Assembly: GCF_025291715.1 (NCBI RefSeq)
Contig: NZ_JAMBIZ010000002.1
Coordinates: forward strand, 1 to 64,000
Length of the DNA stretch: 64,000 nt
Direction: 5' to 3'
Source: Metasolibacillus sp.
GTDB taxonomy: Bacteria > Bacillota > Bacilli > Bacillales_A > Planococcaceae
The notes under the pieces were generated by a model. The model did no database searches and had not been told where the DNA came from. It saw only the letters and a list, made by a program, of their open reading frames with translations. Position 1 is the stretch's first letter; each line of letters opens with the position of its first letter. Made by a program: the position numbers and the translations under genes. Positions 1-64,000 of this stretch are shown here, in pieces.

Positions 1-78
1 CTCTTGGCTAACCTCTACTTCTGTCTTCGGGGTTCGGGACTTGCACCCTATAGTTCATGCGCATGCTGGGCGCACATG
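1..78. other. unassigned left-edge sequence
   Basis: This stretch precedes the aconitase terminator and holds no complete gene. It is open in one plus-strand frame from the edge (reading ...RGSGLAPYSSCACW...), and its base composition is more GC-rich than the neighbouring spacers. Near 53-81 it can fold into a hairpin (TTCATG and CGC pairing with GCG and CATGAA). It may be the end of a mobile element or a decayed gene that lies mostly outside the window; I cannot name it. Confidence 0.2.
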
Positions 79-115
79 AAAAAGTGTGCCTCCAACATAT
101 TGGAGACACACTTTT
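79..115 (-). terminator. intrinsic terminator of acnA
   Basis: A long stem (AAAAGTGTG, one mismatch, CTCCAA pairing with TTGGAG and CACACTTTT) with loop CATA lies 10 bases past the aconitase stop codon. A/T runs on both sides would let it work in both directions. Confidence 0.85.
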
Positions 116-125
116 AATTTTGCTA

Positions 126-2831
126 TTATTCAGCTGCTTTCGCACGTAATACCATTTGTAGGATACCACCGTGACGGTAGTAATCTACTTCTACTTCTGA
201 ATCAAAGCGAGCTAATACGTCGAATGTTTTCACAGTGCCATCTGGAGATGTCGCTGTCACTGTTAAAATATCACGTGGTTTTACCGCGTCTGTAATGTTA
301 ACAGAGATTGTTTCTTCACCAGTTAAGCCTAATGAATCAGCAGACTCACCATTTAAATATTGTAATGGTAATACGCCCATCATTACTAAGTTTGAACGGT
401 GAATACGCTCATAGCTTTGTGCGATAACTGTTTTCACGCCAAGTAAGAATGTACCTTTCGCTGCCCAGTCACGAGAAGAACCCATACCGTAGTCATTACC
501 AGCAAGTACGACTAAGCCAGTACCTTGCTCTTGGTATTTCATACATGCATCATAAATGTATTCCACTTCGCCTGTTGGCCAGTAAGTAGTGAAGCCACCT
601 TCTGTACCTGGAGCGATTTGGTTACGGATACGGATGTTTGCAAACGTACCACGCATCATTACTTCATGGTTACCACGACGAGAGCCGTAAGAGTTGAAGT
701 CGCGAATTGCCACACCGTTTTCGATTAAATATTTACCTGCTGGTGTATCTTTACCGATTGCACCTGCTGGAGAAATATGGTCAGTTGTAATTGAATCACC
801 GAATTTCGCCATCACACGTAAGTTATCAAGACCTTGGATTGCACCTGGCTCTTTCGATAAACCTGTGAAGAATGGTGGGTTTTGAATATACGTTGATTTG
901 TCATCAAATGTATATAATGATTCAGTTGAAGTTTCAATTGCATTCCAAGCTTCATTCGCTGTGAACACTGTTTCGTATTCTTTTTGGAATAGTTCACGTG
1001 TTACAACTTGGCTTAATACTGCATTTACTTCTTCAGTTGATGGCCAGATATCTGCGAAGAATACATCATTGCCGTTTTTGTCTGTTGCAATTGCATCTTT
1101 TTGTAAGTCGATATCAACTGTACCAGCTAATGCATAAGCAACTACTAATGGTGGTGACGCTAGGAAGTTCGCTTTTACTAATGGATGTACACGACCTTCA
1201 AAGTTACGGTTACCAGAAAGTACAGATGTTACGAATAAATCATTGTCTTTAATTGCATCTTCGATTTCTGGTAATAATGGACCAGAGTTACCGATACATG
1301 TTGTACAGCCATAACCAACTGTGTTAAAGCCAATTTCATCAAAGTACTTTTGTAAGCCAGAAGCTTCTAAGTAACCTGTTACTACTTTAGAACCTGGTGC
1401 TAAAGATGTTTTTACCCATTTCGCAGGCTTGATGCCTTTTTCTACCGCTTTTTTCGCTACTAAACCAGCTGCGATTAAAACGTATGGATTTGATGTATTC
1501 GTACAAGATGTGATCGCAGCGATTGCTACAGCACCTGTTGGAATTTCTACATCGCCTTCTGCAAATTTCGCTACAGAAGTTTTAGCAAACTCGTCTTCTG
1601 TTAAACCGAAGCCTTGTGTACCTTGTGGTGCTACAACAGAACCACGGTATGTTTCCTTCATTTTTGATAAAGGAATTAAATCTTGTGGACGTTTAGGACC
1701 TGATAGGTTTGGCTCGATATCTGCTAAGTTTAGCTCGATTACATCTGTGTAAACTGGCTCTAACTCAGGTTTGAACCACATATCATTCGCTTTTAAGTAG
1801 CCTTCAACAACCGCGATATGTTCTTCATCACGACCTGTTAAACGCATATAGTTTAATGATTCGTCATCGATTGCGAAGAAACCACATGTTGCACCGTATT
1901 CTGGTGCCATGTTTGAAATTGTTGCACGGTCAGCTAATGGTAATTTCGTAATACCAGGGCCGAAGAACTCAACGAATTTCCCTACTACGCCGCGTTGACG
2001 TAATACTTGTGTTACTTTTAATGCTAAGTCAGTTGCTGTTGCACCGTTTGGTAGCTCCCCAACTAATTTCACACCGATAACTTCTGGAATTGGGAAGTAT
2101 GACGGTTGACCAAGCATACCTGCTTCTGCTTCAATACCACCTACACCCCATCCAAGAACGCCAAGACCGTTGATCATTGTTGTATGAGAGTCAGTACCTA
2201 CTACTGAATCTGGGTATGTTTCGAATGTGCCATCTGCATTTTCTTTCACGTGCACAACTGGCGCCAAGTACTCTAAGTTTACTTGGTGAACAATCCCTGT
2301 TGCTGGTGGTACAGCACGGAAGTTGTCATATGCAGTTTGTGCCCATTTTAAGAAATTGTAACGCTCAGCATTACGCTCGAATTCTAAATCCATGTTTGCT
2401 TGTAATGCAGCAGCATTACCGTATTTGTCAACTTGTACTGAGTGGTCAATTACAAGGTCAACTGGAATCGCTGGGTTAATTTTAGCTGGATCGCCGCCCA
2501 TTTCTTTCATCGCTGAACGTAATGAAGCTAAATCAACTACTACAGGTACACCAGTGAAGTCTTGTAATACTACACGTGATGGCTTGAATGGTACTTCAGC
2601 TTCTGTATTAGCATCTTTACCCCATTTAGCTAATTCATTTACGTGCTCTTCTTTAATTACATAGTTGTCATATTGACGTAAAACAGATTCTAATAATACT
2701 TTAATTGAATAAGGAAGGCGTGAAACGTTTGCAATACCGGCTTCTTCAATTGCAGCTAAACGGTAGTAGTTATATGTCTTACCATTTACTTCAAATGAAG
2801 CGCGGCTGTTGTGTAAATTCTCTTGTGCCAT
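126..2831 (-). CDS. acnA: aconitate hydratase (AcnA/CitB type)
   Basis: Cytosolic [4Fe-4S] enzyme of the TCA cycle that interconverts citrate and isocitrate. Its 901 residues match the monomeric AcnA/IRP1 class. The cluster-binding cysteines are visible in SCTNTSNPY and in [11 protein letters not shown]; the [16 protein letters not shown] block and the C-terminal swivel-domain motifs ([39 protein letters not shown]) are intact. The start is preceded by AGGGGG at good distance. Members of this class can also bind RNA when the cluster is lost; that moonlighting role is known for Bacillus CitB and only inferred here. The gene stands alone with its own promoter and terminator. In Bacillus subtilis citB lies close to ccdABC and yneK, whereas here those genes are about 50 kb away. 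Confidence 0.97.
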
Positions 2832-2897
2832 TTTTATTCCCCCTATATTTTCTTTTGAAAAGATTATTTATGGTAAAGCTTCTTTTCTCCAATTCTT

Positions 2898-2964
2898 ATG
2901 ATAGCTTACTTTGATACATAAGTAAATTACATTAATATTATGTTTTGCGATAAGTTTTTTTTAT
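2898..2964 (-). promoter_or_regulatory. acnA promoter with CcpC-like dyad
   Basis: On the minus strand TTTACT (2921-2926) and TATCAT (2898-2903) are separated by 17 bases, giving a sigma-A-type promoter about 60 bases before the start codon. Upstream lies ATAA-N7-TTAT (2950-2964). If transcription starts 7-8 bases after the -10, this dyad is centred near -66, and a TTAT half-site falls near -27. That is the arrangement described for CcpC at the B. subtilis citB promoter. Citrate-responsive repression is inferred. Confidence 0.6.
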
Positions 2965-2975
2965 GACTATAGCCA

Positions 2976-3593
2976 TTAGCATAATTTCATATAATGCATT
3001 TCTAAATAATTACAGGAATCTTCCACATCATAAAAAAGCTTAAAAAGCTGCTTTGCTTTCCCCATAGCATTTGTTAGACAGTAATCAAGCTCTAATGCTA
3101 AATCTGAGTTATTGGTCATTTGCTCTAACAAGACAGATTTCATCTTTACAAGCATATACTCTTGTCCTTGTTGTATACTCGTCAATAACATGGAAATGAT
3201 TTGAAACTCATCTTTTTTTATATAAATATTTTGCTTATACCAATCAAGTACTTCCAATGTGATGGTCACTGCAGCAATAAAAGTGTACATTTCATTATGC
3301 ATAACTTCATACTTATAGTGCTTCATGAGCGGGCGCTTCAGTAATTCTTGAAAAAGTACACTTGTCGGATTAGAAACCTTGCTTTTGTTAGGACAAACAT
3401 GCAGTTTTGTGTTTTCTGTCGAGAAAAATAGCCAATTATTGAATATCATGCGCCATTCCACATTCTCTGTAGGTTGATGTTCTAATAAAGGTAATAAATA
3501 TTGAAAGGTATCATATACTTGAAAAAACTGATCGATTTGTCCCTCTTCAATCGAAAAAATTGTATGATATTTTTGAATAGATTTACGTTCCAT
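2976..3593 (-). CDS. hypothetical protein, about 205 residues
   Basis: I do not recognise this protein. It has no signal peptide, membrane segment or obvious catalytic motif; it is rich in aromatic residues and predicted helices, with two Cys near the C-terminus. The reading frame opens at 3650 inside the end of the DUF2785 gene, but the ATG at 3593 is preceded by AGAAAGGA at 8 bases, so I place the start there. It follows the DUF2785 gene in the same direction by about 40 bases and is probably co-transcribed with it. It is separated from the acnA promoter only by a short spacer. Confidence 0.7.
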   Translation of the reverse strand: MERKSIQKYHTIFSIEEGQIDQFFQVYDTFQYLLPLLEHQPTENVEWRMIFNNWLFFSTENTKLHVCPNKSKVSNPTSVLFQELLKRPLMKHYKYEVMHNEMYTFIAAVTITLEVLDWYKQNIYIKKDEFQIISMLLTSIQQGQEYMLVKMKSVLLEQMTNNSDLALELDYCLTNAMGKAKQLFKLFYDVEDSCNYLEMHYMKLC

Positions 3594-3634
3594 CTGGCAC
3601 ATCCTTTCTCTTTCGAAATATGCTTGTTTTCGCA

Positions 3635-4465
3635 TTATAGTTTTGTCCATTTCCCAATAAAAATCGAAACAACGCCTTGTAATTGCGGCATTTTATGCGA
3701 AAACTTCAATGTGAAGTACAATGCACGCATAAAACGTAAAACATTCATTCTTGCATCAAAAAACTGCATCGTATAGCCTTCATTCTCACGCTGTAAAGCT
3801 AGCTTATCAAACACCTGTTCAACCCATTCAATACATACTTCTTCTGGGAAGTCAGTTTTTACTAGCTGCTCAAAAATTTGTGCTAAGCGATCTTCCTCTT
3901 CATTTGCATAAACGGTTCCTTTCCAAAATGTCACTTTGATGCCTTGTAAAAGAACAGGTACTAATTGTGGTTGGAAATGCGGATGAGTTATCATCATTGC
4001 AAATAAATCTGCTCCATGTGCGACACTGTGTGCCCAGCCTTGCCCCTCAACAAAGCCACGTACATCCTGTTCCCTCTCTAAATAACGGCTTGCTTCTGTC
4101 ATAACAAATTGCGCCTCCTCAGGCGTTAAAAAGGAAAGTTGGCCATCGTAATACAATAAATAAACAAGCCAAAGCGCTGAAAATGAACGTGTAAACACAC
4201 TATCTGCATCGCCATTTGCAATGTTTTTAAATAGGTAGTCTTTCGTTGGCAACAGGAGTGCTGTACGTGCAAGTTGTTCCGTTAAAAAAAGCCCCTCTGT
4301 CATCAGTTCACCAAAAAGGCGATAAACAATTTTGTCGTGATGCTCTTCGTTTGCACTGCCAATATGCTGCAATAACTCCGTTAGTACTTCCTCCCTATGC
4401 GTTTGCATATATTGTTCTCTCTGCAAGGAATCCATTTGCAGCAATGCTTCATAGATTGTTGTCAT
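3635..4465 (-). CDS. DUF2785 family protein
   Basis: A 276-residue cytoplasmic protein carrying the family hallmark RGFVEGQGWAHSVAHGADL around residues 138-156, with its conserved Trp, two His and Asp. The remainder looks all-helical and HEAT-like. The biochemical role of DUF2785 is unknown. The start at 4465 has GGAGG six bases upstream. A hypothetical gene follows directly. The upstream spacer (4466-4719) is A/T-rich and is shared with the divergent beta-helix gene, so both promoters must lie there. Confidence 0.85.
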   Translation of the reverse strand: MTTIYEALLQMDSLQREQYMQTHREEVLTELLQHIGSANEEHHDKIVYRLFGELMTEGLFLTEQLARTALLLPTKDYLFKNIANGDADSVFTRSFSALWLVYLLYYDGQLSFLTPEEAQFVMTEASRYLEREQDVRGFVEGQGWAHSVAHGADLFAMMITHPHFQPQLVPVLLQGIKVTFWKGTVYANEEEDRLAQIFEQLVKTDFPEEVCIEWVEQVFDKLALQRENEGYTMQFFDARMNVLRFMRALYFTLKFSHKMPQLQGVVSIFIGKWTKL

Positions 4466-4719
4466 ATTGCGCCTCCATGTATATCTACTTCTATTTTAAT
4501 AGATACCTAATTATTTTCATAGTTCAAATTAAATAAATTTTTGAATTTTTAGATTTTTATCCACTATTTCCCTTAGTTCAATAATGTTTTTTTATTACGA
4601 AAGTAATGTGTACTTAACAAGCAGGTATATTGAAATATTTTTCGTCATTCATATGAAAAATTTTTACTATTTTTGGTTACACTAACAAGGAAAATATATT
4701 GAAATGAGGTTTCCTTGCT

Positions 4720-6591
4720 ATGCTACATAAAGTATCTGCTTCTAAATTTTCTTTTTATCAAACATTATCAACTGCATTAAAAAGAGCACAACATAACGAT
4801 TGTCTTCAGTTAATGCCTGGTCAATACCATATGCCTTTATTCTTTCAGCAATCACTAAGATTGAAAGGGAAAAAAGCAACAATTACTGGCTCTATAACGG
4901 TTCCCAAAGGCGTAATAGTGCATTTTGAACATATAACGTTTCAGCAAAACAGCCAAATTCTAATTGAGGGAACTGCCCTATTTCATCAATGCCACTTTAT
5001 AGAAACTGAAACAATCACAGCTAATTGCGGGCAGCTAAAAATGACTGCCTGTACCATTACAAATGCACCTATTTCCATAACAAATAACAGCGATGCCATG
5101 CTAAACAATTGTCACTTTTCAACATGTCACACGTCATCTATTATAATAACTCATGCACAAATCGAACTTGTTGATTGCCATTTTGAAGATGCCTTACATG
5201 CTGTTGTGTTAAAAGAGCATGCGAAAGCAAACATTATACAGTGCCATTTTACGAAGCAACGCCATATCCAATTGCTAGTTCAAAATAATAGCGAATTATT
5301 TATACGTGATAGCACAATTGAAAATGGTTATACTAGTGCGCTACGCGGCGAAATGCACTGTCGAATCAAACTCCAAAACACCCTTATCCAGCATCACCTA
5401 ATGACACAAATCATTCTACAGTGCTGTGCACTTCATATAGAAAAATGCAAAATTCAACATGGTAGAAAATGTGGCTTACAGCTTGTCCAATATGCAGAGG
5501 CTACAATTGACCAATGTTATTTTTTGCAAAATCACGATGCGCATATTGATAGTGCTATTCAATGCGCGTTATTTATGACAAACAGCACATTGCACGGTCC
5601 TACAAAAATTGGCATTCAGCTACAAGAAAAGTCTGTCGCCCATTTTTCTAATACAATATTCAAGCACCAGCAAGAAATTCAGCTATTGTTATCTGAAAGC
5701 GCCTATGCTTCCATTGAGCAATGTACATTTTGCACTGGACAACAAGGAATTGTCGTACAGCAACGTTCATACTGCACATTGCTTGATAGCACCGTTAGCA
5801 ATCACCAGCAAGCTGCCATCGCGATTTATGATAGTGAATTTATTGCACTTAACAACCAAATTATAAGAAATAATGGATATGGCTTAACTGCACAGCACGA
5901 AGCGGCGGTTATGTTAGAAAACAACCGCTTTTCAGACAATGAGCTATCTCATATTATGGCAACAGAAAAAACAAATATTACAATTCACAAAAGTAAATTC
6001 ATTCGTGGCAAAGGTATGTATATTGCGGACTCCTCTTTATTATATATGACCGAAAGTGCAATTTATGACGGAAATGATGCACAAATTACAGGAAATAATT
6101 CGACAAAAATTTATATTGTCGAATCAAAGCTATATAACGGGCGCTGTGAGTCCATTAAAGCAAGCAATAATTGCTTCATTCATATAATGCGTAGCACTAT
6201 ATCCGCACATCCTTTACAACAAATTGTGATGAATCACAGTTCGCTTGTTCTATTGGATAGCCTTGTTGAAAAGGGGCTACAAAATGCGATTGCTCTTAGT
6301 AATTATTGCGATGCACGTATTGAGAAATGTCAAATATTGCAACATCGAGATACACAGTTAATAGCTACTTTATATTCAGCAATTACTCTACTTAACACAC
6401 AATTAACTGGTGGACATACGGTGAATGTTGATATTTCGCACCATTCAAAGGCAACTATTGAACATTGTACCTTTACAAACAATAAACAAGCTCCAAATGC
6501 ACAAGCAACACAATTTTCTGAAATGTCCATTGAACAATCCACAATGAATAATTATTTACAAATTGATGAAAAGAAAGAACGAGGTTGCTAA
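4720..6591 (+). CDS. right-handed parallel beta-helix repeat protein
   Basis: 623 residues built almost entirely of about 22-24-residue coils with the ladder I-x-x-C-x-F (QCHF, NCHF, DCHF, QCHF, QCYF, QCTF, HCTF), typical of pectate-lyase-like or NosD-like solenoids. There is no signal peptide, lipobox, membrane segment or SLH/LPXTG anchor, so as written the protein is cytoplasmic. It is unusually rich in Cys, His and Gln. Polysaccharide lyase active-site residues are not evident, so a binding or scaffolding role is as likely as catalysis. The start has GAGG about 10 bases upstream. No partner gene is obvious; a small coiled-coil gene converges on it from the right. Confidence 0.8.
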   Translation: MLHKVSASKFSFYQTLSTALKRAQHNDCLQLMPGQYHMPLFFQQSLRLKGKKATITGSITVPKGVIVHFEHITFQQNSQILIEGTALFHQCHFIETETITANCGQLKMTACTITNAPISITNNSDAMLNNCHFSTCHTSSIIITHAQIELVDCHFEDALHAVVLKEHAKANIIQCHFTKQRHIQLLVQNNSELFIRDSTIENGYTSALRGEMHCRIKLQNTLIQHHLMTQIILQCCALHIEKCKIQHGRKCGLQLVQYAEATIDQCYFLQNHDAHIDSAIQCALFMTNSTLHGPTKIGIQLQEKSVAHFSNTIFKHQQEIQLLLSESAYASIEQCTFCTGQQGIVVQQRSYCTLLDSTVSNHQQAAIAIYDSEFIALNNQIIRNNGYGLTAQHEAAVMLENNRFSDNELSHIMATEKTNITIHKSKFIRGKGMYIADSSLLYMTESAIYDGNDAQITGNNSTKIYIVESKLYNGRCESIKASNNCFIHIMRSTISAHPLQQIVMNHSSLVLLDSLVEKGLQNAIALSNYCDARIEKCQILQHRDTQLIATLYSAITLLNTQLTGGHTVNVDISHHSKATIEHCTFTNNKQAPNAQATQFSEMSIEQSTMNNYLQIDEKKERGC

Positions 6592-6684
6592 TAAAGCATG
6601 CTAGGAACAATGGTCGAGAGTATGGCAGAACCTTGTCATGACAACACAGCTACCCAGAAATATAATATTTTTCGGACTACTATA

Positions 6685-7032
6685 TTATTCAACATGCTTC
6701 AATCGATTAATAGCACGCTCATGTGCATTTGTTTTTTGAAGGACTAAATCAAAATCAGATTCCAGTAAACGAAGGTTGCGATCTATTTGGCTGAAATGCT
6801 TGATAGTGGTCTGTTCAAATTTATTGAGTTTCGTATTTGTTGTTCCTACGAGTTGAATCAACTGTTGAATATGATTTCCATGACGCTGTTGCTCTGTTTC
6901 AATATTCGTTATGCGGTTGTCAATTATTGTCATGCGCTCATTCATTGTTGTTGCATGGTCATCAATCATTGTTACGCGGTCATTTACCTTTTGTAACTCA
7001 GCTAAAATCAAATCCAATTTTTGTTCACTCAA
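6685..7032 (-). CDS. small coiled-coil protein
   Basis: About 115 residues of almost continuous heptad pattern (LDLILAELQKVNDRV..., IDNRITNIETEQQ..., IDRNLRLLESDFDLVL) without membrane segment or cysteines. I chose the TTG at 7032, which has AAGGG seven bases upstream; the TTG at 7038 is too close to that site. Similar small proteins occur widely in Bacillales and near phage genes, with no agreed function. The 93-base spacer to the beta-helix gene can form an A/T-rich hairpin at about 6659-6693, plausibly a shared terminator. Confidence 0.65.
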   Translation of the reverse strand: MSEQKLDLILAELQKVNDRVTMIDDHATTMNERMTIIDNRITNIETEQQRHGNHIQQLIQLVGTTNTKLNKFEQTTIKHFSQIDRNLRLLESDFDLVLQKTNAHERAINRLKHVE

Positions 7033-7143
7033 TTGCAAGCCCTTCTTACTAAAATGAATTATTGTAATCAGTATAGCATGCCTTTACTTATTTGTTAACA
7101 TAAAAAGAACAAATGTTCTTAAAAATAGGTTTTCAGCAATAAC

Positions 7144-7176
7144 AAAGGCGCTACGATGCAATATCGTAACGCCTTT
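7144..7176 (-). terminator. hairpin after the MFS gene
   Basis: AAAGGCG and CGCCTTT flank an inner ACGAT/ATCGT stem just past the stop codon. The trailing T-run on the minus strand is short, so termination strength is uncertain. Confidence 0.55.
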
Positions 7177-7178
7177 GG

Positions 7179-8621
7179 CTATAACTGCGATTTTGATTTT
7201 GTTGCGATAAAAAATGAAAAAATAAATGTGCAGACAGCAAAAATGAATGCTGCTATGTAAATATAGCTAATGCCACTTGCAATCGTTTCCTTCAAGAAAC
7301 CTACTTCTTCTATACTAAAGCCGCCCTTCGCAAATTCGCCGTTTAGTTGAATCTCACCTTTTCCTAATGATGCCATTTTTTCACTTGTTACCAAATTGAA
7401 AATCATTCCGAAAAATGCAGCACCAACAGCTTGGCTAAATGTATTTGTAAAGGAATTTAGCCCAATAGAGGTACCGAGTTGCTTCGGATCTGCTACCTTT
7501 TGAATGGAAATCATAAGCATTGGCATAATAAAGCCCATACCTAAACCAATTAAAGAGGAGCCAATGTAAACATTGAAATCACTCGAGCTATCCGATAAGC
7601 TTGCAAGCAACACCGTTCCTGTAATTAAGAGGATTGTCCCCATTTGAATAATACGCTTATTCGTTAAGCGACCAATTAAATGACCTGCCATAATCGAATT
7701 CACTGTCCAAAAAATAGACATCGGTGTTAATAATAACCCTGCTTGTGTTGCATTTTTGCCGAGCACGCTCTGTGCGAATATCGGAATATAAACCGTTACA
7801 CCAATAACAATGGACATCGCACATAATGTTAAACCGTTAATAATCATTAAGCGACCGTTTTTAAACAATGTTAACGGAATAATTGGCTCCTCTGCCTTTA
7901 GCTCTACTCGAACAAAAATCGCTAAAAAGACAAGTGCTACTACATACATTATCAAGGATTGGCTTGATAACCACGCCTGCGTTTTACTGTTATCAATAAT
8001 AACATATAGCAGCGCCACCATTCCGACTGTAAATAATACTGCACCTAAATAATCAATTTTTTGCTTTACTGCCTCCACTTGCTCGCTATAATGCTTCGCA
8101 ATTAAATAAATAGAAGCTAAGCCGAATGGTACATTAATGAAGAAAATAAAATGCCATGATACTTGGTCAACGATAAAGCCACCACATAAAGGGCCAACTA
8201 CACCTGATACGCCCCATACCATGCTTAAATAGCTTTGTCCTTTTGCTCGTTCTTTCTCTGTTTTGAATAGTTCCCCTACCATCGTCAAAGTGATAGGTAA
8301 TATTGAACCTGCCCCGATTCCTTGAATCGCACGGAATACAATTAATTGCTCCATCGTTTGTGCTAGGCCACATAAAATCGAACCTACTAAGAAAATAATA
8401 ATACCGATAATAATCATTCGTTTACGCCCGAATAAGTCAGCGAGCTTGCCAAAAATAATTGCTGCAATGGCGGATGCCAATAAATAGGCGGAATAAATCC
8501 AACTAATTAAATCAACGCCTAGCAAATCAGCAGTAATGCTTGGGATTGCGGTACTCACAATGGTCCCTTCAATCGCCGCAAGTGCTGTTACGAGCAGCAA
8601 TGCAATAAATACTTTATTCAT
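7179..8621 (-). CDS. DHA2-family MFS drug efflux transporter
   Basis: 480 residues with about 14 hydrophobic segments, the size and topology of the EmrB/QacA (DHA2) proton-drug antiporters. Motif A is seen as GKLADLFGRKRMI after the second segment and motif C as GPLCGGFIVD near the fifth. The start at 8621 follows AAAGGTGA at five bases; an upstream ATG at 8651 lacks a ribosome site. Substrates cannot be read from the sequence; family members export quaternary ammonium compounds, dyes and antibiotics. There is no adjacent TetR or MarR regulator, so local control is unclear. The gene is monocistronic. Confidence 0.9.
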   Translation of the reverse strand: MNKVFIALLLVTALAAIEGTIVSTAIPSITADLLGVDLISWIYSAYLLASAIAAIIFGKLADLFGRKRMIIIGIIIFLVGSILCGLAQTMEQLIVFRAIQGIGAGSILPITLTMVGELFKTEKERAKGQSYLSMVWGVSGVVGPLCGGFIVDQVSWHFIFFINVPFGLASIYLIAKHYSEQVEAVKQKIDYLGAVLFTVGMVALLYVIIDNSKTQAWLSSQSLIMYVVALVFLAIFVRVELKAEEPIIPLTLFKNGRLMIINGLTLCAMSIVIGVTVYIPIFAQSVLGKNATQAGLLLTPMSIFWTVNSIMAGHLIGRLTNKRIIQMGTILLITGTVLLASLSDSSSDFNVYIGSSLIGLGMGFIMPMLMISIQKVADPKQLGTSIGLNSFTNTFSQAVGAAFFGMIFNLVTSEKMASLGKGEIQLNGEFAKGGFSIEEVGFLKETIASGISYIYIAAFIFAVCTFIFSFFIATKSKSQL

Positions 8622-8997
8622 GTTGTCACCTTTACCTTTCCTGCATGTCATACATTAACAATTTTAAGATGAAAAGAAAAGAAAAGAGGAAAGATGGAAT
8701 TTGGTGAAAAAATCGTTTTTGGATGAAAAAGAAGAGGCGATTTTAATAATTCACTTATTACTTCACCCTACCATTTTAACAATACTTGCACCTCATCTTT
8801 GATTATCCATTTTGAAAAGCAATTAAAATACTCTTCAAGTCAATAAGAATAAGGCTACAATAGTATTTTGTCTATCATATCATGCAAGAAAAACAAACTA
8901 ACGACCACTCTAGAAGTCAATATAGCTATGTGAGGAATCTCTTTACCACTTGTGGAATAAATTTATATGCATCTCACTTCGCCTCATTATGAAAGCT
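8622..8997. other. 376-base spacer without a recognisable gene
   Basis: The spacer is A/T-rich and holds the unresolved promoter of the MFS gene near its left end. It contains no open frame with a ribosome site (an ATG-started 36-codon frame at 8882 lacks one), no strong hairpin after the gene ending at 8998, and no periodic repeats. Confidence 0.6.
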
Positions 8998-10683
8998 TTA
9001 ATCGTAGTCCTCCATCCATTCTGCTAATTTTTCCAGCATTTCTTTGATGGGAGATAACGCTTGCTCAATATGCTGTGCTAGCTCTCTTGAACTACCAAAA
9101 ATTTGATAAAGTACATATCCACGTTCATAGTCCTCTTTTTGCTCTAGCTGATGAATCAATTCAGCTAGTAGCTCTAGCTCATCAAACACCAAGCCTATTA
9201 ATGGCTCAAGCTCTCCTTCATTAGCACTCAACAAAATATCTAGCAGTACAGGCAATGTGTCTAATGATAAGTTATGCGCTGCAAGAAATGCTTCTGCATA
9301 GCCATTTTGCACAAGCTGATGCTCACAATCAACAAGTGACATATAACGCTGCACGAGTGAGAAATACGCATCACTGTATAGCCCTAGGCCAAAGACTGCA
9401 TACGTTCCAGGCATAGCCGATAACTCGCTAGGCTCTACATCCTCATACCATGCATATTCCTCCATCGCAATTTGTGCGTAGTCTGCTATCAATGGATACA
9501 AATTAGGATATGCAAGGCAATTTGCAAAAAACTGATGTAGCTCAGTTTTCGCAAGTCCCTGCATAGGTAAATAATTTTCTTGCTCACTCTCAAGCTGCAA
9601 ATTATAGCCTTTGACAAAGCCCTCTTGTAGCAAACCAATGATATACTGCAGCGCTTCACGATAAGCTTCTTCCTTCTCCATAAGGATTTGGATTGTAATG
9701 ATTTTCAAAATATCATTGGCTACACCTTGAAAATGTACAGTTTTGCTTGCATGCTTACAAATGCCATGCTGTAAGTAAATCGCTGCCTCTTGTGAACCAA
9801 GCTGCTGTGCCAATTCAATATATTGTTTACGTGTGTCAGGCTCTTTTGCTCCGATTTGCAGCGCAATGTAAACAAAGAATGTCAACTCCTCCTGTGTTGG
9901 CCTAAGCTCTGAATTCAATCTCCATCCTGTTGTATATTCCCCCTCCGATTCAAAGTAAATCGATAAAATATTTTTCTCCGCCCAATCTTTAAATGCCATT
10001 GTATAATCATACATCCATTGATTGAGGCGCTCTTCATTTCCACAATACTTGTCCGCTATGCGTTGCCTCAACGGTTCAATCACCACCTCATGCTGCACAA
10101 AAAAGTCTGGATTGATTAGGTGACGCGCAAAGAAAAACCCATCTTTTTCAGCAGGACGTACAGGTAAATCAGCCATTATTTTTGTTTCAATAAAAGCAGC
10201 AATTGCTTGTTTCGCTGCTGCAAGCTTCTCTTGATTGATCAGCTCTTTTTGATAGCTAATCTCACGCCCCTCATGCTCAAATTCCAATATTATTTGAAAT
10301 CGATAATCAAAAAGCTTCGCATGAAATTTATTTGATTGGAAAACTCCATCCATTTTCTTACATAATGTTGAAAATAATGCTTCTATGTGGCTTATATCAG
10401 TTATCTCCCGTATGTAATCGCCCGCAGCAATCTTATACGCATCATCACTCCAGCTAAATGGCTCATGTGTATCAATCAAAATCGTACCATAGTGAGGTGT
10501 TCCCCATTGTAATTTATTCAATTTTTTCGATGTCCATTTCACTTTTACATAATGATGAACACCTAGATGAAGCTGACTCCAATCTTTTATCTGACTAATT
10601 CTATCGTTTTCCTGCTGGTAAAAATGTTCTAGCTGCTGCCATACCTCTGTCCAAAACCGTGCTATATATTGCGACAAATTCAT
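8998..10683 (-). CDS. uncharacterised 561-residue protein (possibly DUF6138)
   Basis: A large, acidic, Gln/Glu-rich cytoplasmic protein with no signal peptide or membrane segment. I cannot assign a domain with certainty; DUF6138 is my best guess from its overall look and its company. The C-terminal half looks all-helical, with Leu/Glu-rich repeats. AGGAGG ends only two bases before the ATG at 10683; the in-frame TTG six bases later has better spacing. It is the last gene of the WGR-CbrC-DUF1963 cluster, after a 91-base gap, and is probably in the same transcript. Confidence 0.65.
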   Translation of the reverse strand: MNLSQYIARFWTEVWQQLEHFYQQENDRISQIKDWSQLHLGVHHYVKVKWTSKKLNKLQWGTPHYGTILIDTHEPFSWSDDAYKIAAGDYIREITDISHIEALFSTLCKKMDGVFQSNKFHAKLFDYRFQIILEFEHEGREISYQKELINQEKLAAAKQAIAAFIETKIMADLPVRPAEKDGFFFARHLINPDFFVQHEVVIEPLRQRIADKYCGNEERLNQWMYDYTMAFKDWAEKNILSIYFESEGEYTTGWRLNSELRPTQEELTFFVYIALQIGAKEPDTRKQYIELAQQLGSQEAAIYLQHGICKHASKTVHFQGVANDILKIITIQILMEKEEAYREALQYIIGLLQEGFVKGYNLQLESEQENYLPMQGLAKTELHQFFANCLAYPNLYPLIADYAQIAMEEYAWYEDVEPSELSAMPGTYAVFGLGLYSDAYFSLVQRYMSLVDCEHQLVQNGYAEAFLAAHNLSLDTLPVLLDILLSANEGELEPLIGLVFDELELLAELIHQLEQKEDYERGYVLYQIFGSSRELAQHIEQALSPIKEMLEKLAEWMEDYD

Positions 10684-10774
10684 GTCCTCCTTTTCTTCAT
10701 CAAAAGCAGTTTTACATATGGATTGCCTTGCTATCCCCTATCCAAACATACCTTTAGACGTCATGACTACTAGC

Positions 10775-11632
10775 CTAGTAACATTGCAAGATTGTCCACA
10801 CTTTATCGAAGGCTTTATTTTGGCAGTCTTGCTCGCGGATCCAGAAATAAAGCTTACCACTGTCGCCCCACATATAACCGAGATCATCCTCAGAATCAAG
10901 CTGTAATAGTAAGCGCCAATCTTTTGCTTGTGGCTCTAGCTCCTTGCGTAAAGGATGCTCGTAGCCCGTTGAATCACCACAGTATAAACCGTTTGTGACA
11001 AGTTGGCATTGTAAATACATATCCCCTTGAATCGTATTCGGGTGACCATCAATGCGATGCGTTGTCTGCTCGGTCTCCTCTTCGTCCACCCAATCAAATA
11101 AGAAGTCATTGTAGGCTTCTTCTTGCTCCTCTGTTAAAAGGTCAGTTAATATTTGACCATCAGGAGATTCCCAATCTGGTAATGTCCATTCGTTTTTAAA
11201 ATGCAATATCGCGCTATCAATGCGCTCCCTTAAAATGCTAGGTTGTTCCATACGTTGGAGCTTCTCTTCGGTAAAGTGAACAACTCGAAAGCCGTCGTAG
11301 TTATTCGGGTCATAGCCCCATGGTTGCCTCTCCGCATCATAGAAAAAGGATAAGAGTCCTTTTGCAGGCAGTAAATTGCTCGAATCAAATGGCTTTATCT
11401 CTGCTAAATTCAATTGACATAAAAAATATAATGGGTGTTGATCATTTGTCTGCGGCCATATAAAATCTGTTGGTACATCTGGTGCACCACCGATTTTCGA
11501 TTGACCAATTTGAATTTCATTCTCTATGGTTGGCGTGGCAATCGCCCGTATTGAATTTTTAGCGAATTGTAGGATTCGGTCTGTCACCTCACCAAGCTCA
11601 AAATCTTGCAATGCTGCACGCAGTTTTTCCAT
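10775..11632 (-). CDS. YwqG/DUF1963 family protein
   Basis: 285 residues with the YwqG signature: KIGGAPDVPTDFIWP near the N-terminus, then LYFLCQLNLAEI, LPAKGLLSFFYD, an acidic middle and GDSGKLYFWIREQD at the end. Structures of the family exist but no activity is established. In B. subtilis ywqG lies beside the LXG toxin genes ywqH-ywqL; no toxin gene is visible here. The gene is 21 bases after the CbrC gene, within one operon. Confidence 0.85.
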   Translation of the reverse strand: MEKLRAALQDFELGEVTDRILQFAKNSIRAIATPTIENEIQIGQSKIGGAPDVPTDFIWPQTNDQHPLYFLCQLNLAEIKPFDSSNLLPAKGLLSFFYDAERQPWGYDPNNYDGFRVVHFTEEKLQRMEQPSILRERIDSAILHFKNEWTLPDWESPDGQILTDLLTEEQEEAYNDFLFDWVDEEETEQTTHRIDGHPNTIQGDMYLQCQLVTNGLYCGDSTGYEHPLRKELEPQAKDWRLLLQLDSEDDLGYMWGDSGKLYFWIREQDCQNKAFDKVWTILQCY

Positions 11633-11653
11633 CGTCCTTATCCCCTTTACGAG

Positions 11654-12490
11654 TTAATCAAAATCTGAATAAAGCACGTATTGCTGGCATTCTAAACATT
11701 GGAATAAATAGCCTTGATGCGAACCATTATTGCGCAAACTAGCAGCTAGTTCTTCATGGCTGTAGTCATCATAATGTGTTAACTCCTCTGTAATGCCCAT
11801 CGCTACAAGCTCATCCCAGCCAACATAGTTAATAAATGCACAGTAATCTGTGCAATGGGCAAGCCAATTATTACCTTGCCAGCTAGAATAGCCTGGTGTG
11901 CGGTGCAATACCTCATTTGTATAGTCAGCATTGTTAACAAGCTCTGGATTGAGTAAATCTTGCTGAAATTCGCCATCAAATTTTTTAGCTGCACGTCCAC
12001 TATGAATACAGCTTGGGCATAAATATTCAACTTCCTCAATTGCGTATATCCCACCTTTATAATAAATATCGACTTCCTGTTCACAGCAATCACAAACAAC
12101 GATTTCACCTGTTTCGAAAATATTTGCTTGCATTGGGTTTGGCATATATTTAAACATTGGTAAAGGGGTATTCAGCTTAGCTTCCTCTCGAATGACACGC
12201 GGTAATAAAGGTGTCACATTTTGTGGGTTGTCAATCCAATAGCGAATGGCACCATATTTTTTCTGATCTTTTTTATTGTGCAAGTCCATAATCGATGTAA
12301 AAATTTTGTATGCCTCATCATACATGCGCAACAGGCAATAGATTTCTACAAGCATGCGTAAATTAACCTCAGTTGGTTCGGCTTGTTTCACTTGCTCCTT
12401 TAATTCATGCATAGCATTAATCTTTTCAGCATTTGTTGCATTAAAGGATTTCCTTTGCTCTTGCCATTGTGCTATAAGATATTGTGTCAT
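11654..12490 (-). CDS. CbrC/UPF0167 family protein
   Basis: 278 residues. The C-terminal two thirds match the CbrC family: PLPMFKYMPNP (about 109-119), a cysteine group CDCC (133-136), then LCPSCIHSG (157-165) and a final CLECQQYV, suggesting bound zinc. The N-terminal 100 residues are helical and TPR-like, an addition to the basic family. E. coli cbrC is linked to tolerance of colicin E2; whether that applies here is unknown. It overlaps the WGR gene by four bases (ATGA), so translation is probably coupled. GGAGG lies seven bases before the ATG. Confidence 0.85.
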   Translation of the reverse strand: MTQYLIAQWQEQRKSFNATNAEKINAMHELKEQVKQAEPTEVNLRMLVEIYCLLRMYDEAYKIFTSIMDLHNKKDQKKYGAIRYWIDNPQNVTPLLPRVIREEAKLNTPLPMFKYMPNPMQANIFETGEIVVCDCCEQEVDIYYKGGIYAIEEVEYLCPSCIHSGRAAKKFDGEFQQDLLNPELVNNADYTNEVLHRTPGYSSWQGNNWLAHCTDYCAFINYVGWDELVAMGITEELTHYDDYSHEELAASLRNNGSHQGYLFQCLECQQYVLYSDFD

Positions 12491-13227
12491 AATGATTCCT
12501 CCACAGTTGCTTCAAATGCCAATAAACCCTCATACATTGTTTGCTGTGTTTCAGTGAAAGCACTAGCTGTATACATTATCGCAAAGCGTTTTAGTGCCAA
12601 TAAGGCTTTATTCTTTAATTTTGGGTCTAGCTGCCCTGTAATTTTAATTTGTGCAAACGCAGAGGAATAGGTCACCATATCACTTTGTTGCATATCTATT
12701 TCCTGTTTTTGCTTCATTTGCTCGACTTCTTCTTTATCTAATGTCGTGACAGCTATATATTGCATTCCCCATAGTTGCTCAACAATATATTGTGGAAGTG
12801 TTGAAAAGGCAATGGGGCGCTTTTTTCTAATCATTTCTTCTACTTCTGATAAAGTGTCTGAGCCTTCGTCACTACCAAAAGGAGCTTCCTCATCTCCACA
12901 ATCATAATAAAAATCCTCTGTAAAATGAGCTACAAAGCGTGGATGAGATGTTTTTGGATGTGGTCCATACTCCACTGTGTCTATATAAAAACAACTTTCA
13001 AAATCAAAGGTTTCTGCTTCTTTATAGCCTTTTTTTACTTTGTTTGCAATCAGCTTTTTGGCTTCCTTTTCACAAGCTTCTAGTGAGGCATACTCCTTGA
13101 CTTCATATTTCCCTATTGTTCCACTCTTGCCATAATGCACGCCGATTGCAATGTCACTGTAATCAATTGTCCAAAATTTATGTGACTTTTCATCTTGGTA
13201 AATAAAAGCTCTTCTGATTGGACTCAC
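12487..13227 (-). CDS. WGR-domain protein
   Basis: 246 residues. The first 75 form a WGR domain (FIYQDEKSHKFWTIDY, then VHYGKSGTIGKYEVKEY), a nucleic-acid-binding module best known from PARP enzymes and from MolR-type proteins. The rest is acidic and unassigned. The start is unusual: the only normal start codon before the domain is a GTG at 13227 that is itself part of the ribosome site (AGGGTGA), while the codon with the local standard 5-base spacing is ATC at 13218. It is the first gene of the four-gene cluster and has a clear promoter. Confidence 0.8.
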   Translation of the reverse strand: MSPIRRAFIYQDEKSHKFWTIDYSDIAIGVHYGKSGTIGKYEVKEYASLEACEKEAKKLIANKVKKGYKEAETFDFESCFYIDTVEYGPHPKTSHPRFVAHFTEDFYYDCGDEEAPFGSDEGSDTLSEVEEMIRKKRPIAFSTLPQYIVEQLWGMQYIAVTTLDKEEVEQMKQKQEIDMQQSDMVTYSSAFAQIKITGQLDPKLKNKALLALKRFAIMYTASAFTETQQTMYEGLLAFEATVEESL

Positions 13228-13272
13228 CCTCTCTTTAGTTTTACCCCTAAACCGAAAGTATGTTCTTTTTTA

Positions 13273-13301
13273 ATTATAACATGTAGGTAATTTTTTGAAA
13301 A
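13273..13301 (-). promoter_or_regulatory. promoter of the WGR-CbrC-DUF1963 cluster
   Basis: On the minus strand TTTTCA (13296-13301), 17 bases, then TATAAT (13273-13278) preceded by TG one base away, an extended -10. It lies about 45 bases before the first gene. Confidence 0.65.
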
Positions 13302-13361
13302 CTCAATTTCCTTATGACTTTCGTACGAAAATTTATCACTGCTATATCCCTATTTTCATGC

Positions 13362-13796
13362 TTATTCTTCCTTGAGAAAAAGCCACATATTTTTCTCATC
13401 AAAGCCCGAAATGACACCACTTATTTCGCTATGAATAGATTGAGACGTTGACCTATTACTACAGCCTTGAATCCTACCTACCGAAAAAATCGCTCCATGT
13501 GGGTAAAAATATTGGATAACACCTGATATACGTTGACCGATAGCGTATTTTTCCTTTTCTATCTCCCATATTCGGCGAAATGGTTTCGTTGTATTGTGCC
13601 ACATATGCTCAAATTGTTGAGCCGTTATTTGTTGACAATAATCATCGATATCCACTATTCCTTCCGCTAGGCAGTTATCCCTGCAGGATATTTGGACACA
13701 ATCATTCACTTTTGTTATTTGACGTAATGCAAAGCCATGTTGATTTACTTCTATCCAATATTGAAAGCCTTCAAACTCTACAAAAATATATTTCAT
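13362..13796 (-). CDS. small protein with S1-like C-terminal segment
   Basis: 144 residues from the ATG at 13796, which follows AAAGAGGGG at a good distance; a longer frame to 13871 has no ribosome site. The C-terminal half reads YAIGQRISGVIQYFYPHGAIFSV, the start pattern of an S1/OB RNA-binding fold, but the remaining strands are weak. The N-terminal part has Cys-rich VQISCRDNCLAEG. I cannot give a function. It stands alone between the WGR cluster and the deaminase. Confidence 0.6.
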   Translation of the reverse strand: MKYIFVEFEGFQYWIEVNQHGFALRQITKVNDCVQISCRDNCLAEGIVDIDDYCQQITAQQFEHMWHNTTKPFRRIWEIEKEKYAIGQRISGVIQYFYPHGAIFSVGRIQGCSNRSTSQSIHSEISGVISGFDEKNMWLFLKEE

Positions 13797-13880
13797 AATA
13801 TACCCCTCTTTATCGTTTTTAATATTAAAAAATAACTGTTGAAAACAGCATAATAAATCATGCTCTTTCAACAGCTACTA

Positions 13881-14273
13881 TTACAATTGTTTAATTTGCA
13901 TCAATTTTCGTTCGGCTTGTGGCAGCTTTAATTCCGCATAAATCGCAGCAGATAAACCTTCTGGATGACAAGCATTTGCATAATATACTTCCGCAATATT
14001 TGTTAAGTACATTGTGCCTAAACACATTGGACAAGGCTCACCGCTTGCATACATCACCATACCTGATAGATTAAACGTTTGTAGCTTTTGGCATGCCTCC
14101 TTCACTGCAAGCGTTTCTGCATGTGCCGTTGGGTCGAATGTCGCTTCGACATTATTCACCGCAGTTGCGACCACCTCTCCATCCTTAACAAGCACCGCGC
14201 CAAAAGGCTGTTTACCTTGTGCCGCATTCTCCTCCGCTAGCTTAATTGCTTGCGCCATAAATTGCTTATGCAT
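13881..14273 (-). CDS. nucleoside deaminase (cytidine/guanine deaminase-like)
   Basis: 130-residue zinc enzyme of the CDA superfamily. The zinc and proton-shuttle residues are present as HAE (51-53) and PCPMC (80-84). It is shorter than TadA (about 150-160 residues) and closest in feel to the guanine deaminase/CMP-dCMP group; the substrate cannot be decided from sequence alone. It overlaps the end of yfkAB by eight bases and has AAGGGAG nine bases before its ATG, so it is the second gene of that transcript. Confidence 0.85.
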   Translation of the reverse strand: MHKQFMAQAIKLAEENAAQGKQPFGAVLVKDGEVVATAVNNVEATFDPTAHAETLAVKEACQKLQTFNLSGMVMYASGEPCPMCLGTMYLTNIAEVYYANACHPEGLSAAIYAELKLPQAERKLMQIKQL

Positions 14274-15387
14274 GTGAATAGTCTCCCTTCACTGTACCAC
14301 TTGTAAATTTTTGCGTTGGGTAATACATATTTTTTACGATAATGTTGGGACCTAAGCATTTGACAGCTGGGCAATGACAGTTAATGCTTGATGAAATATT
14401 AGTGCTTAGCCATTTTGTATAAATCTCTTCTAAAGAAGCAGTTTTAATATTACCAAGCGCTGCCCCATCATCTGTAAAATCGGAAACGGATACATCGCCA
14501 GTAAAAATATTTAAATTCATACGTGATCGGCCATCTACATCATTGCGAATCGTAATATTAGATGCTTCATAAATGCGGCTTAATAGCGCTTTGTCACGCT
14601 CATCTGTACTGCATGGATAAAACGGCAATGTACCGAATAGAATCCAAATATCCTCATTGCGGAAATCTAAAATTTGATTCACTACATCACGATATTCATC
14701 CAAATTGATTACATCTAAGGCACTTGCAAAATCACTTGCGTACATCGGATGGATTTCATGACGCTTACAGAGCATTTCATTGGCAACTTCATGATGAATT
14801 TTCTCAATGAATGGTACTGTGTTACGATTGAGCATCGTTTCAGCAGATACGAACATACCGCCCTTTGATAGCTCACGTGCATTATCTAAAATATTGCGAT
14901 ACAGTAACGCTCTTTTTTCAATCGAAGGCTTCTGCTCCATCATCGCAAATCCTGTTTCTACAAATTCCTTTTCATCACACCAGTTATGCGAAATATGCAT
15001 GACGTCTAAATAAGGTGCTACGAGCTCATAATGCGACATTGGCAATGTTAAATTAGAATTGATTTGTGTCTTTATGCCACGGCTTTTGGCGTATTTTAAC
15101 AACGGCAACAGATTGTCACGAATGCCTCGCTTTGTTAACAGCGGCTCGCCTCCTGTAAAGCTCATTACACGCAACGTTTCAACGCTATCCAAGCGCTTAA
15201 TAATTTCCTCGCTCGGTATTGCTGCTGCTTCCTTTGTTTGCAATGTATAACCAACTGCACAGTGGGCACAGCGCATATTACATAAGTTCGTCGTTGTGAA
15301 CTCGATATTGGATAATGTTAATTTGCCATAACGGTCAATGTCATGATAGCTTTCCCATTGATCATAAGGTTTTGTCATTGTGCTCAT
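14266..15387 (-). CDS. yfkAB: radical SAM/CxCxxxxC protein YfkAB
   Basis: 373 residues, the length of B. subtilis YfkAB. The N-terminal radical SAM cluster motif is CNMRCAHC (Cys 36, 40, 43); near the C-terminus lies CHCPAVKC, the CxCxxxxC motif that names the family and probably holds a second Fe-S cluster. The substrate is unknown. The ATG is preceded by AAGGGAG, which also forms the 3' arm of a terminator-like hairpin directly upstream, so expression may depend on how that RNA folds. It overlaps the downstream deaminase gene. Confidence 0.9.
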   Translation of the reverse strand: MSTMTKPYDQWESYHDIDRYGKLTLSNIEFTTTNLCNMRCAHCAVGYTLQTKEAAAIPSEEIIKRLDSVETLRVMSFTGGEPLLTKRGIRDNLLPLLKYAKSRGIKTQINSNLTLPMSHYELVAPYLDVMHISHNWCDEKEFVETGFAMMEQKPSIEKRALLYRNILDNARELSKGGMFVSAETMLNRNTVPFIEKIHHEVANEMLCKRHEIHPMYASDFASALDVINLDEYRDVVNQILDFRNEDIWILFGTLPFYPCSTDERDKALLSRIYEASNITIRNDVDGRSRMNLNIFTGDVSVSDFTDDGAALGNIKTASLEEIYTKWLSTNISSSINCHCPAVKCLGPNIIVKNMYYPTQKFTSGTVKGDYSHA

Positions 15388-15438
15388 AAAAAAACTCCCT
15401 TTCTACGTATACGATTTTCGCATATGTAAGGGAGTTTA
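15388..15438 (-). promoter_or_regulatory. terminator hairpin overlapping the yfkAB ribosome site
   Basis: On the minus strand AAACTCCCTT (15428-15437) pairs perfectly with AAGGGAGTTT (15392-15401), with an inner TATGCGA/TCGTATA stem, followed by a T7 run that ends at the yfkAB ATG. It lies 12 bases past the stop of the dynamin-like gene. It therefore looks like that gene's terminator, while the AAGGGAG of yfkAB sits in its 3' arm. Confidence 0.75.
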
Positions 15439-15449
15439 TCAATGTATTG

Positions 15450-17249
15450 TTATGACATCAGCTTTGCAGGCAGCTCCGGTAGCTCTGCTGATACAACGTC
15501 TGCTTCTGTTAAATGGAGCGGCTGTAATTTATATTTTGAATCGAAGTCACATTTAATAATCGTATGCTCATTTAATAAAGATGGCATTTGTTCATTTAAA
15601 TGCTCATGCGGCAATAATAATGTCGAAATTGCATCAATTGCTGTGAGCGTTTCTTCTAGCTGCTCTGATGCTAGCAACGTATTCTCTGCCTGTAAAAATG
15701 GACGAATCGCATCGCGTACAAAGTTTTGTGCCTCAATAATGCACGTAAATTCGTTTAATTTATCGGAGTATGATTGCATAAATGTGCGCTCTTTTTGTTG
15801 CTGTCTGCTTATATCATTTACTTGCTGTAAAATCGCCTTTAAACGAGCCGCTGCAAGCTCTGTAATATGATTTTGCACCGCATAAAGCTGATTAAAAATA
15901 TCGTTTTCCTTTTCTTTAATCATCGCAAATAGCTCTGCACAACGCTGTTGCAATGCATCAAGTCGCTCAATTTGCTCCTTGAAAAGGTCGGATAATTCCA
16001 CGCCATTTCGCAAGCCTTCCCTTAAATCGATAGCGTATGTTTTTTCGAACTGCTTCTCAACTTGTGACAGTAGCTGCATATATTCTGTATGCCCTTTGCG
16101 ATAATCGCGCACCGCCTCTTGATAAGCAATCGCCTGCGCTTCAAATTGCTCAATCGTTTCATCGCGTAAATAAAGCTCCGTCGCTAAAACTTGTAATAGC
16201 TGATACAATGTCTGAACAGATTTCAATACTTGGCTTGCTTGCTTATAGTCCTCTTCGAATGCAGCTAATATAGCTTTATCACGTTGCTGTAATGAAAATT
16301 CTACATTAGCTTCCTCCACATATTTTTTCACATTCGTCAATGCAGATAAATAAGGATCACGTTCTGGAATCATTTGTAATTCACTTAAAAAGCGGCTTAA
16401 CCACTTGCTAAAGCGTTCAGCGGTGTGCTGCGATTTTTTAGCAGGGTCGTTACCTACTTCCTTTATAAGTTGTGTAAGCTGCGTTATATTGGAATCAATG
16501 AGTAGCTGTGTATTATTTGTTTTTTTCGCTTCAATTGCTTGTATTGCGGAAACACTAATCATTTTTTTACATAGTTCGCCGTATCTTGCAAGCTCTCCCT
16601 TGACAAAGTCACTTGCTGCGATGCCACGTTGATCAGTAGCATTAACCACGAAGTATGGCTTAATATTTTGCTGATTCATGTTTACTAATAAATTATATTC
16701 CTCTTCCGTTGCTGGTGAGCCATTGCGCAATACCCAAAAAACCTCCTGTACACGCTCTAATATAATGCTTGAAAAATAAGCAGTATTTTCCGCCCCTGCC
16801 TGCAGGCAAATCGTGTCCACAATTGTAGCATGCTGCAATAATTCATGCTGAATATAAATCTCAATATAATCTAAATGCTCACGAATAATTTGCGCACTAA
16901 ATGTATCCCCAGTTGTCAATAGCTCAATCTTATCGAGATCAAATGTAGCAATCATTCCATCTAAAAAATAGGCCTTCATACATTCACGTTCACCATATTT
17001 AATAAATGTATTGACACTTGTTGGATTTTTTGTGCTGACAGACAGTAGCTCTCTCCCCAATAAGGCATTAATTAATGTCGTTTTCCCTACGCGTTCCTTC
17101 CCTAAAAAAAGAATCGCCTCTTTTTCCTGCGCATCTTCAATAATTAGCTTTAGACGCTTCGTTGTGTCCATTATATATGTATTTTGCTCTAGCATAACAT
17201 GCAATGGCTTCATGCGCTCAATCAGTTGATGTAATGAATTTTGTTCCAC
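15450..17249 (-). CDS. dynamin-like/GTPase-domain protein
   Basis: About 600 residues. A P-loop (FLGKERVGKTTLINALLG) is followed by a threonine-containing switch region (TKNPTSVNTFI), a G3-like IVDTICLQAG and a G4-like VNATDQRG. The C-terminal 350 residues are long Gln/Glu-rich helices, as in bacterial dynamin-like proteins, but without the YneK/DynA duplication or a clear membrane paddle. Such proteins remodel or protect membranes; a role here is inferred. The ATG at 17270 has no ribosome site; the GTG at 17249 has AGAGG eight bases before it, so I prefer the latter. It is followed by a terminator and yfkAB. Confidence 0.75.
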   Translation of the reverse strand: MEQNSLHQLIERMKPLHVMLEQNTYIMDTTKRLKLIIEDAQEKEAILFLGKERVGKTTLINALLGRELLSVSTKNPTSVNTFIKYGERECMKAYFLDGMIATFDLDKIELLTTGDTFSAQIIREHLDYIEIYIQHELLQHATIVDTICLQAGAENTAYFSSIILERVQEVFWVLRNGSPATEEEYNLLVNMNQQNIKPYFVVNATDQRGIAASDFVKGELARYGELCKKMISVSAIQAIEAKKTNNTQLLIDSNITQLTQLIKEVGNDPAKKSQHTAERFSKWLSRFLSELQMIPERDPYLSALTNVKKYVEEANVEFSLQQRDKAILAAFEEDYKQASQVLKSVQTLYQLLQVLATELYLRDETIEQFEAQAIAYQEAVRDYRKGHTEYMQLLSQVEKQFEKTYAIDLREGLRNGVELSDLFKEQIERLDALQQRCAELFAMIKEKENDIFNQLYAVQNHITELAAARLKAILQQVNDISRQQQKERTFMQSYSDKLNEFTCIIEAQNFVRDAIRPFLQAENTLLASEQLEETLTAIDAISTLLLPHEHLNEQMPSLLNEHTIIKCDFDSKYKLQPLHLTEADVVSAELPELPAKLMS

Positions 17250-17442
17250 TTCTCCATTCCTCTCTATCATGGTGACGCAACCCCCATAGTAAATCTTATT
17301 TATTTCTACCTTTAATGATAAGTCTATTTTGCTTAAAGATAAAAAAGCAAAAAGACCTAAATATTTACTTCACACGCTATAACAGTATGATTTTTATAGT
17401 AAAATATACATATAATAATGGTAGGGAGGATTTTTTTGAGAG

Positions 17443-17478
17443 TTAGTTGTCTGAAAAAACGCTTTTTCAGACAACTAA
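17443..17478. other. perfect 16-bp-stem hairpin
   Basis: TTAGTTGTCTGAAAAA and its exact complement flank a 4-base loop, and the left arm on the minus strand begins in the stop codon of the GGDEF-EAL gene. It lacks a T-run outside the stem in either direction. On the plus strand it lies inside an 18-codon TTG-started frame with GGGAGG upstream. Confidence 0.6.
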
Positions 17479-19139
17479 GTGCGGAATGTTAATTTATGTG
17501 TTTCATAATAGCTAGCAGGTTGCGGCTTACCTAGCAAGTAGCCCTGAAAGTTGTCACAGCCCTGCTCAATTAAATAGTGCATCTGCTCTTCCGTCTCCAC
17601 GCCTTCTGCAATCGTTGTGAAGCCTAGCTCATGCGCAACATGAATAATGCTTTTAATAATTGTCTTGTTTTTATCTGATGTAAGACATTTATCAACAAAG
17701 CTTTTATCGATTTTAATGCAATTAATCGGAAAATTGGTCAAATATTTCAGGCTTGAAAACCCTGTTCCGTAATCATCTAATTCTACTTCCATCTCAATAT
17801 CTCGCAATTTTTGAATGATGGCTATAACATGCTCGATATTAGAGCTAGCAACCCTTTCGGTAATCTCAACTTTCACAAAATAGGGAGGAACTTGATAAAG
17901 CTCACATAATTCTAGTAAACGAGCGATAAGCTTTGTATCAAAAAATTGGCGCAATGATAAATTAAATGAAACTTTAATCGACTCATTTACCGCTTGCTGT
18001 AGCCGAGCAAAATCATTTAGCATTAGCTCAAATAAAACGTAGCCTAATGATGTAATCAAACCTGTCCGCTCTGCTAATGGAATAAATTCCGATGGTGAAA
18101 TAAAGCCTAACTCCTTATCTTCCCAACGAACTAGCGCCTCAAAGCCGATTAGCTCACCTTGTCCCGTCCATTGTGGCTGATAATACATCATAAAAGATTT
18201 TAAGCGAATTGCTTCAAACAATTTGTTTTTTAATTGCAGACTTTTACGTGAATTTTCTAGCATATCCTGATGGAAAAAAGCATATGTATTTTTTCCATTC
18301 TTTTTCGCTTGCTCAATCGCCATGCTAACAGCATGAATCAAATCATAAAACGTGTGGGCATTTTCAGGGTAACAGGCAACACCGACACAAAATGTAATAT
18401 AATAACCACCATCTAAATAAGCAATTGGCATTTCAAAAGCTTGAAATAGTGCTTGGACATGCCTTGCCATTTGCTGGGGCCCCACTGAGCATAATAAAAT
18501 GAATTCATCTCCGTATGTTTTCGTTAAGGTGATTGGCTTATCTTCACAAAATGCTAGTAAACGTTCTCCTATTGCCTTTAAAATATCATTAGCACAGTCC
18601 GTTCCTAAGCTTTCATTAAAGCTTTTAAAATCATCGATATTAATTTTCACTAAATAAAACGGCTCATTTTGCTGAATTTTGTGCTCCGCCATTTTCTTCA
18701 AAAAGACATGGTTTGGTAAGCCTGTTACCTCATCATAAATTAATCGATTTTCTAGCTCTAATGCTAACAGCTTTTTGTCTGTAATATCATGACGAATCGC
18801 TATATATTGATATGGCTTGCCATGTTCATTACAGGAGGGCACAATCGTTGTATCAACCCAGTAAATAGAACCGTCTTTCGCTCGATTGCATATCTCGCCT
18901 TGCCATGTTTCACCAGTCTTAATTGTGTTCCACATATTTTTAAAAAACGATGAAGGGTGGTAACCAGAATTAATGACACGATGTGTCTTGCCAACAAGCT
19001 CTTCCTCTGGATACTTGGATATATCGCAAAATTTTTGATTCGCATATGTAATACGTCCAGCAGCATCTGTTATGGCTAATATTGTTGTCGAATTTAATGC
19101 CATTTGGATATCATATACTTGCTTCAGCATCTTCTCCAT
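17475..19139 (-). CDS. PAS-GGDEF-EAL cyclic-di-GMP protein
   Basis: 554 residues from the ATG at 19139, which follows GAGGTGA at five bases. Order: an N-terminal PAS domain with PAC (about 15-130; [29 protein letters not shown]), a GGDEF domain in which the signature is degenerate (TYGDEF, first Gly replaced by Tyr), and an EAL domain with [17 protein letters not shown] and AEGVETEEQ intact. It is therefore predicted to hydrolyse c-di-GMP, with the GGDEF part possibly acting as a GTP-sensing regulator. There is no membrane segment, so the PAS domain senses a cytoplasmic signal. The gene is monocistronic. Confidence 0.9.
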
Positions 19140-19182
19140 CGTTCTCACCTCGATATTTTATCAATTCCTTATAAGAACTAAT

Positions 19183-19211
19183 ATAGTAATCATTTCGATA
19201 TTTATCGTCAA
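19183..19211 (-). promoter_or_regulatory. candidate promoter of the GGDEF-EAL gene
   Basis: On the minus strand TTGACG (19206-19211), 17 bases, TACTAT (19183-19188), about 45 bases before the start codon. The -10 is only a moderate match. The rest of the spacer to 19410 shows no gene. Confidence 0.45.
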
Positions 19212-19410
19212 TAAGGCTTTTGCCTTAAAATAAGTTATGCCTTCAAGCAAAGGGGAAAACTCGATTTTTCTTTCTATATTATCATGCTTTCATGCCCTCC
19301 TTTTAGATTATTTGCATTTCCGATAAAAATTTTTTCTTCCTTGAGCATGACTTTGGTGGCAACTTTACAAAATTGGCACAATATCGCGATAGCTTGAGGG
19401 ACTAATACAT

Positions 19411-19441
19411 AAAATGAGGGCTGTTCACTTTGAACGCCCCC
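19411..19441 (-). terminator. hairpin after the SLH gene
   Basis: On the minus strand GGGGGC/GTTCA pairs with TGAAC/AGCCCTC around loop AAG, followed by ATTTTAT. One bulge and a weak T-run make it a moderate terminator for the MFS-dehydrogenase-SLH operon. Confidence 0.55.
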
Positions 19442-19460
19442 TTTAGTCAATATACTATTT

Positions 19461-20453
19461 TTATTTTTCCTCCACTCGCTCAATTGTCACGGTAAATTCC
19501 CCTTGCATTTTGGCGAATTTTTCTAAGCCTGCCTCTACTTCTCCAAGCTTAATTAGCCCACTGGAGTAACCAAAATCTTGATAAAACAATGCTAAATTCC
19601 CCCAAGGTGCATAATAGGCTAAATCCCCTATTGCTGGGTCTATCCCTGCCCCTGTTGCTGCTGTCGATAATTTTTTCGGCAAGTAGCTAATTTTTTCAGT
19701 TCCTGCATAATCTGCAAATGTTAATGTAAGCGGGAGCGCTGCAATCAAATCTTGCGTTGCGGCATTTTGCTCTAATTTAACGAGGACTTCCTCATTGTTA
19801 AAGCGCAGCTTGATTTTAGAAGCACTCGCCTCCTGTATGTAAACAGGCGGGTCGATTTCAATTGGCGCTGGAATTAACGACGGTGTTTCCTCTTGTTCTA
19901 TATTTAATATGCGATACAGCCAGATTGCGTAATGTGCTCTCGTGACCGTTGCATCACGCTGCCAATCACCTGTCATAATACCGCGTGCATATAATGTTGC
20001 GACATAATCCTTCGACCAATGCGTACCTTCGCCTTGCACTAACTCAAACTGAAATGCCAAACATAAAATTTTCGCAATTTGTGCATGTGTCAACGCACCT
20101 GTTGGATTAAATTTCCCTTCAAAGCCATCGATAATGCCTGCACGATAAAGGCGTTGAATATCGTTATAATATGGGTGATTGGTCGGCACATCTGTAAAGG
20201 TAGCTGCTGGTCTGATTGGCTCCAATGGCAGTACATGTGCTAGTAATTTTGCTACATGCTGGCGTGAAATGCCTTGCTCTGGCTTAAATGTACCATCTAA
20301 ATAACCATTAATAATGCCTTCCTTTTTCATTGCCATAATTTCATTGTAGCCAGCATGTGTTTTCGGCACATCCTGAAAGGCGTGTGCTTGTATTGGAACA
20401 ATGAGTGCTGGTGTTGCGATTGCAAGTGTAGCCATTAATAATTTATTACGCAT
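19461..20453 (-). CDS. SLH-domain protein with cyclophilin-like domain
   Basis: 330 residues. A signal peptide (about 1-26, cleavage near AHA) is followed by three S-layer homology motifs (about 27-200; FQDVPKTHAGYNEI, FTDVPTNHPYYNDI, HWSKDYVATLYARG) that would anchor the protein to the cell-wall secondary polymer. The C-terminal 120 residues match the cyclophilin-like fold seen in many Firmicute proteins (KIKLRFNNEEVLVKL, PLTLTFADYAGTEKISYLP, YYAPWGNLALFYQDFGYSSGLIKLG). The cyclophilin-like family has no established activity. It is 11 bases downstream of the sugar dehydrogenase gene and is likely the last gene of that operon. Confidence 0.88.
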   Translation of the reverse strand: MRNKLLMATLAIATPALIVPIQAHAFQDVPKTHAGYNEIMAMKKEGIINGYLDGTFKPEQGISRQHVAKLLAHVLPLEPIRPAATFTDVPTNHPYYNDIQRLYRAGIIDGFEGKFNPTGALTHAQIAKILCLAFQFELVQGEGTHWSKDYVATLYARGIMTGDWQRDATVTRAHYAIWLYRILNIEQEETPSLIPAPIEIDPPVYIQEASASKIKLRFNNEEVLVKLEQNAATQDLIAALPLTLTFADYAGTEKISYLPKKLSTAATGAGIDPAIGDLAYYAPWGNLALFYQDFGYSSGLIKLGEVEAGLEKFAKMQGEFTVTIERVEEK

Positions 20454-20464
20454 ATATATCCTCC

Positions 20465-21535
20465 TTATTTTAGCTCGATACGATATAGCTTATCGTCATT
20501 TTCTAATGGATTACCACGACCATCCGAGTTATTGCTAATGAAATAAAGGGTAGCCCCTTCAATCAATACATCGCGAATGCGCCCTAAATCTGTCACGACT
20601 TCACGTGTTTCATTTGTTGCTAAATTAAATTGCAATAGCGCTGTGCCTCTTAACGCAGCTACATATAAAGAGTCATGGTAGTAGCCCATACCCGATGGCG
20701 CCCATGTAGTATCACTACCAGAGGTGAAAAGAGGTGATACTAAGCCATCTTGTGTTTCATTTCCTTCAATAATTGGCCAGCCATAATTTTGCCCTGCTTC
20801 AATTCGATTGATTTCATCATTAGCGCTATTACCATGCTCACTTGCATACATCGTGCCGTCTGGCGCCCAAGTGATACCTTGTGGGTTGCGATGACCATAG
20901 CTGTAAACATAAGAGTTATCGAATGGATTATCTGCTGGAATCGAGCCATCGAAGTTTAGCCTTAAAATTTTTCCTCCTAATGAATTGACATCTTGCGCAA
21001 TATCGCGGTTAGAAGCATCACCTGTTGTGGCATATAGCTTGTCGTCTGGACCAATTTGCAAGCGTCCACCATGATGATAGGTGCCACTTGGAATTTCATC
21101 CAGCAGTAGAGTTGTCTCCTTCCATACATCTCCGCCTAATTGCAGTACAACAATTCGATTAAACTGCTCCCCTTCATTTTCGTACGTATAGTAGGCATAC
21201 GCTTCATTGGATTGTGCAAAGTCGGGCGCGAGCACAAAGCCAAGCAGCCCTGCCTCAGATGCGGTTGAACGCTCCTTTTCTAGCTCCACACGCTGTGTCA
21301 CCATCTCATCTTTTGTAATTTTAATAATATTTCCCGCTCTCTCCGTTATAAAAAAAGTATCATCAATTTTGCTTATTGCCCACGGTGCAGCTAAATTTTC
21401 CGCAACAATCTCAATTTTTTGAGCCGTGTCTGGTAGTTGCTGCTCAACCGCCGTATTTTGCGGCTTGTCAGCTGAGCAGCCAACAAGTAAAGCCGATGTA
21501 ATGAAATAGGATGCTAGCCATTTTTTCATCTTCAT
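20465..21535 (-). CDS. PQQ-dependent sugar dehydrogenase-type lipoprotein
   Basis: 356 residues with a lipobox (LLVGCSAD, Cys at about 20), so it is anchored outside the membrane. The body is the six-bladed beta-propeller of soluble glucose/sorbosone dehydrogenases: APWAISKID, HHGGRLQIGPDDKLYATTGDASNRD, HRNPQGITWAPDGTMYASEHG, NDEINRIEAGQNYGWP and a C-terminal RIRDVLIEGATLYFISNNSDGRG. These enzymes oxidise aldoses with PQQ; whether this organism makes PQQ cannot be told here. It lies between an MFS pump (6-base gap) and an SLH protein (11-base gap) in one operon. Confidence 0.88.
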   Translation of the reverse strand: MKMKKWLASYFITSALLVGCSADKPQNTAVEQQLPDTAQKIEIVAENLAAPWAISKIDDTFFITERAGNIIKITKDEMVTQRVELEKERSTASEAGLLGFVLAPDFAQSNEAYAYYTYENEGEQFNRIVVLQLGGDVWKETTLLLDEIPSGTYHHGGRLQIGPDDKLYATTGDASNRDIAQDVNSLGGKILRLNFDGSIPADNPFDNSYVYSYGHRNPQGITWAPDGTMYASEHGNSANDEINRIEAGQNYGWPIIEGNETQDGLVSPLFTSGSDTTWAPSGMGYYHDSLYVAALRGTALLQFNLATNETREVVTDLGRIRDVLIEGATLYFISNNSDGRGNPLENDDKLYRIELK

Positions 21536-21541
21536 TCCCCC

Positions 21542-22738
21542 TTATGCTTCTGTTGTTTTGTACAATGTATTGCGCAATACAATACAAATAAATCCGATAA
21601 TTAATGCAAGCATACCTACAAATAAAATATAATGCATACCGAATTGCGCAATAATAATGCCTGCAATGCTTGCGCCAATCGTTGTTCCTAAATTACACGA
21701 TGTTAAAAATAAACCATTCGCAAAATCTGGTGCTTTTGGCGCTGAGGACATCATCCAATATTGATTAATATTGCCACCAACACCACCTAAAATGCCCCAA
21801 ATTAAAATGATAATCGCTGTTGGAATGACCAAGTCCACTGCAAAGAAGAAAACGATATATAGCCCAAATAGTATGACAGGATATAGCACAACCGTCCGAA
21901 TTGGATTAATCGTTAGCAATTTCCCTGCCCACACATTACCGACAATGTTCGCCAGCCCATAAACGAACAGCATCACGCTAATGATATACGGCGACATATG
22001 TGTCACCACATCTAAATATTCTGCTAAATAACTATAAATGCCAAATACTGCGCCATTTAAAAACGTTACAGCGAGAATTGACAACCAGGTAATGCCCTTT
22101 GTTAAAATTTTTAGCTGTGAGCCGTAAGAAAGTCTTTCCTGCACAGGCATTGAAGGCACGAACAGTAGCGTCATAATTAGTGCAAAAATGTTCACAACTG
22201 CAAAAAATGCTAGCGCAATTTCCAATGTAAACGTATTAGCTAAAAAATTCGATACCGGCACGCCAAGCACCATCCCTGCAGACACTCCTATAAATACTTT
22301 CGCCACCGCCTTCGGTGCTTCCTTCACCGAAACTGAAGTTGCTGCTACAGATAAAGCCATTGATACATAAACGGGGTGGAAAAAAGCGGGAAGCACACGC
22401 GCAACTAAAGCAACCGTGAAATTTGTTGTAAAAATGGAAATGATATTACCTATAATAAAAATAACAAGGACAGCCACCATCACCGTCTTGCGATTAATAC
22501 CTGAAAACACTAAAGGTAATGTTGGACCTGCAATCGCAATTGCCAATGCGAAAAGGCTCACCGTTAGCCCTGCCTGCGACACGTTAACATCGAAATGCTC
22601 TGACAGCGCTGGCAAAATACCGATATAGCCCATCTCGGTATTTAAAATGCCGAACACACCGACCGCTAATATAAAAATTAATAATTTTTTAGAACCCTTC
22701 ATCGAATCAATCATCTCTTTCTTTTTTGTTAAATTCAT
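21542..22738 (-). CDS. MFS transporter (12-segment, DHA1/AraJ-like)
   Basis: 398 residues with 12 hydrophobic segments and the DHA1 look of AraJ/YdhP-type exporters (MGYIGILPALSEHFDVNVSQAGLTVSLFA-like opening, VYIMAL region, GVPVSN loop). Several ATGs precede the first segment; the one at 22738 lacks a good ribosome site, and the ATG opening MKGSKKLL at 22702 is an alternative. The divergent LysR regulator, 80 bases away, is the likely controller. Substrates are unknown; family members export sugars, purines or drugs. Confidence 0.85.
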   Translation of the reverse strand: MNLTKKKEMIDSMKGSKKLLIFILAVGVFGILNTEMGYIGILPALSEHFDVNVSQAGLTVSLFALAIAIAGPTLPLVFSGINRKTVMVAVLVIFIIGNIISIFTTNFTVALVARVLPAFFHPVYVSMALSVAATSVSVKEAPKAVAKVFIGVSAGMVLGVPVSNFLANTFTLEIALAFFAVVNIFALIMTLLFVPSMPVQERLSYGSQLKILTKGITWLSILAVTFLNGAVFGIYSYLAEYLDVVTHMSPYIISVMLFVYGLANIVGNVWAGKLLTINPIRTVVLYPVILFGLYIVFFFAVDLVIPTAIIILIWGILGGVGGNINQYWMMSSAPKAPDFANGLFLTSCNLGTTIGASIAGIIIAQFGMHYILFVGMLALIIGFICIVLRNTLYKTTEA

Positions 22739-22770
22739 TATAAAATGCTAGCATAAAAATAACCAATGCC

Positions 22771-22791
22771 TATATTGAATGATTTCATATA
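22771..22791. promoter_or_regulatory. candidate LysR operator
   Basis: An interrupted dyad TATAT-TGAATGATTTC-ATATA lies in the divergent spacer, itself framed by ATGCCT (22766-22771) and AGGCAT (22798-22803). Its size and place fit a LysR-type binding site serving both the regulator and the MFS operon. Confidence 0.45.
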
Positions 22792-22821
22792 ACAAAAAGG
22801 CATATAAAGGAGATGTTGTTT

Positions 22822-23697
22822 TTGGATATACGTGTCTTGCGCTATTTTATCGCAGTAGCTACACAGGAAAATATATCGGCTGCTGCTGAGGCGCTACATT
22901 TATCACAGCCTACATTATCGAGACAATTAACCAATTTAGAGGAAGAGCTAGGCACTACGCTGTTCATACGAGGCAATCGCAAAATTTCATTAACAGATGA
23001 AGGTATGTTTTTACTTGAACGCGCAAAGGAAATTGTTGATTTAGTTGATAAAACTGAAGCCAATTTTAATCACCCCTCTGACATTGTCAGTGGAGAAATT
23101 TATATTGGTAGCGGTGAAACAGAGGCGATGCATTTCATTGCAAAAACCATCAAAAAAGTTGTCACACATCATCCAAATATTAAATTTCATTTATATAGCG
23201 GAAACGCAGACGACATTACAGTGAAACTGGATAACGGCTTGCTGGATTTTGGCGTTGTCATCGAGCCAGCAGATAAGCAAAAATATGATTATGTGCGCCT
23301 ACCTGCTACAGATACATGGGGCGTGCTAATGCGCAAGGACAATCCACTTGCTAACAAAACGGTCATACAGCCAAAGGATTTATTAGATAAACCGTTGATT
23401 ATTTCAAAGCAAAGTGCAGTGAGCAACGTCCTCTCAGGCTGGTTTGGCGCAGCAGTTGAAAATCTGCATATTATCGGCACATACAATCTACTGTATAACG
23501 CCTCTGTCATGGTAAAGGAGGATATCGGCTATGCGATTTGCTTAGACAAGCTAATGGATACTTCCGAGGAGAGCGACCTTTGCTTCCGCCCACTTCAGCC
23601 GAAGCTTGAGGCGAGGCTCGATATCATTTGGAAAAAGCATCAAGCGTTCTCAAATGCTACGAAAGTATTTTTGAAATATTTAAGGGAGAGTCTTTAA
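22822..23697 (+). CDS. LysR-family transcriptional regulator
   Basis: 291 residues. An N-terminal winged helix-turn-helix (about 1-60; VLRYFIAVATQENISAAAEALHLSQPTLSRQL) is followed by the periplasmic-binding-protein-like effector domain (about 90-290). I place the start at TTG 22822, which has AAAGGAG nine bases upstream; the ATG at 22813 overlaps that site. Transcribed away from the MFS-dehydrogenase-SLH operon, it probably controls that operon and itself. The effector is unknown. Confidence 0.92.
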   Translation: MDIRVLRYFIAVATQENISAAAEALHLSQPTLSRQLTNLEEELGTTLFIRGNRKISLTDEGMFLLERAKEIVDLVDKTEANFNHPSDIVSGEIYIGSGETEAMHFIAKTIKKVVTHHPNIKFHLYSGNADDITVKLDNGLLDFGVVIEPADKQKYDYVRLPATDTWGVLMRKDNPLANKTVIQPKDLLDKPLIISKQSAVSNVLSGWFGAAVENLHIIGTYNLLYNASVMVKEDIGYAICLDKLMDTSEESDLCFRPLQPKLEARLDIIWKKHQAFSNATKVFLKYLRESL

Positions 23698-23756
23698 ATC
23701 TAGGTGAGTTCACCTGTAAAGTGCAAAAGATTTTGTGACTGCTACAATACATCAAG

Positions 23757-23786
23757 AAGCTCACCCAATAATATGAGTAGCTTTTT
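23757..23786 (+). terminator. terminator after the LysR gene
   Basis: AAGCTCA pairs with TGAG(T)AGCTT, one bulged base, followed by TTTTT. A short perfect palindrome (AGGTGAGTTCACCT, 23702-23715) directly follows the stop codon. Confidence 0.55.
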
Positions 23787-23890
23787 GTCCAGATTGTGAA
23801 AACGTAGGCAATAATTCATTCATTAGTTGTATAGCCTCTTGTAACAAAGTAGTCTTAAAATGAAGATAACTAACAAAAAGAGGTATACCA

Positions 23891-24163
23891 ATGTTTAAAA
23901 AACTTTTCCAACGATCAAAGCCGCAGCAGCTAAAAAATCAAGTTGAGCTCTGCGTATCAAATCGCATTTATGACAGTGAAGAAATCGATACACTATTAGC
24001 CCGTGAGGATATTGATATTCACGAGGTAGGCTGCAACTCGCAATGTGAAACGTGTGACCATCACTATTATGCCATCGTGAACGGTGAGACTTTAGCAGCA
24101 GATAGCGCATCTGAATTATTGCAGCAAATTGACGAGGAATTAACGCACAATTCGGTTGTCTAG
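23891..24163 (+). CDS. DUF1450/YuzB-like protein
   Basis: 90 residues. The family pattern is clear: VELCVSNR near residue 20 and a C-terminal CNSQCETCDHHYYAIVNGE, giving four conserved cysteines that could bind a metal or an Fe-S cluster. The family is common in Bacillales (YuzB, YneR neighbours) and has no known function. AAAGAGG precedes the ATG at normal distance. The gene stands alone and is followed by a 21-bp repeat array and a terminator. Confidence 0.85.
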   Translation: MFKKLFQRSKPQQLKNQVELCVSNRIYDSEEIDTLLAREDIDIHEVGCNSQCETCDHHYYAIVNGETLAADSASELLQQIDEELTHNSVV

Positions 24164-24165
24164 CG

Positions 24166-24218
24166 TTTATTCTACGTTTTCAAGTTTTTATTCTACCTTT
24201 TCAGAAATTTATTCTACG
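24166..24218 (-). repeat. 21-bp periodic array A (3 units)
   Basis: TTTATTCTAC(G/C) begins at 24166, 24187 and 24208, exactly 21 bases apart, with similar T-rich joins (GTTTTCA, CTTTTCA, GTTTAGC). On the minus strand the unit reads GAAAACGTAGAATAAA plus about five variable bases. It lies in the gap between the convergent DUF1450 and AcuI-like genes, past the minus-strand terminator at 24270-24300. Confidence 0.8.
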
Positions 24219-24221
24219 TTT

Positions 24222-24252
24222 AGCTTAAGGCGCCCTGCTTTAGGCTTTTTTA
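24222..24252 (+). terminator. terminator after the DUF1450 gene
   Basis: GCTTAAGGC pairs with GCTTTAGGC (two G-T pairs) around loop GCCCT, followed by TTTTTT. The repeat array sits between the stop codon and this hairpin. Confidence 0.65.
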
Positions 24253-24269
24253 ATAACTTTAAGGCATAG

Positions 24270-24300
24270 AAAAAACAGCCAACATTTCAAGCTGGCTGCT
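24270..24300 (-). terminator. terminator after the AcuI-like gene
   Basis: On the minus strand AGCCA...TGGCT with an 11-base loop, extended by CAG/CTG, runs into TTTTTT just past the stop codon. Confidence 0.75.
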
Positions 24301-24307
24301 CCTTTAA

Positions 24308-25297
24308 CTATCTCATTTTAATAATCGTTCTTCCTAAATGCTGTCCATTTTTCACTGCTTCAATCGTTTCTGGCACTTCCTCAAGGGGAATTTCTCGCGT
24401 TAATGTTGTCGCACTAATATTCCAGTCTTGCGCAATTTTTTCCCAAATTGGTGCACGCTTTTCAATCGGCACATTGACGGAATCAATGCCTAACAGATTA
24501 ATGCCTCTTAAGATAAATGGTAGCACATTTGTTGCTAATTGTGCCCCTCCTGCATGCCCACACATTGTCATGCTTCCACCATAGTGAATTTGAGGAATAA
24601 GTGCTGCTGCAACCTGACCACCAACCGTATCTAATACATAATGATATTTCGCTGTATTTAATGACTTTTGAGAGTCTCCTATGTCTGCTGCAAAAATAAC
24701 CTCTGTAGCCCCTAAAGCTTTGGCTACATCTACTTGATGCTCTTTACGAACAACTGCTGTAATATTTGTATAGCCAATTTTTGATAAAATTTGCAGAGCG
24801 ACACTGCCTACGCCACCCGTTGAGCCTGTCACTACAATTTGCGGGCTACTGCCAACAGACATGCCATGCTTTTCCAATGCCATAATAGATAATGCTGCAG
24901 TAAAACCAGCCGTTCCGAAAACCATCGCATCCTTTAACGTCAGCCCATCTGGTATAGGCACAATCCAATCAGCAGGAATGCGCGCATATTGTGCAAATCC
25001 TCCAGTATGCCTTACTCCAGTGTCAAAGCCTGTCACAAGCACCGCTTGCCCTTCGAAAAAGCGTTCATCTGTAGAATGAACAATCGTTCCACTTAAATCA
25101 ATCCCTGGAATCATCGGGTAATCTCGCACTACGCCACCGCTTGCTTGCACAGCTAACATATCCTTAAAGTTCACTGAGGAATACGCAATCTCGATGACTA
25201 CCTCCCCAGCAGATAAATCGGAAAGCGATACATCCTCTAGCTTATACGTCACTTCATCGTTCATTTTTCTTACAACAATAGCTTTAAATAATTCCAT
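24308..25297 (-). CDS. YhdH/YhfP-type quinone oxidoreductase (acrylyl-CoA reductase-like)
   Basis: 329 residues of the zinc-free medium-chain reductase family. An N-terminal GroES-like domain (SSVNFKDMLA, GIDLSGTIV) precedes the NADPH-binding Rossmann fold with VVTGSTGGVGSVALQIL around 150-166. Closest named relatives are YhdH/AcuI, which reduce acrylyl-CoA with NADPH, and B. subtilis YhfP. Divergent transcription from a MarR regulator suggests induction by an electrophile or aromatic compound, as is common for such pairs. Confidence 0.88.
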   Translation of the reverse strand: MELFKAIVVRKMNDEVTYKLEDVSLSDLSAGEVVIEIAYSSVNFKDMLAVQASGGVVRDYPMIPGIDLSGTIVHSTDERFFEGQAVLVTGFDTGVRHTGGFAQYARIPADWIVPIPDGLTLKDAMVFGTAGFTAALSIMALEKHGMSVGSSPQIVVTGSTGGVGSVALQILSKIGYTNITAVVRKEHQVDVAKALGATEVIFAADIGDSQKSLNTAKYHYVLDTVGGQVAAALIPQIHYGGSMTMCGHAGGAQLATNVLPFILRGINLLGIDSVNVPIEKRAPIWEKIAQDWNISATTLTREIPLEEVPETIEAVKNGQHLGRTIIKMR

Positions 25298-25320
25298 AAT
25301 AACCCTCCTTAATTCTCACT

Positions 25321-25373
25321 CAGAATAATTCTGTAACAAAAATATTTTCATACCGAAGATACCATGCTATGAT
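25321..25373 (+). promoter_or_regulatory. marR promoter and operator palindrome
   Basis: A perfect 13-base palindrome CAGAATAATTCTG (25321-25333) lies in the divergent spacer, 12 bases before TTTTCA (25345-25350), a 17-base gap and TATGAT (25368-25373), which would be the regulator's own promoter. The palindrome is 23 bases from the reductase start codon and suits a MarR dimer. Confidence 0.6.
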
Positions 25374-25403
25374 AAATACTGTCAAGTGATGGAGGTGAAT
25401 GAC

Positions 25404-25826
25404 TTGAAATTAGATGAATGTATTAACTTTTTATTGAGTGTAGCCCAGCATAAAGTACACAAGCATTTTAACCATCAGTTAGAAAAATTCGACATTACAC
25501 CAGCCCAATATGCCGTATTAAATTGCTTATGGACGGAAGGGAAAATTACCCCTAAAAGAATTGGTGAGTTACTTTATTTAGAAGCACCTACTGTTTCAGG
25601 CATATTAGATAAAATGCAAAAGATGAATTTAATTGAGCGTGAAATCGACCCCACTAATCGCAGAAACGTGTTCGTCACAAGCACAGAAAAAGCAAATCAA
25701 CTGCGCAGTAACATTGAGGCAACTAGCATAGAAATGAATGAAAATGTACTACAAAAGCTGAGCGAGGAAGAAATAGCCGCTTTGAAAAAGGGGTTGGCTG
25801 CGGTCATTAAGGCTGAATTGATTTAA
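25404..25826 (+). CDS. MarR-family transcriptional regulator
   Basis: 140 residues with the MarR winged helix: ITPAQYAVLNCLWTEGKITPKRIGELL, LEAPTVSGILDKMQKMNLIERE and the wing DPTNRRNVFVTSTEKA. I place the start at TTG 25404, five bases after GGAGGTGA; the earlier GTG and ATG codons are inside or before that site. There is no sensing cysteine near the N-terminus of the kind seen in OhrR, so a ligand-binding mode is more likely. It probably represses the divergent AcuI-like reductase. Confidence 0.9.
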   Translation: MKLDECINFLLSVAQHKVHKHFNHQLEKFDITPAQYAVLNCLWTEGKITPKRIGELLYLEAPTVSGILDKMQKMNLIEREIDPTNRRNVFVTSTEKANQLRSNIEATSIEMNENVLQKLSEEEIAALKKGLAAVIKAELI

Positions 25827-25830
25827 GAGA

Positions 25831-26067
25831 TTGCTTTTCTATTCTAATCCCGAAGAATATTCATACCGCGATTCCCAAAATGCTTGGGTAGGTGGAGATG
25901 CTTACAATTACATCATTAATGCAGCCCAAGCCACCGCCTTCTTTGTATTATTTGCTGCCTTTTTCTTAGCATTTATCCTCATAAGAATTGGCTTAAAATT
26001 GCAAAGCGTTGACAAGCCTGCTGCCAACATTAATTTTGAAAATAAATATGATACACTTGATAAATAG
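25831..26067 (+). CDS. small membrane protein
   Basis: 78 residues starting at a TTG four bases after the marR stop, with only a weak AAGAGA before it. Hydrophilic and aromatic N-terminus (WVGGDAYNYIINAAQATAFF), then one strong membrane segment (VLFAAFFLAFILIRIGL) and a charged tail. The GGDAYNYIIN stretch occurs in other small Bacillus membrane proteins, usually with more sequence before it, so this may be shortened at its start. It could be translationally coupled to marR. No function is known. Confidence 0.5.
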   Translation: MLFYSNPEEYSYRDSQNAWVGGDAYNYIINAAQATAFFVLFAAFFLAFILIRIGLKLQSVDKPAANINFENKYDTLDK

Positions 26068-26107
26068 TAGACCTCATTATTACTTAGATAATTACCATTT
26101 TACTTAG

Positions 26108-26142
26108 GACTAGCCTCCTAGTATTTATGAAGCTAGTCTTTT
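26108..26142 (+). terminator. terminator after the small membrane protein
   Basis: GACTAGC pairs with GCTAGTC over a 17-base loop and is followed by TTTTG. Confidence 0.6.
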
Positions 26143-26280
26143 GGCATGATAAGGTCCCCTATATACTGCGAAAGCAAGCCCCTCACTTTCTTTAAAATAA
26201 CATCGCTCCTTTTTATTTAAATGTCTAGTTTGTGCCAATAATGGACAATATAAAGTTATCTACTAGAAAGGAGTTATACG

Positions 26281-27867
26281 ATGACAAAGCAAAACGATTC
26301 GACAAATCCAGAGGATATGACTTTAACCAATCGGCAAGGGCATCCGATTACGAACAATCAAAATTTACGAACTGTTGGTAATCGTGGTCCTGCGACACTT
26401 GAAAATTACGATTTTTTAGAGAAGCTTAGTCACTTTGACCGCGAAAGAATTTCTGAGCGTGTCGTGCATGCTCGTGGTGCTGGTGCGCATGGTTATTTTG
26501 AAACATACGGCGTTGTTGGTGACGAGCCCATTTCTAACTATACACGTGCAAAAGTCTTTCAAGATAAGGGCAAGCAAACACCCGTATTTGTGCGTTTCTC
26601 TACGGTAATTCATGGAGGTCATTCCCCTGAAACACTGCGAGATCCACGAGGCTTTGCAGTAAAGTTTTATACAGAGGATGGCAACTGGGATTTAGTCGGC
26701 AATAATTTAAAAATCTTCTTTATTCGTGATGCCATTAAGTTTCCAGATATGATTCATGCCTTTAAGCCTGATCCTATTACAAATATTCAAAGTGTGGAAC
26801 GCTTTTTTGATTTTTGTGCGAGCTCCCCAGAAACTTTCCATATGGTGACATTAGTCTACTCACCTTGGGGTATTCCAGCGAACTATCGCATGATGCAGGG
26901 CTCTGGTGTCAACACGTATAAATGGGTAAATCATGAAGGCAAGGCGGTGCTTGTGAAATATCATTGGGAGCCACTACAAGGCATTAAAAATTTAACACAA
27001 AAAGAAGCGGAAGAAATTCAAAAGGACAATTTCAATCATGCCACACAGGATTTATATGATGCGATTGAACGGGGAGAATATCCTGAATGGGAGCTCTATG
27101 TTCAAATTATGGAGGATGGTCCACATCCTGAGCTTGATTTTGACCCATTGGATGATACAAAGCTTTGGCCAAATGATCAGTTTCCGTGGCATCTTGTTGG
27201 CAAAATGGTATTGAATAAAAATCCTGAGGATTATTTTGCTGAGGTGGAGCAGGCAACGTTCGGCACTGGTGTACTTGTCGATGGCTTAGATTTTTCTGAT
27301 GATAAAATGTTACAAGGTCGCACGTTCTCCTATTCTGATACACAGCGTCATCGCGTAGGGGCAAACTATTTGCAGCTTCCAATTAATGCGCCGAAAAAGC
27401 ATGTTGCCACAAATCAAAGCGGCGGGCAAATGATGTATAAACGTGATTTAGCACCTGGGCAAAATCCACATGTTAATTATGAGCCTTCCATGTTAAATGG
27501 CTTAAAGGAAGCCACACAAAGCGGCAAAGAGTATACGCCATATGTCGAAGGAAATCTTGTACGTGAATCAATTGATCGTCAAAGTAATACAAAGCAAGCT
27601 GGCGAAACTTATCGCAATTTTGAGCAATGGGAACGCGACGAGCTGCTTGCCAATTTAATACGTGATCTATCGACTTGTCATATTGATATTCAAAAAGCCA
27701 TGATTGCTTTAGCAGAAGAAGCGGATGAGGAATACGGTCGCTTACTGAAGGAAGGCTTACAAAAAGCTCAAAGCGATGCTAATGCTTCCAAACCGCTTGG
27801 TAATACGAAGGGTGATAAAGCCCCACAAGATGCGATTAATAAAGGGCATGAGGCAGAGCCTTATTAA
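26281..27867 (+). CDS. heme catalase (KatX-like)
   Basis: 528 residues of the small-subunit monofunctional catalase class, which splits hydrogen peroxide. Active-site His is in [15 protein letters not shown], active-site Asn in [20 protein letters not shown], and the heme-ligand Tyr in [40 protein letters not shown] resembles B. subtilis KatX more than KatA. The C-terminus carries a 40-residue hydrophilic tail. GAAAGGAG is placed normally before the ATG. I see no PerR box or sigma-B promoter in the 140 bases upstream, so regulation is unclear. The gene is monocistronic with a strong terminator. Confidence 0.93.
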
Positions 27868-27894
27868 AGGCCATCTTATTATGAAAAATATACT

Positions 27895-27942
27895 AAAAAA
27901 CGACGCAACTATCCGATACTAGATAGTTGCGTCGTTTTTTTT
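27895..27942 (+). terminator. strong terminator after catalase
   Basis: A perfect stem, CGACGCAACTATC with its complement around loop CGATACTA, flanked by A6 and T8. Confidence 0.9.
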
Positions 27943-28004
27943 GCTGTCTATTTGATAGGAGCATGTGTATAGCTAATCTAGTGTGTTGATCGGTTATTAA
28001 AAGT

Positions 28005-28189
28005 TTAAATGTACGGCATCAGCAAATTGTTATCTATACCTTCCCGAAAAAGATCTAATGATGAAAATAAAGCTAATACTTCATAAAAGTAGTTTCCCCT
28101 TTCAAATCAAGCAGTTGACCAACAGCATAGTTTTTAGGCATAATACTACAGTAAGGATTAAAATAAGTACTGCGTATGGATGATTCCAT
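28005..28189 (-). pseudogene. frameshifted gene fragment
   Basis: In the 442-base gap between catalase and asnB, the minus strand encodes a plausible peptide in two pieces: from an ATG at 28189 (YFNPYCSIMPKNYAVGQLL..., to about 28090) and, shifted by one base, EVLALFSSLDLFREGIDNNLL ending at 28005. The join near FMK/FYE looks like a single-base frameshift in a former reading frame of about 60 codons. There is no ribosome site and I do not recognise the family. Confidence 0.3.
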
Positions 28190-28209
28190 TATTTATGTTT
28201 TTAAATGAA

Positions 28210-28281
28210 CAGAAGCAATTGCTTCTGTCTAAAGTAGCCTGACTATTATTATTTGACATATAATCGAAGTACACATTTAAA
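28210..28281 (+). promoter_or_regulatory. asnB promoter and upstream palindrome
   Basis: TTGACA (28253-28258), 17 bases, TTTAAA (28276-28281), about 28 bases before the start codon. A perfect 18-base palindrome CAGAAGCAATTGCTTCTG (28210-28227) lies 25 bases upstream of the -35 and could be an operator or the end of an upstream transcript. Confidence 0.55.
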
Positions 28282-28309
28282 TAGAGATTTTTAAGGGAGA
28301 TTAATAAAT

Positions 28310-30136
28310 ATGTGTGGATTTACTGGATTTATCGGCGAGGTGGACAATTCACCAGCCGTTTTAGAAAATATGATGAATCAAATTATTCATCGTGGACCTG
28401 ATAGTGGTGGACAATTTAATGAAGGGATTGCCAATCTTGGCTTCCGTCGTTTGAGCATTATCGACTTGGCACATGGCTCACAGCCTTTATTTAATGAAGA
28501 TAATTCGCTTGTGTTGATTTTTAATGGGGAAATTTACAATTTCCAAACGATTCGTGAGGATTTAATTGAAAAGGGGCATGTCTTTACAACACAGACAGAT
28601 AGCGAGATTTTATTGCATGGTTATGAGGAGTATGGACCAAAGCTTGTGCAAAAGCTGCGCGGGATGTTTGCGTTCGTTATTTGGGATCGCAATAACCAAA
28701 AATTATTTGCGGCACGTGACCATTTCGGGATTAAGCCGTTTTACTACGGGCAAATGAATGGTACGCTGTTTTTTGGCTCGGAAATTAAGAGCTTTTTACC
28801 GCATCCACATTTTACGAAAGAGCTTAATAAACAGGCATTAAAGCCTTATTTAACGTTCCAATACCCTGTTTTGAATGAAACGTTTTTCAAAGGCATTTTC
28901 AAATTGCCTGCTGCTCATTATATGACATATGAAAATGGACAGCTTACAATTGAGCGCTACTGGGAGCCAAGCTATGCGCCTGAGGAGCGCCCATTAGATA
29001 AAATTATCGAGGATATTGATGATGCGGTGCGTGAGTCTGTTGCGGCACACACGATTGCAGATGTAAAGGTCGGTTCATTTTTATCAAGTGGTGTGGATTC
29101 AAGCTATGTGGCAAGCGTGCTACGCCCTGATAAAACGTTTACGGTTGGCTTTAGCGCTGAGAACTTCTCTGAAATTGATAATGCAGTTGAATTATCAAAA
29201 GAGCTTGGTATCGAAAATGTCAATGAAACATTGAATCCAGATGAGTGCTTTGCTGATTTAGGTAAAATTCAATATATGATGGACGAGCCACATTCGAATC
29301 CGTCGATTGTACCCCTTTACTATTTGGCACGCTTAGCACGTCAGCATGTAACTGTTGTTTTATCTGGTGAAGGTGCAGACGAATTATTCGGTGGCTATGA
29401 TGAATATACAGACACACCAAATATGAAAAAATTCAAAAGCCTCCCTTCTCCAATTCGTGCTTTAGCAAATATTGCCGGGGCAATTATGCCAAACAGCAAA
29501 ATTGGTGGCTTAGCAAGACGTGCAAAATTGCCTGTTGAGCAAACATTTATCGGACAAGCGCGCATTTTTGAGGAGCATGAATCTGCAGCAATTTTAACAG
29601 ATGATTTCAATAATGCTCCTTCTGTTCAAGATATCGTTAGCCCTTACTATAAAAAATTCCAAGGGCAGGATGATGTAACGAAGAAGCAGCTGTTAGATTT
29701 AAATTTATGGATTGTTGATGATATTTTACTGAAGGCGGATAAAATGTCGATGGCGCATTCGATTGAATTGCGTGTACCCCTTCTTGACCGTGAAATGATG
29801 GATGTAGCGGCATCTGTGCCAACACGCTATCGTGTCAATGAAGAAAATACGAAATATGCATTCCGTCAAGCAGCGCGTGAGGCACTGCCAGAAGCGTGGG
29901 CAAATCGTAAAAAAATCGGCTTCCCTGTACCAATTCGCCACTGGTTGCGCGATGAGAAATATGTCAAGGAAGTACGTGCACTGTTTAGCAGTGATATTGC
30001 TGCACAATTTTTCGATCGTGATAAAATTTTAGCATTGCTGGATTCACATATTGCAGGAACAACAAATAGCCAGCGTAAAATTTGGTCCATTTACATGTTC
30101 CTTGTTTGGTATAACGAATACTTTGTAAAGCAATAA
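28310..30136 (+). CDS. asnB: asparagine synthetase (glutamine-hydrolysing)
   Basis: 608 residues. The N-terminal class II glutamine amidotransferase begins directly with the nucleophile (MCGFTGFIGE, Cys2) and has HRGPDSGG, FRRLSIID and FNGEIYN. The C-terminal synthetase domain has the PP-loop GSFLSSGVDSS, then LSGEGADELFGGYDEY and ADKMSMAHSIELRVPLLD. It makes asparagine from aspartate, glutamine and ATP. Length and sequence are close to B. subtilis AsnO (YisO), the sporulation paralogue, so that orthology is possible. The C39-like lipoprotein gene follows after 24 bases. Confidence 0.95.
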   Translation: MCGFTGFIGEVDNSPAVLENMMNQIIHRGPDSGGQFNEGIANLGFRRLSIIDLAHGSQPLFNEDNSLVLIFNGEIYNFQTIREDLIEKGHVFTTQTDSEILLHGYEEYGPKLVQKLRGMFAFVIWDRNNQKLFAARDHFGIKPFYYGQMNGTLFFGSEIKSFLPHPHFTKELNKQALKPYLTFQYPVLNETFFKGIFKLPAAHYMTYENGQLTIERYWEPSYAPEERPLDKIIEDIDDAVRESVAAHTIADVKVGSFLSSGVDSSYVASVLRPDKTFTVGFSAENFSEIDNAVELSKELGIENVNETLNPDECFADLGKIQYMMDEPHSNPSIVPLYYLARLARQHVTVVLSGEGADELFGGYDEYTDTPNMKKFKSLPSPIRALANIAGAIMPNSKIGGLARRAKLPVEQTFIGQARIFEEHESAAILTDDFNNAPSVQDIVSPYYKKFQGQDDVTKKQLLDLNLWIVDDILLKADKMSMAHSIELRVPLLDREMMDVAASVPTRYRVNEENTKYAFRQAAREALPEAWANRKKIGFPVPIRHWLRDEKYVKEVRALFSSDIAAQFFDRDKILALLDSHIAGTTNSQRKIWSIYMFLVWYNEYFVKQ

Positions 30137-30160
30137 TTTTTTAGAAAGGATGACTGCGAA

Positions 30161-31126
30161 TTGAGACGACTATTTTTGATGACGTTACTTTTCGCAATAG
30201 TCATCCTTTCGAGCTGTCAAAGTTCAAAGCTTTTGCCAGTAAATCATGAGGCTGCTAATTTTTCTGATGAGCTAACGATTTATACAGTAGAATTTTATAG
30301 TCGTGTTGCTGTACCACATGTGGAGGTTGCAATTGAGCAGCAAGGCACAGAGGTCGCACGTGCCACATCGTCAGTGGATGGCATTGCTAAATTTGCACAG
30401 CTGCTAGAAAAGGAGCAGTATGAGGCAGTTATATACCATGCGAATGGGCAGGAGCAATCACGCACTCCCTTTACCTTTGATAAAAGCAAACCAAACTTGT
30501 TTATTGAAACCATCTACCCTAACGCGCAAGCTGGATTAGCTGTGCCTATTGTGTTGCAAAATCCAGAGCTACCAAATGGCTGTGAAATTACATCACTCAC
30601 TGCGATGCTCAACTATTTTAGTATCGACACAGATAAAATGACGATGAAGCGCAACTATTTGCCGAGACAAGCAACAGAAATTCGTGGCGGGATACGCTAC
30701 GGTCCTGATCCAGAGCTTGCCTATGCTGGCAATCCTGCAAGTGCAACAGATGGCTTCTATGTCTTTGCGAACCCTATTGCGCAGGCGGCAAATACCATTT
30801 TAGAGGAACAAGCCTCTCCATTGCGTGCCTCAAATATTACAGGTGCTTCACAGCAGGAAATTCTTGCATATGTTGAGCAAGGCTACCCTGTTTTAACATG
30901 GGTCACAATTGATTGGCAAGCACCGCGAACGAATCGCTTTTGGATTGTTGGGGAAACAGGTGAAAAGCATCCTATTTATAGCAATTTGCATGCGGTTGTG
31001 CTGACAGGGGCAAGCAAAAATAGCGTCACAATTATGAATCCATTGCATGGCGATGAAATCGTCGATATCAATACATTTTTCTCAAGCTATCAAGCACTTG
31101 GTTCACATGCGGTTGTCATACAGTAA
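30161..31126 (+). CDS. C39-like peptidase lipoprotein
   Basis: 321 residues with a lipoprotein signal (LSSCQSSK, Cys about 19). An Ig/transthyretin-like segment (about 40-120) precedes a C39_2-type papain-fold domain: PNGCEITSLTAMLNYF holds the catalytic Cys, and the His is in HAVVLTGASKNSVTIMNPLHG with the following Asp/Asn. It probably acts on the outer face of the membrane. The TTG start has AAGGATGA upstream. The 24-base gap to asnB suggests co-transcription, with no obvious functional link. Confidence 0.82.
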   Translation: MRRLFLMTLLFAIVILSSCQSSKLLPVNHEAANFSDELTIYTVEFYSRVAVPHVEVAIEQQGTEVARATSSVDGIAKFAQLLEKEQYEAVIYHANGQEQSRTPFTFDKSKPNLFIETIYPNAQAGLAVPIVLQNPELPNGCEITSLTAMLNYFSIDTDKMTMKRNYLPRQATEIRGGIRYGPDPELAYAGNPASATDGFYVFANPIAQAANTILEEQASPLRASNITGASQQEILAYVEQGYPVLTWVTIDWQAPRTNRFWIVGETGEKHPIYSNLHAVVLTGASKNSVTIMNPLHGDEIVDINTFFSSYQALGSHAVVIQ

Positions 31127-31155
31127 AAAGCGCCCTTTTATAAGGACGCTTTTTA
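31125..31155 (+). terminator. terminator after the C39-like gene
   Basis: AAAAAGCGCCCTT pairs with AAGGACGCTTTTT (one mismatch) around a TTAT loop, starting in the stop codon. Confidence 0.8.
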
Positions 31156-31173
31156 TTTATTAGCTATCAGCAA

Positions 31174-31806
31174 CTATTTTATTCGCTTAAAATAGCCATA
31201 TGACACATGGTAGCGCTCGTAGTCAATTTCCTCTAATGCTGCTTTGTCAAATACCTCATAGTAAATGGCGCCACCAATTAAATAGTGGCACGGCTTACTA
31301 TTAGCATCTTTCACTTTAAACTTTTTGTTTTCAATGCCTTCAACGGTAATTTCCTTCATCAGCTTCTTTTCCGTGCCATAGACATCATATGTTTCAAGCC
31401 CAATTTCAAAGCCGAGCTTTTGATAGAAGTTATTCGCTTGCACATCATCCCTTGTATAAAGCTCAATAAATTCAATCGCTGTCTTTTCAAGCTCCTGTAA
31501 CGCTGCCTTATACATCTTCATGCCGATGCCTCTTGATTGATGGTCAGGATGCACCGCAATTACTGGTAAAAATGCACCTAAGCCTTCTGATAAAATGGTT
31601 GTTTTTTGTTCCTCCGTATCAAGAACTAAATCAATTAATCCTATGACTGCGTCATCTTCCACTGCAATCAATTCAATCGCTGGGCGTCCATCGAATGTTG
31701 GCTTTTTTGTCACAACATCCTCATACATCGCTGTATGTAAATAGGCTAAAACTCTGCAGCGTAGCCAGCTTTCCTCGTATTGTGGTGCATATGGTATAAT
31801 TTTCAT
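31174..31806 (-). CDS. GNAT-family N-acetyltransferase
   Basis: 210 residues. The acetyl-CoA-binding signature is in motif A (VIAVHPDHQSRGIGMKMYKAAL, about 86-107), followed by ELYTRDDVQANNFYQKLGFEIG. A C-terminal extension of about 55 residues after the GNAT fold reads NSKPCHYLIGGAIYYEVF. The acceptor is unknown. It stands alone between two convergent or tandem operons, with repeat array B upstream of its promoter region. Confidence 0.85.
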   Translation of the reverse strand: MKIIPYAPQYEESWLRCRVLAYLHTAMYEDVVTKKPTFDGRPAIELIAVEDDAVIGLIDLVLDTEEQKTTILSEGLGAFLPVIAVHPDHQSRGIGMKMYKAALQELEKTAIEFIELYTRDDVQANNFYQKLGFEIGLETYDVYGTEKKLMKEITVEGIENKKFKVKDANSKPCHYLIGGAIYYEVFDKAALEEIDYERYHVSYGYFKRIK

Positions 31807-31895
31807 CCGTGTACTCCTCTTTCATGAAAAATATGCTACTGCTATTTTTCTTCATTATAGCAATTATTTCCTTATGGTGGCATAATAACACTGAT

Positions 31896-31987
31896 GATAT
31901 CAGCGGGTTTTAATGATATATCAGCGCTTTTCCGATTATATCAGCGACTTTCTACAATATATCGGCGATTTCTGCAATATATCAGCG
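31896..31987 (-). repeat. 20/21-bp periodic array B (5 units)
   Basis: ATATC(A/G)GCG begins at 31897, 31918, 31938, 31959 and 31979, a 21-20-21-20 spacing. On the minus strand the units read AAAGTCGCTGATATATTGCAG with variations mostly in the last seven bases (AAATCGCCGATATATTGTAG, AAAGTCGCTGATATAATCGG and so on). The array starts about 15 bases past the terminator of the ilv-leu operon. Confidence 0.85.
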
Positions 31988-32003
31988 ACTTTGCCTATTT
32001 TAT

Positions 32004-32043
32004 AAAAAAGATGAGCCTAGTGTATCACTAAGCTCATCTTTTT
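32004..32043 (-). terminator. terminator of the ilv-leu operon
   Basis: AAAAGATGAGC and GCTCATCTTTT flank an inner TTAGTG/CACTA stem; T6 follows on the minus strand. Confidence 0.85.
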
Positions 32044-32053
32044 CCTCATTATT

Positions 32054-32644
32054 CTATTCAAAAACAACTCGTTTTGCCTCATAGGCAGCAATTTCGTCCT
32101 CATATTTGAATGTCAAAGCGATTTCGTCCCAGCCGTTTAATAGCATTTCTTTATAGTATGGGTCGATGTTGAAGCTGTACACTTTTGATGCTGCTGTAAC
32201 TGTTTGTGCCTCCAAGTTGACTTCGATTTCTTGTGCCTGCTGTAAGCCTTGTGCTAATAGCTCGTCACATTCTGCTTCTGTTAGCTTGATTGGCAAAATG
32301 CCATTTTTGAAGCAGTTGTTATGGAAAATGTCGGCGAAGCTTGGCGCGATGACGACGTGGAAGCCGTAATCTAAAATTGCCCATGGTGCATGCTCACGTG
32401 AGGAGCCACAGCCGAAATTGTCTTGTGCGACTAAAATTTCTGCTTCCTTGTATTCAGGCTTGTTTAGCACGAAGCCTTCGATTTCATTGCCCTCTTTATC
32501 AAAACGCCAGTGGTAAAATAAAAATTCACCAAAGCCTGTGCGTTCAATGCGCTTTAAAAATTCCTTTGAAATGATTTGGTCTGTATCTACGTTTTTTCGA
32601 TCAAGCGGTGCATATACGCTTTTCACAATATTAATTGGTTCCAT
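32054..32644 (-). CDS. leuD: 3-isopropylmalate dehydratase small subunit
   Basis: 196 residues, the usual length. It pairs with LeuC to isomerise 2- to 3-isopropylmalate in leucine synthesis and contributes the swivel domain: VDTDQIISKEFLKR, DNFGCGSSREHAPWA and the VIAPSFADIFHNNCFKNGILP block are intact. It is the last gene of the operon, 13 bases after leuC. Confidence 0.96.
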   Translation of the reverse strand: MEPINIVKSVYAPLDRKNVDTDQIISKEFLKRIERTGFGEFLFYHWRFDKEGNEIEGFVLNKPEYKEAEILVAQDNFGCGSSREHAPWAILDYGFHVVIAPSFADIFHNNCFKNGILPIKLTEAECDELLAQGLQQAQEIEVNLEAQTVTAASKVYSFNIDPYYKEMLLNGWDEIALTFKYEDEIAAYEAKRVVFE

Positions 32645-32657
32645 CGTCTTCTCTCCC

Positions 32658-34064
32658 CTACGCTTCTTGCTTCTCTAGTTGTCGCACATCTACGAAATGG
32701 CCATAGATGCCTGCCGCTGCTGCCATTGCAGGGCTGACTAAATGCGTGCGTGCACCAGCGCCTTGACGCCCTTCAAAGTTACGATTTGATGTAGATGCAC
32801 AGCGCTCACCAAATGGAATGACATCCTCGTTCATTCCTAGACACGCTGAGCAGCCTGATTCGCGCCATTCAAAGCCTGCTTCGATAAAGACTTTGTCTAA
32901 GCCTTCTGCCTCTGCAGCGATTTTCGTTGAGTGAGATCCTGGCACTACAATACCTGTTACATTTGGATGTAGCTTATTGCCTTTAACAACACTTGCAGCC
33001 GCACGTAAATCGGATAGACGTGAGTTTGTACAAGAGCCGATAAAGACATGCTGAATTTCGATTGATGTAATCGGCTGTCCTTCCTCTAGACCCATGTAAG
33101 CAAGCGCTTTTTGTAGCGCTTGTTTATCTGATTCGTTGTCATAATCGGTTGCTGTTGGTACAGTTTTCGATACACCTGTACCCATCGCTGGGTTTGTTCC
33201 CCATGTTACGACAGGCTCGATTTCATTTGCATCAATTTCTAAGACAACATCATAGCTAGCACCTTCATCTGATGCAAGGCTTAGCCAGTAGGCTGCTGCC
33301 TCATCAAATTGCTTTTGTGGTGCAAAGCGGCGACCGCGTAAAAATTCAACTGTCGTTTCGTCAGGGGAAATTAAGCCTGCTTTCGCTCCTGCTTCAATGG
33401 ACATATTACAAATCGTCATGCGCTCTTCCATCGTTAAATTGCGAATCACCTCACCTGTATATTCCACGATATGTCCTGTGCCGACACCGATGCCCCATTT
33501 CGCGATAATCGCCAAAATGATATCCTTTGCTGTTACGCCAGCGCCAAGCTTACCGTTTACGCGAATTTCCATTGTTGGTGGCTTCGTTTGCCATAGTGTT
33601 TGCGTCGAAAGTACATGCTCTACTTCCGATGTACCAATACCGAATGCGATTGCGCCAAATGCACCGTGTGTTGATGTGTGCGAGTCACCGCAAACGATTG
33701 TTTTCCCTGGCTGTGTTAAGCCAAGCTCTGGACCGATAACGTGGACAATTCCTTGATCTGGATGCCCCATATCTGCAAGCTGTACGCCAAATTCCTTGGC
33801 GTTGTCTGCTAATGTCGTAATTTGCTTTTTCGCGATGGGGTCATTGATTGTCGGTAAATTTTTCGTTGGTACGTTATGATCCATTGTCGCAAAGCATAGG
33901 TCTGTGCGGCGCACTTTGCGGTTATTTAAGCGCAAGCCTTCAAATGCTTGCGGGCTTGTTACCTCATGAATTAAATGCAGGTCGATATATAGTAGGTCGG
34001 GCTTGCCTGCTTCTTGATGTACGATATGTGATGCCCAAATTTTTTCAATAATATTTTTTGCCAT
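32658..34064 (-). CDS. leuC: 3-isopropylmalate dehydratase large subunit
   Basis: 468 residues from the ATG at 34064, which has GGTGAG five bases upstream. [4Fe-4S] subunit of isopropylmalate isomerase: [24 protein letters not shown], the cluster cysteines in FIGSCTNSR and GCSACLGMN, and NRNFEGRQG. It sits 15 bases after leuB and 13 before leuD. Confidence 0.96.
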
Positions 34065-34079
34065 TGTACTCACCAATCC

Positions 34080-35180
34080 TTAAATGTATGAAATCATAAT
34101 ACTGTCTGAAACAAAGCTCGTATCAATTTCATTAATTACTTTATCTGTCCATTCATCTGTAGATAAAACGCGCGTTCCATCCTGTGCTAAGTCTGCTGTG
34201 AAGTAACCATCATCGAATACAGCACTCACCGCACGCTCAATTTCTGCCGCCTCTTCTTTTAAGCCGAATGAATATTGCAGCATCATCGCCACCGATAAAA
34301 TCGTTGCGGCTGGATTTGCAATGCCTTGACCTGCAATTTCTGGTGCTGAACCATGCACTGGCTCATATAAGCCGAAGTTATCACCGCGAATTGAAGCGGA
34401 TGGTAATACACCTAAAGAGCCTGTAATAACAGAGGCTTCATCGCTTAAAATATCACCAAACATGTTTTCCGTTACTACGACATCATAATGACCTGGGTTT
34501 GTAATCAGCTTCATGGCAACAGAATCGACTAAATTATGCTCCACTTGCACATCAGGATAGCTTTTCTTCTTTTCTTCTACCACTTCACGCCATAAACGTG
34601 ATGTATCTAACACATTCGCTTTATCTACAGAGCAAAGCTTACCTCGGCGTAATCTCGCTAGTTCAAAGGCATTGTCTACAATGCGCTCAATTTCCTCACG
34701 TGAATATACGCATGTATCAACAGCTGCTTGTGCTGTTTTTTTACGTGGTTCACCGAAATAAATGCCGCCTGTTAATTCACGTACAATCATTAAATCAACG
34801 TTTTCTGCCACCTCGCGCTTTAATGGAGAAGAAGCAAGTAAACTTGGGAATGCCTTCACTGGACGGAGGTTCGCAAATAAATCAAAGTGCTTACGAATTT
34901 GTAGCAAGCCTTTTTCTGGGCGTAAATGCGTTGGGTTGTTATCCCACTTCGGTCCACCTACAGCACCTAATAAAATTGCGTCACTTTGCTCACACATTTG
35001 AATCGTTTCATTTGGCAGTGGGTTATTGAATTGGTCGATTGCTGCACCACCAATCGCAGCGTAGCCTAAATGAAATGTATGATTGAAACGTTTGCCAATC
35101 ACTTGTAATACTCGAACTGCTGAAGCAATTACTTCAGGTCCAATGCCATCTCCAGGTAATACTGTAATTTTCTTTTCCAT
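34080..35180 (-). CDS. leuB: 3-isopropylmalate dehydrogenase
   Basis: 366 residues from the ATG at 35180, six bases after AAGGATAGGTG. NAD-dependent oxidative decarboxylation of 3-isopropylmalate. ITVLPGDGIGPEV, LLGAVGGPKWD, RELTGGIYFGEPR, the substrate-binding NMFGDILSDEA and EPVHGSAPEIAGQGIANP are present. It is preceded by a structured 139-base spacer after leuA. Confidence 0.96.
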   Translation of the reverse strand: MEKKITVLPGDGIGPEVIASAVRVLQVIGKRFNHTFHLGYAAIGGAAIDQFNNPLPNETIQMCEQSDAILLGAVGGPKWDNNPTHLRPEKGLLQIRKHFDLFANLRPVKAFPSLLASSPLKREVAENVDLMIVRELTGGIYFGEPRKKTAQAAVDTCVYSREEIERIVDNAFELARLRRGKLCSVDKANVLDTSRLWREVVEEKKKSYPDVQVEHNLVDSVAMKLITNPGHYDVVVTENMFGDILSDEASVITGSLGVLPSASIRGDNFGLYEPVHGSAPEIAGQGIANPAATILSVAMMLQYSFGLKEEAAEIERAVSAVFDDGYFTADLAQDGTRVLSTDEWTDKVINEIDTSFVSDSIMISYI

Positions 35181-35218
35181 AAAAAACACCTATCCTTCTT
35201 CGCGTTATTCTTTGAAGT

Positions 35219-35304
35219 AATGCGAGGCATTTACATAGCCCCGCATTCATTTCTATCCCGTATTCACGGGCAGTAATTGCTTTGCTATTGATCACAACTG
35301 CCCG
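35219..35304 (-). other. two hairpins in the leuA-leuB spacer
   Basis: CGGGCAGT/ACTGCCCG (35267-35304) and AATGCG-GGC/GCC-CGCATT with one mismatch (35219-35247) fold one after the other. Neither is followed by a T-run on the minus strand, so they look like mRNA structures rather than terminators. Confidence 0.55.
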
Positions 35305-35318
35305 CAAAAGTTTTCGCT

Positions 35319-36860
35319 TTATACGGTTGGTTGTTGTGCGCGAATGCTTGCTTGAATTAGTTGGCGATTAATTGCATTTAAATATGCTTTGGCAGATGCT
35401 TCTAACACATCCTGCGCTGCATCACGGCCTGTTGTTGTATAGCCGTTGTAGCGTAAATTAATAACTGCTTCCCCTAAAGCATCGCGCCCTTTGCCAACAG
35501 ATGTGACACGATAATCTAAAATATTGACTGTCCCACCGACTAATTGCTCCAATGTATTGAAAATTGCCTCCACTGAACCTGCTCCTGTTGAAGCAGCTGT
35601 TGCAATATCACCAGCTGGTGTAGCGACAACAGCAGTGGCTGTTGGTATATTTTCCGTGCCATATTGCACTTGTACACTTTTTAGCTCATATAGCGGTACA
35701 TCTTCAATCAACACTTGTTGCTCTGTTAATAACGTCACTAAATCGTCTTCTGTAATTTCTTTTTTACGATCAGCTAATTTTTTGAACTCAGCGAATGCCT
35801 TGTTTAGCTTTTCATCTGATAAATCATAGCCCATTTTCACTGCACGGTCGCGGAATGCTGCGCGCCCTGAGTGCTTGCCTAATACTAACGGCACTTCATC
35901 CTCACCGATTAATGCTGGTGAAATGATTTCGTATGTTTCAGGGTTTTTCAGTACACCGTCTTGGTGAATGCCTGATTCATGTGCAAAGGCATTGCGACCT
36001 ACAATAGCTTTATTTGGCTGAATGACAACGCCTGTTAAACGGCTTACGAGCTGTGAGGTACGTTTAATTTCTTTTAAATTCAAGCCTGTTTCGAATGGAT
36101 AAATATCTTTGCGAATATGTAGCGCTACGCCGATTTCCTCTAATGAAGCGTTACCTGCACGCTCCCCGATACCATTAATCGTACATTCCACTTGATCTGC
36201 ACCGTTTTCTACCGCCGCAATCGAATTGGCTGTTGCCATTCCTAAATCATCATGGCAATGTGCAGAGAATTTGACTTGATCTGCGCCGCGCACATTTTCG
36301 CGTAAATATTTGAATAATGCTCCATACTCTTGTGGCGATGCATAGCCAACCGTATCAGGCACGTTGATTGTAGTTGCACCTGCTGCGATGACTTCACCGA
36401 TAATTTTCACAAGGAAATCTCGATCGGAGCGGAAGCCATCCTCTGCTGACCATTGCACAAGCGGGAAAAGCTTCTTAGCATATTTCACTGCTTCCACCGC
36501 TTGTTCTACTACTTGCTCAGGAGATTTTTTTAACTTGTATTCCATATGAATTGGCGATGTTGCTAAAAACACATGGATATGTGGTTGCTCTGCTACTTTG
36601 ATTGCTTCCCATGTCGCGTCAATATCTTTTTGCACACAGCGCGCCAAACCTGTTACAATCGAATTTTTTACCGTTTTAGCAATGCGGTTGACCGCATCAA
36701 AGTCACCGGGAGAAGAAGCAGGAAAGCCTGCTTCTATAATTGTGACCCCTAAACGCTCTAATTGTTTCGCAATTTCAATTTTTTCCGCTGTGTTTAAGTT
36801 AATTCCTGCTGACTGCTCTCCATCTCGCAGCGTCGTATCAAAAATATCAATTTTGCGCAC
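35319..36860 (-). CDS. leuA: 2-isopropylmalate synthase
   Basis: 513 residues. First committed step of leucine synthesis. The catalytic TIM barrel has [10 protein letters not shown], the metal site in [11 protein letters not shown], and [13 protein letters not shown]. The C-terminal LeuA dimer domain (about 390-500), which binds leucine for feedback inhibition, is complete. It begins two bases after ilvC ends. Confidence 0.96.
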
Positions 36861-36862
36861 GA

Positions 36863-37906
<1,044 letters not shown>

Positions 37907-37926
37907 TTATATGCTAAACTATTTTG

Positions 37927-38442
37927 TTATTTCAAAATAGAGAGCTGCGGTACTTCTGTTTTTTGAATTTCACGTACTGCGGCTGTTGCCCCTGTACGCG
38001 TTAGCTCTTTAATGCCATATGGGCGAATTAGCTCGATAAAGGCATCGATTTTTTCTGGATGGCCAATGACTTGATATGTCACAACATTTTTTGCTGTATC
38101 TACTACTTGCGGACGGAATGGCTCAACAATTGCATTTAATTCTGCCCGCAAATTGGCTGGTGAAATGACCTTTACTAATGCAAGCTCACGTACGATAATC
38201 GATTTATCTGTAATGTCATTTACTTTTAAAACATCGATTTGCTTTGATAGCTGCTTAATAAGCTGTTCGATTTTATTTTCGTCCTCTACATGTACAACAA
38301 ATGTCATTTTCGAAAAGTTTGGCTGCTCTGTATGCCCTACTGTAATGGACTCAATATTGAATTGGCGCTTCATCAAAAGTCCTGTGATGCGATTTAACAC
38401 GCCACTTTGGTTAATTACTGTTACCGTGATAACACGTCTCAT
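37927..38442 (-). CDS. ilvH: acetolactate synthase small (regulatory) subunit
   Basis: 171 residues with the N-terminal ACT domain ([32 protein letters not shown]), which binds valine for feedback control, and the C-terminal ALS_ss_C domain. It starts within the last four bases of ilvB (ATGA overlap), so its output is tied to the large subunit. Confidence 0.96.
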
Positions 38443-40193
38443 GCCTTCTTCACTCCAATCATTTCATGCAGCCCTGTTCCTGGTGCTACCATCGGGTATA
38501 CATTTTCAATTTGCTTGACGCGACAATCAATAAGTGCTGGCGCATCTGAGTTAATCGCCTCTGTGAAAATACGCTCAGCTTCCTCTAGCGTGTCAATGCG
38601 ATAGCCTTGAATGCCATAAGCATCTGCTAGCTTAACGAAATCTGGCTGGATAGGCATTAATGAAGAAGAATAGCGCTCCTCATAAAATGTTTGCTGCCAC
38701 TGACGCACCATGCCTAAGCAGCTATTATTTAAAATGACAATTTTTACAGGCAAATCGAATTCTTTTAATAGTGAAAGCTCCTGTGCTGTCATTTGGAAGC
38801 CTGCATCGCCACAAATAGCAATAACCTTTTTGTCAGGCTTCGCAAACTGTGCCCCAATTGCTGCCGGGAAGCCAAAGCCCATCGTTCCAAGTCCACCAGA
38901 TGTAATCCAGCTATGCCCATTGTTTAAAGCATAATATTGTGCTGCCCACATTTGATGCTGTCCAACATCTGTTGTAACAATGGCATCGCCATCTGTAATG
39001 CGGTGAATCATTTCAATTGCTTGCTGTGGCAATACTTCCTCGCCAGCTTCCTCGTACCATAATGGATATTCTTTTCTATTGTTGTTTAAATACGCAATCC
39101 ATTGTGCTGTGTCTGGTGCGTCAAAATCCTTTTTCAATAATGCCTTCAATGCTTCCTTTGCATCCGCTACAATCGGAATGTCTGTTGGTACATTTTTACC
39201 GATTTCAGCAGGGTCGATGTCAATATGGATAATCGTTGCATTCGGTGCAAATGTCGCTAAGTTTCCTGTTAGTCGATCATCGAAGCGAGCACCGATATTA
39301 ATTAATAAATCGGCATTTGTAATCGCATCGTTCGCCGTAAATGTACCGTGCATCCCAGCCATTCCATAAAATAGCTCATGCTGACCGTGAATGCTGCCTA
39401 AGCCAAGCAATGTATTAATAATTGGCAAATTATACTTTTCTATAAATTCAGTTAATTGTTCGCGTGCATCTGCAAAAAGTACACCCGCCCCAGCTAATAC
39501 GATGGGCTTTTTCGCCTGTGAAATTGCTTGAATAGCCTTTTGAATTTGTAAATAATTTGGCTGGTATGTCGGTTGATAACCTGGTAAATAAATTTCTTTT
39601 GGCGCTTCTGGCATATCACCCTCTGTAAAAATAGCCTGTGATACATTTTTCGGGAAGTCGATAACAACCGGCCCTTTGCGTCCTGTATTGGCGATATGGA
39701 ACGCCTCTTTGACGATGCGCGGAATATCGCGAATATCCTGCACTTGGTAATTATGCTTGGTAATCGGTGTTGTAATGCCCATAATGTCCGCTTCTTGGAA
39801 GGCGTCTGTACCGATAACAGATGTCGCAACTTGCCCTGTGAAAATAACAAGGGGCAATGAATCAATCATTGCATCTGCAATGCCTGTCACTAAGTTTGTT
39901 GCGCCTGGTCCGCTCGTTGCGATAACAACGCCTGGTCGATTCGTGACACGTGCATAGCCTTCTGCTGCATGAATTGCACCTTGCTCATGTCGTGTTAAAA
40001 TATGACGAATCGGGTTGCGATACATCGCATCATAAATTTGTAATACGGCACCACCTGGATAGCCAAAGACGATCTCAACGCCTTGGTCATGTAATGCTTG
40101 AATTAAGATGTCTGCACCATCTTTTGGTTTTTTGATTTGTTCAACTTGCGTTTCTTGCTGCCCCATGTCGCTTACCGAAACATTTGCTGTCAT
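38439..40193 (-). CDS. ilvB: acetolactate synthase large subunit
   Basis: 584 residues from the ATG at 40193, eight bases after AGGAGG. ThDP enzyme joining two pyruvates, or pyruvate and 2-oxobutyrate. The catalytic Glu is in [18 protein letters not shown]; the ThDP/Mg motif is GDAGFQM...[12 protein letters not shown]. It is the first gene after the T-box leader. Confidence 0.96.
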
Positions 40194-40243
40194 CCTCAAC
40201 GCCTCCTAATTTTTGTCTCTTTACTTCAACATTCTTTTGAAAT

Positions 40244-40595
40244 ATAAAAAAGCCTTTTCCTCCGCACGCAAAAGAACACCTCTTGCGTAGGGATGAAAAA
40301 GACTTTCCATGGTACCACCCTTATTTATAGCATGCTGAAACATGCTACCTCAAGAATAGTGTAAATCCCTCGCATTCCACAAAAATTGTGTGCAACTAAA
40401 TGCTAGGACACTATTCATTAATAACGAGCACTTTGACTATGCCCGGAGCTATCTAATGGCAATTTTCTGCGTTTAATAGCTCACTCCGAGGGGATGTCAG
40501 AATTAGTTGTATCGTCGGCTTCCAGCAATACCGACTCTCTGGTAGATACAAATCTCTAATTCCTTTAACCTCATCAACGATTTATCATATTTTCA
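40244..40595 (-). ncRNA. T-box leader of ilvB-leuD
   Basis: Transcribed on the minus strand between ilvD and ilvB. Stem I is seen with AGAGAG followed by a CGG...GCTGGAAGCCG apical part (40515-40550) and flanking TTGTATC/GATACAA; a GAGCTA/TAGCTC stem follows. The 14-base T-box AAGGGTGGTACCAT is at 40309-40322. The terminator (CTACGCAA/TTGCGTGCGG core, then T6) spans 40244-40304. The specifier could not be fixed by eye: CTC (Leu) followed by G at 40488-40490 is the better candidate, ATC (Ile) just before it the alternative. Confidence 0.9.
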
Positions 40596-40612
40596 TAACG
40601 CCGCCTTGAGAA
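40584..40612 (-). promoter_or_regulatory. candidate promoter inside the end of ilvD
   Basis: TTCTCA (40607-40612), 17 bases, TATGAT (40584-40589) on the minus strand, overlapping the ilvD stop codon. It would start the T-box leader independently of the ilvD promoter. The -35 is weak. Confidence 0.4.
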
Positions 40613-42255
40613 GCATTTGTTACTAATGCTGAATAACGTGCTAACCAGCCGCGCTTAATTTTTGGTTCAAATGGTTGTAATGTTTGTTGGCGCTCCGCTA
40701 ACACTTCGTCCGACACTTGTAAATTAATTGTACGATTCGGTAAATCAATGACGATAATATCGCCATTTTCTACTAAAGCAATCGGTCCGCCTTCTGCAGC
40801 CTCTGGCGAAATATGTCCGATGGAAATACCGCGCGATGCACCTGAGAAACGCCCGTCTGTAATTAACGCGACTTTCGTTCCTAAGCCCCTACCTTGAATC
40901 GCAGAAGTTGGTGCAAGCATTTCTGGCATTCCTGGACCGCCTTTTGGTCCTTCATAGCGAATCACTACAACATGCCCTTCTCGGACTGTGCCGTTATCGA
41001 TTGCGGCTTGTGCTTCTTCCTGTGAATTAAAGACGATTGCTTCACCAGTAAATTCTTTAATAGATGGGTCTACCGCACCTACTTTAATAACAGAGCCCTC
41101 TGGCGCAATATTGCCGAATAAGACAGATAGGCCTCCGACAGGTGAATATGGATTATCTTTTGTGCGAATGATTTGATCATTTGTGATATGGTCATTTTTC
41201 ACAAGCTCACCCATTGTGACACCTGCAATTGTTGGACGATTTGGATGAATCGCACCTGGAATTTTCGTCAATTCATTAATAATTGCTTGTACTCCACCTG
41301 CACGATTTATATCATCCATTGAAAGGTCGCTTGCAGGCATAATTTTTGCTAAATACGGTACGCGCTCTGCGACTTTATTAATATCTTCAATGTTGTAGTC
41401 GATTTCTGCTTCATTTGCAATCGCTAATGTGTGTAATACTGTATTTGTTGAGCCACCCATTGCCATGTCGAGTGCAAATGCATCGTCAATCGCTTCTTTT
41501 GTAATGATATCGCGTGGCTTGATATCTTCTTTTATCATTCGCACTAAATGGTGCGCTGCTTCCTTAATTAAACGGTGACGCTCTTCGCTTGTTGCAACGA
41601 TTGTTCCGTTCCCTGGTAATGCGACACCGAGCATTTCCATTAAACAGTTCATTGAGTTCGCTGTAAACATGCCTGAGCATGAGCCGCATGTTGGACATGC
41701 ATTGTTTTCGATATCGAGCAACTCTTCCGCTGACATTTTGCCAGATTTATGTGCGCCAACTCCCTCGAAAACAGATGTTAAAGAAAGTTGTTTGCCGCTG
41801 GATGAAGTACCAGCCTCCATCGGTCCACCTGATACGAAAACAGATGGGACGTTTGTGCGAACAGCTGCCATTAACATGCCTGGTGTAATTTTATCACAGT
41901 TTGGAATGTAGAAAACTCCATCAAACCAATGGGCATTAATGACTGTTTCTGCAGCATCTGCAATAATTTCTCGGCTTGGCAGCGAATAACGCATACCGAT
42001 ATGTCCCATTGCAATGCCATCATCTACACCAATTGTATTAAATTCAAATGGAATGCCACCTGCTTCGATAATTGCTTCCTTGACGACATCTGCAAACTGT
42101 CGCAAATGCACATGTCCTGGAATAATATCAATATAGGAATTACAAACACCGATAAAAGGCTTATCTAAATCTTTCGCCTTCACTTTTCCCGTAGCATATA
42201 GCAAACTACGATGAGGAGCTCGGTCGACTCCTAGCTTAATCATATCACTTCTCAT
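40585..42255 (-). CDS. ilvD: dihydroxy-acid dehydratase
   Basis: 556 residues from the ATG at 42255 (GAGGGG nine bases upstream); the longer frame from 42282 has no ribosome site. Fe-S enzyme of valine and isoleucine synthesis; cluster cysteines lie in [11 protein letters not shown] and [20 protein letters not shown], with an early CNSYIDI. It precedes the T-box leader, so unlike the genes below it is not under T-box control unless transcripts read through. Its own promoter and a cre-like site are upstream. Confidence 0.96.
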
Positions 42256-42312
42256 TTTTAAACGCCCCTCACGTTTTTCCATTTCAACTTGGTTATTTAT
42301 TTGATTGTCGCT

Positions 42313-42401
42313 ATCATAGTACGAAAAACAGGGCGCGTCAACAGTATTTCACTAATTTTTTAACAATTTAAAAAAATCAAATAATTAGAAAGCGTTTTCA
42401 T
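42313..42401 (-). promoter_or_regulatory. ilvD promoter with cre-like site
   Basis: On the minus strand TTGACG (42336-42341), 17 bases, TATGAT (42313-42318) form a near-ideal promoter. Upstream, ATGAAAACGCTTTCT (42387-42401) fits the relaxed cre consensus WTGNAANCGNWNNCW. A cre about 85 bases before the transcription start is an activating position, as known for CcpA at the B. subtilis ilv-leu operon. Confidence 0.7.
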
Positions 42402-42516
42402 TGCGGTAGCAATGCGATTTATTGTATTTAAATAATTTTTTCGAAATTATGACAAAATAGAGACAATTGTATTTCCACAAAGCTTCTCAAACAATTTCTA
42501 TATTAAAATATGCTTT

Positions 42517-43833
42517 TTATTGAAAAATACGACGAAAATAAGATGTGACAAATAGATTGTTTGGATCGTGTTCCTCTCGGATTGCTGCAAATTGATCAAA
42601 TTTCGGATAGTATTGACGGATGTTGTCCGCATGATAATCGTTGACTTTGCCCCAATGCGGTCGCCCATTATATTTTTTCATCAATGTACGCACCCATTCA
42701 AAATACGGTGTTTCGTTCATGCCTTTATACATATGGAAGGCTAAAAAGGCACTCTCCTCACCTTGCGTTGGGCTAAGCATTCCCTCTTCGCCTTTTGTCG
42801 TACGGCATTCAATTGGGAAATGCACATCAAATAGCCCTTGCTTTAACACTGCATGTATTTCCTCCATGCATGCCTCAAATTGCTGCAATGGGATTGCATA
42901 TTCCGTTTCAACAAATTTTACACTGCGTGGTGATGGAAACATGCGATAGCTTAAATCTGTACGCTGTCCTTCTGAGACAAGCTTTGCACTTAGCTTGCTA
43001 ACAGATGCACTTGCCTTTGGCTGCCATTTACAAAGCTCCGAAATAACGTAAAATAAGCCGTTTTCAACAAGCTGCAAATTCGCCTCATTTAAGCGCCGCT
43101 CCCATTTATTTTGTTCCACAGGCGCAACAGCATCCATTTTTTTCACTTGAATCAAATCACTTCCCGGAAAATAAAACCACTCCACGTGCCGATGTGCGTG
43201 GATTGTTTGTTGAAAGCTTTGTAAGGCATCCATTAAATTTACTTTTTCCGATATGTAATGCAGGCTATAGAGCGGCATTACCTTAATTGTGACAGTGACT
43301 AAAATACCGAGTAAGCCAACCGATACATGCAGCGCTTCAGACAAAGTATCTGCGCCTTTTTCATGTTCAATATATTCCCCTAAACCATTTATAAAGCCCC
43401 ATTTTGTCACCATGGATGAAAAGGAGCCAAGCGTCACACCTGTGCCATGCGTGCCTGTCGCAATAACTCCAGCTAATGTTTGTGCTTGAATATCGCCCAT
43501 ATTAATTAATGCTAAATTATGTGCTGCTAATAACGGGCCAATTTCATGCAAGTAAGTCCCCGCATAAAATGTTGCAGTTAAATTTTTTTGGTCAACTGCC
43601 AGTAAGCCTCGTAAATGATGCAATGTTAAGGCTGTCTCCTCAGGCATTGCCACAGGGCTAAAGGAGTGCGCCGCTCCCGTTACACGCAATGTTTGATTTT
43701 TTTTCATATTTAGAATTACTTGCTGAATTTCCTCGATGGATGTTGGTGCATAATAAGTTGATGGATAGGAAGTAATTTGTTGCGACCAATTCGTCCATTT
43801 TTCTCCTTGCTGCCAATTGTTTATAGAAAACAT
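42517..43833 (-). CDS. FAD-linked sugar-1,4-lactone oxidase
   Basis: 438 residues of the VAO/ALO family. The FAD-binding domain shows LRVTGAAHSFSPVA near residue 58, THGTGVTLGSFSSMV and a GLLGILVTVTIKV stretch; the C-terminal ALO domain ends with the typical RPHWGKVN...YYPKFDQF. Relatives include L-gulonolactone, D-arabinono-lactone and alditol oxidases, and B. subtilis YitY; the true substrate is not decidable. The N-terminal His that carries covalent FAD in some members is not obvious. Its start lies inside the last 13 bases of the PLP-enzyme gene, so the two are coupled. Confidence 0.85.
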   Translation of the reverse strand: MFSINNWQQGEKWTNWSQQITSYPSTYYAPTSIEEIQQVILNMKKNQTLRVTGAAHSFSPVAMPEETALTLHHLRGLLAVDQKNLTATFYAGTYLHEIGPLLAAHNLALINMGDIQAQTLAGVIATGTHGTGVTLGSFSSMVTKWGFINGLGEYIEHEKGADTLSEALHVSVGLLGILVTVTIKVMPLYSLHYISEKVNLMDALQSFQQTIHAHRHVEWFYFPGSDLIQVKKMDAVAPVEQNKWERRLNEANLQLVENGLFYVISELCKWQPKASASVSKLSAKLVSEGQRTDLSYRMFPSPRSVKFVETEYAIPLQQFEACMEEIHAVLKQGLFDVHFPIECRTTKGEEGMLSPTQGEESAFLAFHMYKGMNETPYFEWVRTLMKKYNGRPHWGKVNDYHADNIRQYYPKFDQFAAIREEHDPNNLFVTSYFRRIFQ

Positions 43834-44999
43834 TGTTGCTCACCTCGATATGTTAATATAGGGCCTTCATATGTGTCGCCACGTGTAGTATGCAGAACAG
43901 AGAATCGCTCACATAACTCACCAGCCTTTGCATGGCGCAAATAAACTGTGTCTCCAATTTTTAACGAACCAGTTGGATCGATAAAAGGCGTTTGTACTTC
44001 ACCTGCCCCTTCTAATGGGAGCAATTGATACTGTACATTTAAAAATACAGGTGCACGATCTTCCCCAATGGCACCTGATGCAATATAGCCACCACCTTGA
44101 CAAACGAATGTATGGTCGTCAAATTGACGCGTGACACGTAGCGCAAAACCAACTGCTGGCTGCAATTGTAAGCTATCATAATGATCGAAAAGCGCAGAGG
44201 CAAAAAAGGCAGAGCCTATTGTCACCTCCGTAATTTCCTTCTGGGCACATGTATATGCAATGCTTCCTGAGCCCCCGCCATTAACAAAAGCAAGCGGTGC
44301 TACTGATTTCACATGCGCTACTGCTAGCCGGCGAAAGGACGTTATTTTATTAACCGATTGCTTTTTCAAGCGACGAATAAACATCCCTTTTGTGCGTACC
44401 TTTGCAGAAGTTGCATGCGTTAAATCAGGAACGCCCGCTAATTGTGCCTCATAGCCCATCACCGCATGGATGCGAACGTTCGGCAATTGAGCAATGGCGT
44501 CCGTTAAGTTTTTTAATTTTTGTAGCGTATCAAGCGGCGAACGCTTTGAACCGAAATAAATCCATTTATAATCTGTTGACACATTGATATCAATGCAAAT
44601 ATTGGCGGTCGTTTGCAAGGCTGCCGCATAGCTTTGTAATAGCTGTGCTTGCTCAATGGCATCGACCATAAATGTAATATCTTTACCTTCCTTATTATAA
44701 GTGAGCAGTTTTTTAATTGAATTTTCTTCAACTGTTGGATAGCCGAGCAAAATGTTGTCTAAACCTTGCTCGATTAAATATACGCTTTCCGCAGCAGTAA
44801 ATGTCATAAAACCAGCACAATGGTGCAACTTTTCTTGCACGTATTTTAATACACCTACAGAACGAATTGACTTTGTTGCAATTCTAACAGGCTTTGTTGC
44901 AAGACGATTAACAAAATCGATATTTTGATCAAGCGCATCAAAGTCTAGCCAAGCAAATGGGCGCTCCATGTGCTGAAAAGCCTTTTCAAATTTCTCCAT
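43821..44999 (-). CDS. fold-type III PLP enzyme (amino-acid deaminase/aldolase family)
   Basis: 392 residues of the alanine-racemase-like N-domain family. The PLP lysine is in VRIATKSIRSVGVL near residue 43; DINVSTDYKW, VMGYEAQLAG and NGGGSGSI mark the barrel, with a D-threonine-aldolase-like C-terminal domain (VRTPF..DPTGSLKIGD region, HAKAGELCERF). The activity is likely a PLP-dependent deaminase or aldolase on a D-amino acid. It overlaps the lactone-oxidase gene by 13 bases; the same gene pair is found in other bacteria, hinting at a shared pathway. Confidence 0.82.
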   Translation of the reverse strand: MEKFEKAFQHMERPFAWLDFDALDQNIDFVNRLATKPVRIATKSIRSVGVLKYVQEKLHHCAGFMTFTAAESVYLIEQGLDNILLGYPTVEENSIKKLLTYNKEGKDITFMVDAIEQAQLLQSYAAALQTTANICIDINVSTDYKWIYFGSKRSPLDTLQKLKNLTDAIAQLPNVRIHAVMGYEAQLAGVPDLTHATSAKVRTKGMFIRRLKKQSVNKITSFRRLAVAHVKSVAPLAFVNGGGSGSIAYTCAQKEITEVTIGSAFFASALFDHYDSLQLQPAVGFALRVTRQFDDHTFVCQGGGYIASGAIGEDRAPVFLNVQYQLLPLEGAGEVQTPFIDPTGSLKIGDTVYLRHAKAGELCERFSVLHTTRGDTYEGPILTYRGEQQCFL

Positions 45000-45055
45000 T
45001 AAATTCAGCCCCCTTCTCCACTTACATTCTATTTTAATGGAGAAAATTCCTACTA

Positions 45056-45100
45056 AATAAAAAAGATGATGAAAAGCTACAATAATTATCGCTTTTCATC
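45056..45100 (-). terminator. terminator of the 35-residue gene
   Basis: GATGAAAAGC/GCTTTTCATC with a 13-base loop followed by ATCTTTTTT on the minus strand, ten bases past the small gene's stop. Confidence 0.8.
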
Positions 45101-45110
45101 AACCTTTTTA

Positions 45111-45218
45111 TCATCTGAAGAATACAAAATCAGCCGCTACATTTAACAGTATTACTGTATGAACGAATGCAAATAATAATCCTTGACGATCTAATTTTTT
45201 CATTAATTTTACATCCAT
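45111..45218 (-). CDS. 35-residue membrane microprotein
   Basis: A short reading frame, MDVKLMKKLDRQG then a hydrophobic stretch LLFAFVHTVILLNVAADFVFF and a final Arg. The ATG at 45218 is five bases after GGAGTGA (an ATG at 45224 overlaps that site), and a strong terminator follows at once, together the signature of a real small gene. The basic N-terminus and single membrane segment suggest a type II inner-membrane peptide. No homologue comes to mind. Confidence 0.6.
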   Translation of the reverse strand: MDVKLMKKLDRQGLLFAFVHTVILLNVAADFVFFR

Positions 45219-45316
45219 TTTCATCACTCCGTTACTTTTCTTTTATTATACATCAAACATATTAAGTTAGCAAAATATTTAGAATAATCTAAATACAATT
45301 ATCTCCTGTTATAAAA

Positions 45317-45345
45317 TTTACATCTGTCATGACAGATGGCATAAT
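45317..45345 (+). promoter_or_regulatory. pncA promoter with operator palindrome
   Basis: TTTACA (45317-45322), 17 bases, CATAAT (45340-45345). A perfect 18-base palindrome CATCTGTCATGACAGATG (45321-45338) fills the spacer and overlaps the -35, the place of a repressor site. NiaR (YrxA), the niacin-responsive repressor of NAD genes in Firmicutes, is the natural candidate; this is inference. Confidence 0.65.
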
Positions 45346-45377
45346 AATAGAAAAGTATTTTGGGGAGGCTATTCAAA

Positions 45378-45920
45378 TTGACAAAAGCATTGCTAGTAAT
45401 TGATTATACGTACGATTTTGTTGCCGCTGATGGCAAGCTTACATGTGGTGAGCCAGGGCAACAAATTGAAGGAAAAATCGTTGAACTTATCGAGCTTTTT
45501 TTAACAAATGGGGATGTCGTTATTTTTGCAAATGATATTCATTATGAGGGCGATACATTCCATCCTGAAACGAAGCTATTTCCCCCACATAATATTGCGG
45601 GAACCGTGGGACGTGAGCTTTACGGTGAAGTGAAAGCCATCTATGAAGCAAATCAAGAAAAATGCATTTCATTTGATAAAACGCGTTATAGTGCCTTTGC
45701 AGGAACAAATTTAGCAATTTTACTGCGCGAGCGCAACATCCAAGAAGTTCATTTAACTGGGGTTTGCACAGATATTTGTGTGCTGCACACAGCAGTTGAT
45801 GCATACAATCTTGGCTTTGACATTGTTGTCCATCAAGAGGCGGTCGCTAGCTTCAATCCAGACGGGCATGTATGGGCATTACAGCATTTCAAAAATTCGC
45901 TTGGCGCAAAACTTTTATAA
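45378..45920 (+). CDS. pncA: nicotinamidase-type cysteine hydrolase
   Basis: 180 residues from the TTG at 45378, nine bases after GGGGAGG. Isochorismatase fold; the catalytic triad is visible as Asp in VIDYTYDF, Lys in SFDKTRYSAF and Cys in TGVCTDICV. Metal-binding Asp/His appear in NDIHYEGDTFHPE. Nicotinamidase converts nicotinamide to nicotinate for NAD salvage; related hydrolases act on other amides, but length and motifs fit PncA of Bacilli. It has its own promoter with a palindromic operator. Confidence 0.85.
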   Translation: MTKALLVIDYTYDFVAADGKLTCGEPGQQIEGKIVELIELFLTNGDVVIFANDIHYEGDTFHPETKLFPPHNIAGTVGRELYGEVKAIYEANQEKCISFDKTRYSAFAGTNLAILLRERNIQEVHLTGVCTDICVLHTAVDAYNLGFDIVVHQEAVASFNPDGHVWALQHFKNSLGAKLL

Positions 45921-45927
45921 ATTAAAT

Positions 45928-45953
45928 GTTTAAATCCTGTGGAATTTGGTTAT
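45928..45953 (+). promoter_or_regulatory. sigma-B-like promoter
   Basis: GTTTAA, 14 bases, GGTTAT, differing by one base from the B. subtilis sigma-B consensus GTTTAA-N12-15-GGGTAT. It lies about 50 bases before a GlsB/YeaQ-family gene, a family that includes general-stress proteins. Confidence 0.55.
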
Positions 45954-46005
45954 AACTAAGTAGGCGCTATTATAACTTTAATGATCACAAAGGAGATGAA
46001 CATCT

Positions 46006-46263
46006 ATGATTAGCTTTATTTGGTTTCTGATTATTGGCGGTCTGTTAGGATGGCTCGCAGGGGTTATTTTAGGAAAAGACGTCCCTGGAGGCGTGATTGG
46101 TAATATTATTGCAGGTATTATTGGTTCTTGGATTGGCAGTATGGTTCTCGGTAATTGGGGTTGGAAAGTTTCTGACTTCTATGTTTTCCCAGCGCTCATC
46201 GGGGCCATTATTTTAATATTTATTGTAAGCTTTATCATGAAATCTATGCGTAAAGCAACATAA
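46006..46263 (+). CDS. GlsB/YeaQ/YmgE family stress membrane protein
   Basis: 85 residues with three membrane segments and glycine zippers (GGLLGWLAGVILGKDVPGGVIGNIIAGIIGSWIG), the pattern of the family once called transglycosylase-associated proteins. AAAGGAG lies ten bases before the ATG. The exact role is unknown; members are induced by stress, and the promoter here agrees. The gene is monocistronic. Confidence 0.9.
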   Translation: MISFIWFLIIGGLLGWLAGVILGKDVPGGVIGNIIAGIIGSWIGSMVLGNWGWKVSDFYVFPALIGAIILIFIVSFIMKSMRKAT

Positions 46264-46272
46264 ATAAAAGTC

Positions 46273-46309
46273 GCTGTTCGAAAAGATATTATCTTTTCGG
46301 ACAGCTTTT
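46273..46309. terminator. bidirectional terminator
   Basis: GCTGTTCGAAAAGAT pairs with ATCTTTTCGGACAGC around ATT, with TTTTACTTTTT on the plus side. It separates the convergent GlsB-type and transglycosylase genes. Confidence 0.8.
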
Positions 46310-47018
46310 ACTTTTTAGCATTTGCCTCCTGTAGTGCAACTCGCTCTAGCTCCTCGCTATGCTCGCGGTATTGCTTATAATAAAATAAAATATCCTCTAC
46401 GTATTGTGCACTATGATTATATTGGTAAATCGCTTTTTTTAATTCCCCTTTTGCCACGCCCGCCCTTGCTAAAAAGTTTGCAGCGGAGTAAATCGCATCC
46501 TCGATGTCATATGGATCTGCAATGCCATCATTATTGGCATCAACACCGTAGCCACCATATTTTTTAATCATTTTCGGATTCATTTTCTCTTCTTTTGTTA
46601 TTTCTCCTTGTCCTAAGCCTGTACAAGTTGGGTGCTTCCAGCCGACAAAGGTACAAGGCATAAATTGCATATGTCCTTCTGCACCGACTGGAGATACAAG
46701 TGTTGACATCGTTGAAAAACGTGTTTCTACGCGATGATGTGCAGCAAGCAATGTCCAAGGAACACCATATTTTTCCTCAGCAGCTAAGTAGATTGGAATA
46801 TACTCCATAGGAATATCTAAGTCGAAATTTGGTGGTACTTGAGATGCTTCCTCTTCTTCAACCGTTGCTTGAAAAGTTGGGATTAGCTGCAGCTCTTTCC
46901 ATGCTAAATAGACAAAAAAATAAACTGTTATCGCAACAGGTACTAACAGCACAATAATCCATATTTGAATTTTTTGAGAAAGAAGTGGATCTTTCTTGCC
47001 CTTGTTCTTTTTTGCCAT
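46308..47018 (-). CDS. membrane-anchored lytic transglycosylase
   Basis: 236 residues. A Lys-rich start (MAKKNKGKKDPLL) and one membrane segment (about 17-37) leave a lysozyme-like SLT domain outside. VPWTLLAAHHRVETRFSTMS holds the catalytic Glu, and EGHMQFMPCTFVGW, GVDANNDGIADPYDIEDAIYSAANFLA and YNHSAQYVEDIL follow as in MltB/CwlT-type muramidases. It cleaves peptidoglycan. The spacer before it is shared with divergent mscL. Confidence 0.88.
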   Translation of the reverse strand: MAKKNKGKKDPLLSQKIQIWIIVLLVPVAITVYFFVYLAWKELQLIPTFQATVEEEEASQVPPNFDLDIPMEYIPIYLAAEEKYGVPWTLLAAHHRVETRFSTMSTLVSPVGAEGHMQFMPCTFVGWKHPTCTGLGQGEITKEEKMNPKMIKKYGGYGVDANNDGIADPYDIEDAIYSAANFLARAGVAKGELKKAIYQYNHSAQYVEDILFYYKQYREHSEELERVALQEANAKK

Positions 47019-47182
47019 ATGCGCACCCCATTATTTCAATCGTTTAATTACCATATATTTATTATCGAAATAAAATAGATTTTGTTTAATCAATGATATT
47101 ATCCTATTTCATTTATCACTTTTGTCCGCTACAATAAAAAAGTAGAGCACAAACTTATATATTTTAAAAGGAGCATTATATT

Positions 47183-47563
47183 ATGTGGAAAGACTTTAAA
47201 GAATTCGCGATGCGCGGCAATGTGATTGATTTAGCAGTTGCTGTAGTTATCGGTGCAGCATTTGGGAAAATCGTTTCATCATTAGTTGATGATATTATTA
47301 TGCCATTAATCGGTATATTAACAGGCGGTATTGACCTTTCAAAAAGCTTTGCATTCGGTATTGGTGATGCACAAATAAAAATTGGTGCGTTTTTACAATC
47401 AATTATCGATTTCACATTAATTGCCTTTGCTATTTTCATGGCAATTCGTATCATGAATAAGCTAAGCAAGAAAAAAGAAGAGGCTATTGAGGAAAAAGCA
47501 CCAGAAGTGGATTCAAAGGAAGAACTTTTAAAAGAAATTCGCGATTTATTAAAAGAGAAATAA
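47183..47563 (+). CDS. mscL: large-conductance mechanosensitive channel
   Basis: 126 residues. The pore helix [41 protein letters not shown] is typical, followed by the second membrane helix and a Lys/Glu-rich cytoplasmic bundle. It opens under membrane tension to protect against osmotic downshock. GGAG precedes the ATG; monocistronic. Confidence 0.96.
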
Positions 47564-47579
47564 GGATAGACAGAAATGA

Positions 47580-47606
47580 CGAAAACAGCTTTGTTTTCGT
47601 TTTTTT
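47580..47606 (+). terminator. terminator after mscL
   Basis: CGAAAAC/GTTTTCG with loop AGCTTT followed by T7. Confidence 0.85.
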
Positions 47607-47717
47607 GTTGCTTAATTCAGAGAAAAGCTATTGATACGATAGAATATAAATGATAAATTTGTTTAATAGTCAAAACATTCTTGTTTTGCGAAATATAATG
47701 ATAGAAAGAGTGAGTTT

Positions 47718-48833
47718 ATGACAAAGCAGCGTATTGAAACAACGTTAGTACAATTAGGAAATCATAGCGATCCAAAAACAGGGGCTGTCAACCCACCTGT
47801 TCATTTTTCTACTGCCTATAAACATGATGGCATCGGTAAATCAACAGGCTACGATTATACACGTACTAAAAACCCAACCCGCACGATTTTAGAAGAAGGT
47901 ATCGCAAAGCTTGAAGGTGGCGATGCAGGCTTTGCTTGTAGCTCAGGTATGGCAGCGATTCAGCTCGTATTATCATTATTTAAGCCAAATGATGAACTCA
48001 TTTTACCAGAAGATTTATACGGTGGCACATACCGCCTATTAAAAACGTATTCAGATAATTATAATATTAAACCGGTCTATTCAACATTTACATCTGTTGA
48101 GGAAGTCAAAGCATTAATCACTGACAACACTCGTGCATTATTTATTGAAACACCAACAAATCCATTAATGCAGGAAATTGATTTAGTGGCATACGCAGCC
48201 GTTGCAAAGGAGCATAGCTTACTATTAATCGTAGACAATACATTCTACACACCTTATTTCCAACGTCCAATTGAGCTTGGCGCAGATATTGTCCTTCATA
48301 GTGCGACAAAATATATCGGTGGACATAATGACGTATTAGCTGGGCTTGTTGTTGCAAAAGGACAGGAGCTATGCGAACGCTTAGGCTTTATCCATAATGG
48401 TGTCGGTATGACATTAGGACCGCTTGATGCATGGCTATTAATTCGTGGTTTAAAAACATTGCATTTACGCTTAAAGCAGCACGATGCCAATGCAAAGCAA
48501 GTTGCAGCATATTTAGAGCAGGAGCCTCTTGTAACCGATGTATTATATACAGGAAAAGGCGGCATGCTGTCATTCCGTGTCAAGGATGAAGCAATGGTTG
48601 ACCCATTCCTACAAAATATTAAGCTCATTACATTTGCGGAAAGCCTTGGTGGTGTAGAGAGCTTTATCACCTACCCTGCAACGCAAACACATGCGGATAT
48701 TCCATATGAAGAGCGCGTAGCACGCGGTGTTTGTAATCGATTGCTCCGCTTCTCTGTTGGTGTAGAGGAAGCCGAAGATTTAATCGAGGATTTACAACAA
48801 GTATTTGACTTGCTGCGAAAGGAAGGGTTTTAA
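47718..48833 (+). CDS. metI: cystathionine gamma-synthase/O-acetylhomoserine thiolyase
   Basis: 371 residues of the Cys/Met-metabolism PLP family. The PLP lysine is in HSATKYIGGHNDVLAG; VNPPVHFSTAYKH, YDYTRTKNPTRTILE and ETPTNPLMQEIDL match the Bacillus MetI group. It joins O-acetylhomoserine with cysteine (or sulfide). It overlaps metC by one base. The 110-base leader after the mscL terminator contains no S-box or T-box fold, unlike B. subtilis metIC. Confidence 0.9.
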   Translation: MTKQRIETTLVQLGNHSDPKTGAVNPPVHFSTAYKHDGIGKSTGYDYTRTKNPTRTILEEGIAKLEGGDAGFACSSGMAAIQLVLSLFKPNDELILPEDLYGGTYRLLKTYSDNYNIKPVYSTFTSVEEVKALITDNTRALFIETPTNPLMQEIDLVAYAAVAKEHSLLLIVDNTFYTPYFQRPIELGADIVLHSATKYIGGHNDVLAGLVVAKGQELCERLGFIHNGVGMTLGPLDAWLLIRGLKTLHLRLKQHDANAKQVAAYLEQEPLVTDVLYTGKGGMLSFRVKDEAMVDPFLQNIKLITFAESLGGVESFITYPATQTHADIPYEERVARGVCNRLLRFSVGVEEAEDLIEDLQQVFDLLRKEGF

Positions 48834-49990
48834 TGACAAACCTTGAAACAGCGCTTATCCATGGCGCAATTCGTGAAGGCTATGCGGATAAAAAAGGTGC
48901 AGTCAATGTGCCGATGTATTTATCCTCTACCTTCCATCAAGAATCGATTGATGAATTTGGCGAATTCGATTATGCACGTTCAGGCAACCCAACACGTAAT
49001 GCGTTAGAGCGTGCGATTGCTGAGCTTGAGGGTGGTGACCGTGGATTTGCCTTCGCAACAGGGATGGCAGCTGTCACTGCTTGTTTAATGCTATTGTCAA
49101 AAGGCGACCATATCGTTATTACAGAGGATGTGTATGGTGGCACATATCGCTTTGTCACAAAGGTGCTACCACGCTTTGGCATTACGCATACATTCGTTGA
49201 TTTTTCCAATTTAGAAGCGGTACGTGCGGCGGTTAAACCTGAAACGAAGCTACTCTATATCGAAACGCCCTCTAACCCAACGCTCGGTATTACAGATATT
49301 CGTGCAGTTGCAGCTATCGCAAAGGAACATGGTGCATTATCATTTTTAGATAATACGTTTATGACACCGTTGCACCAACGTCCATTAGAATTAGGTGTGG
49401 ATATCGTCATCCATAGTGCGACGAAGTTTTTATCGGGACATTCTGATATTGTCGCAGGCCTTGCAGTAACAAAAACGCCTGAATTAAGCGACCAGCTATA
49501 CTTTATCCAAAACTCGTTCGGCTCTGTACTGGGCGTGCAAGATAGCTATACATTAATTCAAAATATGAAAACGACAGCGGTGCGCTTTAATGAATCAAGT
49601 CGTGTCGCTATGAAAATTGCACAATATTTACAAGCACACCCACTTGTTGAAAAAGTGTACTATCCAGGGTTAGAAACGCATCCAGGCTACGCTATTCATG
49701 CGGCACAAAGCACATCTGCTGGTGCAGTGTTATCGTTCACATTGCCTAACTACGAAGTAGCAAAAAAATTCGCTAGTGCGATGCAAATTCCGGTCTTTGC
49801 AGTCAGCCTTGGTGGTGTGGAATCGATTTTATCGTACCCAGCAAAAATGAGCCATGCTGCTATGGAGCCTGAGGAACGCATTAAGCGCGGCATTACAGAC
49901 GGACTATTCCGCTTCTCTGTTGGCTTAGAAAATGAAGACGATTTACTTGCAGATTTTGCACAGGCTTTAGAAAAAGCAGGACAAGAATAA
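48833..49990 (+). CDS. metC: cystathionine beta-lyase
   Basis: 385 residues, PLP lysine in HSATKFLSGHSDIVAG, with MYLSSTFHQESIDEFGEFDYARSGNPTRNALE at the N-terminus. It cleaves cystathionine to homocysteine, completing the transsulfuration step begun by MetI. Its ATG uses the last base of the metI stop (TAATG), so translation is coupled. Confidence 0.9.
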   Translation: MTNLETALIHGAIREGYADKKGAVNVPMYLSSTFHQESIDEFGEFDYARSGNPTRNALERAIAELEGGDRGFAFATGMAAVTACLMLLSKGDHIVITEDVYGGTYRFVTKVLPRFGITHTFVDFSNLEAVRAAVKPETKLLYIETPSNPTLGITDIRAVAAIAKEHGALSFLDNTFMTPLHQRPLELGVDIVIHSATKFLSGHSDIVAGLAVTKTPELSDQLYFIQNSFGSVLGVQDSYTLIQNMKTTAVRFNESSRVAMKIAQYLQAHPLVEKVYYPGLETHPGYAIHAAQSTSAGAVLSFTLPNYEVAKKFASAMQIPVFAVSLGGVESILSYPAKMSHAAMEPEERIKRGITDGLFRFSVGLENEDDLLADFAQALEKAGQE

Positions 49991-49994
49991 GATG

Positions 49995-50025
49995 AAAAGG
50001 CATGCTTTTGCGGTATGCCTTTTTG
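49995..50025 (+). terminator. terminator of metI-metC
   Basis: AAAAGGCAT/ATGCCTTTT stem right after the stop, with T5. Confidence 0.8.
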
Positions 50026-50052
50026 TTATACTAGAAGTGGAGGTGATTTTAT

Positions 50053-50942
50053 TTGAAGCTTCAACAGCTTGAAGCCATTATGAGAAGGCTGGATGAGCTG
50101 CATCCAGATTATTTGCATTTGAAGGAGCAGCTAGCCATGATGAATGCTGGCATTGCTGGTGAGAACGAGGTGCAATTCTATTTACGGGAGCTTGCTATGC
50201 CGCATCGGGTTATTCGCAATTTTTCCTTTCTGAATGCACAGCAACAACGCCATGAAATTGATTTTATTATCATTTTTCCATCGTTGATTGTATGCTTTGA
50301 AGTGAAAAATATGGCGGATACCTTGCAGTTTGATATGGAAACTTCACAATTGTTACGTATACGTGCCGGCGTGACAGAGCGCTTTCCAAACCCGATTGAG
50401 CAATTAAAGCGCCATTTGCGCGCGCTCTCCTTTTTATTCCCCACTACTCCTATTTGCGGTGCTGTTGTCATTGCGAATCGCCGGGCTATTATTACAAGCA
50501 AGCCTCACGATTTTCCTATTTTTCACGCAGATTATGTAACAAGCTTTATTGCGAAAAAATTAATGCAGTACCAAGAACCTGTAATGGATATCGAGGACAT
50601 TTACAATAATCTGATGTCCCTACATTCCCCTAAAAAAGAGCAATATACTTTTACATTCATGCAATTAAAACGTGATATTTTTTGTGAAAGATGCACTTTA
50701 CACATGGTAAATTCCTTTGTTTGCGCTGCCGTTTTCAAGATAAATACGCTTATTTTCAAGCATTGTATGATTTCCGTTTACTTGTTGACACGACCATTAC
50801 CAGTCAGCAGTTCTCTTGGCTGTGCGATATTTCATCGAGATATGCAGCGAAACGGCTATTAAAGATTTTACCTATGCTGAAAAAGGGAGGACATTCTTAT
50901 TATGAAATTCCTGAGCAGATTTTTACTATGAAACCCGACTAA
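50053..50942 (+). pseudogene. NERD-domain protein, frameshifted in its zinc ribbon
   Basis: A TTG start six bases after GGAGGTGA opens a NERD (nuclease-related) domain: GIAGENEVQFYL, HEIDFIIIFPSLIVCFEVKN and VVIANRRAII. The normal C-terminal zinc ribbon begins (DIFCERC, to 50694) but the frame then runs into nonfamily sequence to 50862. The expected continuation, HGKFLCLRC...YAYFQALYDFRLL...ITSQQF, is present one frame over (about 50700-50942). The alternative frame has a TGA at 50685, so the lesion lies between about 50692 and 50706 and equals a one-base loss. It is a broken gene or a sequencing error; no -1 slippery heptamer is present there. Confidence 0.75.
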
Positions 50943-50957
50943 AGTAGTTTCGCCCAT

Positions 50958-50990
50958 TAAAAAACTATCGGGACGAATCCCGACAGTTTT
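50958..50990 (-). terminator. terminator after the SCO gene
   Basis: AAAACTGTCGGGA/TCCCGATAGTTTT with loop TTCG and T6, overlapping the stop codon. Confidence 0.88.
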
Positions 50991-51597
50991 ATTTCGCTTG
51001 CTCTTCAATTAGTGTTTCTAAATCAATTGCAATTGTGTCATAAGAAACACCTTCTTCTGTTTCTGTGTAGCCTGAGTAGTTTTTCACGGCTGTTCCTGTT
51101 GCGTCTACTAAATAAAATGTATTCATATGTGTGATTTGGTCTTCTCCTTCAACTTTTTTAATGAATGTTTTAAAGGAATTTAAACCAAATTGTTCGATGA
51201 ATTTTTGGTCGTAGCCTGTGACAAGCTGCCATTTTGATTCATCTGCTACACCATAGCGATCTAAATATGCCCCTAATACTTCAGGTGTATCATTTTCAGG
51301 GTCAACAGAAAAAGCGACGATATTATAATCTTCTACTCCCTGCTCAACTAAGCGATCTTGGATTTCAGCCATATTGTTTGTCATTGGTGAACAAATTGTT
51401 TTACAGTTTGTGAAAATAAACATTGCAAGCCATGGTTTGCCTTTTAAATCTGCTAAAGATAGTTCTTCACCATGCTGGTTTGTTGCTGTAAAATCATTTA
51501 CTTCATAAGATATTGTCGGTTTAAATTTATAATTGCTACATGCTCCTAAAATCACCGTAAATAGCATTAGCAATATCAACAAATTTCTTTTTTTCAT
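50989..51597 (-). CDS. SCO1/SenC-family lipoprotein
   Basis: 202 residues with a lipobox (ILGACSNYK, Cys about 20) and a thioredoxin-like fold. The copper-binding pair is in FTNCKTICSPM, and the metal-ligand His is in DQITHMNTFYLVD. SCO proteins deliver copper to the CuA site of cytochrome c oxidase; B. subtilis YpmQ is the counterpart. It lies 2 kb from the CcdC/CcdB/CcdA genes, in keeping with a respiratory-chain maturation region. Confidence 0.92.
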   Translation of the reverse strand: MKKRNLLILLMLFTVILGACSNYKFKPTISYEVNDFTATNQHGEELSLADLKGKPWLAMFIFTNCKTICSPMTNNMAEIQDRLVEQGVEDYNIVAFSVDPENDTPEVLGAYLDRYGVADESKWQLVTGYDQKFIEQFGLNSFKTFIKKVEGEDQITHMNTFYLVDATGTAVKNYSGYTETEEGVSYDTIAIDLETLIEEQAK

Positions 51598-51707
51598 TCT
51601 ATATCTCGCTCCACTCTGTTATCATTAAGTCCATCTTAACGAATTCGGAAAGCGAATACAATAGCTCTAGCTATGAAGACTTTCTGACGAATTTGTGAAG
51701 CCTTTTT

Positions 51708-51836
51708 TCACAAGTGTTTAATGGTTGTTAGCACCTCATGAATTGCATCGAGCTTGCTTTCAATGCGAGACAATAAATAAAATGAGACAAGGATTGGAAA
51801 GCCTATATCTTGAATCAAAGTTACCCATTGCTCCAT
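51708..51836 (-). CDS. YvrJ family protein
   Basis: 42 residues from the ATG at 51836, after AAGGAGGGGGG. One membrane segment (TLIQDIGFPILVSFYLLSRI) followed by a short amphipathic helix, the YvrJ pattern. In B. subtilis yvrJ belongs to the YvrI/YvrHa sigma-factor regulon. It follows DUF1659 and DUF2922 genes, a common trio, but a terminator lies between it and DUF2922. Confidence 0.8.
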   Translation of the reverse strand: MEQWVTLIQDIGFPILVSFYLLSRIESKLDAIHEVLTTIKHL

Positions 51837-51856
51837 TTGTAGTCCCCCCTCCTTGA

Positions 51857-51896
51857 TAAAAAAATTACCCAGAAAGCATATGCTCACTGGGCAATT
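51857..51896 (-). terminator. internal terminator between DUF2922 and yvrJ
   Basis: AAATTGCCCAG-GAGC/GCTT-CTGGGTAATTT with loop ATAT and T7 on the minus strand. It would reduce yvrJ relative to the two genes upstream. Confidence 0.75.
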
Positions 51897-51903
51897 TGCC
51901 ATA

Positions 51904-52122
51904 TTACATAATGTTAAATTCTTTTACATTACGGCTAATGAGGCGTGCCGCTTTTTTTGCGACAATGCTTGCTTCATCGCGTTTAAAGACATTTTGTGTA
52001 ACAATGGTCTCCATCACTGTTGCAACTTCAGCGTCTGTCAAATTTTCTCGCGGTTCCATAACAGATAAAGTCAATGATTTTTCATTCGCTAATTGAAAAA
52101 TTAGCTGCAATGTGTTTGTCAT
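51904..52122 (-). CDS. DUF2922 family protein
   Basis: 72 residues from the ATG at 52122, six bases after GGGGGAGG. LQLIFQLANEKSLTLSV, then ENLTDAEVATVMETIVTQNVF, the family's usual ABBA pattern. Function unknown; found with DUF1659 across Bacillales. Confidence 0.85.
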   Translation of the reverse strand: MTNTLQLIFQLANEKSLTLSVMEPRENLTDAEVATVMETIVTQNVFKRDEASIVAKKAARLISRNVKEFNIM

Positions 52123-52142
52123 CCACATCCTCCCCCTTTCGT

Positions 52143-52361
52143 TTATTGTTGAATGCGTTGCTTATCCAAGCGTGTAATCGCTGCTAAAGGATAAACAGTT
52201 AAACTTGCTAATGCTGATGCAACAGCTGCCAGTTGCGCTGGCGTAGCAGCTGCTTCAATATTGCGATATGAAGCAGCTTTATAAAGTTTTTTCCCTTCTG
52301 CGCTTCTACCAACTTCAAACTGGAGCGTCATTGTTGCTTGCTCAAATTCGTATGCTGCCAT
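52143..52361 (-). CDS. DUF1659 family protein
   Basis: 72 residues. MTLQFEVGRSAEGKKLYKAASYRNI and the Ala-rich AATPAQLAAVASALASL match DUF1659. First gene of the DUF1659-DUF2922-yvrJ transcript; function unknown. Confidence 0.85.
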   Translation of the reverse strand: MAAYEFEQATMTLQFEVGRSAEGKKLYKAASYRNIEAAATPAQLAAVASALASLTVYPLAAITRLDKQRIQQ

Positions 52362-52492
52362 CTTCCTTCCCCCCTTTCACTTACTTATATAGTGCTGACA
52401 AAGAAGAAAAGGGACAGTGTGAAAACATTTCGAGTGCTAAATATATGAAAAGCTTTTATAATAGAAAAAGAGATTGTAAAGAGGTGAATGAT

Positions 52493-52918
52493 TTGCTGAA
52501 TAGCTGGTTTTTATTATTTATCGTTTTTTGGGTCGTTGTCATGATAAGCTTGCTTGCAATTGGCGGCTTTTTCATGTTCCGCAAATTTTTAAAGCGCATG
52601 CCTAAAAATGACGGTAAATCCGACTTAGATTGGCAAGAATATTATTTAGATAAAACAATTCATTTGTGGGGAGATGAGGCAAAGGCTTTATTGAACGAGC
52701 TAACATCCCCTGTTCCTGAGCTTTTCCGTCAAGTTGCAAAGGAAAAAATTGCTGGGAAAATTGGTGAGCTTGCTCTCAAGGAGCATGCCACAGCCATTGA
52801 CCAAGACATCCTTATTCGTGGCTATATTATCGCTACCCCAAAACGTGATCATAAATTTTTGCGTAAAAAGCTAGATGAATTGAAAATTGATATCACACCT
52901 TATGAACACTTGTTTTAA
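52493..52918 (+). CDS. DUF2621 membrane protein (YneK-like)
   Basis: 141 residues from the TTG at 52493, five bases after GAGGTGA. One N-terminal membrane segment, then DLDWQEYYLDKTIHLWGDE, SPVPELFRQVAKEKIAGKIGELAL and IIATPKRDHKFLRKKLDE, the conserved core of B. subtilis YneK. It converges on ccdC as yneK adjoins ccdC in B. subtilis, which supports the assignment and suggests a link to cytochrome c maturation. Function unknown. Confidence 0.88.
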   Translation: MLNSWFLLFIVFWVVVMISLLAIGGFFMFRKFLKRMPKNDGKSDLDWQEYYLDKTIHLWGDEAKALLNELTSPVPELFRQVAKEKIAGKIGELALKEHATAIDQDILIRGYIIATPKRDHKFLRKKLDELKIDITPYEHLF

Positions 52919-52924
52919 TACAGA

Positions 52925-52957
52925 AAAAGGCTATGGAGCGCATCTCCATAGCCTTTT
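52925..52957. terminator. bidirectional terminator between yneK-like and ccdC
   Basis: A perfect stem, AAAAGGCTATGGAG with its complement around CGCAT. Confidence 0.9.
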
Positions 52958-52958
52958 C

Positions 52959-53441
52959 TTATACTGTCTTCTCCAATTTTTTAAACTGCCATAGCATTGC
53001 GATGCGCCACGGTACAAGCATGGCGAATGCTAAAATCCAGAACATGCCGCCTAATTCACCAATGTCTAAGCTGTTCGAAAAAATCAATTTTAAAACAATT
53101 CGAAATACAAGCAAACCAACTAAAATAAAGAAAAATGCCTTTGAACGTTTTAGAAAAATAGCGCCCTCTCGCACTTCAAATTTCGATGTGGCGATTAAGA
53201 CAGTTGAAAAAATTAAACCGATAGCTGTTGCCTCTACAATTTGTAAGGGGGCAACACGAAATTCCTCAAAAATAAACATTAGTGCTCCTGTTGACATAGC
53301 AATCGGTGGAATAATGATTTTCCGTGCATTCACGGGTTTTTTTTGTGCACGCATACGGACAAACATGACAAATGTCCCCATAATAATTGCCATAACAGTT
53401 GAACCGATTAATAAATATTGAGAGGGGATAGTATTAAGCAT
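52959..53441 (-). CDS. ccdC: CcdC family membrane protein
   Basis: 160 residues with four to five membrane segments (YLLIGSTVMAIIMGTFVMFVRM opening). B. subtilis CcdC (YneJ) is its match in size and position after CcdA and CcdB. It is encoded with the cytochrome c maturation genes, though CcdC itself is not strictly required in B. subtilis. Third gene of the ccdA-ccdB-ccdC transcript. Confidence 0.85.
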   Translation of the reverse strand: MLNTIPSQYLLIGSTVMAIIMGTFVMFVRMRAQKKPVNARKIIIPPIAMSTGALMFIFEEFRVAPLQIVEATAIGLIFSTVLIATSKFEVREGAIFLKRSKAFFFILVGLLVFRIVLKLIFSNSLDIGELGGMFWILAFAMLVPWRIAMLWQFKKLEKTV

Positions 53442-53464
53442 TGTGTCCCTCCTGCTTTCTTCAA

Positions 53465-53824
53465 TTAACTAAATAATGTATCCACAATTCGCTTTAATTC
53501 CTCTGGTTTAAAAGGCTTTACAATGAAATCCTTTACGCCATAGGTTAGCGCCTCTTTAATATGCCGCTGTTGTCCTAATGCGGTAATCATCACTATTTTT
53601 GCATTGGGAAACTCGCTCATAATGTGCTTTGACGCCTCTAAACCTGTCATCACAGGCATCGTTAAATCCATCGTTACGATATCTGGCTGCAATTCTCGAA
53701 AAAGTGCTACCGCCTTTTTGCCATTCGAAGCTTGGGCAACAACGGTAAAGCCCCACTCTTCAAACAATTTACTAATAAATGCACGCATAAACAAAGCGTC
53801 ATCTACGACCATAACTGTTGGCAT
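53465..53824 (-). CDS. ccdB: CheY-like response regulator (CcdB/YneI)
   Basis: 119 residues, a receiver domain only: phosphorylatable Asp in DIVTMDLTMP (about 54), acidic pair in VVDDALFM, Thr in MITALG and Lys in FIVKPFKPEEL. No output domain. B. subtilis CcdB (YneI) has the same form and the same place between ccdA and ccdC. Its partner kinase is unknown. Confidence 0.85.
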   Translation of the reverse strand: MPTVMVVDDALFMRAFISKLFEEWGFTVVAQASNGKKAVALFRELQPDIVTMDLTMPVMTGLEASKHIMSEFPNAKIVMITALGQQRHIKEALTYGVKDFIVKPFKPEELKRIVDTLFS

Positions 53825-53842
53825 AGCACTCCTCCTCTCTAC

Positions 53843-54553
53843 TTAAAATCCTGTGAATCCGCCAAATAGCCCTGAGAAGATACGAATAATGTAATCTAAA
53901 CCATTAAAGAACAATAAAATTCCGACAACAATCATAATATAGCCGCCAACTTTGACGATTTTTTGGCTATTGCGGCGAATCCAAGTTAATCTTGTTACAA
54001 AGAATGATAACACAAAGAACGGGATTGCAAAACCAAAATAATAGGCGAGCATATACCACATGCTAGATCCAGGCTGTGTGCTAGCTAATGCGACAATCGC
54101 CGCTAAAATTGGCCCTGAGCATGGTGTCCACCCTGCTGCAAAGGCTAAACCGATAACAGCTGAACCAAAATAGCCGGATGGGCGATTTTTAAATTTAACT
54201 TTGTGATCTTTCATTAAAAAATCAATTTGTAGCCAGCCAACAATCAGCAAACCGAATAAGACAATTAAAATGGCTCCAATTTGACGTAATAAATCTCGAT
54301 ATTGATGGAAAAATTCCTCCACGAATGATATCCCGAAGCCAAGTACAATAAATATAATCGAGAAGCCGACTAAAAAGCTTAACGTATGTAAAATGGCTCT
54401 TCGTTGCATCATTCCTTTTTCTTTTGTCAATTCATCAAAGCTCATGCCCGTTATGTACGATAAAAATGCTGGATACAGCGGCAACGTACATGGCGAAATA
54501 AAGCTTAAAAAGCCTGCCCCAAAGGCTAACAATATATTTATATCTGTATTCAT
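53843..54553 (-). CDS. ccdA: cytochrome c biogenesis protein CcdA
   Basis: 236 residues with six membrane segments. The redox cysteines are in SFISPCTLPLYPAF (segment 1) and AAGWTPCSGPILAA (segment 4). It carries electrons across the membrane to reduce apocytochrome c and spore-coat thiol proteins. I start at ATG 54553 rather than 54583 because it opens directly onto the first segment and matches the usual length. Confidence 0.93.
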   Translation of the reverse strand: MNTDINILLAFGAGFLSFISPCTLPLYPAFLSYITGMSFDELTKEKGMMQRRAILHTLSFLVGFSIIFIVLGFGISFVEEFFHQYRDLLRQIGAILIVLFGLLIVGWLQIDFLMKDHKVKFKNRPSGYFGSAVIGLAFAAGWTPCSGPILAAIVALASTQPGSSMWYMLAYYFGFAIPFFVLSFFVTRLTWIRRNSQKIVKVGGYIMIVVGILLFFNGLDYIIRIFSGLFGGFTGF

Positions 54554-54665
54554 ATTCCTTTTCGCTCCCTTACTGTCATACATTCATCCTATCAAATTGT
54601 ACGGGAAAATGCGCTTGTTTCAACTGTGAAAGTTTTATGGCAAAAAGGTGAAATCATTTTTCATC

Positions 54666-55571
54666 TTATGCTAATTTCTGCTTCCTCACGAGCTGTTCGC
54701 GCAATGTTGAAATGGAGAAAATGGCAAGTGCCAACCAAATAATTGAAAATGCTAGTAGCTCTACTTTCGTAAACGGCTCTTTATATAAAATAACACCTAT
54801 AATGAGCATCATTGTTGGTGCAATATATTGTAAAAAACCGATTAAATAAAGTGGAATGCGCTGCGCACCTTTTGCAAAACAAATTAACGGAATGGCTGTG
54901 GCAATCCCACTTGCCATTAATAACAAATTTGTCGACCAATTGACATGTAAAAAGGAAGCATTCCCTTGCTGGAATAAATAGGCATAAACAACAATCGCAA
55001 TGGGCAATGTAAATAATGTTTCAATTGTTAATCCACGCAGTGCATCCAACACAATTCTTTTTTTCAGCACACCATAAATAGCAAAAGTCAAAGCTAAGCA
55101 TAGGGCAATCCACGGTAAGCGTCCGTAATTGAGCGTCATGACCATTACTCCAATGAAAGCAATCACAACGGCAAATAGCTGTATACGAGACAATCTTTCC
55201 TTGAAAAAAAGCACCCCAAACAACACAGAAAATAGTGGATTAATATAATAGCCAAGGCTCGTTTCTAGCATTTGATTGCTATTCACTGCATAAATAAATA
55301 TGTACCAATTGACTGCAATCATAAATGATGCTGCAATCAATGAAATGAATTGCTTCTTATGCTGCCATAAATAATGTAAATCTTGAAAAAGCGCTTTCCT
55401 CTGTCCGATAAATAAAATCGCCAACATAGTAAAAATAAATGACCACATCACACGTCCTACTAATACTTCCATGCTATTTACATGCTCTAGTAACTTCCAA
55501 AAAAGCGGTAAAACCCCCCACATCGCATACGATAAAAATGTATAAAGTATGCCTTTTCTCTCTTCGCTCAT
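54666..55571 (-). CDS. rarD: EamA-family transporter RarD
   Basis: 301 residues with ten membrane segments in two EamA repeats. MSEERKGILYTFLSYAMWGVLPLFWKLL and LETSLGYYINPLFSVLFGVLFFKERLS are the RarD hallmarks. Likely an exporter of a small metabolite; the substrate is not known. Start at 55571, eight bases after AGGAGA. It lies 34 bases after the truncated acetyltransferase and may use its promoter. Confidence 0.9.
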   Translation of the reverse strand: MSEERKGILYTFLSYAMWGVLPLFWKLLEHVNSMEVLVGRVMWSFIFTMLAILFIGQRKALFQDLHYLWQHKKQFISLIAASFMIAVNWYIFIYAVNSNQMLETSLGYYINPLFSVLFGVLFFKERLSRIQLFAVVIAFIGVMVMTLNYGRLPWIALCLALTFAIYGVLKKRIVLDALRGLTIETLFTLPIAIVVYAYLFQQGNASFLHVNWSTNLLLMASGIATAIPLICFAKGAQRIPLYLIGFLQYIAPTMMLIIGVILYKEPFTKVELLAFSIIWLALAIFSISTLREQLVRKQKLA

Positions 55572-55604
55572 CTCAAGCATCTCCTCTTCCCTAACCTATA
55601 CATA

Positions 55605-56168
55605 TCATAGCATAAAGCGAGACGATAAATTGAAAAAATGCTGTGGCGACGACCAAAACTCATCTATTTTTGCGTGTAAAAATTCTATGTTTTTCATTGC
55701 CTTGTTATTGTAAAGTACCTCATCCATTTTATGTATTGTGTAGCCTTGTGCCAGCAACGGCTCTAGATTAGGCTGATAATCTTCTTCCTGTAAAATGTAT
55801 ACCCTTTGCAGCCAGCTTCCAACTTCACGCTGCGCCAATAACGATTCAATCATAGGATTCCATTCCTCATGATTGCCTACCCCTTCAAAGCAAGCCAACC
55901 CCACTTCTTTGGCTTCAGGGGCAATGACATCGTCAAGAAACGCATTGATCTCTTGATTAAATTGCTCATTATTCTCATCTCCAATAAAAATAAAACCATC
56001 ATTATTGCCTAACCAAATAAGCCCTGTTGTTGGTGTACTCACATCATCGACAAAGACGCGCCCTGGATTAATGCCCGCAATAATGGCTTTTGCCTCTATT
56101 TGCCCTTGTTCATTTAAAATGCTGGCACATTTATGAAAATCACTTTGCTGTAATTCTGTAATCATCAT
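55605..56168 (-). pseudogene. ZmaR-type GNAT acetyltransferase lacking its C-terminus
   Basis: 187 residues matching the N-terminal two thirds of the GNAT family that includes zwittermicin A resistance protein ZmaR: AGINPGRVFVDD, IWLGNNDGFIFIGDENNEQFN, FEGVGNHEEWNPMIESLL and KIDEFWSSPQHFF. Relatives continue for about 70-80 residues with the acetyl-CoA-binding part; here the frame ends eight residues after FF (NLSSRFML). The active part is therefore missing, probably through a deletion that brought the gene next to rarD. It may be inactive or retain only a binding role. Confidence 0.7.
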
Positions 56169-56239
56169 TTTTCCCCTCTTGCCATCCCTATATTAAATAA
56201 TATAACAAATAAAATCCATAAATGGTAAAACAGATTATG

Positions 56240-56298
56240 CTATTCGAGCGATTTTAGCTTCTATTTGATCACTTTTATCAGCTATTCGATCACTTCAT
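56240..56298 (-). repeat. 21-bp periodic array C (3 units)
   Basis: CTATT(C/T)GA begins at 56240, 56261 and 56282, 21 bases apart. On the minus strand: TGAAGTGATCGAATAGCTGAT, AAAAGTGATCAAATAGAAGCT, AAAATCGCTCGAATAGCATA. It begins within about three bases of the T-run of the bmrD terminator. Confidence 0.75.
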
Positions 56299-56329
56299 AA
56301 AAAAACACCAAGGCAGCTACCTTGGTGTC
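56299..56329 (-). terminator. terminator of bmrC-bmrD
   Basis: ACACCAAGG/CCTTGGTGT with loop TAGCTG and T7 on the minus strand. Confidence 0.88.
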
Positions 56330-56336
56330 CTCTCCT

Positions 56337-58109
56337 CTATAAACTCGCTATGCCATTTTGCAATAAATACATTTTGTAATACAAGCCTTGCTGTGCAAGG
56401 AGCTCTTGGTGTGTGCCACGCTCCTTGATTTCTCCTTGGTGTAGCACCAAAATTTGCTCAGCATCTTGAATCGTCGATAAACGGTGCGCAATGGCAATCG
56501 TTGTGCGACCTTTTCGCATCTTCTCTAAAGACTGCTGAATCGCCACTTCCGTTTCAGTATCGATTGCTGCCGTTGCCTCATCTAGCACTAAAACTTTTGG
56601 ATTTGTCGCAATCGTTCGAGCGAAGGCTAAAAGCTGGCGTTGACCACTTGAAAACGTTGAGCCTCGCTCTGTCACCTTTTGCTTATATTTATCAGGTAGC
56701 GTATTGATAAAGCGATCTGCCTGTACAAATTCAGCAGCTTTTTCAACATCAATATCCGTTATTTCTTTATTATACAAGCGGATGTTGCTGTCGATTGTGC
56801 CGTAAAATAAAAATGGATCTTGCAGCACAAGCCCTAGCTTACGGCGAATTTCCTCTTGGCTGAATGCTTTAATGGACTCACCATCAATACAAATATCGCC
56901 TTGTTCAAATTCATAAAAGCGCATTAATAAATTAATAATCGAGCTTTTGCCGCTTCCTGTATGACCAACAAGTGCCACCGTTTCACCTGGATTGACCGTA
57001 AATGAAATATTTTTCAGCACATCCTTTTGCCCGTCATAGCTGAATGTTACATCTTTAAACTCAATGCGCCCATCGGTAATTTGCCCTGCCCTATTTTGCT
57101 GAACAGGCTCTAGCTCCTCTTCATCCAATAGCGCAAATACACGCGATGCCGCTACTAAAGCTTGCTGGAAAATCGCTAAACGCTCCATCACTTGATTAAT
57201 TGGCTCAAAGAAGCGATTAATATATGTGATAAACGCGTAAACAACCCCAACCTCAACCGCTGTCGTTAACGATGTTTTACCGAAATACACTAGCAGCAAT
57301 ACAATTGCCGCAAAATACACTAAGTCAACTACAGGACGCAGCAATAAGCTATTTAGCTTTGTATTGTCCATCATCGCCTTAAAATGCTTGCCATTAATAT
57401 CATCAAACTCATCATTAAAGCGCTTCTCTTGGCGGAATGCTTGCACAATGCTCATACCAGATAACGACTCTGATAGCTTTGCATTTAATTCACTTAGCTT
57501 TTCACGCATTTCCATATAGACAAGTGAGCTATATTTGCGATATAGATAAATGATGTAAATCACGATTGGCAGTAGCACAAGCGCAAACAATGCCAGCACA
57601 GGATTCAATAAAAACATTGCTACATAGACACCGATAATTAAAAATCCTGCCTGTACGAAGCTAATCAATACGCTGACGAACATATCTTTAATCGCTTCTG
57701 TATCATTCGTTGCACGCGATACAATGGAGCCAGCTGGAACGCGGTCAAAATAACGCATACCAAGCTGATGAATTTTCGAAAATACATCGATGCGAAGCTG
57801 CTGAATAATTTTCAGTGCTAACTCTTGAAACTTCAATAATTGTAAATAGCTAATAACAACATTTAAAATTTGAATCGTCGCATAGCTAATCGCTAAAACG
57901 AGAATTGGCTTTGTTTCAAAATCGCCGATTGCGACATGGTCATCTAAAAAGACTTTAATAATATACGGTCCGAGCACATCGCCAATGACTGTTAAAACAA
58001 GCAAAGCAAGTGCGATAACAACCGCCTTTTTATGCGGAATTAAATAGCGTAGCAAACGCTTCAAAATGGCTGCTTGCTCCTTGCGTGAAAAGGTTGTCTG
58101 CTTTTCCAT
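56337..58109 (-). CDS. bmrD: ABC exporter half, YheH/BmrD-like
   Basis: 590 residues: a six-helix exporter membrane domain (about 25-320), then the nucleotide-binding domain with Walker A VGHTGSGKSS, signature STFSSGQRQ and Walker B VLVLDEATAAID, where the catalytic Glu is present. B. subtilis YheH has an extra extracellular domain between the first two helices; here it is absent. It pairs with the gene one base upstream, whose site is degenerate, making an asymmetric multidrug exporter. Confidence 0.88.
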   Translation of the reverse strand: MEKQTTFSRKEQAAILKRLLRYLIPHKKAVVIALALLVLTVIGDVLGPYIIKVFLDDHVAIGDFETKPILVLAISYATIQILNVVISYLQLLKFQELALKIIQQLRIDVFSKIHQLGMRYFDRVPAGSIVSRATNDTEAIKDMFVSVLISFVQAGFLIIGVYVAMFLLNPVLALFALVLLPIVIYIIYLYRKYSSLVYMEMREKLSELNAKLSESLSGMSIVQAFRQEKRFNDEFDDINGKHFKAMMDNTKLNSLLLRPVVDLVYFAAIVLLLVYFGKTSLTTAVEVGVVYAFITYINRFFEPINQVMERLAIFQQALVAASRVFALLDEEELEPVQQNRAGQITDGRIEFKDVTFSYDGQKDVLKNISFTVNPGETVALVGHTGSGKSSIINLLMRFYEFEQGDICIDGESIKAFSQEEIRRKLGLVLQDPFLFYGTIDSNIRLYNKEITDIDVEKAAEFVQADRFINTLPDKYKQKVTERGSTFSSGQRQLLAFARTIATNPKVLVLDEATAAIDTETEVAIQQSLEKMRKGRTTIAIAHRLSTIQDAEQILVLHQGEIKERGTHQELLAQQGLYYKMYLLQNGIASL

Positions 58110-58110
58110 A

Positions 58111-59862
58111 CTAGATGCCCCCCTTTTCCACTTGCTGCTCTAGTTGCTGCAATTCATACATTTCGTAGTAACGTCCTCTTAATTCCATCAATTCCTCATG
58201 CGTGCCCTTCTCAACAACCGCCCCTTCATGCATAACGATAATGATATGTGCATGCTGAATCGCACTTAAGCGATGTGATGTAATAATCGTTGTCGCATTT
58301 TCACGTGAAGCTTTTAATGCCTGTAAAATCGCTTCCTCCGTTTTTGCATCGACCGCAGATAAGGAATCATCCAATATTAATAGCTCTGGCTCCATCATTA
58401 ACGCACGCGCAATCGAAATACGCTGCTTTTGCCCTCCTGAGAGCGAGACACCACGCTCACCAACAATCGTTTCATAGCCTTCTGTAAAGCCTAAAATATC
58501 GTTATGAATGTATGCTAAGCTTGCCGCATGCTCCACCTGTTCCCTTGGTGCATCTGGATTTGTAAAAGCAATATTTTTATAAATCGTCGATGAGAACAGG
58601 AAATGATCCTGTGGTACATAGCCAATCGCCTCACGCAATGCAAGCATTGTATAATCATCAATGCGAATATCTCCATATTTGATATAGCCTTCATAGCCTT
58701 CAAATTCACGCAGCAATAGCTTTAAAATTGTCGTTTTGCCTGAACCCGTTTTCCCGACAATCCCAAGTGTTTGCCCTTGCTTTAAATCAAAGTGGACATT
58801 TGTTAAGGATGGTGTCGCATCATCTGGGAATGTAAACGAATCCACATGGAATGACAAATCCCCTTTTGGTCGCATATTGGAGGCTCCTGTTTTATCCATA
58901 ATTTCAACAGGCTCATTCAATAGCTGCTCAATACGGTCATACGAAGCCGAACCGCGCTCCACGATGTTAAACAGCATACCAATTGCTAGCATCGGCCATA
59001 CGAGCAAGCCTAAATACGTCGTAAATGCGATTAAATCACCAATCGTCATTGCACCCTCTGTAATAAACTTCGCACCGAATCCTAAGCTTAGGAAAAAGCT
59101 GACACCAATGACAAGGCTAATTGTCGGATCAAACAGCGAATCGATTTTCGCTACGCGCATATTTTTATCGACAACATCGTTCGATAACTGCGTAAAATCC
59201 TCGATATCATCCTGCTGCTGCCCGAATGTTTTAATGACCTTCATCCCTGAAATGCTTTCCTGCGTTTTATCATTCAAATCTGAAAATGCAGCCTGCGCAT
59301 GACGGAATCGTTCATGTAGCAGCTTCCCATAATAGCTTGTTAAGAAAGCCATAATTGGCATTGGCACTAAGGCAATCAGCGTCAAGCGCCAATCAATCGT
59401 AATTGCCATCGCCAAAATGACAAATGTTCCTGTCGTAATGGAATCGAATAATGTTAAAACACCGCCGCCTGCTGTTTGCTGTACAGCAGAAATATCATTC
59501 GTCGCATGTGCCATCAAATCCCCAACACGACGTTGCTGATAAAAGGATGGCGACATTTTTGTAAAATGGCGAAACAGCTTCTCACGCAATGTTTTCGCCA
59601 AATAGTTCGATGACCCAAAAATCATCTGACGCCAGTAATAGCGGAGAATATACATCAAAATAGCGACGACAACAATAATGCCTACCCATTTTGTTAAAGT
59701 GCCTACTGTCAGCGTCCCTTCACCGATTTCATCAATGGTATAACCAATGACCTTCGGTGGCACAAGCTGCAAAATTGCAACAAGTGTTAACGTTAAAAGA
59801 CCAATTACATACTCTCGCCTACGCTCTTTAAAAAACCAGCCGAGCTTTCGAAATACTTTCAT
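58111..59862 (-). CDS. bmrC: ABC exporter half, YheI/BmrC-like
   Basis: 583 residues from the ATG at 59862, five bases after GGTGGGG. MKVFRKLGWFFKE opens as in YheI, followed by exporter helices and a nucleotide-binding domain with Walker A VGKTGSGKTT and signature VSLSGGQKQ. The Walker B motif is LLILDDSLSAVDAKTE, with Asp in place of the catalytic Glu, the known degenerate half of BmrCD-type heterodimers. It heads the two-gene operon; no bmrB-like leader peptide was found upstream. Confidence 0.9.
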   Translation of the reverse strand: MKVFRKLGWFFKERRREYVIGLLTLTLVAILQLVPPKVIGYTIDEIGEGTLTVGTLTKWVGIIVVVAILMYILRYYWRQMIFGSSNYLAKTLREKLFRHFTKMSPSFYQQRRVGDLMAHATNDISAVQQTAGGGVLTLFDSITTGTFVILAMAITIDWRLTLIALVPMPIMAFLTSYYGKLLHERFRHAQAAFSDLNDKTQESISGMKVIKTFGQQQDDIEDFTQLSNDVVDKNMRVAKIDSLFDPTISLVIGVSFFLSLGFGAKFITEGAMTIGDLIAFTTYLGLLVWPMLAIGMLFNIVERGSASYDRIEQLLNEPVEIMDKTGASNMRPKGDLSFHVDSFTFPDDATPSLTNVHFDLKQGQTLGIVGKTGSGKTTILKLLLREFEGYEGYIKYGDIRIDDYTMLALREAIGYVPQDHFLFSSTIYKNIAFTNPDAPREQVEHAASLAYIHNDILGFTEGYETIVGERGVSLSGGQKQRISIARALMMEPELLILDDSLSAVDAKTEEAILQALKASRENATTIITSHRLSAIQHAHIIIVMHEGAVVEKGTHEELMELRGRYYEMYELQQLEQQVEKGGI

Positions 59863-60001
59863 CATTTCCCCACCTTTATATTTTGACTTGCCTATTTTAA
59901 CAAATATTCGAATATTATTGAATAGTAATTCAATAATTTGTTTCGACTTTTGAAATATTTCAGTCAAAGGACGGAGATAAGACTTAGGAACAGGGAGATG
60001 C

Positions 60002-60094
60002 GAGCGAATTTCAATTTTCGATGAGCGAATTCGGGCTTTCGTTGAGCGAAAATCGTACTTTGATGAGCGAATTTTACTATTCTTTGAGCGAAAA
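60002..60094 (-). repeat. 21-bp periodic array D (5 units)
   Basis: GAGCGAA (the last copy GAGCGAAAA) begins at 60002, 60023, 60044, 60065 and 60086, exactly 21 bases apart. On the minus strand the units alternate between TTTTCGCTCAA and AATTCGCTCAT openings, then about ten variable bases. The array runs directly into the T-run of the natB terminator. Confidence 0.85.
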
Positions 60095-60136
60095 TAAAAA
60101 AACGCTTGAAATCTAGGATTTCCCCAGATTCCAAGC
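60095..60136 (-). terminator. terminator of natA-natB
   Basis: GCTTG-AATCT pairs with AGATT-CAAGC (one mismatch) and is followed by T7 on the minus strand. Confidence 0.8.
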
Positions 60137-60146
60137 CTCCTCTATA

Positions 60147-61379
60147 TTAAGTTGTCACCTTAAACACCGTTTTAATTTTTTGAATCAATCCGCCTGTTGA
60201 GTAAGTTAATACACTACGTTTATAGAAGGATATGCTCACTAAATAAAGCACGAATGTTGATGCAACTAAAATTGCTAAAGAAATTATTGGCTCAAGCACA
60301 CCTAAATCTGTTGCACCAATGCGCATTGGCATCACCATTCCAGATGTGAACGGCACATACGATGCGATTGTCACAAGCAATGTATCAGGATTTCCTGTTG
60401 CTGTTACCATAATAAAGAATGCCACAATAACTAAAATCATTGCAGGCATCATCGCCTGTGAAGCTTCCTCTGGCTTTGATACGAGCGAGCCAAGTAGTGC
60501 TCCAATAATTAAAAACATGAAAATTGTCACGAGTAAAAATGCAGCGACATACAATAAATATTGACCGTGAAGCTCTGCTAACACTTCACTTACCATCGCC
60601 CATTTAGCACCGCCATCAGTTAGCTTTAACAGGACAAATGACGTACCAAACATCACAGCGAATTGCGTTACAGCAACTAAAAAGATGCTCATAACCTTCG
60701 CTTTAAAATGCGTTTCTGCTTTAACGCTTACTAGCAGCATTTCCAAAGCACGTGAGCCTTTTTCTGATGCAACATCAGAAGTGACAATGGATAAAAATGA
60801 AATAACGAATATATACACTAGGAAGCCAGCAATATAGGAAACAAGCATACCTGCTGATTTTTGTTCCTCTGACTTGCCATCTGTCGCCGCTTCATTTAAT
60901 GTGTTCATTTCAATTTGCGGTGCAGCATTTAACAGCTGTGCAGACTGCTCAGGACTTAAATTTAATTGATCCATCGCATAAAATTGTCCAATTGTATTGG
61001 CAGTTGCTGATAATTGTTGCTGCATATTTAACGGCAACGGGTCAAGCGACACTAAATTAACTGCCAATGTTGTATCGGCTGCGGAAAAAATCAGCGCTGC
61101 CACGTACTCTTCTTTTTTCAAGGCCTCTTCTGCCTCTGTCGTGGAGGCTAGCTCTGTCCATACGATATCGCCATCCTCTAGCATAGCACTAACATCAAAG
61201 CTTGTTGTATTGACATAAATCATTTGATCAGGCTCACTAGAAAATAACGCTTCCTTTATGTCTGACCAGAAGAAAAATACGGAAATCCCTAAAATATACA
61301 AGACCGTCATAATAATAAACGATTTAGCCTTGACCTTTTGCTTATAATTTTCCTTCAATAAAATCATAAATTTAGACAT
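60147..61379 (-). CDS. natB: ABC-2 type permease, NatB/YhaP-like
   Basis: 410 residues from the ATG at 61379 (AGGTGG five bases upstream). An N-terminal membrane segment, a large extracellular domain (about 45-180), then five or more segments with SEKGSRALEMLLVSVKAETHF and SKPEEASQAMMP, as in NatB/YhaP. Partner of the ATPase whose stop it overlaps. NatAB exports sodium; YhaQP is a paralogue of unknown substrate, so function is inferred. Confidence 0.88.
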   Translation of the reverse strand: MSKFMILLKENYKQKVKAKSFIIMTVLYILGISVFFFWSDIKEALFSSEPDQMIYVNTTSFDVSAMLEDGDIVWTELASTTEAEEALKKEEYVAALIFSAADTTLAVNLVSLDPLPLNMQQQLSATANTIGQFYAMDQLNLSPEQSAQLLNAAPQIEMNTLNEAATDGKSEEQKSAGMLVSYIAGFLVYIFVISFLSIVTSDVASEKGSRALEMLLVSVKAETHFKAKVMSIFLVAVTQFAVMFGTSFVLLKLTDGGAKWAMVSEVLAELHGQYLLYVAAFLLVTIFMFLIIGALLGSLVSKPEEASQAMMPAMILVIVAFFIMVTATGNPDTLLVTIASYVPFTSGMVMPMRIGATDLGVLEPIISLAILVASTFVLYLVSISFYKRSVLTYSTGGLIQKIKTVFKVTT

Positions 61380-62268
61380 GCGTGCCACCTACCTTGTCTT
61401 TGAAAATCTCGTCGAGTGACAAGTAATCTAAGCTAAATTTTTCAATATATGTACCGCTCGATACGACATCAAACACACCTTTCGCATATTGCTCATCCTC
61501 TAAAGTAAGCACATATTGCTCGCGCTCTTCCTTCACTGATTTCACACCATCAAGCTTGGCTAGCTTATCCGCAGACAGCTCTGTGCGAATCGTTAGCTTC
61601 GTTTTACCATACTGCTTTTTCAAATCTAAGAGCGAGCCTGAAAACAGTGAAACACCGCGCTTTAATAAGCAAAGATGGTCACATAGCTCCTCGACATTAT
61701 CCATTTGATGACTTGAAAATAAAATCGTCATACCTTGCTCTTTTAATAATAAAATCGCATTTTTTAATAAATCCTTATTCACTGGATCTAGTCCACTAAA
61801 TGGCTCATCTAAAATTAAAAACTTTGGCTTGTGAATAAAGCTAGCAATTAATTGTACCTTTTGCTGATTTCCCTTTGATAATGTTTCCGCCTTATCATTG
61901 CGCTTTTCCTCAAGCTCAAAGCGCTTAATCCAAAAATCAGCCTCTTTTTTAACAGCTGCTTTCGTCATGCCACGCAGCTGTCCAAAATAAATAAGCTGCT
62001 CCTCCACCTTCATTTGTGGGAAAATGCCGCGCTCCTCTGGCAAATAGCCAAGCAAGTCACGATTCACATTATTAATAGGCGTTCCTTCCCACGTAATCAC
62101 GCCCTCTGTCGTCTCCTGCAAATCTAAAATCATGCGAAACGTTGTCGTTTTCCCTGCGCCATTTTGGCCAATTAATCCAAAAATCTCACCAGGTGAAATG
62201 GAAAAATTTAAGCTTTGAACGGCTGTAAAATCTTTATAACGCTTCGTTACATTTTGTAATACTAACAA
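61372..62268 (-). CDS. natA: ABC transporter ATPase, NatA/YhaQ-like
   Basis: 298 residues from the TTG at 62268 (GAGAGGAG nine bases upstream; a TTG at 62277 overlaps it), equal to YhaQ. Walker A GLIGQNGAGKTT, signature LSKGNQQKVQ, Walker B KFLILDEPFSGLDPVN, H-loop SSHQM, then a C-terminal regulatory domain. Drives the permease encoded directly downstream; the two genes overlap by eight bases. Confidence 0.9.
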   Translation of the reverse strand: MLVLQNVTKRYKDFTAVQSLNFSISPGEIFGLIGQNGAGKTTTFRMILDLQETTEGVITWEGTPINNVNRDLLGYLPEERGIFPQMKVEEQLIYFGQLRGMTKAAVKKEADFWIKRFELEEKRNDKAETLSKGNQQKVQLIASFIHKPKFLILDEPFSGLDPVNKDLLKNAILLLKEQGMTILFSSHQMDNVEELCDHLCLLKRGVSLFSGSLLDLKKQYGKTKLTIRTELSADKLAKLDGVKSVKEEREQYVLTLEDEQYAKGVFDVVSSGTYIEKFSLDYLSLDEIFKDKVGGTHV

Positions 62269-62328
62269 ATCCTCCAACTCCTCTCTTTAACCCCGATAAT
62301 CAATATACGACTAGATTGTGAAAATGTT

Positions 62329-62706
62329 TCATCTTTTTTGAAAACTTTTCCCTTGCCACTGTCCTGTTGATATATAACTATCAGACAGCATTTCAGCATT
62401 ATCAACAACCGTCTTTGGAAAGCCTTTCAATTTCAAAAGCTCTAACGCATTTTTTATATACGTATTGCCTTTATTTATAGCATAAGTGAAGCGATAAATT
62501 TCAAATTATTATTTGTGTCTAAATTCAATTCATGCCATGTGTAATCATCGACAATATGTGTTGTACGCTGCTTATTGCGCCAATAGCTGCTAATCAATGA
62601 TAAATGCCTAGCTTTCTTTGATTCCCCTTTGTTTAGTGCAATGTAATAGAAGATTGACGATTATTGAAAGTAGTACAAAGGCGATGATGATAATTGCTAT
62701 TTTGAT
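62329..62706 (-). pseudogene. decayed MutS-related gene
   Basis: Three pieces of a membrane-anchored MutS-like ATPase remain. After AAGGAGG comes ATC (62704-62706) where ATG is expected, then KIAIIIIAFVLLSIIVNLLL, one membrane segment. A frameshift follows; then RHLSLISSYWRNKQRTTHIV and DDYTWHELNLDT, the conserved opening of the family. The middle, with the Walker motifs, is gone; the tail FEIYRFTYAINKGNTYIKNAL, KLKGFPKTVVDNAEML ends at a TGA (62329-62331). Lost start, lost frame and a deletion of most of the gene make it nonfunctional. Confidence 0.8.
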
Positions 62707-62741
62707 GTTAAAAACCTCCTTCTCACTTGTACTTTTCCAGT

Positions 62742-62766
62742 ATAATAGAATTCTATTATTATAGAA
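62742..62766. promoter_or_regulatory. overlapping dyads upstream of the Rgg-type gene
   Basis: A perfect 18-base palindrome ATAATAGAATTCTATTAT (62742-62759) overlaps a second inverted repeat TTCTAT-TATT-ATAGAA (62751-62766). They lie between the regulator and the decayed MutS-like gene, the expected operator site for self-control and for the divergent gene. Confidence 0.55.
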
Positions 62767-62803
62767 CAAAATATACGAATCGGAATATTTGGAGGTGAAG
62801 ACG

Positions 62804-63655
62804 ATGGATTTTGGAGACACATTACAAAAAATACGGAAAAACCGGCAAATGACACAAAAGGAGCTTGCCTATGACATCGCTCAGCAAGGGACATACTCAC
62901 GCATTGAACAAAGTAAGCTCGCCCTCAGTGCACAGCTTCTAGTCCAACTTACGACAAAATTAAATATGACGGTCAATGAATTTTTATATGTTCATACCAA
63001 TTACACAATAAATGCGCGTGAAAAATTAATTCAGGATTTTGCCCAGATGGACTTGACGACCTCTGCTGAAATCAAGAAAAATTTAATTTCCGTACAGCAA
63101 TATTTACAGCAGCATGACGATGAGGCTATTCAGCATATTGATTTGGCCTATCAAGCTCTGCTCATCTTAGTTGAACAGGACGATTTACTACAAGCGCGGC
63201 TTTTAGCAGAACAAATTTGGACAAAGATGCAAAAGCTTGACCATTGGTATCTCAATGATTTAGTTCTACTCAATGCAATTCTCTTTTTATTTCCGTTAGA
63301 TTCTGCCATTGAAATTGTTAGCATCGCGACAAAACGCCTTGATTTGTACAAAGATTATGAGAAGGATATGACCTACTTATCTATTTATTTTCATCTCGAT
63401 TTATGTATTTTATATGTAGAAAATAAAAAATATGCGACATGCCTCACATTGCTGGCACGTGTTTTCACGCAATTTAAACAAAAGCTCAGTTATCAAATGC
63501 TTAGCTATATTTATACTTACAAAGCGATTTGCCTGTTTCATTTAGGGCAACCGAATGAGGAAGTTATTCAGCAGCTAACAACCTTGCTCACATTGTATGA
63601 AGATGAGGACAATTTGACGGCACTGTTACATGAGATTTCCGTACAATGCTCATGA
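62804..63655 (+). CDS. Rgg/GadR/MutR-type transcriptional regulator
   Basis: 283 residues from the ATG at 62804, five bases after GGAGGTGA. An N-terminal XRE helix-turn-helix (about 1-62; IRKNRQMTQKELAYDIAQQGTYSRIEQSK) precedes a helical, TPR-like C-terminal domain of about 220 residues, the layout of Rgg and PlcR-type regulators that sense secreted peptides or small ligands. No short peptide gene of the SHP type was found nearby. Overlapping palindromes precede it; the divergent gene is a pseudogene, so its former target may be gone. Confidence 0.85.
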   Translation: MDFGDTLQKIRKNRQMTQKELAYDIAQQGTYSRIEQSKLALSAQLLVQLTTKLNMTVNEFLYVHTNYTINAREKLIQDFAQMDLTTSAEIKKNLISVQQYLQQHDDEAIQHIDLAYQALLILVEQDDLLQARLLAEQIWTKMQKLDHWYLNDLVLLNAILFLFPLDSAIEIVSIATKRLDLYKDYEKDMTYLSIYFHLDLCILYVENKKYATCLTLLARVFTQFKQKLSYQMLSYIYTYKAICLFHLGQPNEEVIQQLTTLLTLYEDEDNLTALLHEISVQCS

Positions 63656-63687
63656 AAAAAAGTGTAAGGACCCCCTCCTTACACTTT
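63656..63687. terminator. bidirectional terminator
   Basis: GTGTAAGGA/TCCTTACAC with loop CCCCC, flanked by A7 and TTT, between the convergent Rgg-type and amidase genes. Confidence 0.8.
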
Positions 63688-63718
63688 CCACCGTGAATTC
63701 ACCTGTCTTGTGGGCGAA

Positions 63719-64000
63719 TTAGGACTTTAGCGCCCCCACAATTGCCTGACAAATTGCTTCAAAATGACGCTTGTAACAAGCAACATCTTCCTTTGAATTA
63801 ACAAAGCATACTTCAATAAGTATGGCTTGTGGCAAGGCGTTTAAAAAGGCTAAATCGTTCCGCCGTTTAGCACCGCGGTTGCGTAAGCCGCTCGCCTTGC
63901 TAATGGCTGCGCTTACCTTGGAAGCAAGCTGCTGCATTTCTGCTCTCGCGTAAAGCACCTCTGTTCCTAGCCCGCCGGCTGTCGCTTTTGCGACCGCATT
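63719..64000 (-). CDS. N-acetylmuramoyl-L-alanine amidase (C-terminal part, cut by window edge)
   Basis: The last 93 codons of an Amidase_3-type zinc amidase; the frame stays open to the right edge. NAVAKATAGGLGTEVLYAR follows the expected zinc-His strand, and the catalytic Glu is in PQAILIEVCFVNSKEDV. It cleaves the bond between MurNAc and the stem peptide. Full length, signal and wall-binding domains cannot be judged. Confidence 0.85.
   Translation of the reverse strand, partial: NAVAKATAGGLGTEVLYARAEMQQLASKVSAAISKASGLRNRGAKRRNDLAFLNALPQAILIEVCFVNSKEDVACYKRHFEAICQAIVGALKS

Follow-up and report, generated by a model that had tools for sequence, protein, structure and literature searches.

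The five evenly spaced GAGCGAA repeats downstream of natB in Metasolibacillus sp. (array D) are one copy of a genome-wide set of short DNA-site arrays that step by two helix turns and lie just past gene ends, and several types of these arrays point along the direction of DNA replication. They look like docking strips for an unidentified protein, a function that is inferred from sequence and not shown, and searches of the literature, restricted to open papers, returned no description of them. The arrays are placed here, with caution, among bacterial interspersed intergenic repeats, but they differ from REP elements, CRISPR, coding repeats and neutral minisatellites in the defining features tested.

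The window analysed is a 64,000 nt stretch of the genome, and the features discussed are listed in Table 1. The observation made in the earlier note holds: GAGCGAA occurs on the plus strand at 60002, 60023, 60044, 60065 and 60086 without drift in spacing, and at only one other plus-strand position in the 64 kb. The best self-match of the spacer at any lag of 15–29 is 37/60, against a maximum of 34/60 in 2000 shuffles. On the minus strand, which is the coding strand of natB, the order is natB stop, terminator hairpin, seven T, three bases, and then TTCGCTCA every 21 bp, so that array and T-run do merge. A small correction is that the fifth core is degenerate, reading TTCGCTCG on the minus strand. 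The two unit types described in the note are real at this locus, where the four full cores read CTCA-A, CTCA-T, CTCA-A and CTCA-T.

Table 1. Features of array D, its flanks and the other arrays of the window.
Position (nt)	Strand	Feature	Remarks
60001–60008	-	Unit 5 core	Degenerate, TTCGCTCG; in 21-bp register with the others
60022–60029	-	Unit 4 core, TTCGCTCA	T type: CATCG
60043–60050	-	Unit 3 core, TTCGCTCA	A type: CAACG
60064–60071	-	Unit 2 core, TTCGCTCA	T type: CATCA
60085–60092	-	Unit 1 core, TTCGCTCA	A type: CAAAG; CAACG in the conspecific genome G093
60001–60095	-	Array D, family F1	Five cores at 21-bp steps (the last degenerate); canonical leader absent; predicted intrinsically curved
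60096–60136	-	natB intrinsic terminator	Stem 60104–60136, T-run 60096–60102; abuts the array
60147–61388	-	natB-like ABC permease gene	Upstream of the array
58111–59862	-	ABC transporter gene	Downstream of the array; ATG start inferred at 59862 in place of the TTG at 59967
56239–56295	-	Sister array, family F3	AAGTGATCRAATA, 21 bp; beside a terminator; ortholog in stretch L166
31894–31993	-	Sister array, family F7	GTCGCTGATATAT, spacing 20,21,20,21; next to a terminator T-run
24166–24221	-	Sister array, family F6	GAAAACGTAGAATAAA, 21 bp

The array is not a local oddity. A search of the whole genome with a pattern allowing spacings of 18–22 bp found 28 pairs, all at exactly 21 bp, against 0 for the reversed control. 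The other genomes of the genus hold 2–46 pairs each, while the rest of the family and class hold almost none with this core. This array type (family F1) recurs at a dozen or more loci in this genome and across the genus, always at 21 bp, with unrelated spacers but an 8-bp core that is 95% conserved. Arrays of 3–6 units are common, and most begin with a shared leader, GTTCAAAAGTNNTGATTCGCTCA, which gave 17, 16, 77, 8 and 12 hits in five genomes and none for the control. Array D lacks this leader, and its first unit abuts the T-run. A scan of viral contigs for two GAGCGAA 21 bp apart was partial, returned mostly isolated single pairs and was uninformative.

A motif-free count of repeated 7-mers in intergenic DNA showed peaks at 21, 42 and 63 bp and lesser peaks at 11, 20, 31–32 and 41 bp, near multiples of the helix repeat, against a background of about 4 per distance. 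The stretches of this genome and of G003, a genome with the same natB neighbourhood, were partly chosen for arrays, but the named Lysinibacillus/Ureibacillus loci, which were taken for natB, show the 21-bp peak too. Cataloguing the arrays revealed at least five sister families, three of them in this window, with other cores, mostly of the form AAA-n-CGC-NN-ATA, but the same 20–21-bp step. The generic pattern CGCNNATA-13N-CGCNNATA gave 123 hits against 3 for the control in this genome, 105 against 1 in its conspecific, 620 against 2 in the genome G229, and tens in genomes of other Bacilli families (G127, G279, G252), while most of 300 genomes were at chance. The reversed control pattern, ATANNCGC at 21-bp spacing, is itself strongly enriched (up to 94 hits) in five family members (G013, G031, G035, G238 and G265), suggesting another dialect.

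The interpretation given in the earlier note, that the array may be a 42-bp two-unit repeat and may form one functional unit with the terminator, is partly supported. The 42-bp repeat is supported as a tendency, since neighbouring units differ in type more often than in within-array shuffles (F1, 61/94 against 49.8, P=0.003; F2, 41/49 against 29.8, P<0.0002). Arrays of G229 alternate G-CGCTCATAGAA and C-CGCTCATAGC for up to about 30 units at three unrelated loci, and the spacing of F7 is mostly 20,21,20,21. Orthologous arrays, however, differ by single 21-bp units within the species (stretches L055/L158 and L060/L138) and by exactly 42 bp between species, against M. meyeri (L056/L182). In aligned orthologous units from three array pairs only, the core is 84/88 identical between species and the rest of the unit 86/133 (P=2e-8).

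These changes in unit number, together with the near-identical long arrays of G229, would suit an ordinary minisatellite arising by neutral tandem duplication of a 21-bp or 42-bp unit, and duplication alone would also give exact 21-bp spacing in any single array. As a complete account this is very unlikely, because the same core, leader and step occur at many unrelated loci instead of being private to one, the core is conserved against a variable spacer, and the 21-bp peak appears in intergenic DNA of several genera independently of motif. It survives as the mechanism of copy-number change, a feature that the arrays share with STRR and minisatellites.

The joining of terminator and array is supported as an association only. 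An inward-pointing terminator T-run lies within 25 bp of 38/92 arrays, against 35/552 random placements; for F1 the figure is 21/37, mostly 2–11 bp away, but for F5 it is only 2/20. Of 87 classified arrays, 3 lie between divergent genes (baseline 141/624) and 31 between convergent genes (baseline 102/624), so that divergent promoters are avoided and convergent gene ends favoured. The terminator and ORF callers were home-made, and although the same callers were applied to arrays and controls, the random placements were not matched for gene orientation. Adjacency is also not obligatory: in the ndiopicus genome (L032, L310) the same natB–ABC spacer holds the leader plus three 21-bp units with the altered core ATTCGCC, separated from the natB terminator by an inserted small ORF. 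Relatives with the same flanking genes and terminator but no trace of the array, and no similar arrays elsewhere, had been named in advance as a case that would overturn the note's reading. G003 and several Lysinibacillus/Ureibacillus do have the flanking genes without the array, but similar arrays are abundant elsewhere, so the refutation does not apply. In M. meyeri synteny is broken after natB.

Translated heptad repeats (21 bp = 7 codons) or an RNA element are the least probable of the explanations considered. Some frames are open through the array and multiples of the unit keep the frame, but the mixed 20- and 21-bp steps of F7 and F5 break any frame, all eight core bases are conserved including wobble positions, and the array lies beyond the terminator. 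Rfam scans of the spacer and of array-bearing loci returned no family, a tRNA scan near the G229 arrays found none, and the predicted RNA fold is dominated by the terminator stem. A CRISPR reading, which requires near-identical repeats of over 20 bp with unique spacers of similar length, also fails, as only 8–10 bp are conserved and the spacers are 11–13 bp.

Unexpectedly, the sister families are replication-polar. In the conspecific one-contig genome G093, where dnaA at 1.010 Mb and the GC-skew switches fix origin and terminus, arrays point with replication at 51 of 53 loci: F6 at 17/17, F3 at 7/7 and the CGCNNATA families at 27 of 29 loci up to 3.42 Mb, one single hit inside an ORF being excluded and both exceptions being F7. 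In sampled stretches the count was 48/50, and in convergent regions, where gene direction is balanced, 18/18 follow the leading strand, so gene direction alone was rejected as the cause. Orientation follows the replichore in F2, F3, F5 and F6 but not in F1 (20 lead : 17 lag; about 10 of 15 loci in G093). F1 arrays in G093 are sparse around the origin (1 locus between 0.1 and 1.3 Mb) and commoner toward the terminus. F1 arrays are instead predicted to be more curved than column-permuted arrays (mean z 3.3, calculated with unreferenced wedge parameters). Intrinsic curvature as the general explanation was rejected for F2, F5 and F7, kept for F1, and is suggestive for F3.

The explanation tentatively favoured, though short of an even chance, is that array D belongs to a dispersed class of helically phased sites at which a sequence-specific DNA-binding protein would dock on one face of the DNA and assemble cooperatively, probably as a two-site (42-bp) pair. 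Such an assembly, just past gene 3′ ends and intrinsic terminators, could form a barrier or boundary that stops read-through and antisense RNA polymerase and possibly constrains supercoils. Protein roadblocks that cause RNAP dissociation, with orientation dependence for Rap1p and dCas9, are established (PMC10310618). The analysis itself establishes the arrays, their phasing, the conservation of the cores, the family dialects, the placement, the change in copy number by units, the polarity of the sister families and the absence of coding or hairpin logic. That a protein binds, that binding is cooperative, and that the outcome is a barrier or boundary instead of another nucleoid function are inferred from these features alone. 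In favour are a step that is a multiple of the helix repeat, the 20/21-bp steps of F7 and F5, which suit helical phase but not a reading frame, the core shared by unrelated loci within each family and, for F1, the leader. One function for all families is uncertain, as F1 is not polar while its sisters are, and relatives do without the array beside natB. Iterons and other phased protein-site arrays likewise have direct repeats about two helical turns apart with cooperative docking on one face, but iterons lie at replicon origins with their initiator gene, while these arrays are dispersed at dozens of gene ends.

The polarity is better explained either by a directional barrier or by a role in replication or chromosome architecture, in which the array would guide a DNA-tracking or DNA-shaping machine along the replichore, like E. 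coli BIMEs (gyrase or nucleoid-protein sites) or polar motifs such as Chi or KOPS, and gene ends would only be where such sites are tolerated. This alternative remains a strong rival, helped by the predicted curvature of F1, but is judged less likely than not, since the F1 family to which array D belongs is not polar, and since Chi and KOPS/SRS are single motifs that need no 21-bp arrays, whereas the present elements are intergenic arrays. A more speculative possibility, not excluded but unlikely on present evidence, is an undescribed system of Bacillales in which paralogous DNA-binding proteins, each reading its own core dialect, assemble just past terminators as directional barriers. Several families would then be installed only in the orientation of replication, so that replisomes and leading-strand transcription pass while head-on or antisense transcription is stopped. 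If the arrays do dock a protein, a conserved layer of chromosome organisation or transcription-boundary control has gone unread in Metasolibacillus and relatives, and patchily in other Bacilli families. The polarity of the sister families offers a directly testable link between gene ends, replication direction and transcription conflicts.

The arrays resemble the REP/BIME elements of enterobacteria and pseudomonads in being short, dispersed, extragenic, enriched at gene 3′ ends, present as several families per genome and targeted by insertion sequences; E. coli REPs bind gyrase (PMC3733652, PMC1525189). REPs, however, are 20–40-bp palindromes tagged GTAG/CGTC and arranged in alternating orientation in BIMEs, while the present arrays are direct repeats with an 8-bp core at a 20–21-bp step, polar to replication in the sister families, and their family logos show no tag and, apart from a TTCG-N5-CGAA in some F1 units, no palindrome. 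A selfish or mobile element of the REP/REPIN kind, spread by a transposase and without host function, with terminator-proximal DNA simply a safe place, is considered unlikely. The many families per genome, the dialects per species, the defined leader end of F1, the polarity of several families (which HUH enzymes on the lagging strand would explain) and the IS66 elements inside arrays of G229 speak for it. Against it, arrays are old and orthologous between species (L053/L175, L062/L183), spacers of different loci are unrelated while cores stay conserved, which is the reverse of recent copying, and the polar families have no palindrome, while F1, which has a small one, is not polar.

In G229, IS66-family elements with 8-bp target duplications sit inside arrays three times in 320 kb (L093, 667–6735; L102, 15955–18968; L096, 587–2471), and another insertion interrupts a further array, showing that the arrays are transposon landing sites, as REPs are for insertion sequences (PMC1525189). 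Long arrays also produce spurious open reading frames of up to 231 aa on both strands (L093, 3386–4081 and 3406–4071; L102, 15924–16199) that would be annotated as heptad-repeat hypothetical proteins. The F5 arrays of G093 (L150, 4605–5497; L149, 9516–10067; L160, 7585–8244) are much longer than those of other families, with over 20 units, and step by 20 bp more often than by 21 bp.
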